From assembly GCA_028289885.1 (NCBI GenBank), contig JAQGKX010000076.1:1-42103 (forward strand): 42,103 nt of DNA, read 5' to 3'. Positions 1 through 42,103 of the stretch are shown here, one piece after another; position 1 is the stretch's first letter, and every line of letters begins with the position of its first letter. The position numbers and the translations under genes were made by a program. Under the pieces are notes generated by a model, which worked only from the letters and a program-made list of their open reading frames with translations, did not search any database and had not been told where the DNA came from. This DNA is from Sphingomonadales bacterium. Lineage in GTDB: Bacteria > Pseudomonadota > Alphaproteobacteria > Sphingomonadales > Sphingomonadaceae.

Positions 1-258
1 GCTGGTGTCAGGATCGAGAGCACAAAAACGCTCATTCCGATAATCGGTGCCAAAAACCGCACTATTAAAAGCCCCTTGCGTGTCCGTTGGAACCTTACTG
101 ACGGGCAATTGGTTAAGAGGATATAGACGGGACGGTTGCCCCGCGATGAGCCGCGCGACAGGCAGGGTGAAGCGAATTTTTCGGGTGCTTACCGGAAAAA
201 CGCAGGCCAATTTTGGCGGTAAGTACGATATCGTTCCATTCAGGCAAATCTTCAGGGC

Positions 259-1464
259 GTGAAATCGGGTATGGGCAGCGGTATGAGTTCCGACGAACAG
301 AACGCGCGTATGATTGCCGCGCTCGCTCGTATTCCCGCTGTTACCTCGATCCTAGACGTCGTGTGCCGTGTAACAGGAATGGGTTTTGCCGCGGTTGCGC
401 GGGTCACCGAAGACCGCTGGATCGCGTGTAACGTAAAGGACGAAATCGATTTCGGCCTGGCACCGGGCGGCGAACTGAAGATCGAAACGACGATCTGCCA
501 TGAGATACGCGACCATCATGAGCCGGTCGTCATCAACGACGTGGAGGATAGCCCCTATGTCGATCATCACACGCCCGCGATGTACGGTTTCAAAAGCTAT
601 ATCTCGATGCCGATCATTTTACCCGATGGCCAATTTTTCGGGACGCTTTGTGCGATCGACCCGCGCCCTGCAAAGCTGGACAATCCCGAGACGGTCGGCA
701 TGTTCAAACTGTTTGCCGAACTGATCGCCTTTCACCTCGACACGGTCGAGCGGATGGCGACGAGTGAGGCCGACCTTTCGAACGAGCGCGCGGAGTCCGT
801 CCTGCGCGAGCAATTTATCGCTGTCCTCGGCCACGATCTGCGCAATCCGCTGGCAGCGATCGATGCCGGGATTCATACGCTCAAGCGCGAGCCGAGTCTC
901 AGCGCGCGCGGGGCCAATGTGCTGACGCTGCTCAACGGGGCGGTCGAACGAATGGGAAAACTGATCGAAAACGTTCTCGATTTCGCGCGCGCCCGCATGG
1001 GTGACGGTATCGCCGTCTATCGCACCCAAGTGGCGATCGCTCCCGTTATCGCTCACCTCGTCGGCGAATTGCGGGCGGCCTATCCAAAATGCAGGATCGT
1101 CACCGAAGTGGCCGCGATGAACACGATCGCATGCGACCCTGCCCGCATCGCACAGCTGTTCTCAAACCTTATTGCCAACGCCATCGTGCATGGCAGCCCG
1201 GCGACCCCCGTTCGCGTCCAAGCAGCCGTTATCGACCGGAATTTCGAGTTCTTTGTCGAAAACACCGGCGATTCGATCAGCGCAGCGACGATGGAACACC
1301 TGTTCGCCCCCTTCGCCCGCGCCGAATTGCTGCCGAGCCAGCAGGGTCTCGGACTGGGCCTGTACATAGCATCCGAAGTCGCTCGCGCGCACGGTGGTAC
1401 GCTGACCGTGACCTCCACGGAGGAGGCCACGCGCTTCACATTCCGGATGCCACTAACGGCCTAG
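259..1464 (+). CDS. GAF-domain sensor histidine kinase
   Basis: 401 aa ORF; N-terminal GAF-like region, HisKA motif '[16 protein letters not shown]', HATPase motifs '[10 protein letters not shown]' and '[18 protein letters not shown]'. Confidence 0.85.
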
Positions 1465-3497
1465 CCGGTGAAGCGGCCACCGGTATCCGCCATTTTTCGC
1501 AGCAGCGGCGCGATCTTGAATCCATGTTTCTCGAGGCCCGCGACGATCTTGTCGTTGCCTTCGGTATCTGCCCAGAACATCGGCCCGCCGCGATAGACCG
1601 GCCAGCCATAGCCATAGACCCAGACCACGTCGATGTCCGATGCCCGCTGCGCCATGCCTTCTTCCAGGATCAGGGCGCCTTCGTTGACCATCGGATAGAG
1701 CGTGCGCTCGATGATCTCCTGATCGCTGATAACGCGCTTGGTCAGGCCCGCCTTCGACGAAAAATCGTCGATGATCTGCTGTGTTTCGGACGAAGGGGTT
1801 GGATTGCGCTTTTCGTCGTAATCGTAAAACCCCTTGCCGGTCTTTTGCCCCCAGCGACCGACGGCGGCTAATGCGTCGCGGATGCTTTCGATGCGCGTCG
1901 GGTCGCGGTGCCAGCCGATATCTACCCCTGCGAGATCGGCCATCTGGAACGGCCCCATGGGCATGCCGAAGTCGACATGGACCTTGTCGATCTGGTCGGG
2001 AGTGGCACCCTCCATCAGCAGTTTCATCGCTTCGACCTGCCGGGGTTCGAGCATCCGGTTGCCGATGAAGCCGTGGCATACGCCCGCAACTACCGCAATC
2101 TTGCCGATCTTCTTGGACAGCCCCATCGCGGTCATCAACGCGTCAGGTGCCGTCTTTGCCCCGCGCACGACCTCGAGCAGTTTCATGACGTTGGCGGGCG
2201 AGAAGAAATGCGTTCCCAGCACATCCTGCGGGCGGCTGGTACTCGCGGCGATCTCGTCAATGTCCAGATAGCTGGTGTTCGACGCGAGGATCGCACCCGG
2301 CTTCGCGATTGCATCGAGCTTGCCGAAGATATCCTTCTTTACGTCCATGTTCTCATAGACGGCCTCGATGATCAGGTCGCAATCGGCCAGATCGTCAAGC
2401 GCCAGCGTCGATTTCAGCAACCCCATCGCGCCTTCGACCTGTTCGGGCTTGATCCGTCCCTTCGCCGCGCTCGCCTCGTAATTCTTGCGTATGACGCCGA
2501 TGCCCCTGTCGAGCGCCTCCTGCTGCATCTCGACGATCGTCACCGCCACGCCTGCGCTGAGGAAATTCATCGAGATGCCACCGCCCATCGTGCCCGCGCC
2601 GATCACGCCGACCCGATTTATGGCGCGGGGCTTCACATCGCTCGCGATGCCGTCGATCTTGGAGGCCTGCCGCTCGGCGAAAAAGATATGACGTTGGGCG
2701 GCCGACTGAACACTTGTCAGCAGCTTGAAGAACTCCGCTTTCTCGAACGCAATGCCTTCGTCGAACGGCAGCCGCGTCGCCGCTTCGATACATGCAAGGT
2801 TTGCGGCGGGTGCCTCGAAGCCACGGAACTTGCGCGCATTGACCCTGGCGAACGCGGCGATCGCGCCAACGTCGCCCCGAACGGGCAAATCGCGTGACGG
2901 GCGTGTTCCTTGGGCGATCATCTCGCGCGCGAATGCAATGGCATCGGCGGCAAGGCTGCCTTCGCTCGCCAGCCGATCGATCAGGCCGGCTTCGAGCGCC
3001 TTTCTTGCCCCGAACGGCGTACCCGTCCCGCACAATTCGACCGCAGCTTCGATGCCTGCAACCCGTGGCAGGCGCTGAGTCCCGCCAGCACCCGGCAACA
3101 GGCCGAGCTTTACTTCGGGCGTGCCGATCTTTGCCGACGGCACCGCGATCCGGTAGTGGCAGCCTAGCGTCACTTCGCATCCGCCACCCAGCGCGGTGCC
3201 GTGGATCGCCGCGATCACCGGCTTTGTTGACGCCTCGATCAGGTTGCATACTTCTGGCAGACCGGGGTCCATCATCGGCTTGGTAAATTCGGTGATGTCG
3301 GCACCCGCAAAGAACGTCCGTCCTTCGCACCGGATGACGATGGCCTTTACCGTGTCGTCGGCCAGCGCTTCCCTGATCCCCGCGACCAGCCCTTCGCGAA
3401 CCGCAATCCCCAGCGCATTGACCGGCGGATTGTTGGACACGATGACCAGGACATCATCGTGCCGCTCGGTTGAAATCGGTGAGTTCACGGGTATCAT
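1461..3497 (-). CDS. 3-hydroxyacyl-CoA dehydrogenase / enoyl-CoA hydratase bifunctional protein (FadB/FadJ-like)
   Basis: 678 aa; crotonase N-terminal half ('[23 protein letters not shown]'), Rossmann motif '[17 protein letters not shown]', C-terminal HAD domains ('GFIGNRM'). Confidence 0.9.
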
Positions 3498-3509
3498 ACT
3501 CCTAAAAAA

Positions 3510-4733
3510 TCAGCCGATGAGGGCTGAATAAACCATCGTCTTCAGTGTGCGGCGGATCGGGTAGGTGTTCGAAGGCATCAATTGCGTCATAAATACAACG
3601 ATGATGTCATCGATGGGATCGACAAAGAAATTGGTCGAAAACATCCCGCCCCAGTAAAACTCACCGGCATTACCCGGAAGCGTCGTGGCAACAGGATCGG
3701 TCACGACCCCGAACCCCAACCCAAACCCGGCACCCGCGTTTTCGGCCTCGCTGAACAACGACTGCGACATTTGCGTCAGGTCGCGCCCGCCCGGCAGGTG
3801 ATTGGCCGTCATCAGCCTGATGGTATGCGGCGACACAATCCGTACGCCGTCCAGTTCGCCATTGTTCAGCAGCATCCGCGCGAACCGGTGATAATCGGCC
3901 AGCGTGGAAACCATCCCGCCGCCGCCCGAAAGCAGCTTCGGTGCCTTGCCCCACGCGCTTCCGGCACCCGGATCGTATATCTTCATCCGCTTCGCAGGAT
4001 CCCAGACATAGCAGTCCGGAACACGCGAAAGTTTTTCGGCGGGCACCTGGAAATGCGTGTCGACCATGCCGAGCGGTCCCGTGATATGTTCGGCAAAATA
4101 ATCGTCGAGCGACTGGCCGGAAACGCGCTGGACGATGGCACCCACGATGTCTGTGGATATTGAATAATTCCACGCCGAGCCGGGATCGAATTCGAGCGGC
4201 ATCCTTGCAACGGCGGCGACGAATTCCTCGAGCGTCCCACCGTCGAACCGTTCGAACCCTGCCTTTGCATAGGCGGCATCCACGTTGGACCGTTCCTGGA
4301 AGCTATAGGTCAGCCCCGAGGTGTGGCGCAGAAGATCGATCATTTTCATTGGCGACGTCGGCGGGCGCGTAACGAACGGCGTGGTGCGACCGCCCGAAAC
4401 GAAAACGCCGGTGTCTTTGAATTCGGGCAGGACCTTCGTGACCGGATCGGAGAGTGCGATTCTCCCCTGTTCGACCAGTTGCATGAAGGCGATCGAGGTG
4501 ATCGGCTTGGTCATGGAGGCGATCCGAAAGATGGCGTCCTCGCGCAGCGGCTCGCCGGCACGCGCCTCTCCCATCACCGACAGATGGGCCACTTCATCAC
4601 CGCGCCCGATCAGCAGGGCTGCGTGCGGAAACTTGCCATTGTCGATATATTTGGTGCGCAGATGGTCGTCGATCAGCGCCAGCCTCGCGCTGTCAAAGCC
4701 CAATTCCTGAGGGTCGGAAACAGTCGGCATCAT
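3510..4733 (-). CDS. Serine hydrolase, class C beta-lactamase / esterase fold
   Basis: 407 aa; SxxK motif 'SMTK', YxN-like 'WNYSIST', typical N-terminal pattern '[21 protein letters not shown]'. Confidence 0.85.
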
Positions 4734-5536
4734 GCGGCGGTCTTTCCGGTTAGCTGGCGGGTAACGGGGTGCGACGTGGACAGGCCGCCATCGACGACGA
4801 TGGACTGACCGTTGATATAACTCGACGCGTCCGAGGCGAGGAACAGCGCAGTTCGGGCGATTTCGATGGGCTGGCCCGCGCGTCGCAGGGGGTTCAGGCG
4901 ACCGACCTTGTCCATCACGCCCTTGTCACGCGCATAGACGAACGCGCTTTCCGTCATGCCGCTTTCGACCAGCCCCGGACAGATCGCATTGACCCGTACG
5001 CCAGTCCCCGAAAGCTGTTGCGCGCTGGTTTGTACCAGGTTGATCACGCCTGCTTTCGACGCCGAATAGGCCGCCCCGCCCGCGCCCGAACGCAATCCGG
5101 CAACGCTCGCCGTACAGATGATCGAGCCGCCGTTTCCGGCCTCCCACATCGCCTTGCCAGCGTGTTTCACCATCAACCACGGTCCGATCAGGTTGACGCG
5201 GAGTATCTCGGCCCAATCCTCGACTGATTGATCGAACAGGCTCGCCATTCCGCCCGAAATCCCGGCATTGGCATAGGCGACATCGACTGAACCATGCCGG
5301 GTGATCGCTGTCTCGACCAGCGCCGCGACATCGCTTTCCGATCCGGCGTCCATCTGGGTCGCAAAGACCGCGCCACCTGCCGCCTCAATGGCGCGCGCGG
5401 TCGCATGAACGCCGTCAGACAGGTCACCGATCACGACATTGGCACCCTCGGCGGCGAAAAGGATCGCGGTCGCGCGTCCGATGCCCGACCCGGCGCCGGT
5501 GATGATCGCAGTCTTGCCGTCCAACGATCCGGTCAT
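4730..5536 (-). CDS. SDR family oxidoreductase
   Basis: 268 aa; '[10 protein letters not shown]', 'NAG', 'YSASKAG' motifs; 4-nt overlap with the neighbouring CDS. Confidence 0.9.
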
Positions 5537-6597
5537 TGCGCACCCGCTTTCCGTGCGAAGTCCCAGGCCGCAGCCGCCAGTGACGGCACCCGCTTCGCCG
5601 TCTCTGCTGCATGGGCAGAGGAAGCCGTACCGTCGATCACGCGCTTTTTGATACCCTGAACAATCCCGGCAAGCCGGAACAGATTATAGGCGAAATACCA
5701 GTTCAGATCGGGGATATTTTCCCGCCCCGTCCTTTCGCAATACCGCGCAGCCGCCTCGTCGAGCGTCGGGATGTTGAGCGCCGCAAGGTCATAACCCAGC
5801 AGTCCCGACCGTCCTTCGGGCTCGGTAAGCCAGTTCATCAGCAGATAGGCGACATCGGCTAGCGGATCACCCAAGGTCGACAATTCCCAGTCGAGTACCG
5901 CTGTTACTTTTGGTTCGTTCGGCGCGAAGATCAGATTGTCGATTCGGTAGTCGCCGTGCACGATGCTGGTGCGCGTCTGGGGCGGTATTGTCCGCGCCAG
6001 ATACTCGATCAGCTTCTCCATGTCGGGCATGACTTCGGTTTCCGACGCGCGATATTGCTTCGTCCACCGGCCGACCTGCCGTTCGAAATAATTGCCGGGC
6101 TTGCCATAGCCGCCAAGTCCCGCCGCCTCGTAATCGACCGAGTGGAGCGCGGCGAGGGAATCGATCATCGCCTCGTAAGTCGCGCGGCGGTCGTTGCGTG
6201 GAACGTCCGGCAGCGACCCATCCCAGATTGTCCGCCCGGCAACCAATCCCATGACGTAAAACATCGACCCCACGACGGCGTCATCGGTGCAAAGCGCATA
6301 GGGTCGCGGCACCGGGAACCCCGTCGGATATAGCCCGGCAATAACCGCGAACTCGCGGTCAACCGCATGGGCACTTTGCAACAACATGCCAAACGGCTTG
6401 CGGCGGAGGACATAGGCGCCCGACGGACTATCGATCCGATAGGTCGGGTTCGATTGTCCCCCCGCGAACTTCGTCATCGTCAACGGTCCGGCAAATCCCT
6501 CGACATTGGCCAGCATCCACTCGGTAAGGCGCCCCTCGTTTAGCCTATCATGTTCGGGGACTGTAATCGTGCCAGTCATGTCGACACTGGCGTTCAC
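5533..6597 (-). CDS. APH-like phosphotransferase, ACAD10/ACAD11 N-terminal-domain type
   Basis: 354 aa; Brenner motif '[13 protein letters not shown]' and '[21 protein letters not shown]'. Confidence 0.85.
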
Positions 6598-7838
6598 CGT
6601 GGCGAACCGTATTTGCCGAACTCGATCCGCGCGATCGAACGGGCGTGGACCTCGTCCGGCCCATCGGCGATCCGCAGCGTCCGCTGGTGCGCATAAGCTT
6701 CTGCCAGACCTGCATCGCTCGACACGCCCGCGCCTCCGAATGCCTGGATTGCATCGTCTAGGATGCGCAGTGCCATGTTCGGCGCGGACACCTTGATCAT
6801 CGCGATCTCGGCCTGCGCGGATTTATTGCCGACCTTGTCCATCATGTCGGCGGCTTTCAGGCAGAGCAGCCGGTTCATCTCGATGTCGATCCGCGCCTGT
6901 GCAACCCGCTGTTCCCACACGCTGTGATCGGCGATCCGCTTGCCGAACGCGACCCGGCTCAGCAGGCGCTTCGTCATTTTTTCTAGGGCAACTTCGGCGG
7001 TTCCGATCGTCCGCATGCAATGGTGGATACGCCCCGGCCCGAGCCGCCCCTGCGCAATCTCAAACCCGCGCCCCTCGCCGAGCAGCATATTCTCAACCGG
7101 AATCCGCACGTCCTTCAACTCGATTTCCATATGACCGTGCGGCGCGTCATCGAAACCAAACACCGGCAGATGGCGCAACACGGTAACGCCCGGCGTGTCC
7201 AGTTCCATCAGCACCATCGATTGCTGGGCGTGGCGGGCCGCTTCGAAGTCGGTTTTACCCATGATGATAGCGATCTTGCAGCGCGGATCGCCAGCACCCG
7301 ACGACCACCATTTGACGCCGTTCAGGACATACTCGTCGCCATCGCGTTTGATCGAAGTCTCGATGTTAGTTGCATCCGACGATGCGACGTCGGGTTCGGT
7401 CATCAGGAAAGCCGACCGAATATCACCGTTCATCAGCGGCTTCAGCCAGCGATCTTTCTGGCCGCGCGTGCCATAGCGGTGCAGCACTTCCATGTTTCCG
7501 GTGTCGGGCGCGGAACAGTTGAACACCTCCGACCCCCAGCCGATCCGGCCCATTTCCTCGGCACAAAGCGCGTATTCGAGGTTGGTCAGGCCCGGCCCCT
7601 CGAATGCAAAACTGTCATCGACATGGGCGCGACCGGCGGTCGGTGGCATGAACAGGTTCCAGATTCCCGCAGCTTTCGCACGCGCCTTTTCGTCCTCGAC
7701 CACTTGCAGGATTTTCCACCGCGATCCTTCGGCCTGCTGGTCGTAATAATCCTGCGCGCGCGGGAAAACATGGGCGGCCATGTGGTCGCGAACGTGGTCG
7801 CGCCAGTAGCTCTGGCGTTCGGTCAGGTCGAAATCCAC
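6594..7838 (-). CDS. Acyl-CoA dehydrogenase, ACAD10/ACAD11-like
   Basis: 414 aa; '[25 protein letters not shown]', '[27 protein letters not shown]', 'IADGPDEVH'. Confidence 0.9.
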
Positions 7839-7998
7839 CGGGCTTCTCTCCTTGTTTTCTAAAGGCTTGCTAGGTCAGTGATTCGGTGCGGGTCAACCGG
7901 CAAAACTTTGCCCTTACGGAAAGCGCCACTCCTGTACCGACGCTTGCCGACCCTGAAAAGCGGGCATAGCCTTGCCGAAAGAATCGATCTGGAGAGTG

Positions 7999-9162
7999 AT
8001 GATGGAAGACTCTGAAAACTTCCGCGCAGAAACACGCGCGTGGCTGGAAACGAACTGCCCGGCCGAGATGCGCGAGCCGGTACGCGATGAATCCGATGCT
8101 TGTTGGGGCGGTCGCAATTTCATCTTCAAATCACCTGCCCAGAAACAATGGCTCGACGTGATGGCGGCAAGGGGCTGGACCGTTTCGGACTGGCCAAAGG
8201 AATATGGCGGCGGCGGCCTGACCGCAGGGCAAGCCAAGATATTGCGCGAGGAAATGGCAGCGCTGCGTTGCCGCTCGCCGCTGTCCAGCTTCGGTATCTG
8301 GATGCTTGGCCCTGCGCTGTTGAAGTTCGGCACCGAGGGGCAGAAAGTCCATTACCTCAACCAGATCGCGCGGGGCGAGATCCGCTGGTGCCAGGGCTAT
8401 TCGGAGCCCGGTGCCGGGTCCGATCTTGTCTCACTGGCAACCTTTGGTGAAGATAAGGGCGACCATTGGCTCGTCAACGGCCAGAAAATATGGACCAGCT
8501 ATGCCGACAAGGCCGACTGGATTTTCTGCCTCGTCCGCACCGACAAGGCGGACAAATATAAGGGTATCAGCTTCCTGCTGTTCGACATGACCACGCCGGG
8601 CGTTTCGACAAAGCCGATCCTGCTGATCAGCGGAAGTTCACCGTTTTGCGAGACGTTCTTCGATAATGTGGTGGTGCCGAAAGACCAGATTGTCGGCGAA
8701 CTCAACCGCGGCTGGGACGTCGCCAAATATCTGTTGGGCCATGAGCGCGAGATGATCTCGGGTGGTGGCCTCGGCACCGACATGATGTCGATAGGCGCAC
8801 AGTTCAAAGCCGTCGCCGCCGACGAACCCGTGCTGCGCGCCGACATGGCCAATTTCGACGTGGACGTGATGGCCTTCCGCGCGATGTCCGAAAAGTTCGT
8901 CGATGAGATGAAGGCGGGGAAGAACCATCCCGCCGAACCGAACATGATGAAATACATCGGCACCGAACTGAACAAGAAACGCTTTGAACTTATCATGGCG
9001 GCGGGTGGTTCGAACGCGCTCGAATGGGAAAGCGAAGAGTCCGGCGGCGGCGTGAAAGCGCGCAACTGGCTCCGCACCAAGGGCAACAGCATCGAAGGCG
9101 GCACCAGCGAGATCATGCTCGGGGTCATTGCCAAGCGGATATTGGAGTTACCGGGAGCCTGA
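7999..9162 (+). CDS. Acyl-CoA dehydrogenase
   Basis: ORF from 7972, ATG-initiated candidate start near 7999 ('MMEDSENFRAETRAWLE'); 'GYSEPGAGSDL', 'NGQKIWTSYA', C-terminal 'SIEGGTSEI'. Confidence 0.88.
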   Translation: MMEDSENFRAETRAWLETNCPAEMREPVRDESDACWGGRNFIFKSPAQKQWLDVMAARGWTVSDWPKEYGGGGLTAGQAKILREEMAALRCRSPLSSFGIWMLGPALLKFGTEGQKVHYLNQIARGEIRWCQGYSEPGAGSDLVSLATFGEDKGDHWLVNGQKIWTSYADKADWIFCLVRTDKADKYKGISFLLFDMTTPGVSTKPILLISGSSPFCETFFDNVVVPKDQIVGELNRGWDVAKYLLGHEREMISGGGLGTDMMSIGAQFKAVAADEPVLRADMANFDVDVMAFRAMSEKFVDEMKAGKNHPAEPNMMKYIGTELNKKRFELIMAAGGSNALEWESEESGGGVKARNWLRTKGNSIEGGTSEIMLGVIAKRILELPGA

Positions 9163-9167
9163 CACTT

Positions 9168-9284
9168 CCTTCCCCCCTCCCACGTGCGGGAGGGGTCGGG
9201 GGTGGGGCTTGCTCAACTTAAGCCCAAGCCCCGCCAGATCATTCCCACCCCCTAACCCCTCCCGCGCGCGGGAGGGGGATAAGG
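9168..9284. repeat. REPIN-like intergenic inverted repeat (two approximately 40-bp GC-rich arms)
   Basis: Left arm CCTTCCCCCCTCCCACGTGCGGGAGGGGTCGGGGGTGGG; right arm CCCACCCCCTAACCCCTCCCGCGCGCGGGAGGGGGATAAGG is close to its reverse complement. Confidence 0.8.
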
Positions 9285-9292
9285 AAGCACTC

Positions 9293-10426
9293 ATGCCACT
9301 GTACCACACTGAAGACCAAGCCATGCTGCGCGAAACCGCGCGCCCGTTCCTCGCCGATGCCGCGCCGGTCAGACACCTTCGCACCCTGCGCGATACCCGC
9401 GATCCGGTTGGTTTCAGCCGCGATCTGTGGAAGCAATTTGCCGAGATGGGCTTTACCGGCATCCTCATCCCCGAAGCGCAGGGCGGCCTTGGTCTGGGCC
9501 ATGTCGAGGCGGGCATCGTGCTCGAGGAAATTGGGCGCAACCTGACACCATCGCCGTTCCTGACGACAGCCGTCGCCGCCGTCGAGGCGCTTAAGACATC
9601 GGTGACGATCGGCGCGGAATGGCTGCCGAAAATCGCATCGGGCGATGCCGTCATCGCTCTTGCCATCGAGGAGTCGGCCAAGCATCGCCCCGAACGCATT
9701 GCCCTGAAGGCCGAGCGTTCGGGAAACGGCTTCAGGCTATCAGGTGCCAAGAATTTCGTCATCAATGGCCATGTCGCCGACTTGCTCATCGTTGCCGCCC
9801 GCACCGCGGGGGCCGCTGGCGAGCCTGACGGCATCACCCTGTTCGCGGTGCCGAAAGGCGCTGTGGGGCTCACGGTGAATCCCGTCCTGCTGGCCGATTC
9901 GTCGCTGGCGTCGCACGTGATCCTCGACGGGGTGGAAGTCGATGCCGACGCCGTGATCGGTGAGGTCGATGGTGGCTGGTCGCCCCTCACCAGGCTGCTC
10001 GACGCAGGGCGCGTCGGAGCGGCTGCTGAAATGCTCGGCGTCGGTGGCGCATCGCTCGACGCCACGGTCGATTATCTGAAGACCCGCAAGCAATTCGGTC
10101 GCCTGATTGGTGAATTTCAGGCGCTCCAGCACCGCGCCGCGCATTTGTACGGCGAAATGGAAGTCGCCCGCGCGACCGTTCTCAAGGCGGCGCAGCTCCT
10201 CGACGCCGGTGACCCGCGCGCCGAACTCGCCGTTGCGGTGGCCAAGGCAAAGACTGGACGCGCCTGTGCGCTTGCGGTGCAGGAAGGGGTCCAGATGCAC
10301 GGCGGGATCGGCATGACCGACGAATATGACATCGGCCTGTTCATGAAACGCGATCGCGCGCTGGAGGAATTCTTCGGCGACGCGCGTTACCACGCCGACC
10401 GCGTCGCGCGTCTGAACGGATATTGA
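9293..10426 (+). CDS. Acyl-CoA dehydrogenase family protein (second subunit-like of a tandem pair)
   Basis: In-frame ATG at 9293 ('MPLYHTEDQAMLRETARPFLAD'); the upstream part of the 432 aa ORF is repeat-derived; 'LGVGGASLDATVDYLKTRKQFGRLIGEFQALQH', 'QMHGGIGMTDEY'. Confidence 0.85.
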   Translation: MPLYHTEDQAMLRETARPFLADAAPVRHLRTLRDTRDPVGFSRDLWKQFAEMGFTGILIPEAQGGLGLGHVEAGIVLEEIGRNLTPSPFLTTAVAAVEALKTSVTIGAEWLPKIASGDAVIALAIEESAKHRPERIALKAERSGNGFRLSGAKNFVINGHVADLLIVAARTAGAAGEPDGITLFAVPKGAVGLTVNPVLLADSSLASHVILDGVEVDADAVIGEVDGGWSPLTRLLDAGRVGAAAEMLGVGGASLDATVDYLKTRKQFGRLIGEFQALQHRAAHLYGEMEVARATVLKAAQLLDAGDPRAELAVAVAKAKTGRACALAVQEGVQMHGGIGMTDEYDIGLFMKRDRALEEFFGDARYHADRVARLNGY

Positions 10427-11217
10427 TGATGGACACCAGCAAATTCTTTCGCCTCGATGGCCGCATTGCCCTTGTCACCGGCGGCTCGCGCAACATTGGC
10501 AAATGGATCGCGCAAGGGTTCATCGCCCAAGGTGCAAAGGTCTATATCTCGTCGCGCAAGGCCGATGCCTGTCATGCGGCGGCTGAAGAACTCGGCCCCA
10601 ATTGCATCGCGCTTCCACAGGACGTTTCCACTGTCGAGGGATGCCGGGCGTTGGCGGCGCAGCTTGCCGAGCGTGAAACCGGACTCGACATACTGGTGAA
10701 TAACGCGGGCGTCGCATGGGGCGCGCCATTCGAGACTTTTCCCGAAAGCGGCTGGGACAAGGTCATGGACCTGAACGTCAAATCCCCGTTTTTCCTGACC
10801 CAGGCGCTCCACGAGTTGCTCAAAGCCTCCGCGTCTCCGCAACAGCCCGCAAAGGTAATCAACATCACTTCGGTCGATGGCCAGCGGCTGAACCCCTGGG
10901 ATACCTACAGCTATCACGCTTCTAAGGCCGCGCTCATCTATCTGACCAAGCGCGTCGCAGCGGAGCTTATCAAGGACCATATCAACGTCACGTCGCTTGC
11001 CCCCGGCGCGTTTGCGTCCGACATGAACAAGGCGGCGCGCGATCACGGCGACGATGTGGCGTCGCGCATTCCGGCAGGCCGCATCGGCAATCCCGAAGAC
11101 CTCGCCGCAGCAGCGATCTATCTCGCGAGCCGGGCGGGGGACTATGTCGTCGGCGCGACGCTCACGGTCGATGGCGGACTGGTCAACGCCGAATTGCGAG
11201 GCAGCATCGACGGCTGA
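10426..11217 (+). CDS. SDR family oxidoreductase
   Basis: 'ALVTGGSRNIGKWIA', 'NNAGVAWG', 'YSYHASKAALIYLTK'; start overlaps the upstream ACAD stop region. Confidence 0.88.
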   Translation: MMDTSKFFRLDGRIALVTGGSRNIGKWIAQGFIAQGAKVYISSRKADACHAAAEELGPNCIALPQDVSTVEGCRALAAQLAERETGLDILVNNAGVAWGAPFETFPESGWDKVMDLNVKSPFFLTQALHELLKASASPQQPAKVINITSVDGQRLNPWDTYSYHASKAALIYLTKRVAAELIKDHINVTSLAPGAFASDMNKAARDHGDDVASRIPAGRIGNPEDLAAAAIYLASRAGDYVVGATLTVDGGLVNAELRGSIDG

Positions 11218-11233
11218 AGTTCACCCTGAGTCG

Positions 11234-11728
11234 TCAGGCCTTGCCGGGTGTGAATTTCAGCGCGGTCCCGTTCAGGCAATATCGTTTGCCAGTCGGCGCG
11301 GGTCCGTCGTCGAAGACATGGCCCAGATGCCCGCCACAGCGGCGGCAATGCACCTCGACCCGTGCCATCCCAAGCGTATGGTCTGTTTCGGTGCGAACCG
11401 CATTCGGCAAAAAGTTGTAGAAGCTCGGCCACCCGGTGCCGCTTTCGAATTTCGTGCGCGACGAGAACCCCGGGAGGTTGCACCCCGCGCACGAGAATAT
11501 CCCCGCGCGATGTTCGTTCAGGAAGGGGCTTTTGAACGGCACGTCGGTCGCGTCCTGTCGCAACGTCGCATATTGTGCCGGCGTTAGGCGCGCTTTCCAT
11601 TCGGCATCGGTCAGGTTGATTTCATAGTGACCCTTGGGCGTCGGCTTTGCGCAGGCGGTCGTCGCCAGTGTCGCACCGGCGAGGGCTACTCCCGAACTTG
11701 TGATAAAGGCGCGGCGGCTGAGCGACAT
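11234..11728 (-). CDS. msrB: Peptide-methionine (R)-S-oxide reductase with Tat-like signal
   Basis: 'MSLSRRAFITSSGVALAGATLA' twin-arginine leader; CxxC zinc motifs 'CAGCN' and 'CRRCGGHLGHVFDDGP'; catalytic region 'RYCLNG'. Confidence 0.9.
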   Translation of the reverse strand: MSLSRRAFITSSGVALAGATLATTACAKPTPKGHYEINLTDAEWKARLTPAQYATLRQDATDVPFKSPFLNEHRAGIFSCAGCNLPGFSSRTKFESGTGWPSFYNFLPNAVRTETDHTLGMARVEVHCRRCGGHLGHVFDDGPAPTGKRYCLNGTALKFTPGKA

Positions 11729-11783
11729 GATATTCTCCATCTGCATATAGCTACGCATGGGGGTAATAGATGGTTTCAGTGGC

Positions 11784-13025
11784 TCAGCGCTGAACGACGG
11801 CCTTTTTCCGGTGCCACCACCTGCGCCGTGGGCTGCCTGATTTCAGCACCCCGCTGCGAAAGCGTTTAGCGGCGAAGCGGACGATGACAACGACCCACAT
11901 CGCCTGCCATGCAAACGCGAGGAGATGTGGCCAGAGCGTCGCGTCCTGCGCGCCGCGACCCAACATCGCCAGCGGCGACGACAGCGGGAATATCGCGGCG
12001 AATGTCGCCAGCGGGCCACTCGAATCGTTGACCGTCGCCGATGCCAGCGCGAACACGGCAAGCTGCGACATGGTGATCGGCATCGATAGGGTCTGGACCT
12101 CACGCGCGCTGCTTGCCTGTGCGCCGATGCCGATGAACACGCCGCCGAGCAGCAGATAGTTCAATATGTAATAGATGACGCCAAGCCCGAGGAACAGCGG
12201 CCAGCCCATCGCGGGAAGTGGCAGCGGGATGCCCGCAGGGAGGAAGTTCACGACCGTGAGTCCAAGGACTGATCCCCAGACCGTGATGCCCGTTAGCGAG
12301 ACGCCGAGCATGGCGATCAGCTTGCCATAGAAGATTGCCTCGATCGGGACGGCGGCGGCCAGCACTTCGATGACCTTGCTCGACTTTTCCTCGACCATGT
12401 TGGACAGCAGCATCCCTGCCAGAATCAGCAACAGCGTGAACATCGTCGCCTGCGCACCGCGCGCGACGATGTGGCGCGCGGAGGAGGTTCCGCCGCCAGC
12501 AGGGTCGATCACCGTCTGTTCCAGCTTGATTTCGGGCAGGACGACACGCGCCTGTTTCAACGCGCTTTCGGTTGCCACTTCGTCGAGGATCAGGCGCACA
12601 TCATCGCCCAGACCGGCAATCTGGCGACCGGGGCCGACAAGGCGCGGTTCCCTGGGCCAGCCGGTCAGGACGATGCTTGCGCCATCCTTCTGTGCCGACA
12701 GCAGCCCGCGCGCCTGTGCGATACCCTCGCCTGCAGGCTTCACGATGCGAAGATCGGGCAAGCTGCCACCCAGCCGTGGGTTCAGACGATCGTAGGCGGT
12801 CCGGATCGGGGCGGTGTCGCGCGCCGTTCCGATTACCGCGATCGATGGACGCAGCGCCGCATCGTCCGCCCGGCCGCCGACCATGCCGAAGATTCCCCCG
12901 AACGCGAGCGCCATCATCGGTCCGAGCAGAAACAGCAGGAATGTCTTTGAAAATACCGTCGCCGTGAAGTCACGTCGCGCGATGACCCAGACCGAAGCCA
13001 GAAGCGGAAAGCGGGTCGGGTTCAT
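11784..13025 (-). CDS. ABC transporter permease (NatB-like ABC-2 exporter)
   Basis: ATG at 13025 ('MNPTRFPLLASVWVIARRDFTATVFSKTF'); C-terminal multi-TM block 'EKSSKVIEVLAAAVPIEAIFYGKLIAML'; overlaps the ATPase stop by 4 nt. Confidence 0.85.
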   Translation of the reverse strand: MNPTRFPLLASVWVIARRDFTATVFSKTFLLFLLGPMMALAFGGIFGMVGGRADDAALRPSIAVIGTARDTAPIRTAYDRLNPRLGGSLPDLRIVKPAGEGIAQARGLLSAQKDGASIVLTGWPREPRLVGPGRQIAGLGDDVRLILDEVATESALKQARVVLPEIKLEQTVIDPAGGGTSSARHIVARGAQATMFTLLLILAGMLLSNMVEEKSSKVIEVLAAAVPIEAIFYGKLIAMLGVSLTGITVWGSVLGLTVVNFLPAGIPLPLPAMGWPLFLGLGVIYYILNYLLLGGVFIGIGAQASSAREVQTLSMPITMSQLAVFALASATVNDSSGPLATFAAIFPLSSPLAMLGRGAQDATLWPHLLAFAWQAMWVVVIVRFAAKRFRSGVLKSGSPRRRWWHRKKAVVQR

Positions 13026-13966
13026 GCCACTTTCTCCGCGCCCGTGGGTGCCGCCATGTCCGCCGCTGCCTGCGCGCCGGCAATCGCAACGAACGCATCG
13101 TGCAGGCCGGGGCGCTCGATCGACAGGCTTTCGATCCCGGCCTCGCCCTGAATCAGTGCATTCAACAGCGGTTCGATGCCGTTGTCGGGCAGTTCGAAAT
13201 TCCAGTCGGTGCCATTCTGGACGGCATCGGCGGGGATCGCGCTGCGCCAGCTTCCACTCGTCGTCCGCGTCCGCAAGCGCACCTGCGGTCGCAACCGCTC
13301 CCGTGCCTCGTCCACGCGGCCCTCGAAGCGGACCTTGCCGCCTGCGATGATCGCGATCCGTTCGCACAGTCGCTCGGCATGGGCGATGACGTGCGTCGAG
13401 AACAACACTGTCGCGCCCTCGGCGGCCTGCGCGCGGATCATCGTTTCCAGCCGTCCCTGATTGAGCGCATCCAGCCCTGAAAACGGTTCATCGAGCACGA
13501 TCAGGCGCGGCTTGTGAATCAATGTGCCTAGCAATTGCACCGTTTGCGCCATGCCCTTCGACAGCGTGCGGATCGCCTTTTTCGCGGCATGACCGAGTTG
13601 ATATTCCTCGAGCAGTGCATCAGCCCGTCGCCTCCCCTCGGCCAGCGGCAAACCACGCAGGGCGCCCATGAAGGCGATCGCCTCACGCGCCTGCATCGCC
13701 GGATAAAGCCCGCGCTCCTCTGGCAAGTAGCCGACCAGCGGCGCGGCCTGCATCGGGCGATCATACCCAAGCAGCGAGCGGGTGCCTTCATCTGGGTCGA
13801 TGATGCCGAGCAGCATGCGCAGAGTTGTCGTTTTGCCCGCGCCGTTCGGGCCGAGCACGCCATAGATCGAACCCGGCGGCACAGCGAGGTCGATGCCATC
13901 GACGGCGCGCGTATCGCCGAAATTCTTGACCAGACCTTGGGCGGAAACCGCCAGCTCGATACTCAA
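13022..13966 (-). CDS. ABC transporter ATP-binding protein (NatA-like)
   Basis: Walker A 'GPNGAGKTT', signature-like 'TLSKGMAQ', Walker B 'LIVLDEP'. TTG start at 13966 preferred because it is preceded by AAGGAAA; the ORF track extends to 14017. Confidence 0.82.
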   Translation of the reverse strand: MSIELAVSAQGLVKNFGDTRAVDGIDLAVPPGSIYGVLGPNGAGKTTTLRMLLGIIDPDEGTRSLLGYDRPMQAAPLVGYLPEERGLYPAMQAREAIAFMGALRGLPLAEGRRRADALLEEYQLGHAAKKAIRTLSKGMAQTVQLLGTLIHKPRLIVLDEPFSGLDALNQGRLETMIRAQAAEGATVLFSTHVIAHAERLCERIAIIAGGKVRFEGRVDEARERLRPQVRLRTRTTSGSWRSAIPADAVQNGTDWNFELPDNGIEPLLNALIQGEAGIESLSIERPGLHDAFVAIAGAQAAADMAAPTGAEKVA

Positions 13967-14016
13967 CCGACAATTTCCTTGGCGAAAGAAGGACGTTGCC
14001 GTGTTAGCGACGCCCA

Positions 14017-15072
14017 ATGCCGCCTAGCAATACAGGACTGACCAAAGCCTTAAAGGACGAAGCCGCGCGTCTCGGCTTTGCGGCCTGTGGCGTCACGCGC
14101 GCCAATGCTTTCGATGGGCGGGAGGCACTGCAATCGTGGATCGCGGCGGGTCAGCACGGCACTATGGGCTGGATGGAGGAACGCGCGGAACAACGCGCCG
14201 CTCCGCAATCGCTCTGGCCCGAAGCATTGAGCGTGATCGCGCTGGGCATGAGTTACGCGCCCGCCGAAGACCCGCTGCGACTGGCCGGAGAGGGCGGCAT
14301 CGGCCGCATCTCGGTCTATGCGCAGGGCGCGGATTACCATGATGTCGTCAAGCGCAACCTGAAAGCACTGGCGCGCTGGTTGGTTGAGAACGGCGGTGGG
14401 CAGTTAAAGGTTTTCGTCGATACCGCGCCCGTCATGGAAAAACCGCTTGGGGCATCGGCGGGCATAGGGTGGCAGGGCAAGCACACCAATCTCGTCAGCC
14501 GCGAACATGGCAGCTGGCTGTTCCTCGGCTGCATCATGACGACGCTGGAACTGGAAGCCGACACGCCGCACCCCGACGCCTGCGGCAATTGCGACGCCTG
14601 CCAGCGCGCGTGTCCGACCGACGCTTTTCCCGCGCCCTATCGGCTCGATGCGCGGCGCTGCATTTCGTACCTTACCATCGAGCATAAGGGGCCGATCCCA
14701 CATGAATTCCGCGCCGCCATCGGCAACCGCATCTACGGCTGCGACGATTGTCTGGCGGTCTGTCCCTGGAACAAGTTCGCCGACGCCGCCCGCGCAAACC
14801 GGGCGTTTTTCGGTCGCGCGGAGCTGGCCGCGCCCGAATTGTCCGACCTGCTTGCCCTCGACGACCCGGGGTTTCGACAGGTGTTTTCGGGCAGTCCGAT
14901 CAAGCGTATTGGACGCGAGCGCATGGTCCGTAATGCTGCGATTGCCGCCGGGAACAGTGGGTCGCCGGCGCTGATCGAGCCGTTGCGGCGGTTGCTCCGC
15001 GACGAATCTGAAACCGTTGCCGAGGCAGCGGCATGGGCGCTGGAAAGCCTTACCGCGCCTCTTTCCGTCTGA
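14017..15072 (+). CDS. queG: Epoxyqueuosine reductase
   Basis: 351 aa; 2x[4Fe-4S] motifs 'CGNCDACQRACPTDAF' and 'CDDCLAVCPWN', plus HEAT-like C-terminus. Confidence 0.93.
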   Translation: MPPSNTGLTKALKDEAARLGFAACGVTRANAFDGREALQSWIAAGQHGTMGWMEERAEQRAAPQSLWPEALSVIALGMSYAPAEDPLRLAGEGGIGRISVYAQGADYHDVVKRNLKALARWLVENGGGQLKVFVDTAPVMEKPLGASAGIGWQGKHTNLVSREHGSWLFLGCIMTTLELEADTPHPDACGNCDACQRACPTDAFPAPYRLDARRCISYLTIEHKGPIPHEFRAAIGNRIYGCDDCLAVCPWNKFADAARANRAFFGRAELAAPELSDLLALDDPGFRQVFSGSPIKRIGRERMVRNAAIAAGNSGSPALIEPLRRLLRDESETVAEAAAWALESLTAPLSV

Positions 15073-15421
15073 TCATCGCCGCCACGCAACTCGCGCGGTC
15101 GATGTCGCGACCGTCGGGCTGGCGCGCGTCGATATAGGTCACGACCGGGTCACGCCCCTTCGACTCAGGATAGAGATATGCATCCAGCACGCAGATCGGC
15201 CCGCGAAATTGTAGGCGTTGCGACCCTTCCTCGTGAACGTCCTGATCGGCGGCTCCGAACAGCGCGACCAGCGCGCGCGCGTTCGCGCCCAGTACGCGTT
15301 CAAGGCCCGTGGCGCGCATCGGCGGGCTACGCGTGGGGATCACCAATGGGCGCACGGGCGGCGTCGACACGCAACCGGCGAGAAGTAGAGAAAGTAGAAA
15401 AAAGAGGCGGGAAAAACGCAT
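15050..15421 (-). CDS. Hypothetical lipoprotein
   Basis: 123 aa with lipobox 'LLSLLLAGC'; no recognised domain; overlaps queG convergently by 23 nt. Confidence 0.65.
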   Translation of the reverse strand: MRFSRLFFLLSLLLAGCVSTPPVRPLVIPTRSPPMRATGLERVLGANARALVALFGAADQDVHEEGSQRLQFRGPICVLDAYLYPESKGRDPVVTYIDARQPDGRDIDRASCVAAMIRRKEAR

Positions 15422-15550
15422 TTATGGCTCCATAGATCGAGCTTATCGAGTGCTCGCCCTTCCCCTTTTGAACCAGCCAAGTAAAGGCAGGGCATCGACA
15501 GGCTCAGGGCGAACGGTGCGAAACCCGCGCTCGCAACACCAAAGGTTTTT

Positions 15551-16543
15551 ATGACGGCGAAATACGATGTTGTGGCGATCGGCAATGCGATCGTAGATGT
15601 GATCGCAAGCGCGGACGAAGCCTTCATCACGTCCGAAAATCTGACGCGCGGGTCGATGCAGCTGATCGACGCCGACCGCGCCACCGAACTTTACGGCCGC
15701 ATGGGTCCGGGCCGCGAAGTATCGGGCGGATCGGCGGGTAATACCATCGCCGGTCTTGCTGCGCTCGGCCAGAAATGTGCGTTCATCGGGCAGGTCGCCG
15801 ACGACCAGCTTGGCGAGGTCTTCGCGCACGACATCCGTGCCCTCGGCGTTCGGTTCGACACGGAAAAGCGCGGGCAACAGCCCCCGACCGCCCGTTGCCT
15901 GATTCTCGTCACCGCCGATGGCCAGCGCACGATGAACACCTTCCTCGGCGCGTCGCAATTTCTGCCCGCCGCCGCCATCGACCATCAACTGATCGCGGAT
16001 GCTGCCATATTGTATCTCGAAGGCTATCTTTGGGACCCCGAAGAACCCCGCGCAGCGATGCGCGCCGCCATCGACACGGCAAAGGCGAATGGTCGCAAGG
16101 TTGCTTTCACTTTGTCCGACGGTTTCGTGATCGACCGTCATGGTGACGATTTCCGCAAGCTGATCGAGGCGGGCGACATCGACATATTGTTCGCCAACGA
16201 CGGCGAGGTCCATGCGCTGATGGGCACGGCCGACGTCGCGAGCGCGGTCACGGCGCTGTCGGCGAAGGTCCAGACTTTGGTCGTAACGCACGGTGCCGCC
16301 GGAGCCGAGGCGCACAGCGGCGGCGAACATGCGCGTGTCGTTGCCGAACCCGTCGCGCAGGTGGTCGATACGACCGGGGCAGGCGATCTGTTCGCGTCGG
16401 GCTTCCTCAGCGGACAGGCGCAGGGCCGTTCGCTCGAAGACAGTTTGATCATGGGCGCGGTCTGTGCCGCCGAAGTGATCTCGCACTATGGGCCACGTCC
16501 GGAAGGCGACCTGAAGGCGCTGGTGGCGAAGCGGCTGGGGTGA
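15551..16543 (+). CDS. Adenosine kinase / PfkB-family sugar kinase
   Basis: 330 aa; 'GGSAGNTIAGLAALG' and PfkB signature 'DTTGAGDLFASGFL'. Confidence 0.9.
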   Translation: MTAKYDVVAIGNAIVDVIASADEAFITSENLTRGSMQLIDADRATELYGRMGPGREVSGGSAGNTIAGLAALGQKCAFIGQVADDQLGEVFAHDIRALGVRFDTEKRGQQPPTARCLILVTADGQRTMNTFLGASQFLPAAAIDHQLIADAAILYLEGYLWDPEEPRAAMRAAIDTAKANGRKVAFTLSDGFVIDRHGDDFRKLIEAGDIDILFANDGEVHALMGTADVASAVTALSAKVQTLVVTHGAAGAEAHSGGEHARVVAEPVAQVVDTTGAGDLFASGFLSGQAQGRSLEDSLIMGAVCAAEVISHYGPRPEGDLKALVAKRLG

Positions 16544-16580
16544 TGTACGTGTCGGGTAACTTGAAAAGCAGGAGTGACGC

Positions 16581-17093
16581 ATGAAGACCAGGGTTTTACG
16601 CGCGATGGCCGCCGTTTCGATCCTTACGATCACCGTGCCGGCGTCGGCAGTCCCCGGCCCTCGCGTATCTGTCGCCACCGTTGCCGAACTCCATCAGCCG
16701 CTCCCGCTTCCCTATGACGAGAAAGCCGACGCCGATCGCCAGGTCGCTCAGGCCAAGGCGCGCGCAAAAGCCAGTGGCAAGCGGTTGCTAATCGATATGG
16801 GCGGCAACTGGTGTCCGGATTGCCGCGTTCTGGCGGGGATTTTCGAACTGCCCGAGGTCAAGGCCTTCATCGAGCGTCATTATGTCGTCGTGACCGTCGA
16901 TGTCGGACGTCTCGACAAGAACCAGCAGATCGCCCGGCATTATGGCATTCAGAAACTGAATGGCGTGCCAGCCGTGCTGATCGTCGATCCCCGCACGGAC
17001 AAACTGTTGAACGCAGACCGCCTGTTCGCGCTTTCCGACGCAAGGCACATGACGCCGCAAGCGCTCGCCGACTGGCTGGCGCAGTGGATCTAG
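16581..17093 (+). CDS. Thioredoxin-family periplasmic protein
   Basis: Signal peptide-like N-terminus; 'DMGGNWCPDCRVLAGIF' CxxC motif; cis-Pro region 'LNGVPAVLIVD'. Confidence 0.85.
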   Translation: MKTRVLRAMAAVSILTITVPASAVPGPRVSVATVAELHQPLPLPYDEKADADRQVAQAKARAKASGKRLLIDMGGNWCPDCRVLAGIFELPEVKAFIERHYVVVTVDVGRLDKNQQIARHYGIQKLNGVPAVLIVDPRTDKLLNADRLFALSDARHMTPQALADWLAQWI

Positions 17094-17114
17094 TTGCGGC
17101 ACGGACTTGGTTGA

Positions 17115-17139
17115 GCCCCGGTCAATGAAAGACCGGGGC
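17115..17139. terminator. Strong hairpin, possible terminator
   Basis: GCCCCGGTC-AATGAAA-GACCGGGGC, 9-bp perfect stem; no T-tract. Confidence 0.45.
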
Positions 17140-17240
17140 GTCGATAGCAAGTAGCGACAGATCGTAATGGGAAGCCGCCATAGCTGCGGCGACCAAGCAG
17201 GCCCATTTAAGAAATCAGGCAAGTCACGCCACGGCGCACC

Positions 17241-19025
17241 TCAACCCAGCCCGTCCGCTTTTTCCGCCAGCATCAGCCACCGTTCCTCGGCCTTGTCCCG
17301 CTCGACCCGCGCGTCGGCAATCGCCTTGTTCAACGCCGCGAACTTCGCCGGATTTTTAGCGTAGAGGTCAGGATCTGCCAACAATTCCTCGTCGCGCACG
17401 ATGGCCGCTTCGATCTGCTCGATCTTCTTGGGCAAACCGTCATAATCGCGCTGGTCGATATAGGTCAGCCGGGTCTTCTGCTTCGGGGCCTCGACTGCCG
17501 CCACCTTCGGCACCGACTTCTTCTTTGACCCACTCGCGGCATTCTCGTTCCGCCGCGCTTCCCAGTCGGCGTAGCCACCGGCAACGATATCGACCTTGCC
17601 ACTGCCGTCGAGGCCCAGCGTGATCGTCACCGTCCGGTCGAGGAAATCGCGATCATGGCTGACGATCAGCACGGTGCCTTCATAATCGGCAACAACCTCC
17701 TGCAACAGGTCGAGTGTCTCGAGGTCGAGATCGTTGGTCGGTTCATCGAGCACCAGCAGGTTCGACGGCCGCGCAAATTCCCGCGCCAGCAACAGCCGCG
17801 ACCGCTCGCCACCCGACAGCGTCTTGATCGCCGCATCGACGATGTTCGGCTCGAACATGAACTCCTTCAGATAGCCCTGGATATGCTTGCGCACGCCGCG
17901 CACATCGACCCAGTCGCCACCATCGGCCACGACATCGCGCACGCTCTTTTCCGGAGCCATCAGCTTGCGCTGCTGGTCGATCACCACTGCGTCCAGGGTC
18001 TTGGCGAGGATGATCTTGCCACTGTCGGGCTGCAATTCGCCGGTCAGCAGCTTCAGCAACGTCGTCTTGCCAACACCATTGCTGCCGACCACGCCGATCC
18101 GGTCGCCGCGCTGTATCTTCAGCGAGAAGTCCTTGATGATCTCACGCCCGCCGAACGATTTCGAAACCTGCTCCGCCCGGATCACCGACTTGGTACGAAC
18201 GTCATCGCTGACGAGGCCCAGCTTGGCGGTCCCCGGTGGCCCCAACATGGCGGCCCGTTCGGCGCGCATCTCACCCAGCTTTGCCAGCCGTCCCTGATTG
18301 CGCTTGCGCCGCGCCGTCACGCCACGTTCGAGCCAGTGCTGCTCCAGCTTCAGCTTGGCATCGAGACGCTCGGCATTGCGCTGTTCCTCGGCAAAGACCT
18401 GCTCGGTCCACGCATCGAACCCGCCAAAACCGATGTCCTTGCGCCGGATACCACCACGATCCAGCCACAAGGTCGCCCGCGTCAGCCGCGTCAAAATCGT
18501 CCGATCATGGCTGATCGCGATAAACGCGCCGTTGAACCGCTTCAGCCAATCCTCAAGCCAGTCGATCGCCGCCAGATCGAGATGGTTGGTCGGCTCATCC
18601 ATCAGCAGCACGTCGGGGTTCATCGCCAAAGCCCGCGCGATACCGGCGCGACGACGCTCACCACCCGAAGCCGAATGGGCCTCGCGCGTCATGTCGATGC
18701 CGATCTGGTGCGCAATCGCTTCGACCTCATAGATATCGGGCGCGTCCGGACCCGCCATCGCATAGTCCATCAACGTCGCATGGCCGACCATCGACGGTTC
18801 CTGATCGAGCAGCACGACCTTTGTGCCCGGAACGACCGTCCGCCGCCCCTCGTCCGATTCGACCAGACCCGCCAGCAGCTTGAACAAGGTCGTCTTGCCC
18901 GCGCCATTCCGGCCGATCAGCGCCAGCCGGTCGCGCGGCGCGATGTGGATGTCGAGGTGGCGGAAAAGCCAGCCCGACCCCTGAATGATGCCAAGATTTT
19001 CGAATGCGAGGATTGCTGCGGCCAT
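17241..19025 (-). CDS. ABC-F family ATPase (Uup-like)
   Basis: 594 aa; two Walker A motifs ('GRNGAGKTT', 'GSNGVGKTT'), two signature motifs ('SASGGERRRAGIA', 'TLSGGERSRLLLA'), no TM segments. Confidence 0.93.
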   Translation of the reverse strand: MAAAILAFENLGIIQGSGWLFRHLDIHIAPRDRLALIGRNGAGKTTLFKLLAGLVESDEGRRTVVPGTKVVLLDQEPSMVGHATLMDYAMAGPDAPDIYEVEAIAHQIGIDMTREAHSASGGERRRAGIARALAMNPDVLLMDEPTNHLDLAAIDWLEDWLKRFNGAFIAISHDRTILTRLTRATLWLDRGGIRRKDIGFGGFDAWTEQVFAEEQRNAERLDAKLKLEQHWLERGVTARRKRNQGRLAKLGEMRAERAAMLGPPGTAKLGLVSDDVRTKSVIRAEQVSKSFGGREIIKDFSLKIQRGDRIGVVGSNGVGKTTLLKLLTGELQPDSGKIILAKTLDAVVIDQQRKLMAPEKSVRDVVADGGDWVDVRGVRKHIQGYLKEFMFEPNIVDAAIKTLSGGERSRLLLAREFARPSNLLVLDEPTNDLDLETLDLLQEVVADYEGTVLIVSHDRDFLDRTVTITLGLDGSGKVDIVAGGYADWEARRNENAASGSKKKSVPKVAAVEAPKQKTRLTYIDQRDYDGLPKKIEQIEAAIVRDEELLADPDLYAKNPAKFAALNKAIADARVERDKAEERWLMLAEKADGLG

Positions 19026-19033
19026 ATACTTCT

Positions 19034-19079
19034 TCTTCCCCCCTCACGCAGTTAAAGCGAAAGGGGTCGGGGAGGGGAC
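19034..19079. repeat. Solo REP-like element related to the REPINs at 9168 and 20190
   Basis: CTTCCCCCCTCACGCAGTTAAAGCGAAAGGGGTCGGGGAGGGG. Confidence 0.5.
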
Positions 19080-19179
19080 ATATTGTTCTGGAATGCTTGC
19101 TGGTCGCCATGCCCGTCCAAAGCGGTTGCCGCAAGCTATTCACAGCCTGTTCAATGCAGCGCCCCTATGCCAGAAGCCG

Positions 19180-19509
19180 ATGAACGCGATGAGAACCCTT
19201 TTTGCCAGACCAGCCTTGATGATTTTGGCCCTGCTCAGCTTGCCCGCGGTTCCGCAGGCCTATGCACAGCATCGTCCGACCGATCAGGACGAGGCTTTTC
19301 GCGGGCGTCAGGCCGGGGCTTTGCGGCCATTGCGCGAAATCGAGGGGGGCGTCGTTCCCCAGATGCAACGGCGCGGTGCCGATTATATCGGTGCTGAATA
19401 TGATGGCGGCATGGGCCGTTACCGTTTAAAATTCATGCGTGCTGGCTCGGTTATCTGGGTCGATGTCGATGGTCGTACCGGTGCGGTCGTCGGACGCGCG
19501 GGCGAATAG
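19180..19509 (+). CDS. Small secreted PepSY-like protein
   Basis: Signal peptide 'MRTLFARPALMILALLSLPAVPQAYA' then 'GRYRLKFMRAGSVIWVDVDGRTGAVVGR'. Confidence 0.7.
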   Translation: MNAMRTLFARPALMILALLSLPAVPQAYAQHRPTDQDEAFRGRQAGALRPLREIEGGVVPQMQRRGADYIGAEYDGGMGRYRLKFMRAGSVIWVDVDGRTGAVVGRAGE

Positions 19510-19525
19510 AAACAGGGAGATTGAT

Positions 19526-20188
19526 ATGCGGTTGCTGATCGTCGAAGACGAGCCGACGCTGGGCACCCAGCTCAAGACGTCGCTGGAGGGTGCGGGCTAT
19601 GCTGTGGACCTCGCGACCGATGGCGAGGATGGCCATTATCTCGGCTCGACAGAGAATTACGACGCAATCATCCTCGACCTCGGGCTGCCTGAGATCGACG
19701 GGCTGACCGTGCTCGACCGCTGGCGGAAAGAGGGCCGGACGTTTCCGGTTCTGGTCCTGACCGCGCGCGATAGCTGGTCGGACAAGGTTGCCGGACTCGA
19801 CGCAGGGGCCGACGATTATCTCGCCAAGCCGTTCCAGACCGAGGAGCTGATCGCCCGCCTGCGTGCGCTGATCCGGCGTGCCTCGGGCAATGCATCGTCC
19901 GAAATGACCGCAGGTGATGTCCGGCTGGACACGCGTTCGGGTCGCGTCACACTGGCGGGCGAACCGGTGAAGCTGACGGCGCAGGAATATAAGCTGCTCA
20001 GCTATCTGCTCCATAACAAGGGCAAGGTCGTCAGCCGCACCGAATTGATCGAACATATCTACGATCAGGATTTCGACCGCGATTCGAACACGATCGAAGT
20101 GTTCGTGACGCGTATCCGCAAGAAGCTCGGTCCCGATGTCATCACGACGATCCGGGGACTTGGGTATAGCCTCGATGAACCGGCCTAA
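19526..20188 (+). CDS. OmpR-family response regulator (PhoP-like)
   Basis: 'MRLLIVEDEPTLGTQLKTSLEGAGYAVD', winged-helix C-terminus 'LTAQEYKLLSYLL' and 'NTIEVFVTRIRKKLG'. Confidence 0.93.
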   Translation: MRLLIVEDEPTLGTQLKTSLEGAGYAVDLATDGEDGHYLGSTENYDAIILDLGLPEIDGLTVLDRWRKEGRTFPVLVLTARDSWSDKVAGLDAGADDYLAKPFQTEELIARLRALIRRASGNASSEMTAGDVRLDTRSGRVTLAGEPVKLTAQEYKLLSYLLHNKGKVVSRTELIEHIYDQDFDRDSNTIEVFVTRIRKKLGPDVITTIRGLGYSLDEPA

Positions 20189-20189
20189 T

Positions 20190-20286
20190 CTCCCAACCGC
20201 ATGGCGGAGGGGTTAGGGTTGGACCTTGAGTCTTCCGTCATCATAGAAAAGCCCCACCCCCAGCCCCTCTCGCAAGCGGTTGGGGG
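20190..20286. repeat. REPIN-like inverted repeat spanning the response regulator / histidine kinase junction
   Basis: Left arm 20190-20222 CTCCCAACCGCATGGCGGAGGGGTTAGGGTTGG; right arm 20252-20286 CCCCACCCCCAGCCCCTCTCGCAAGCGGTTGGGGG is its approximate reverse complement. Confidence 0.75.
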
Positions 20287-21637
20287 GAAGAAGAAGGGCA
20301 AGAGTACCGGTTCGCTTTCCCGGCGGATGATCGGCATAGCGGCGGCGTGGATTTTCATCCTGTTGCTGGGCGGCGGCATCGCGCTCGACCGTATTCTCGC
20401 CAATGCCATTACGCAGAATTTCGACGACCAGCTCGACTATGTGCAGACTGCGATGGTCGCGAGTGCGGAGACGGGGCCGGACGGCGAAGTTCGCCTGAAC
20501 CGGCCACTCGGCGACCAGCGTTTCCTTGAGCCGAACTCGGGGCTGTACTGGCAGATCACCGGCAAGAACCAGGAACCGTTCCGGTCGCGCTCGTTGTGGG
20601 ATCATGCGCTGCTTCCCGGCGGCAATCATCACGATACATCGCCGCATTTCTATGACAGCACGCAATTGGGTGGCGAGAAGTTGCGCATCGTCGAACGGGA
20701 TATTCGTTTGCCCCTGTCGCCGACCACATGGCGCTTTCAGGTTGCACAGAGCCGCGATGGGATCGATTCGCAGATACTGACCCTTCGCAAAACGCTCATC
20801 CGCAGCTTCGCACTATTGGCGCTCGGCTTGCTGCTTATGGCGACGTTGCAGACACTCTACGGACTGTGGCCACTCAGGAAATTGCGTCAGGCCATCATCG
20901 CCATGCGTTCGGGGCAGGCTCAACGGATCGAGCAGGAGCGCCTGCCGCAAGAGGTTGCGCCACTCGTCGATGAATTGAATGGCCTGCTCGAACATAATGA
21001 AAAGCAGGCGGAGGAGGCGCGGCGTCACGCCGGAAATCTCGCCCATGCATTGAAGACGCCGCTGACCGTCATCATGAATGCAGCGACTGCGCAGAGTGCC
21101 GACCTGTCCGAAACCGTCATTCGCGAAGCCTCCACCATGCGTCGGCAGGTCGACCATCACCTGGCTCGCGCGCGTGCCGTCGGTCGGCGAGGTCATGCGC
21201 ACAGCCGGGCCGAAGCATGGTTGTCGTTGCAGGCGGTCGAACGTGCGGTTGGCCGGCTTTACCCTCATGTTCGCATCGACATGGCGGGCGAAAAGAGCGC
21301 GTCGGTTCACGTCGAGCGGCAGGATCTCGACGAAATGCTGGGTAATTTGATCGAGAACGCAGCGAAATACGGCGGGGGCAGCGTGTTCGTGACCGTTGTT
21401 CGTGACGGCAAGTTCGTCGAGTTCCAGGTCGAGGACGATGGCAACGGTATCCCCGACGCCGAACGTAATCGCATTTTCGACCGGGGCGTCCGGCTCGACA
21501 GCGGCAAACCCGGTACCGGCCTCGGCCTCGCCATCGTGCGCGACGTGGCCGAAATATACGGTGGATCGGTCAGCGCCGGTGAGAGCGAGGACCTTGGCGG
21601 CCTGCTCGTGCGTTTGCGGCTTCCATTGGTGGCCTGA
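20201..21637 (+). CDS. Sensor histidine kinase (PhoQ-like); start uncertain
   Basis: TM 'MIGIAAAWIFILLLGGGIALDRIL'; phospho-acceptor helix 'HAGNLAHALKTPLTVIMNA'; 'NLIENAAKYGGG', 'GTGLGLAIV'. ATG at 20201 lies in the repeat; an in-frame ATG exists at 20327. Confidence 0.85.
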   Translation: MAEGLGLDLESSVIIEKPHPQPLSQAVGGKKKGKSTGSLSRRMIGIAAAWIFILLLGGGIALDRILANAITQNFDDQLDYVQTAMVASAETGPDGEVRLNRPLGDQRFLEPNSGLYWQITGKNQEPFRSRSLWDHALLPGGNHHDTSPHFYDSTQLGGEKLRIVERDIRLPLSPTTWRFQVAQSRDGIDSQILTLRKTLIRSFALLALGLLLMATLQTLYGLWPLRKLRQAIIAMRSGQAQRIEQERLPQEVAPLVDELNGLLEHNEKQAEEARRHAGNLAHALKTPLTVIMNAATAQSADLSETVIREASTMRRQVDHHLARARAVGRRGHAHSRAEAWLSLQAVERAVGRLYPHVRIDMAGEKSASVHVERQDLDEMLGNLIENAAKYGGGSVFVTVVRDGKFVEFQVEDDGNGIPDAERNRIFDRGVRLDSGKPGTGLGLAIVRDVAEIYGGSVSAGESEDLGGLLVRLRLPLVA

Positions 21638-21710
21638 TTCAACGCGGTGCGCTTGATTAGCGTGGTTACCGGGAGCAGAAGCCGCTCATCTGAATCCGGA
21701 GTCGTTTTAA

Positions 21711-23786
21711 ATGAAAACTGTTTTTCTCGTGACCGCTTCATTGGCGGCGATTGCGTCGGTCGCTGCTCATGGCAAGACGACCAGGCCGATTGCGACCGCT
21801 GCACCGGCCTCTTCCGCTGCGACGAGCCAGCCCAAATTTCCGCCTTTTGGCGTGAATCTGGGCGCGATGGACAAGACCGTCCTGCCGGGTGACGATTTTT
21901 ACAGTTACGTTAACGGAACGTGGAACAAGACCACTGAAATCCCTGCCGACAAGGCAAGCTGGGGCGGCTTCAACATCCTTCGCGATCTGTCCGACCAGCG
22001 CACCCGCGCCGTGATCGAGGATTCTGCCAAGACCAAGAACGCGCCGGGCAGCGCGGGCGACAAGATCGGCGTCGAATTTGCGACGTTCATGGATGAAGCC
22101 ACGATCGAGGCAAAGGGCATCGCGCCGCTGAAGCCGCAGCTTTCGACGATTGCGGCGATCAGGACACCCACCGACCTCGTCCGCGTTTTCGGCAAGGATA
22201 ATCGCGTCGGCATCGATGGTCCGCTGACCTTCTTCGTCGAACAGGATTTGAAGGACAATACGCAGTACGCGGCATGGGCCAGCCAGAGCGGCCTTGGCCT
22301 GCCCGACCGTGATTATTACCTGAAAACCGATGCGAAGTCGGCTGATATCCAGGCCAAGTACGTCGCGCACATCGCGACGCTGCTCCGCCTTGCGGGCCAG
22401 CCCGATCCCGATGGTGCGGCCAAGCGCATCTATGCGGTCGAACACGGCCTTGCGGAGATTCACTGGAGCCGCGCGGAAGAACGACAGGTCGAGAAAAGCT
22501 ATAATCCGATCGCCGTGTCCGATCTGGGCAAGACCATGCCGGGTGTCGATTGGGCGACCTGGTTATCGACCGTCGGTCTTGGCGGGGAAAAGCGGATCAT
22601 CGTCCAGCAACCTTCTGCCGTAACCGCGACCGCACGGATCATCGCTGCGACCCCCATCGCGACATGGAAGGAATATCTGGCCTATCACACCATCGCCAGC
22701 GCCGCCCCGCTCCTCGGCAAGGCGTTCGTGAACGAAGATTTTGCATTCAACGGGACCGTCCTGTCGGGAACGCCGCAGCTGAAGGATCGCTGGAAACGCG
22801 GCGTGGATGAGGTCAACAACAGCATGGGCGAAGCGGTCGGCGAGCTTTACGTCGCGCGCTATTTTCCGCCTGAATCAAAGGCTAAGGCCGACGAACTCGT
22901 CCGCAACATCACCGCCGCCATGAACGACCGGCTGCAGCGGCTGACGTGGATGGCTCCGGAGACCAAGGCGAAGGCGCAGGTCAAGCTGGCCGCCTTCACG
23001 CCCAAGATCGGCTATCCGACGAAATGGCGCGATTATTCGTCGCTGCAGTTCGTTTCCGGCGATGCGTATGGCAATGACCAGCGGGCCACCGAGTTCGAGT
23101 TCCAGCGCAATCTGAACAAGATCGGCAGGCCCGTCGATCGTACCGAATGGGGCATGACGCCGCAGACTGTGAACGCCTATGCCAATCCGCCGATGAACGA
23201 GATCGTCTTCCCTGCGGCAATCCTGCAGCCACCGTTTTTCGATCCGAACGCCGACCCTGCGGTCAACTACGGCGCGATCGGCGCAGTTATCGGCCATGAG
23301 ATCAGTCACCATTTCGACGATCAGGGTCGGAAGTACGATCCGAAGGGCAATCTCAACGACTGGTGGACCCCCGCCGATATCGCCCGGTTCAAGGTGCTGA
23401 CCGACAGCGTCGTCAAGCAATATGGCGAGTATGAACCGGTCCCCGGCGCTCACGTCAACGGCGAGCTGACGCTGGGCGAAAACATGGCCGATCTGGCCGG
23501 GCTGAACGTCGCCTATGAGGCCTATCATCTGTCGCTTCATGGCAAGCCAGCCCCGGTCATCGACGGCTATACCGGCGACCAGCGTTTCTTCCTCGGCTTT
23601 GGACAAGTGTGGCAGACCAAGGCGCGTGAGGCGTCTATCCGCAAGCAGATCACCACCGACCCGCACACGCCGGGAGCGTATCGGCCCTACGTCGCGCGCA
23701 ACCTCGATGCATGGTACACGGCGTTCAACGTGAAGCCGGGCCAGAAATATTATCTGGCGCCAAAGGACCGGATCAAGATCTGGTAA
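21711..23786 (+). CDS. M13-family metallopeptidase (neprilysin/PepO-like)
   Basis: 691 aa; signal peptide; zinc motif 'VIGHEISHHFDDQG', 'ENMADLAGL', C-terminal 'KIW'. Confidence 0.95.
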   Translation: MKTVFLVTASLAAIASVAAHGKTTRPIATAAPASSAATSQPKFPPFGVNLGAMDKTVLPGDDFYSYVNGTWNKTTEIPADKASWGGFNILRDLSDQRTRAVIEDSAKTKNAPGSAGDKIGVEFATFMDEATIEAKGIAPLKPQLSTIAAIRTPTDLVRVFGKDNRVGIDGPLTFFVEQDLKDNTQYAAWASQSGLGLPDRDYYLKTDAKSADIQAKYVAHIATLLRLAGQPDPDGAAKRIYAVEHGLAEIHWSRAEERQVEKSYNPIAVSDLGKTMPGVDWATWLSTVGLGGEKRIIVQQPSAVTATARIIAATPIATWKEYLAYHTIASAAPLLGKAFVNEDFAFNGTVLSGTPQLKDRWKRGVDEVNNSMGEAVGELYVARYFPPESKAKADELVRNITAAMNDRLQRLTWMAPETKAKAQVKLAAFTPKIGYPTKWRDYSSLQFVSGDAYGNDQRATEFEFQRNLNKIGRPVDRTEWGMTPQTVNAYANPPMNEIVFPAAILQPPFFDPNADPAVNYGAIGAVIGHEISHHFDDQGRKYDPKGNLNDWWTPADIARFKVLTDSVVKQYGEYEPVPGAHVNGELTLGENMADLAGLNVAYEAYHLSLHGKPAPVIDGYTGDQRFFLGFGQVWQTKAREASIRKQITTDPHTPGAYRPYVARNLDAWYTAFNVKPGQKYYLAPKDRIKIW

Positions 23787-23810
23787 GAGCTTTCAGCGGT
23801 TTGTCAGCGG

Positions 23811-24089
23811 CTAGACCTGCATCCCCGTATGGTGGCGGATCACCTCGTCGATGATAAACCGCAGGAACTTTTCGGTGAAATCGGGGTCCAGCCTTGCATC
23901 TTCGGCAAGTTTTCGCAGGCGCGCGACCTGAGCCGTCTCGCGATCGGGGTCGGCTGGGGCGAGGCCGGTCGTCGCCTTATAGGCACCGACCGCTTGCGTG
24001 ACCTTGAACCGTTCGGCGAGCATGAAGACCAGCGCGGCGTCGATATTGTCGATGCTTTCGCGGTATTTCTGCAACTTCTCATCGGCCAT
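23811..24089 (-). CDS. Chorismate mutase (AroQ-type)
   Basis: 'YRESIDNIDAALVFMLAERFKVTQAVGAYKA' typical AroQ helix. Confidence 0.9.
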   Translation of the reverse strand: MADEKLQKYRESIDNIDAALVFMLAERFKVTQAVGAYKATTGLAPADPDRETAQVARLRKLAEDARLDPDFTEKFLRFIIDEVIRHHTGMQV

Positions 24090-24151
24090 CGGCACTCTCC
24101 ACCTCTACGCGCTCTTGCCTTAGCCCTAGCTGCACGTCACAGGAATTGGCA

Positions 24152-25171
24152 ATGACCGCGACACTTCACAGCATTTCGGGCGGCACTGCTGCCGCTCCCT
24201 CGATGGACGCGCTCGTCGCGCTGGTCGCGGGTGATCTCGGTCACGTCAACAAGGTCATTCTCGACCGGATGCAGTCGGAAATCCCGCTGATCCCCGAACT
24301 CGCCGGTCACCTGATCGCGGGCGGTGGCAAGCGGATGCGACCGATGCTGACGCTCGCCTGCGCCAAACTGCTCGATTATGGCGGTGCACGCCACCATAAA
24401 CTCGCGGCCTGCGTCGAGTTTATCCACACCGCGACGTTATTGCACGACGATGTCGTCGACAGTTCGGGCCTGCGCCGTGGCAAGCGCACGGCCAACATCA
24501 TCTGGGGAAATGCCGCCAGCGTTCTCGTCGGCGACTTTCTGTTTAGCCGCTCGTTCGAACTGATGGTCGAGGACGGCAGCCTGAAAGTGCTCCGCATCCT
24601 GTCGAACGCCAGCGCCGTGATCGCTGAGGGGGAAGTAAACCAGCTCACCGCCCAGCGTCAGGTCGGCCTTGGCGAGGACCGTTATCTTGCCATTATCAGC
24701 GCAAAAACCGCCGCGCTGTTCGCCGCCGCCTGCCGCATTGCCGCCGTCGTTGCCGAACGTGACGACAGTGTGGAGGAAGCGCTCGACGCCTATGGCCGCA
24801 ACCTCGGTATCGCCTTCCAGCTGGTCGACGATGCGCTCGATTATGCGTCGGATGCCGAGACGATGGGCAAGGGAGTCGGCGACGACTTCCGCGACGGCAA
24901 GATGACGTTGCCGGTCATCCTCGCCTTCGCGCGCGGGTCGGACGAGGACCGCAAGTTCTGGAAGGACGCCGTCGAAGGACGCCGCGTTTCGGACGAAGAC
25001 CTCGCCATCGCCATCAGGCTTGTGCGGGAAACCGGTGCTATCGACGACACCATCGCCCGCGCCCGCCACTATGGACAGCGTGCCATCGACGCGCTCGGTC
25101 CCTTTACGCGGGGAACTGCGAAAGCGGCGCTGACCGAGGCCGTCGAGTTCGCGATCTCGCGCGCTTATTAG
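24152..25171 (+). CDS. ispB: Polyprenyl synthetase (octaprenyl diphosphate synthase-like)
   Basis: 'GGGKRMRPML', first Asp-rich motif 'LLHDDVVDSS', second 'QLVDDALDY'. Confidence 0.9.
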   Translation: MTATLHSISGGTAAAPSMDALVALVAGDLGHVNKVILDRMQSEIPLIPELAGHLIAGGGKRMRPMLTLACAKLLDYGGARHHKLAACVEFIHTATLLHDDVVDSSGLRRGKRTANIIWGNAASVLVGDFLFSRSFELMVEDGSLKVLRILSNASAVIAEGEVNQLTAQRQVGLGEDRYLAIISAKTAALFAAACRIAAVVAERDDSVEEALDAYGRNLGIAFQLVDDALDYASDAETMGKGVGDDFRDGKMTLPVILAFARGSDEDRKFWKDAVEGRRVSDEDLAIAIRLVRETGAIDDTIARARHYGQRAIDALGPFTRGTAKAALTEAVEFAISRAY

Positions 25172-25176
25172 GGGCG

Positions 25177-27573
25177 GTGGCGCTCCCGATCCACGCGGTA
25201 CTTCCTGGATTATTGGCGGTCCTGCGCGGCTCGTCGAACGCCGTCCTTGTTGCCCCACCCGGAGCGGGCAAGACCACCGCCGTCGCCCCTGCGCTGCTTG
25301 ACGAACCATGGTGCACCGGCGAAATCCTGCTGCTCTCCCCCCGTCGCATCGCCGCCCGCGCTGCAGCCGAACGCATGGCCGAATTGCGCGGCGAGCGCGT
25401 CGGCGAAACCATCGGCTACGCGACCCGCATGGATTCGAAACGCTCGGGCAGGACGCGCATCCTCGTCGTCACCGAAGGCATTTTTCGCAACCGGATTCAG
25501 GCCGATCCCGAACTTGCCGGAGTGTCCGCCGTCCTGTTCGATGAGGTACACGAACGCAGTCTCGACTGCGATGCCGGGCTGGCTTTCGCACTCGACGCAC
25601 AGGGCGGATTGCGTCCCGACCTTCGCCTGCTGGCAATGTCCGCAACGCTCGACGGCACCCGGTTTGCGACGTTGATGGACGCCCCCGTCGTCGAAAGCGA
25701 AGGGCGCGCATGGCCGCTGGAGGTCCGATATTCGGGCCGCGCATCCGACCGCATCGAAGACGCAATGGCCGCCGCGATCCGAGCCGTAATGGCGGCCGAA
25801 GCGGGGTCGCTGCTCGCGTTCCTGCCGGGGGTCGCCGAAATCGAACGCACCGCCGAACGGCTCGACCGGCTGCCCGCCGATATTGTGGTCCACAAACTCT
25901 ATGGTGCGCTCGACCCCGCCGCGCAGCGCGCCGCCATCGCTCCCGGATTGGGCCGCAAGGTCGTGCTCGCCACCAGCATCGCCGAAACCAGCCTGACTAT
26001 CGACGGCGTTCGGATCGTAGTGGACTCAGGCCTCGCCCGTCGCCCACGCTACGACCGGTCGGCTGGCCTGACGCGCCTCGTCACCGAACGCGCATCGCAA
26101 GCCGCCGTCACGCAAAGGGCAGGGCGCGCGGCGAGACAGGGGTCGGGGCTGGCCGTTCGCTTGTGGGAAGAAGCGGCGACCGGTGGCCTGCCGCGTTTCG
26201 ACCCGCCGGAAATTCTCGAAGCCGATCTGTCCGCTCTCATGCTCGATTGCGCGATCTGGGGCGTAACCGACCCGCGCACGCTACGCTGGATCGACCCGCC
26301 ACCCGAGTCCGCGATCGCTGAAGCGCGCGGTCGGTTGCTGCTCCTTGGCGCGATCGACGATGATGGCCGCCCGACCGCCCATGGGAAGGCCATCGCGGCT
26401 GTCCCGCTGCCACCACGGCTCGCCCATATGCTGATCGCCGCCGAGGACCGTGCTCTGGCGTCGGAGGTCGCGATGCTGCTGACCGAACGCGGGCTGGGCG
26501 GGCCGGACACCGACATCGATTCGCGCCTCTCTCGTTGGCGGGGCGACCGGGGCCAGCGCGCCGACGCGGCCCGCTCGATTGCGCGCCGCTGGGCCGATGG
26601 GGCAAAACGATCGGATGGCGGCGCGGGACAGTGCATCGCCCTCGCCTTTCCCGACCGTGTCGCAAAACGGCGTTCAGGCGACGGTGCCGATTGGGTCAGC
26701 GTCGGTGGGCGCGGCTTCCGGCTCGACCCGACATCCCCCCTCGCGCGCGCCGAATGGCTGGCTGTCGCTGAAACCCAGGGCTCGGCGGCTGGAGCGCGAA
26801 TCGTCTCCGCCGCAACACTGACTTCGGCGGAAGTCGAGTCGATCTTCGCCGACACCATCATCACCAACGATCAGCTGAAGTTCGACCCCACGACCGGAGG
26901 CGTCTCCGCGCGCCGCGAACGTCGCCTCGGTTCGATTGTCCTGAACTCGGTCCCTTTCGACGTCTCCCGCGAAGCCACGGCCAAAGCCCTTGTCGACGCC
27001 GTCCGCGCCCACGGCCTGTCGGTGCTGAACCTCCCCCCATCAGTTCTTACAGTTCAGGCCCGCGCGGGCTTTGCAGGGGTTTTCGGCCTCGACGACGCTA
27101 CCCTGATCGAACGCCTCGACGAATGGCTCCCCGAACTCGTCGCAACCAAGCGCCGCCTCAACGAGATCGACCCGGGTGCGTTGATCCAGAGCTGGCTGAA
27201 CCTCCTCGATTGGTCAGATCAGCAGGCCATCAACACGCGCGCGCCCCGCGAATTCCTGTCGCCCGCCGGCACCCATCACGCGATCGACTATGCCGCCCCC
27301 GCCGGCCCGACCGTCGAACTTCGGGTGCAGGCCTTATTCGGCATCGCTACCCATCCGACCATCGGCAACGGCATTCCGCTCGTCCTCAGCCTGACCTCGC
27401 CCGGCGCGAAACCCATTCAGACCACCCGCGACCTTCCGGGTTTCTGGAAGGGCAGCTGGGCCGATGTCGCCAAGGAAATGCGTGGTCGCTACCCGCGCCA
27501 CAACTGGCCGGACGATCCGACCGGGGCCACCGCATCGCTGAAGACAAAGAACGCGCTTGCGAGACAGCGGTAA
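25177..27573 (+). CDS. hrpB: ATP-dependent helicase HrpB
   Basis: 798 aa, GTG start; 'APPGAGKTTAVAPALL', 'DEVHERSLD', 'QRAGRAARQGSG'. Confidence 0.93.
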   Translation: MALPIHAVLPGLLAVLRGSSNAVLVAPPGAGKTTAVAPALLDEPWCTGEILLLSPRRIAARAAAERMAELRGERVGETIGYATRMDSKRSGRTRILVVTEGIFRNRIQADPELAGVSAVLFDEVHERSLDCDAGLAFALDAQGGLRPDLRLLAMSATLDGTRFATLMDAPVVESEGRAWPLEVRYSGRASDRIEDAMAAAIRAVMAAEAGSLLAFLPGVAEIERTAERLDRLPADIVVHKLYGALDPAAQRAAIAPGLGRKVVLATSIAETSLTIDGVRIVVDSGLARRPRYDRSAGLTRLVTERASQAAVTQRAGRAARQGSGLAVRLWEEAATGGLPRFDPPEILEADLSALMLDCAIWGVTDPRTLRWIDPPPESAIAEARGRLLLLGAIDDDGRPTAHGKAIAAVPLPPRLAHMLIAAEDRALASEVAMLLTERGLGGPDTDIDSRLSRWRGDRGQRADAARSIARRWADGAKRSDGGAGQCIALAFPDRVAKRRSGDGADWVSVGGRGFRLDPTSPLARAEWLAVAETQGSAAGARIVSAATLTSAEVESIFADTIITNDQLKFDPTTGGVSARRERRLGSIVLNSVPFDVSREATAKALVDAVRAHGLSVLNLPPSVLTVQARAGFAGVFGLDDATLIERLDEWLPELVATKRRLNEIDPGALIQSWLNLLDWSDQQAINTRAPREFLSPAGTHHAIDYAAPAGPTVELRVQALFGIATHPTIGNGIPLVLSLTSPGAKPIQTTRDLPGFWKGSWADVAKEMRGRYPRHNWPDDPTGATASLKTKNALARQR

Positions 27574-27593
27574 ACTGCGGCATTGCAGCGTGT

Positions 27594-27875
27594 ATGAGCC
27601 ACGCCCGCATTTTTCAAAAGCCCAAGAACGCCATGCAGTCCGGTCGCGCGGGCACCGATAGCTGGATATTGGAGTTCGAGCCTGCCGAGGCAAAAAAAGC
27701 GGATCCGCTGACTGGTTGGGCAGGGTCGGGCGACACGCGCGGGCAGATCTCGCTGAAGTTTGCAACGGTCGAAGCGGCAAAATCCTATGCCGACCGACAC
27801 GGCATCACCGCGCATATCGTCCCGGCACCCGAACGGTTGCTGAAGCTGCAGACCTACGCCGATAATTTCAAGTAA
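27594..27875 (+). CDS. ETC complex I subunit, NDUFS4-like
   Basis: 93 aa from in-frame ATG 27594: 'ARIFQKPKNAMQSGRAGTDSWILEFEP...DPLTGWAGSGDTRGQISLKFATVEAAKSYADRHGI'. Confidence 0.88.
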   Translation: MSHARIFQKPKNAMQSGRAGTDSWILEFEPAEAKKADPLTGWAGSGDTRGQISLKFATVEAAKSYADRHGITAHIVPAPERLLKLQTYADNFK

Positions 27876-27902
27876 GGCGTCTTCGTCGGCCTGGCCTGAT
27901 TA

Positions 27903-29702
27903 CTATAGCGGCGCGCAAACCTCATTCAGCCAAACCGCCGCGTCCCCATCCAGTTGCGGGCCGACAATCGCCAGCACCTGCGCATGATAGTCATCGACCC
28001 ACGCCCGCTCGGGCTGGGTCAACAGTCCGACATCCATCATATTCCGGTCGATCGGTGCAAAGGTCAGCGTTTCGAATCCGAGCATGTTCATGTCGCCATC
28101 GGGGAACCGCCGCTCCTCGACCAGCACCAGATTCTCGATCCTGATCCCATAGCCGTCGGGTTTGTAATAGCCCGGCTCGTTCGACAGGAACATGCCCGCG
28201 CGCAGCGGCTCCTCGGTCCCGGCCTGTCCACCGCCCGGCTTGGCGATTCGCTGCGGCCCCTCGTGCACCGCAAGGAACGCACCCACGCCGTGGCCCGTTC
28301 CGTGCGCGTAATCCAACCCCGCCGCCCACAGGAACTGCCGCGCGAACCCGTCAAGCTGGCTCCCGCGCGTTCCTTCCGGAAACACCGCTGTTGCCAACGC
28401 AATATGACCCTTCAGCACCCGCGTGAACCGGTCGCGAACTTCCGCCGGAGCCTCGCCCGGCCCCACCCAGATCGTCCGCGTCACATCGGTCGTGCCATCG
28501 GCGTATTGCCCACCCGAATCGCACAGGTACACCGAAGACGGATCAATCCTCCGGTCGGTCGTCGCATCCGCCTTGTAATGCATGATCGCGCCATGCGGAC
28601 CCGCGCCCGATATCGTATCGAAGCTGAGATCGAGCAATTTGCCCGACCCCCGGCGAAACTGTTCCAACCGGTCCGAAGCAGAAATCTCGGTCAATTGGCC
28701 CTTCGGAGCCTCGACCGAAACCCAGTGCAAATACCGCGACAATGCCGCCCCGTCGCGCGCATGAGCGCTGCGTGAACCCGCTTGCTCCGCATGGTTCTTG
28801 ATGGCTTTGGCAAGCACGGCAGGATCGCGCACCGTCACCAGCTTCGCGCCCCCTTTTTCCAGGGCATCGAACACGGCAGCAACCGCGCGCTCCGGATCGG
28901 CGGCAACGCGCTTGCCCGCCAAATCAGAGAGCGCCGCCGCAAACTCGGTCCGGTCATGCAGCCGAACGCCGTTACCCAGATGACCCCGCACCGCATCGTC
29001 AATCTTGTCCGGCGCAATGAACAGGTCCGCCGTCGCGTCGGCGTTCAATATGGCGAAAGCCAGTCCGACCGGTGTATGCGTCACATCGGTCCCGCGCACA
29101 TTGAAGGTCCACGCAATCGAATCGAGCGCCGTCATCACGGTCGCATCGAGGCCCTCTCTGGTCAGCCAATCTGCAATCTCGGCCCGTTTATCCGCCGACG
29201 ACCGTCCCGCCAGCAAGGTGTCCTGCACCGCTATCCGAGCCTCCGACCTTACCGGCTGATCGTCCCACACCGCATCGACGGGGTTTGCCGAAACCGGCAC
29301 CAGTTCGATGCCCTTGGCATTTAGCGCCGCTCTTGCCGCGGCAACCCAGTCGCGTGTGTGCAGCCAGGGATCGTAACCGATACGCCCGCCCGCTTTGGCA
29401 TTTTCCCGCAGCCATTCGGCAATGCTCGTTTGCGGCACGCCCATATACGCCCAGTCGTCTCCCGAAACCTGGGCGCGGACCTGCAAAGTATAGCGCCCAT
29501 CGACGAATATCGCCGCCTGTTCGGGCAACACCACCGCAGCGCCCGCCGACCCCTTGAAACCGGTCAGCCATTCGAGCCGCTTGGCATAGTCGCCAACATA
29601 TTCGGACATATGCTCGTCGGTCAGCGGCACCACGAACCCGTCGAGTTTCTGAGCGGCAAGCTGGGCGCGAAGGGCAGAGAGGCGGTCGGCGTAGGTGGAC
29701 AT
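27903..29702 (-). CDS. Aminopeptidase P family (M24) protein
   Basis: In-frame ATG at 29702 ('MSTYADRLSALRAQLAAQKLDGFVVP'); 'YLCDSGGQYADGTTDVTRT', 'GTGHGVGAFLAVHEGPQ'. Confidence 0.93.
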   Translation of the reverse strand: MSTYADRLSALRAQLAAQKLDGFVVPLTDEHMSEYVGDYAKRLEWLTGFKGSAGAAVVLPEQAAIFVDGRYTLQVRAQVSGDDWAYMGVPQTSIAEWLRENAKAGGRIGYDPWLHTRDWVAAARAALNAKGIELVPVSANPVDAVWDDQPVRSEARIAVQDTLLAGRSSADKRAEIADWLTREGLDATVMTALDSIAWTFNVRGTDVTHTPVGLAFAILNADATADLFIAPDKIDDAVRGHLGNGVRLHDRTEFAAALSDLAGKRVAADPERAVAAVFDALEKGGAKLVTVRDPAVLAKAIKNHAEQAGSRSAHARDGAALSRYLHWVSVEAPKGQLTEISASDRLEQFRRGSGKLLDLSFDTISGAGPHGAIMHYKADATTDRRIDPSSVYLCDSGGQYADGTTDVTRTIWVGPGEAPAEVRDRFTRVLKGHIALATAVFPEGTRGSQLDGFARQFLWAAGLDYAHGTGHGVGAFLAVHEGPQRIAKPGGGQAGTEEPLRAGMFLSNEPGYYKPDGYGIRIENLVLVEERRFPDGDMNMLGFETLTFAPIDRNMMDVGLLTQPERAWVDDYHAQVLAIVGPQLDGDAAVWLNEVCAPL

Positions 29703-29801
29703 TGGGCAGCCTTCGGAAATGACGATTGATCCCGATATAACACTGGCAGTCAGCGATAACACCCACTTGCCACTCCGCCTCATCCCCCCCAAAACGCCGC
29801 C

Positions 29802-31853
29802 ATGAGCACCACGCCCCCCATCGCCCCGCGCCGTCCGACGACCTCGACCCACCACGGCATCGCGCTGTCGGATGATTACGCATGGCTGCGCGATCCGGGC
29901 TATCCCGAGGTGACCGACGCCGAGATCCTCGATCATCTAAAGGCTGAGAATGTTTATTTCGAGGAGCAGATAGCCCCGCAAAAGCCGCTGATCGAAACGC
30001 TGTTCCAGGAGATGAAGGGTCGCATCAAGGAGGACGATGCTTCAGTTCCCGCCAAGGACGGCGCGTATTTATACTGGCGGGCGTTCGAGATGGGCGGTCA
30101 GTATCGCAAATGGTGGCGCAAGCCCGTGACGGGCGGACCCGACGAACTGATCCTCGACGAACCCGCGCTGGCGGAGGGCCATGAATATTTCCGCGTCGGC
30201 GCGATTTCGCTGACGGAGGATGGCCGGTTCATCGCCTATTCGATCGACGACGATGGCTCCGAACGCTTCACCGCCCGCGTCCGCGATCTCCAGACCGGCG
30301 AAATGCTCCACGACGAAGTGGCGGGTACTATGGGAGCGCTCGTCTGGAACGCCGATGGCTCGGCCTTTCTCTACGGTCAGGTAAACGACCAGTGGCGCAT
30401 CGACACGATCAAATTGCATCGCATCGGCACTCCGGTGGCCGAAGACGTGACCATCTATCATGAGGACGATATCGGCTTTCAATGCGGTGCGGGCATGACC
30501 CACGACCGCAAATGGATCGCAGTCGCGACCGGCGACAACACGACCAGCGAAGTGCGTCTGCTTCCCGCCACCGACCCGCTCGCCGAACCGATCCTGATCC
30601 GCGCGCGCAAGGCTGGCGTGGAATATGATGTCGAGACCCACGGCGGCGACCTGTTCATCGTGACCAACGACATCGACACCAACTTTCGCCTCGTCACCGC
30701 GACTGTGGCGGCGCCCGGCGACTGGCAGGAACGCATCGCTCCCCGACGCGAATTCTATCTCACCGACGTATCGTGTTTCGCCGATTTCTTCGTGGTCGAG
30801 GGTCGCGAAAATGGCCTCGACCAGATCGAGATTCACGACTACGCGGGTGGCCCGTCGAAGCGTATCGCCTTTCCGGAAGCAAGCTACACCGCCGGTTTGG
30901 ACGAGAACCCCGAATACGCTGTCGATACGCTGCGCCTGTCCTATGATTCGATGGTCACGCCCGATCGCATCACTGCTTATGACGTCGCCACCGCCGCGAT
31001 GACGACGCTGAAAGAACAGGTCATTCCCTCGGGCTATGACGGCGGCAAATACACGACAGAGCGCGTCGAGATCACCGCCCGCGACGGCACGAAGGTTCCG
31101 GTCTCGATCGTCTATGCCCGGGACTTTCCAAAGGACGGCACCCACCCGCTCTATCTCTACGGCTATGGCGCATACGGCATCGCTATCCCGCCCAGTTTCT
31201 CGGTCACGCGGATCAGCCTGCTCGATCGCGGGTTTGCCTTTGCCATCGCGCATATCCGTGGCGGCGACGACCTTGGCCAGCAATGGCAACTCGATGGCAA
31301 GCTCGAAAAGCGGTGGAATGCGTTTAGCGATTTCGTCGATGTCGGACGCGGCCTGTGCGAACTCGGCTTCTCCTCTCCCGGTAAAGTCTGCGCGGCGGGC
31401 GGTTCGGCGGGCGGCGAATTGATGGGCGTCGTCATAAACACCGACCCCGATCTGTTCGGAGCGGTTGCCGCACACGTGCCCTTCGTCGATGTCCTGAACA
31501 CCATGCTCGATGACACACTGCCGCTGACGCCCGGCGAGTGGCCGGAATGGGGCAACCCGATCACCGACAAGGCCGCGTTCGACCTGATCCGCGATTATTC
31601 CCCTTATGACAATGTGAAGGCGCAGGCTTATCCGCCGCTGCTGATCACTGCGGGCCTGACCGATCCGCGCGTAACCTATTGGGAACCGGCAAAATGGTGC
31701 GCGAAACTTCGGGAACTCAAGACCAACGACAACGTCCTGTTGCTGAAGACCAACATGGGGGCGGGCCACGGCGGCAAGTCAGGGCGCTTTGAATCATTGC
31801 GAGAGACGGCAGAGGAATTTGCATTCTTCCTATGGCAAGCGGGGACGGATTAG
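29802..31853 (+). CDS. S9 prolyl oligopeptidase family (oligopeptidase B-like)
   Basis: 683 aa; 'YGYGAYG', nucleophile elbow 'AAGGSAGGELMG', catalytic His region 'NMGAGHGGKSGR'. Confidence 0.92.
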   Translation: MSTTPPIAPRRPTTSTHHGIALSDDYAWLRDPGYPEVTDAEILDHLKAENVYFEEQIAPQKPLIETLFQEMKGRIKEDDASVPAKDGAYLYWRAFEMGGQYRKWWRKPVTGGPDELILDEPALAEGHEYFRVGAISLTEDGRFIAYSIDDDGSERFTARVRDLQTGEMLHDEVAGTMGALVWNADGSAFLYGQVNDQWRIDTIKLHRIGTPVAEDVTIYHEDDIGFQCGAGMTHDRKWIAVATGDNTTSEVRLLPATDPLAEPILIRARKAGVEYDVETHGGDLFIVTNDIDTNFRLVTATVAAPGDWQERIAPRREFYLTDVSCFADFFVVEGRENGLDQIEIHDYAGGPSKRIAFPEASYTAGLDENPEYAVDTLRLSYDSMVTPDRITAYDVATAAMTTLKEQVIPSGYDGGKYTTERVEITARDGTKVPVSIVYARDFPKDGTHPLYLYGYGAYGIAIPPSFSVTRISLLDRGFAFAIAHIRGGDDLGQQWQLDGKLEKRWNAFSDFVDVGRGLCELGFSSPGKVCAAGGSAGGELMGVVINTDPDLFGAVAAHVPFVDVLNTMLDDTLPLTPGEWPEWGNPITDKAAFDLIRDYSPYDNVKAQAYPPLLITAGLTDPRVTYWEPAKWCAKLRELKTNDNVLLLKTNMGAGHGGKSGRFESLRETAEEFAFFLWQAGTD

Positions 31854-31866
31854 GCCTTACCCACAA

Positions 31867-31932
31867 TGTCATAATACCGTCACAAATCCGCAACGGATTC
31901 GTCACGAAAACTGCCTGTGACTGTCACAATCC
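31867..31932 (+). promoter_or_regulatory. Array of PhoB-box-like half sites with 11-bp phasing
   Basis: GTCAtaatacc (31868), GTCAcaaatcc (31879), gcaacggattc (31890), GTCAcgaaaac (31901), tgcctgtgact (31912), GTCAcaatcc (31923), upstream of porin-pst genes. Confidence 0.75.
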
Positions 31933-31985
31933 CCCGCTACTGACTCGCTGGCCGGGCGATCTGCTCGCGACTCTAGGGGGTTTCA

Positions 31986-33503
31986 ATGTCAATTTCTCGC
32001 CTGCTGCTTGGTGCAGCAAGTCTTTCCACACTCGCATTCGCAATGCCTGCCATCGCGAAGCCCGTGCATCATGCCGCTGCCAAGAAATCAGGTGGAGAAT
32101 CGGCTGAGCTGAAGGCCTTGCGCGAACAGGTCGAGATGCTGACCGCCCGCCTTGACGCACAGGAAGCCGTCACGCTTGGCCAGCAGAATGCCACGCGCGA
32201 CGTTCAGGCGCAGGCTGCTGCTGCAACCGCACAGGCCCAGGCTGCTCAGGCAAGCGCAGTTACCGCCGCCGCTGCTGTTCCCGCTCAGGTAAAGACCGCC
32301 ATGGCCGCCAATGCGCCAAAGGCTTCGCCTGCCGCATGGTTCAACGACACATCGATTTCGGGTCGCATGTATTTCAACGCCAGCACCATCAACCAGCGTC
32401 TGAACGGGCCAAAGACCGCCCAGAGCGGCACCGGCTTCAACATCAAGCGCTTCTACCTCGGCGTCGATCATAAGTTCGACAGCATGTTCTCGGCCAATTT
32501 GACCATGGACGTCGCCAACGTCGTCGGTCGTACATCGGCCGGTAACTTCTCGGGCAACACAATCGTGCTCAACCCGGGCACTGTTGGTACTCCAGGCGTT
32601 CCGATAGGTATTCCAGGTGCTCCGATAGGTACTCCAGGCACGCCCGCGACGCTGACGCAGAGCGACTATGGCCTCGTCGGTCGCGGTTTCTACATCAAGA
32701 AGGCGTATCTGCAGGCCAAGTTCAATCCGGCACTCATCGTTCGTCTGGGTTCGGCCGATCTTCCATGGGTTCCCTATGTTGAGGGCGTCTACGGTTATCG
32801 CCACATCGAGAACACGATCGCCGATCGCACCAGCTTCGCAACATCGGCTGATTGGGGCGTCCACGTTCTTGGCGACCTCGCAGGCGGCATCGTGTCGTAT
32901 CAGGTCTCGGTCGTCGACGGTGGTGGCTATCGCAACGTCAAGGTTACCAAGGCCGTCGATGTCGAAGGTCGCGTATCGGTTGCCTATAAGGGCTTCTTCG
33001 GTGCGGTCGGTGGTTATACCGGGAAGCTCGGCAACGATGTCCAGAACACACCGGTTTTCCACACTGCCAGCCGACTCGACGGCCTGATCGGGTATAAGAA
33101 CAAGCTGTTCACGGTCGGTGGCGAGTATTTCTACGCCAAGAATTATCAGAGCAGCAACACGCCAGCCTATATCACTTCGGCTGTGCTGACCGACAAGGCA
33201 GAGGGCTATTCTGGCTTCGCTTCGGTCAACTTCATGCCGAAGTGGAGCGCCTTCGGACGCTACGACCATATGAAGCCAACGAAGGACGCCTTGCCGAACC
33301 GCAAGGACGATTATTTCAACGTCGGTATCCAGTATAGCCCGGCAAAGATCGTCGATCTGGCGTTCGTGTACAAGCGCGACACCGTCAACGGTGGAATCGT
33401 CAACACGTCGAACGGCAACTTCGGCCTGGCGAACCCTTCGGCTGGTCCAAACAACCGTGGCACCTACGACGAGTTCGGTCTTTTCGGCCAGTTCCGTTTC
33501 TAA
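31986..33503 (+). CDS. Phosphate-selective-type porin (OprO/OprP-like)
   Basis: 505 aa; signal peptide, N-terminal coiled-coil 'ELKALREQVEMLTARLDAQEA', beta-rich body, terminal 'EFGLFGQFRF'; first gene of a pst cluster. Confidence 0.88.
   Translation: MSISRLLLGAASLSTLAFAMPAIAKPVHHAAAKKSGGESAELKALREQVEMLTARLDAQEAVTLGQQNATRDVQAQAAAATAQAQAAQASAVTAAAAVPAQVKTAMAANAPKASPAAWFNDTSISGRMYFNASTINQRLNGPKTAQSGTGFNIKRFYLGVDHKFDSMFSANLTMDVANVVGRTSAGNFSGNTIVLNPGTVGTPGVPIGIPGAPIGTPGTPATLTQSDYGLVGRGFYIKKAYLQAKFNPALIVRLGSADLPWVPYVEGVYGYRHIENTIADRTSFATSADWGVHVLGDLAGGIVSYQVSVVDGGGYRNVKVTKAVDVEGRVSVAYKGFFGAVGGYTGKLGNDVQNTPVFHTASRLDGLIGYKNKLFTVGGEYFYAKNYQSSNTPAYITSAVLTDKAEGYSGFASVNFMPKWSAFGRYDHMKPTKDALPNRKDDYFNVGIQYSPAKIVDLAFVYKRDTVNGGIVNTSNGNFGLANPSAGPNNRGTYDEFGLFGQFRF
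32586..32648 (+). repeat. 21-bp tandem minisatellite inside the porin gene (3 copies)
   Basis: GGTACTCCAGGCGTTCCGATA / GGTATTCCAGGTGCTCCGATA / GGTACTCCAGGCACGCCCGCG, coding GTPGVPI-GIPGAPI-GTPGTPA. Confidence 0.9.
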
Positions 33504-33554
33504 TATCTAACCGTCAACAGCGGCGCGGTGTGCCGCTCACAATGGGAAAACAAT

Positions 33555-34589
33555 ATGTATAAAAAATTCATCTTGGCGTTCGCAGGACTGGCAGTTGCCG
33601 GTGCTGCGGTCGCTGGCGACATCGCCGGTGCCGGCGCTTCGTTCCCGGCTCCCGTCTATGCACGCTGGGCTGAAATGTACCGTGCTTCGACGGGTTCGAA
33701 GCTCAACTACCAGGCCATCGGTTCGGGCGGCGGCATCAAGCAGATCAAGGCATCGACCGTCGATTTCGGCGCCAGCGACAAGCCTTTGAAGCCTGCCGAT
33801 CTTCAGGCTGCCGGCCTGTATCAGTTCCCGACGGTCGTTGGCGGCGTCGTGCCGATCATCAACCTGCCGGGCCTCGCCGCCGGTCGTATCAAGCTGACGG
33901 GTGCCGTCCTCGGTGACATCTTCCTCGGCAAGGTCAGCCGCTGGAACGATCCTGCAATTCAGGGTCTTAACGGCCATCTGAAACTGCCCGGCACGCCAAT
34001 CACCGTCGTCCATCGTTCGGACGGTTCCGGTACGTCGTTCCTGTTCACCACCTATCTGTCGATGAAGAACCCCGAATGGGCTGCCAAGGTTGGCGGCAAC
34101 GATGCTGTTCAGTGGCCAGTCGGTCTTGGTGGCAAGGGCAATGACGGCGTCTCGGCGTTCGTGAAGCAGACGGTTGGTTCGATCGGCTATGTCGAGTTCG
34201 CCTACGCCAAGCAGAACAAGGCGGCCTATGCCTTGGTCGGCAACAAGGCCAACCGTTTCCCACCACCAGTAACCGCCAGCTTCTCGGCTGCCGCTGCCGG
34301 TGCGCAGTGGAACAAGGCTCCGGGCAATTACCTGCTCCTGCTCGATCAGGCTGGTCCGAACGCATGGCCAATCACCGGTGCGACGTTCATTCTGGTTCAC
34401 AAGAACCAGTCGAACGCCGAAACCGGTGCTTCGGTCCTGAAGTTCTTCGACTGGGCCTACAAGACGGGTGACGCTTCGGCTCTCGCACTCGACTATGTTC
34501 CCCTGCCAGCCGCCGTGAAAACACTGGTGCGCAGCCAGTGGGCATCGAACGTCACATCGGGCGGCAAGCCTGTGTACGTAGCAAAATAA
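33555..34589 (+). CDS. pstS: Phosphate ABC transporter substrate-binding protein
   Basis: 'MYKKFILAFAGLAVAGAAVAGDIAGAGASFPAPVYARWAEMY', 'GSGGGIKQIKASTVDFGASDKPL', 'VHRSDGSGTSFLFTTYL'. Confidence 0.96.
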   Translation: MYKKFILAFAGLAVAGAAVAGDIAGAGASFPAPVYARWAEMYRASTGSKLNYQAIGSGGGIKQIKASTVDFGASDKPLKPADLQAAGLYQFPTVVGGVVPIINLPGLAAGRIKLTGAVLGDIFLGKVSRWNDPAIQGLNGHLKLPGTPITVVHRSDGSGTSFLFTTYLSMKNPEWAAKVGGNDAVQWPVGLGGKGNDGVSAFVKQTVGSIGYVEFAYAKQNKAAYALVGNKANRFPPPVTASFSAAAAGAQWNKAPGNYLLLLDQAGPNAWPITGATFILVHKNQSNAETGASVLKFFDWAYKTGDASALALDYVPLPAAVKTLVRSQWASNVTSGGKPVYVAK

Positions 34590-34597
34590 GTGCGAAC

Positions 34598-34627
34598 GGC
34601 GCGGCGGGTCCTTTCAGCCGCCGCGCC
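34598..34627 (+). terminator. Intra-operon hairpin between pstS and pstC (attenuator / partial terminator)
   Basis: GGCGCGGCGG-gtcctttcag-CCGCCGCGCC, 10-bp perfect stem followed by ATTTT. Confidence 0.7.
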
Positions 34628-34644
34628 ATTTTCGTGAAAAACAC

Positions 34645-35604
34645 ATGACAGCAACCGCCTTTCCCGCGCTTCGAAGTTCAGCTTCGAAAGCCCCCGGCGC
34701 TACCAGCGAAATGCTGTTCCGCTGGGCCTGTGCATCCGCAGCGACGCTGCTGCTCGCGACGCTCTCGGGTGTCGTCATCAGCCTCGCGATTGGAGGGTGG
34801 CCTGCTTTCCGCACCTTCGGTTTCGGCTTCATCACCTCATCGGTCTGGGACCCGGTAGGCGAGGTGTACGGCGCTGCCGGTCCGATCGCCGGTACTCTGA
34901 TCACCGCTTTCCTCGCATTGCTCATGGCCCTGCCGCTTGCGATGGGTGCCTCGATCTTCCTGGTCGAATTTGCTCCCGCCCGCCTTTCCAAACCGATCGC
35001 CATGGCCATCGAACTGCTCGCGGGCATCCCCTCGATCGTCTACGGCATGTGGGGCCTGTTCGTCTTTGCCCCATGGTTTGCCGAACACGTTCAGATGCCT
35101 CTCGTCATGGCGGCTGAACCGCGAAGCTGGCTCGAATCCATCGTCAAGGGCGTCCCGAACGGCGCGAACATCTCGACCGCTTCGATGATCCTCGCGATCA
35201 TGATCCTGCCCTATATGGCGGCGGTCTTTCGCGAACTCCTCCTGACGGTTCCCGCACAGGTCCGCGAAGCCGGATACGGCCTCGGCTGCACCCCCTTCGA
35301 GGTCATGAAATCGGTCACTGTTCCCTACGTCGGGCAGGGCATGATCGGCGTCATTATGTTGGGCCTCGGTCGCGCGCTCGGCGAAACGATGGCGGTGACG
35401 TTCATCATCGGTAACGCGCATAGTTTCCCGAAGTCGATGTTCGACTCCGGATCGACGATTGCGTCCACCATCGCCAACGAGTTCGCCGAAGCCTCCAGTC
35501 CGGAACATGTTTCGGCATTGATCGCGCTCGGCCTCGTGCTGTTCGTCATCACCTTCATCGTGCTGGCAATCGCCCGCCTCCTCCTCGCTAGAGCGAAGCA
35601 CTGA
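34645..35604 (+). CDS. pstC: Phosphate ABC transporter permease
   Basis: 319 aa, multi-TM, 'ELLAGIPSIVYGMWGLFVFAPW', 'GLGRALGETMAVTFIIGN'. Confidence 0.95.
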   Translation: MTATAFPALRSSASKAPGATSEMLFRWACASAATLLLATLSGVVISLAIGGWPAFRTFGFGFITSSVWDPVGEVYGAAGPIAGTLITAFLALLMALPLAMGASIFLVEFAPARLSKPIAMAIELLAGIPSIVYGMWGLFVFAPWFAEHVQMPLVMAAEPRSWLESIVKGVPNGANISTASMILAIMILPYMAAVFRELLLTVPAQVREAGYGLGCTPFEVMKSVTVPYVGQGMIGVIMLGLGRALGETMAVTFIIGNAHSFPKSMFDSGSTIASTIANEFAEASSPEHVSALIALGLVLFVITFIVLAIARLLLARAKH

Positions 35605-35605
35605 T

Positions 35606-36460
35606 ATGGCCAAGGAATTCGGCATAGCCCGCGCGCGCAGTCGTCGCGCCATCAACGCCATCTTCGTCGGGGCCTGTGGCTTCGCGACCTTCATCGCACT
35701 CGGCGCGCTGGTCATGATCCTCTGGTCGCTTGTCATCCAGGGCATCGGCGGTCTCGACTCCAAGATATTTACCGAAAGCCAGCCTGCTCCGGGTTCGGAG
35801 GGCGGATTGTCCAACGCGATTACCGGTTCGCTGATCATGTGCGGTCTCGGCATGGTCATCGCGCTGATCGTCGGCATCCTCGCCGGGACATGGCTGTCTG
35901 AATATGGCGGCAAGACGCGCTATGGCCAGATCGTCCGTTTCATGAACGACGTGCTGTTGTCGGCACCGTCGATCCTGATCGGCCTGTTCGTGTACGGCAT
36001 CCTCGTCGCACCGTTCCACGGCTTTTCGGCACTCGCCGGTGCCGTCGCGCTGGGCATCCTCGCTGTCCCCGTTGTCACGCGCACGACCGAGGACATCCTC
36101 AATCTCCAGCCGAACACGCTTCGGGAAGCTGGCATGGCTTTGGGAGCAACGCGCGCCTTCGTCACGCGTACGATCATCTGGCGCGCGGCGGCGGCTGGTC
36201 TCGTCACCGCAGGCCTGCTCGGCTTCGCGCGCATCTCGGGTGAGACCGCACCATTGCTGTTCACCTCACTCGGCAATCAGTTCTTCAGCGTAAACCTCAG
36301 CCAGCCAATGGCTTCCCTGCCGACCACCATCTTCCAGTTCGCCCTGTCGGCGTATGACGACTGGCGCCGTCTCGCATGGGTCGGTGCTCTGCTCATCGCT
36401 ACGGCGGTTCTCTCCATCAATATCATCGGGCGCATCTTGTCCCGGGAAAGTCACCGCTGA
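35606..36460 (+). CDS. pstA: Phosphate ABC transporter permease
   Basis: 284 aa, multi-TM, '[16 protein letters not shown]', '[18 protein letters not shown]'. Confidence 0.95.
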
Positions 36461-37329
36461 TGAACTTCGACATCCAATCCGTGGACACGGACGAGCCGGT
36501 GATGGTCGCCCCAACCGGCGAACTGATCCTCGAAACCAAGAACCTCGACTTTTTCTACGGCAAGACCCAGTCGCTTTTCAGCGTCAATCTGCCGGTCGAG
36601 CGCAACCGCATCACCGCGTTGATCGGACCATCGGGTTGCGGCAAATCGACATTGCTCCGTGCGCTCAACCGCATTTACGACCTGTATCCCGGGCAGCATT
36701 CAACCGGTCGCGTGCTTCTTGAAGGTGAGGACGTGCTGACCGACCGTGCGAGCATCGCCCGGCTAAAGGCTCGCGATGGCAGCACCGATGTCGTCCAGTC
36801 GAACGTCGATCTTGCCCGCCTGCGCGCGCGCATCGGCATGGTGTTCCAGAAACCGACGCCATTCCCGATGTCGATCTACGACAATGTCGCGTTCGGCGTG
36901 AAGCTGTATGAGCGCAAGTCGAAGGCCGACATGGACGTCATCGTCGAACGCTCGCTGACCCGCGCGGCGCTCTGGGGTGAAGTGAAGGACAAGCTATCGG
37001 CATCGGGCCTCAGCCTTTCGGGTGGCCAGCAGCAGCGCCTGTGCGTTGCGCGCGGCATTGCGGTCGAACCTGAAATTCTTCTGCTCGATGAGCCAGCTTC
37101 GGCACTCGATCCGATCTCGACGGCGAAACTGGAAGAAACGCTGATGGCGTTGAAGTCCGATCTTACCATCGTGATCGTGACGCACAACCTTCAGCAGGCG
37201 GCACGTCTGTCGGATCACACCGGCTTCATGTTCCTCGGCAAGATGATCGAATTCGGTCCGACGCCCGATCTCTTTTCGAACCCGCGCGTCAAACGCACGC
37301 GCGATTATGTCACCGGCCGGTTCGGCTAA
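36460..37329 (+). CDS. pstB: Phosphate ABC transporter ATP-binding protein
   Basis: ATG overlaps the pstA stop (TGATG); '[24 protein letters not shown]', '[24 protein letters not shown]', '[29 protein letters not shown]'. Confidence 0.96.
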
Positions 37330-37342
37330 GGGAGCGATTCAG

Positions 37343-38044
37343 ATGGTAGAAGACACCCGCCACACGCTCCACGCGTTTGACGACGACCTCGATGCCTTGC
37401 GCGCCTCGGTCGAGAAAATGGGCGAACTGGTCGAAGTGGCAATCGCCTCTGCCATGAAGGCCGTCGCTTCGGTCGATAGTAATGCCGCGAGCCAGATCGT
37501 CACCAGCGATTTGGTGATCGACCAGCTTCAGCTAGGCATCGAACGCGACATCGTCCGCCTCCTCGCGATCCGTGCGCCGTTGGCCGATGATCTCCGCGAC
37601 GTCATCGCTGCGCTGAAAATCGCCGGCGTCCTCGAACGTATCGGCGACTATGCAAAGAACATTGCTCGCCGCGTGTCGGTACTCGGCGATATCAGCGCGA
37701 TCGACAGCCGGGGCATCGTCGCCAGCATGGGAAAATCGGTCGTCACACTCGTTCACGACGCCGTTTCGGCCTTCGCCAAGCGCGATGCAGAAGCCGCCCG
37801 CGATATCGGCGAGCGTGACCAGCATATCGACCAGCTTTACAATGAACTGTCGTTGGCCCTCGTTGCCCAGATGATGAAGGACCCGACCACCATAGGCGTC
37901 TGTACGCATCTCTTATCGGTTGCGAAGGGTCTCGAGCGTATCGGCGACCATGCCACCAACCTTGCCGAGATGGTCTATTTTGCCGCCGTCGGCACGGAAA
38001 TGCCCGAACGAATTCGTTGGTTGGCGACTGAAAAGGTTGGCTGA
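37343..38044 (+). CDS. phoU: Phosphate signalling complex protein PhoU
   Basis: 'HTLHAFDDDLDALRASVEKMGELVEVAI', 'ERIGDYAKNIARR', 'ERIGDHATNLAEMVYF'. Confidence 0.95.
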   Translation: MVEDTRHTLHAFDDDLDALRASVEKMGELVEVAIASAMKAVASVDSNAASQIVTSDLVIDQLQLGIERDIVRLLAIRAPLADDLRDVIAALKIAGVLERIGDYAKNIARRVSVLGDISAIDSRGIVASMGKSVVTLVHDAVSAFAKRDAEAARDIGERDQHIDQLYNELSLALVAQMMKDPTTIGVCTHLLSVAKGLERIGDHATNLAEMVYFAAVGTEMPERIRWLATEKVG

Positions 38045-38053
38045 ATCGAATTT

Positions 38054-38079
38054 GCCGACCCTGATAAAGCGGGGTCGGC
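38054..38079. terminator. Hairpin between convergent phoU and NUDIX genes
   Basis: GCCGACCC-tgataaagcg-GGGTCGGC, 8-bp perfect stem. Confidence 0.65.
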
Positions 38080-38085
38080 GGGTCT

Positions 38086-38601
38086 CTAAAAGATCGCCGG
38101 TGCCAGCAGCAGTAACAGCTTCACGTCGATAACCACGCCCTCGCGGCGTTTGTTGTCGACGAAAGCGGCTATGTCGGTCATCGCGATCCGGTGGACAATG
38201 ATGTCCTCGCCATCGATGCCCCCGCCTTGTCCGACTTTCGTCAGGCCGTGCGCCTTGACCAGCGTGAAGGTCTCCGAAACCATCCCCGGAGACGAAGCGA
38301 ACTTGCCGATTATCTCGATACGATCCGCGCGCCAGCCGGTTTCCTCGACCAACTCGCGACCCGCGGACGTTGCGACATCCTCGCCTTCGGTTTCGTCACC
38401 GACCAGTCCGGCTGGCAGTTCGAGACACCGCGCCTGTAACGGCATCCGGTATTGCTCGACCAGCAGCACATGCCCGTCCTGCACCGCGACTATCACCGCC
38501 GCGCCGATGTTGCGCGCGCGTCCGACATATTCCCATTTGCCGCGGCGCTTGGCGGTAATGTAGCGGCCCTGCCACATGATTTCTTCGAATTCGTCGGTCA
38601 T
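38086..38601 (-). CDS. NUDIX hydrolase (ADP-ribose pyrophosphatase-like)
   Basis: NUDIX box 'GLVGDETEGEDVATSAGRELVEETGW'; ATG at 38601. Confidence 0.9.
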   Translation of the reverse strand: MTDEFEEIMWQGRYITAKRRGKWEYVGRARNIGAAVIVAVQDGHVLLVEQYRMPLQARCLELPAGLVGDETEGEDVATSAGRELVEETGWRADRIEIIGKFASSPGMVSETFTLVKAHGLTKVGQGGGIDGEDIIVHRIAMTDIAAFVDNKRREGVVIDVKLLLLLAPAIF

Positions 38602-38611
38602 CACTTTAGCC

Positions 38612-39292
38612 CTATAATTCAATGAGCCGGTCGGGAAGTTCATCCACATCGTCATCGGCGCGCGGCAAATGTGAGGCGAGGATGACGCCGACCTTTCCGA
38701 TGGCCGCGATCATCCCGTCGGCGATACGTCCGTCGCTGACTTGCCCAACGAGTGCAGCCATCGCATCGCCCCATTCGGTGTCGGGAACACGACTGTGGAT
38801 GGCCTGATCGGCTATGATCTCGGCCATATGTTCGCCTAGCGACAGATAGATCAGGATGCCGGTTCGCCCGGTCGTCCGCCCCTCGGTTCCTACCTTGAAC
38901 AGTTCGAGCGCCCGCCGTCTCACGCGCCGCCGCCGCGTTGCTTTCGGTGTCAGCCACAGCCGCAACGGCATATAGTTCAGGCCATATCGGACCAGCAGGA
39001 ACAGCACCGCCAGCACCGCCCAGAGTATGGTCAGTATGTGCATCAGCGAGGGTTCATGCACCCAGCCGCCGCTCAATAGTCCGAGCAGGCGCAGGTAGAA
39101 ACCGGGCCAAGCCGCAAACGCCGCCAGCGCGACGAACACTGCCAGCACTGCGTATTGCAATCCGGCATCGTGATAACTGTCGGACCGATCCGCGACGATC
39201 GTGACGATCTCTCCCGATGTGCCGGACTCGGCCGCCTTGACCGCATCACTGACCGCTTGCCGTTCGATCTCTGTGGGACGTCGCATTACCAT
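38612..39292 (-). CDS. TPM-domain membrane protein (short type)
   Basis: 'MVMRRPTEIERQAVSDAVKAAESGTSGEIVTIVADRSDSY', TM segments, 'GRTGILIYLSLGEHMAEIIAD'; start overlaps the upstream CDS stop. Confidence 0.82.
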   Translation of the reverse strand: MVMRRPTEIERQAVSDAVKAAESGTSGEIVTIVADRSDSYHDAGLQYAVLAVFVALAAFAAWPGFYLRLLGLLSGGWVHEPSLMHILTILWAVLAVLFLLVRYGLNYMPLRLWLTPKATRRRRVRRRALELFKVGTEGRTTGRTGILIYLSLGEHMAEIIADQAIHSRVPDTEWGDAMAALVGQVSDGRIADGMIAAIGKVGVILASHLPRADDDVDELPDRLIEL

Positions 39293-40119
39293 CCTCCCGA
39301 AGCTCCGCCGCCGCCGAACGATCCGCCGCCGCCCGAAAAGCCGCCACCACCGCCTCCGCCGCCACCGAAGCCGCCCCCGCCGCCCCAATCGGAGCCGCCG
39401 CCACCGCGCCCGCCGCGCATTGCCGCATCCAGCGCGCTCCACAGGATAACCTGCCCGATGCCGCTACCGCCACCATGGGTGCGCCCGCCAGCACCGCGCC
39501 GAAGCAGCGGAAGCACGAAAAATATGAAGATGAAGATCACCGGCAGGATTACGCCGATGGGAATACCCGCGCCCTTGTTGCGCGTCTGCGTGGCAGCCGC
39601 CGCCATCCGTGCCTGCGCCTGATCGGGGGGCAGCTTGATCTGTTCGGCTATCGCATCAACGCCCGCATCGATTCCGCCAGGATAATCATTCGCCTTGAAA
39701 TGCGGCAGGATTTGGTTGTTGATGATGACGCCCGAATAGGCATCGGTCAGCACCGGCTCCAGCCCGTAACCCACCTCGACCCGAACTTTCCGATCATTCG
39801 GCGCGACCAGCAGGATCGCACCGTCGTTGACGTCCTTCTTGCCCAGCGCCCAGGCGCGGCCCAGCTTGTATCCGTAATCCTCGATCGGATAGCCTTGCAG
39901 ATCGGGGATCGTCGCCACGACCAACTGGTGCCCCGAAGCGGTCTCCAGCGCCTGCAATTTTCCATCCAGCGCCGCGACCTGCTCCGCTGACAATATCTTC
40001 GCCGCATCGACCACCCGCCCGGTCAGGGGCGGGAAGGTCTGGGCGAACGCCGGCACCGCGAACAGGGCGACGAACAAAGCGACGATGTACTTTAAACCCG
40101 TAATCCTGAGCGACTGCAC
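39286..40119 (-). CDS. TPM-domain protein (YgcG-like) with Gly-rich C-terminus
   Basis: Signal peptide; 'LTGRVVDAAKILSAEQVAALDGKLQALETASGHQLVVATI', 'VNDGAILLVAPNDRKVRVEVGYGLE'; Gly-rich tail. Confidence 0.88.
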   Translation of the reverse strand: MQSLRITGLKYIVALFVALFAVPAFAQTFPPLTGRVVDAAKILSAEQVAALDGKLQALETASGHQLVVATIPDLQGYPIEDYGYKLGRAWALGKKDVNDGAILLVAPNDRKVRVEVGYGLEPVLTDAYSGVIINNQILPHFKANDYPGGIDAGVDAIAEQIKLPPDQAQARMAAAATQTRNKGAGIPIGVILPVIFIFIFFVLPLLRRGAGGRTHGGGSGIGQVILWSALDAAMRGGRGGGGSDWGGGGGFGGGGGGGGGFSGGGGSFGGGGASGGW

Positions 40120-40157
40120 TGACTAATTACCTTGGAAAAGGGGCAGGGGTCTCAGGC

Positions 40158-40751
40158 TTAGTTAAAATCAACCTTGGGTGCATTCTCCGCCCCTGCAGAA
40201 GTCGCGGTGTAGGTCGCCATCGGTTTCGCGCCGTAGAAAATCTTGGCACCGATCGCCGCCGGGAAGGTCCGGATCTGCGTGTTATATGACTGCACCGCGC
40301 CGTTATAATCGCGGATCGCGATGTTGATGCGGTTTTCCGTTCCCTCGATCTGCTGCATGAAGGTCGAGAAGTTGGCCTGGCTCTTCAGCTCGGGATAGGC
40401 TTCGACATTGGCCATCAACCGGCTGAGCGAACCGCTCAATTGGCCCTGTGCCTGCTGGAACTGAGCGACCTTGGCGGGGTCGGTCAGATCGTTGGATGTG
40501 ACCTGTATCGACGTCGCCTTGGCGCGTGCCTCGATGACGTCGGTCAGGATTTTGCCCTCCGAAGCCGCCGAACCCTTTACCACGGCCTGCAAATTGGGGA
40601 TCAGGTCGGCGCGGCGCTGATACGACGCCTGAACGTCCGCCCATTTAGCTTTCGCATTCTCTTCGGAGGTTGGAATCGAATTGATGCCGCAACCGGCCAG
40701 TGCAACTGCCGCAAAAGGGGCGATCAGGGCAAAGCGTGAAGGGAAACGCAT
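40158..40751 (-). CDS. lemA: LemA family protein
   Basis: Lipoprotein-like leader 'ALAGC'; 'VQASYQRRADLIPNLQAVVKG', 'EAYPELKSQANFSTFMQQIEGTENRINIAIRDYN'. Confidence 0.93.
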   Translation of the reverse strand: MRFPSRFALIAPFAAVALAGCGINSIPTSEENAKAKWADVQASYQRRADLIPNLQAVVKGSAASEGKILTDVIEARAKATSIQVTSNDLTDPAKVAQFQQAQGQLSGSLSRLMANVEAYPELKSQANFSTFMQQIEGTENRINIAIRDYNGAVQSYNTQIRTFPAAIGAKIFYGAKPMATYTATSAGAENAPKVDFN

Positions 40752-40900
40752 GGTCGTGGCTCTCCGGACTGTGTGTAGTGTGGTGTTAATACACCGGGGA
40801 TGGCGGGCTGCGCAATGCGCCATTCGGTCGGTCGCGTGAATGGGGTTGCAAACTTGCGTGTTTCGTTGGCAACCTTCCCCGGCAGAAAAAGGAGGAAGCG

Positions 40901-41332
40901 ATGCTTCAGGAATTCAAGGCTTTCGTCAGTCGCGGCAACGTGCTGGACCTTGCCGTCGCGGTCATTATCGGGGGGGCGTTCGGCAAGATCGTCACTTCGC
41001 TGACCGACGACATCATCATGCCGATCATCGGAAAGCTTTCAGGGGGCCTCGATTTCTCAAGCCATTTTGTCGTCCTCGGGACTATCCCGGCAAATTATGC
41101 AGGGTCGCCGACCGACTATGCCGCGTTGAAAAAGGCGGGCGTCGCGTTGCTTGGCTGGGGGGAATTCGCAACGCAGGCCGTCAATTTCGTTATCATCGCC
41201 TTCATAATCTTCCTGATGGTGCGCGCGGTGAACAAGCTCACCAAAAACGAACCCGTCGTCGCTGGCGATGCTGCCGATGTCGTGTTGCTTAAGGAAATTC
41301 GCGACGAGTTGCGCGCGCGGCCAAAGACCTAG
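40901..41332 (+). CDS. mscL: Large-conductance mechanosensitive channel
   Basis: 'MLQEFKAFVSRGNVLDLAVAVIIGGAFGKIVTSLTDDIIMPIIG'. Confidence 0.96.
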   Translation: MLQEFKAFVSRGNVLDLAVAVIIGGAFGKIVTSLTDDIIMPIIGKLSGGLDFSSHFVVLGTIPANYAGSPTDYAALKKAGVALLGWGEFATQAVNFVIIAFIIFLMVRAVNKLTKNEPVVAGDAADVVLLKEIRDELRARPKT

Positions 41333-41760
41333 GCTGCTGCCAATTCCTGGGCGGTGGCACCGGCAAGGCTGGTGCCATCGAGGATGCGGGCGGTGTCGTC
41401 GCGGACAATCATCATCGCACGGCGGATCGCGCAGTTCGCTTCGCTGCGGCAGTCCTTGCAGCGTTTGTAGGCAGTTCGGCTGACGCAGGGGACGAGCGCC
41501 AGTGGCCCCTCTATCGTCCGGATAATATCACCGAATGAGATAAGGTGCGCGGGGCGGGCGAGGTGAAAGCCACCCGACTTGCCGCGCGTCGACAGGACGT
41601 ATCCCGCGTTGCGAAGCTCGCCGAGAATGATCTCAAGAAACTTTCGCGGAATTTCGGCCTCCGCCGCAATCCGGCTCATTGGCACCGGTGGGCCGCCAGC
41701 GGCCTCACCTGCGAGAACGAGCATCGCGCGAAGGGCATAGCGGGATCGTTGCGTCAACAT
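41329..41760 (-). CDS. Rrf2-family transcriptional regulator
   Basis: 'MLTQRSRYALRAMLVLA', 'IPRKFLEIILGELRNAGYVLSTRGKSGGFHLAR'; Cys cluster 'CVSRTAYKRCKDCRSEANC'. Confidence 0.92.
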   Translation of the reverse strand: MLTQRSRYALRAMLVLAGEAAGGPPVPMSRIAAEAEIPRKFLEIILGELRNAGYVLSTRGKSGGFHLARPAHLISFGDIIRTIEGPLALVPCVSRTAYKRCKDCRSEANCAIRRAMMIVRDDTARILDGTSLAGATAQELAAA

Positions 41761-41875
41761 ATAAAGTCTTCATAGCGCCTTAGACATGAACGGCAAGTTG
41801 CAAGCCCGTTTGTCCGCCAATCCCTCGTTTGTGACATCAGGACCTTTTCATTCGAAAAAGCCGGGCTATATTGGT

Positions 41876-42103
41876 GGGGTCAGGGTTTCGGCCCTGTCTA
41901 TGGTGATAAATGATGCCGTAAAATAGATGCAGCGGACCCGGGGGCGGTACCCGGCGGCTCCACCAAAATCAGCTTACCGGCTGATCCTGATGGGGCCGAA
42001 CTAGGATCGACGTGTATTGAAAGACGGTATTTTTGCCGGGCCTGAATGCGCCCTAAAACCGTTCAAAACGATAAGTGCCAACGATAACGAGGTACTCGCA
42101 ATC
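41876..42103 (+). ncRNA. ssrA: Circularly permuted two-piece tmRNA (3' part truncated by the window end)
   Basis: Acceptor piece ending ...CGGCTCCACCA (CCA 41963-41965), short spacer hairpin, then coding piece GGGGCCGAACTAGGATCGACGTGT from 41992; tag codons from 42077 read ANDNEVLAI. The 5' boundary is approximate. Confidence 0.9.

Follow-up and report, generated by a model that had tools for sequence, protein, structure and literature searches.

An array of 11-bp direct repeats ahead of a porin gene and pstSCAB-phoU in a sphingomonad genome is very probably the PhoB-dependent promoter of this gene row, a reading to which we assign a probability of about 0.93 from sequence evidence. The original prediction had named these repeats as PhoB-type, and the identification was upheld by their register, their presence in relatives, the placement of the -10 element and the recognition helix of the genomic PhoB. 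The window, that is, the whole 42-kb stretch analyzed, is contig C84 of a 3.08-Mb draft genome (211 contigs, 84% complete), and, judged from the porin gene, its closest named relative is one from a Sphingomonas sp. (L118, a MAG). Scored with a simple CTGTCAY weight table set by hand, on which the weak and random calls depend, the array is six positions: four strong (units 1, 2, 4 and 6, none with p above 0.0015), one weak and one that is not recognizable (Table 1).

Table 1. Features of the array and its operon, with coordinates in the window. P values are from the hand-set table; G001 and G006 are two genomes of the same genus.
Feature	Coordinates	Strand	Remarks
S9 prolyl oligopeptidase gene	29802-31853		borders the array's intergenic region on the side away from the porin
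Unit 1, ATGTCATaata	31866-31876	+	strong; score 7.5, p=0.0015; GTCA retained in G001 but not in G006
Unit 2, CCGTCACaaat	31877-31887	+	strong; p=0.0006; GTCA retained in G001, replaced by a weak CAGCAAC in G006
Unit 3, CCGCAACggat	31888-31898	+	weak; p=0.06; CTGAAAT, p=0.03, in G001 and G006
Unit 4, TCGTCACgaaa	31899-31909	+	strong; GTCA present in 3/3 species
Slot 5, ACTGCCTgtga	31910-31920	+	right spacing, not recognizable as a Pho unit; p=0.49, 0.29 and 0.37 (window and two relatives)
Unit 6, CTGTCACaatc	31921-31931	+	strong, promoter-proximal; full CTGTCAC consensus, p=0.0001 in 3/3 species
Putative -10 element, TACTGA (TAN3A)	31938-31943	+	exactly 10 nt past the CTGTCAC 7-mer of unit 6
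Porin-like outer-membrane protein gene	31986-33503	+	heads the operon; no Pfam match; low-confidence beta-barrel model
pstS	33552-34589	+	NF008171 and TIGR00975, both over cut-off
pstC	34645-35604	+	TIGR02138 over cut-off
pstA	35606-36460	+	TIGR00974 over cut-off
pstB	36460-37329	+	TIGR00972 over cut-off
phoU	37340-38044	+	TIGR02135 over cut-off; ends the same-strand gene row

A single 11-bp register upstream of the transporter genes

GTCA cores lie on the forward strand at 31868, 31879, 31901 and 31923, at offsets of 0, 11, 33 and 55 and thus in one 11-bp register, as predicted. When periods from 5 to 20 were compared across the 132-bp intergenic region (31854-31985), 11 alone placed more than one GTCA in register, and it placed all four. 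Such short cores are frequent, with 183 GTCA on the forward strand of the window, and a run of them might be thought an accident of intergenic sequence; that reading is refuted by dinucleotide shuffles of the region, which gave three GTCA in phase in 0 of 20,000 cases, and by conservation of the array in relatives, leaving chance a vanishingly small probability. On both strands of the window, this array was the only cluster of at least three in-register GTCA, and in pattern searches, by which its uniqueness in the genome was judged, the arrangement of units 1, 2 and 4 had one exact match in 3.08 Mb. Where a Pho box calls for at least two near-CTGTCAY units at 11-bp steps, the array offers five in a single register, four of them strong and one weak.

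The predicted architecture of six half-sites and three dimers was overstated, since at most five positions are recognizable. Two degenerate units had been proposed, at 31890 and 31912: the first, our unit 3, holds up as a plausible weak site, whereas the second, our slot 5, is random-like in the window and scores as random in all three species compared.

By position, the target of the array would be phosphate acquisition, since pstSCAB-phoU, each gene past its NCBIfam cut-off, lies downstream. Intergene gaps are about 1-55 bp and no terminator-like site was found between the genes, so that co-transcription of porin and transporter is plausible.

A search of the genome with a 17-bp Pho-box pattern returned 35 sites against 10 with a reversed control and is too noisy for listing a regulon. 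We do not claim any of its three exact matches as Pho sites: one adjoins ppk and lies inside a gene of opposite orientation, one stands about 0.8 kb ahead of a TonB-receptor-like gene, and the third is near a methyltransferase-like gene.

Conservation of the units and of the -10 spacing

Conservation of spacing in relatives, proposed as a check by the original prediction, was found in full in one same-genus genome and for the downstream half in another. In G001, whose porin is 82% identical, a 66-bp array of the same layout stands ahead of the same operon and reads GAGTCATATAG TTGTCATATAT CTGAAATACAG GTGTCATGCGA TCAGCGTTCGG CTGTCATAATC; the core bases of units 1, 2, 4 and 6 are identical to those of the window at 16/16 positions, against 18/42 at the other array positions. 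G006 retains units 4 and 6 at full consensus (8/8 core bases), with units 1 to 3 weak and slot 5 degenerate. In this small sample of three species, conservation is highest at units 4 and 6; unit 3 bears a weak likeness to a Pho site in every case, and slot 5 keeps its spacing and never forms a recognizable unit.

The distal units are dispensable within the genus, since G006 has neither a good unit 1 nor a good unit 2. They might even be relics, now decaying, of an array that was once longer, with units 4 and 6 (and slot 5 between them) alone acting, as the loss of consensus at units 1 and 2 in G006 and the presence of only two or three units in most family promoters would allow. We consider this unlikely, though it deserves real weight: in G001 the GTCA cores of both units 1 and 2 are intact (8/8 bases) despite low identity outside the cores, a retention that neutral decay would not favor, and units 1-4 replicate the series of the E. 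coli pstS promoter.

The wider family gives a measure of array length. Among 52 family pst promoters (loci L035-L045 and L077-L116), in which an anchor unit was picked by score without use of the -10 element, an in-register unit occurred at offset -11 in 43, against 0.6 at control offsets, a count inflated by an anchor rule that favors a neighbor at -11 or -22. At -22 and -33 the counts were 12 (control, 1.4) and 7 (control, 2.2), with no clear excess farther upstream. On this measure an array of six slots is long, two or three units being usual.

The same promoters supply an independent signal downstream, independent because the anchor units were chosen without the -10. A TA dinucleotide follows the last unit at a gap of 10 nt in 31 of the 52, and in at most 5 at any other gap from 0 to 30. 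The window conforms, with CTGTCAC, 10 nt and then the putative TACTGA, and the corresponding hexamers are TAGGGA in G006 and TAGGAA in G001. This is the rule known from E. coli, where a -10 of the TAN3T/A type sits 10 bp downstream of the Pho boxes (PMC1906773). The last 6 bp of slot 5 occupy the nominal -35 position and read CTGTGA, which is not TTGACA-like, and a consensus scan found no ordinary sigma70 promoter at this place, as would be expected of a promoter that depends on an activator. Throughout the family, the pst -10 is often TAGGGA, TAAGCG or TAGAGG, far from TATAAT.

Long arrays also occur elsewhere. The porin promoter at L100, which is divergent from pstS in another genus, carries five Pho units in register and then one more at an offset of 12 bp, and the porin promoter at L039 has a similar long array; as read from their sequences, they represent a second long array whose phasing is different. 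In most relatives with a window-type porin, the porin gene diverges from pstS, and a porin gene running in the same direction as pst was seen in the genus of the window alone.

The regulator, a proposed mechanism and known Pho operators

The genome encodes one protein above the NCBIfam cut-off for PhoB (C162:15483-16154; 334 bits against a cut-off of 296), in the gene order phoR-phoU-phoB. The recognition helix of this protein, RTVDVHIRRLRKA, has the same sequence as in the E. coli PhoB chain 1gxp, from the PhoB-DNA complex, and the protein thus has the conserved DNA-reading helix expected of a cognate PhoB. At least eight regulators of the OmpR/PhoB type are present in the genome, including one in the window at 19526-20176, and direct repeats are common in the family, so another member might be thought to bind the array. 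We regard this as extremely unlikely: only the C162 protein scores above the PhoB cut-off and has the TGTCA-reading E. coli helix, which was found in none of the other alignable OmpR-type regulators of the genome (for two, no useful alignment was obtained). In addition, the array stands ahead of pst genes, and units of the same kind recur at the phoR-phoU-phoB locus.

At that locus, three in-register Pho units, CTGTCACGAAA ACATCATGAAA CTGTAACATTA, lie between phoR and the second phoU (L046:2698-2730), and their position upstream of phoU-phoB suggests feedback on these two genes. There is one phoU gene at each pho/pst locus, and thus two in the genome. The regulator gene in the window is followed by a 478-aa ORF, probably a sensor kinase, the pair spanning 19439-21637.

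Under phosphate limitation, PhoR would phosphorylate PhoB, and PhoB~P subunits would then assemble head-to-tail on the 11-bp repeats, as PhoB does in E. coli (PMC4415409, PMC10294691). Every component that this mechanism requires is present. The subunit at unit 6, with its upstream partner, would substitute for the missing -35 contact and recruit sigma70 RNA polymerase to the TACTGA element ten bp downstream. Units 1 and 2, and the weak unit 3 together with unit 4, could load additional PhoB dimers; the upstream units would probably increase occupancy or reduce the level of PhoB~P needed. The converse, that the extra units restrain the promoter by, for example, holding or misplacing PhoB, finds a precedent in weak PhoB sites that repress, such as the low-affinity repression site of the E. 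coli phoB promoter (PMC6194859). In that promoter the repressing site is antisense and overlaps the -10, whereas all units of the array lie upstream of the -10, on a single strand and in activating register, which makes restraint very unlikely.

With slot 5 random-like, the promoter-proximal dimer would have just one good half-site. Extending this to the whole array, with positions 3 and 5 degenerate and 2, 4 and 6 strong, each dimer of a 22-bp-step array might combine one reading and one non-reading half-site, giving chains of half-specified dimers built largely by protein contacts. We hold this to be a doubtful proposal; if true, it would amount to an operator grammar unlike that of canonical paired half-sites. 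The alternation of strong and degenerate slots in three species is the unusual point of the array, and it bears on how much sequence is needed per PhoB subunit.

One close counterpart of the array is the E. coli pstS promoter, which stands ahead of the same transporter. Units 1-4 follow the same series of strong, strong, weak and strong at 11-bp steps, the weak third unit of E. coli (CTTACAT) corresponding to unit 3, and the distance from the last strong 7-mer to the -10 (TATTTT in E. coli) is likewise 10 nt. The window differs in adding a 22-bp step, composed of the random-like slot 5 and the strong unit 6, before the -10, and in having a porin rather than pstS as its first gene. The E. coli ugp promoter (reviewed in PMC4415409) similarly has more than one Pho box ahead of a PhoB-activated transporter operon, although its genes differ and the likeness is one of description rather than of base-by-base comparison. 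Complex PhoP operators in Streptomyces (glpQ1, glpQ2 and pitH2; PMC7866108) mix poorly conserved with core units in sets of four or five 11-nt direct repeats, under a different regulator, PhoP, and with the consensus GTTCACC. Cyanobacterial SphR targets (PMC1906773) have three or more tandem 8-bp repeats, each with a 3-bp linker, again an 11-bp step, but with the consensus CTTAACCT. Since mixed multi-unit Pho operators have already been described (PMC7866108, PMC1906773), the array is not new in kind and amounts to a textbook control element in enlarged form.

Literature searches returned no experimental Pho-box work in sphingomonads. The present analysis places a sphingomonad pst operon, headed by an otherwise unclassified porin, under predicted PhoB control with good confidence, and it yields a promoter rule for these bacteria, namely a last CTGTCAY-like unit, 10 nt and TA, that should be useful for predicting the Pho regulon.

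The porin at the head of the operon

The first gene product had no match to a Pfam family, including PF07396 (Porin_O_P, the family of OprP and OprO); a distant relative at 33% identity (L101) matched Porin_O_P with E=7e-4, narrowly missing the cut-off. A sequence search against solved structures found nothing for the window protein. Its structural model, of low confidence (mean pLDDT 59), comprises an N-terminal helix and a beta-barrel and matches many porins, with OprP at rank 5 and OprO also among the matches. Identification as an outer-membrane porin is thereby supported, and phosphate selectivity might be supposed from genomic context only.

In G006, the gene at the same promoter position ahead of the pst operon (L035:2516-4153) encodes a different, 545-aa porin-like protein that has only residues 16-107 in common with the window porin, a comparison that suggests exchange of the porin body ahead of a conserved pst operon. 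The window porin and its relatives (L118-L125) form a Sphingomonadales porin family that has no Pfam model and usually adjoins pstS, and in which an alanine-rich helical N-terminal region precedes the barrel.
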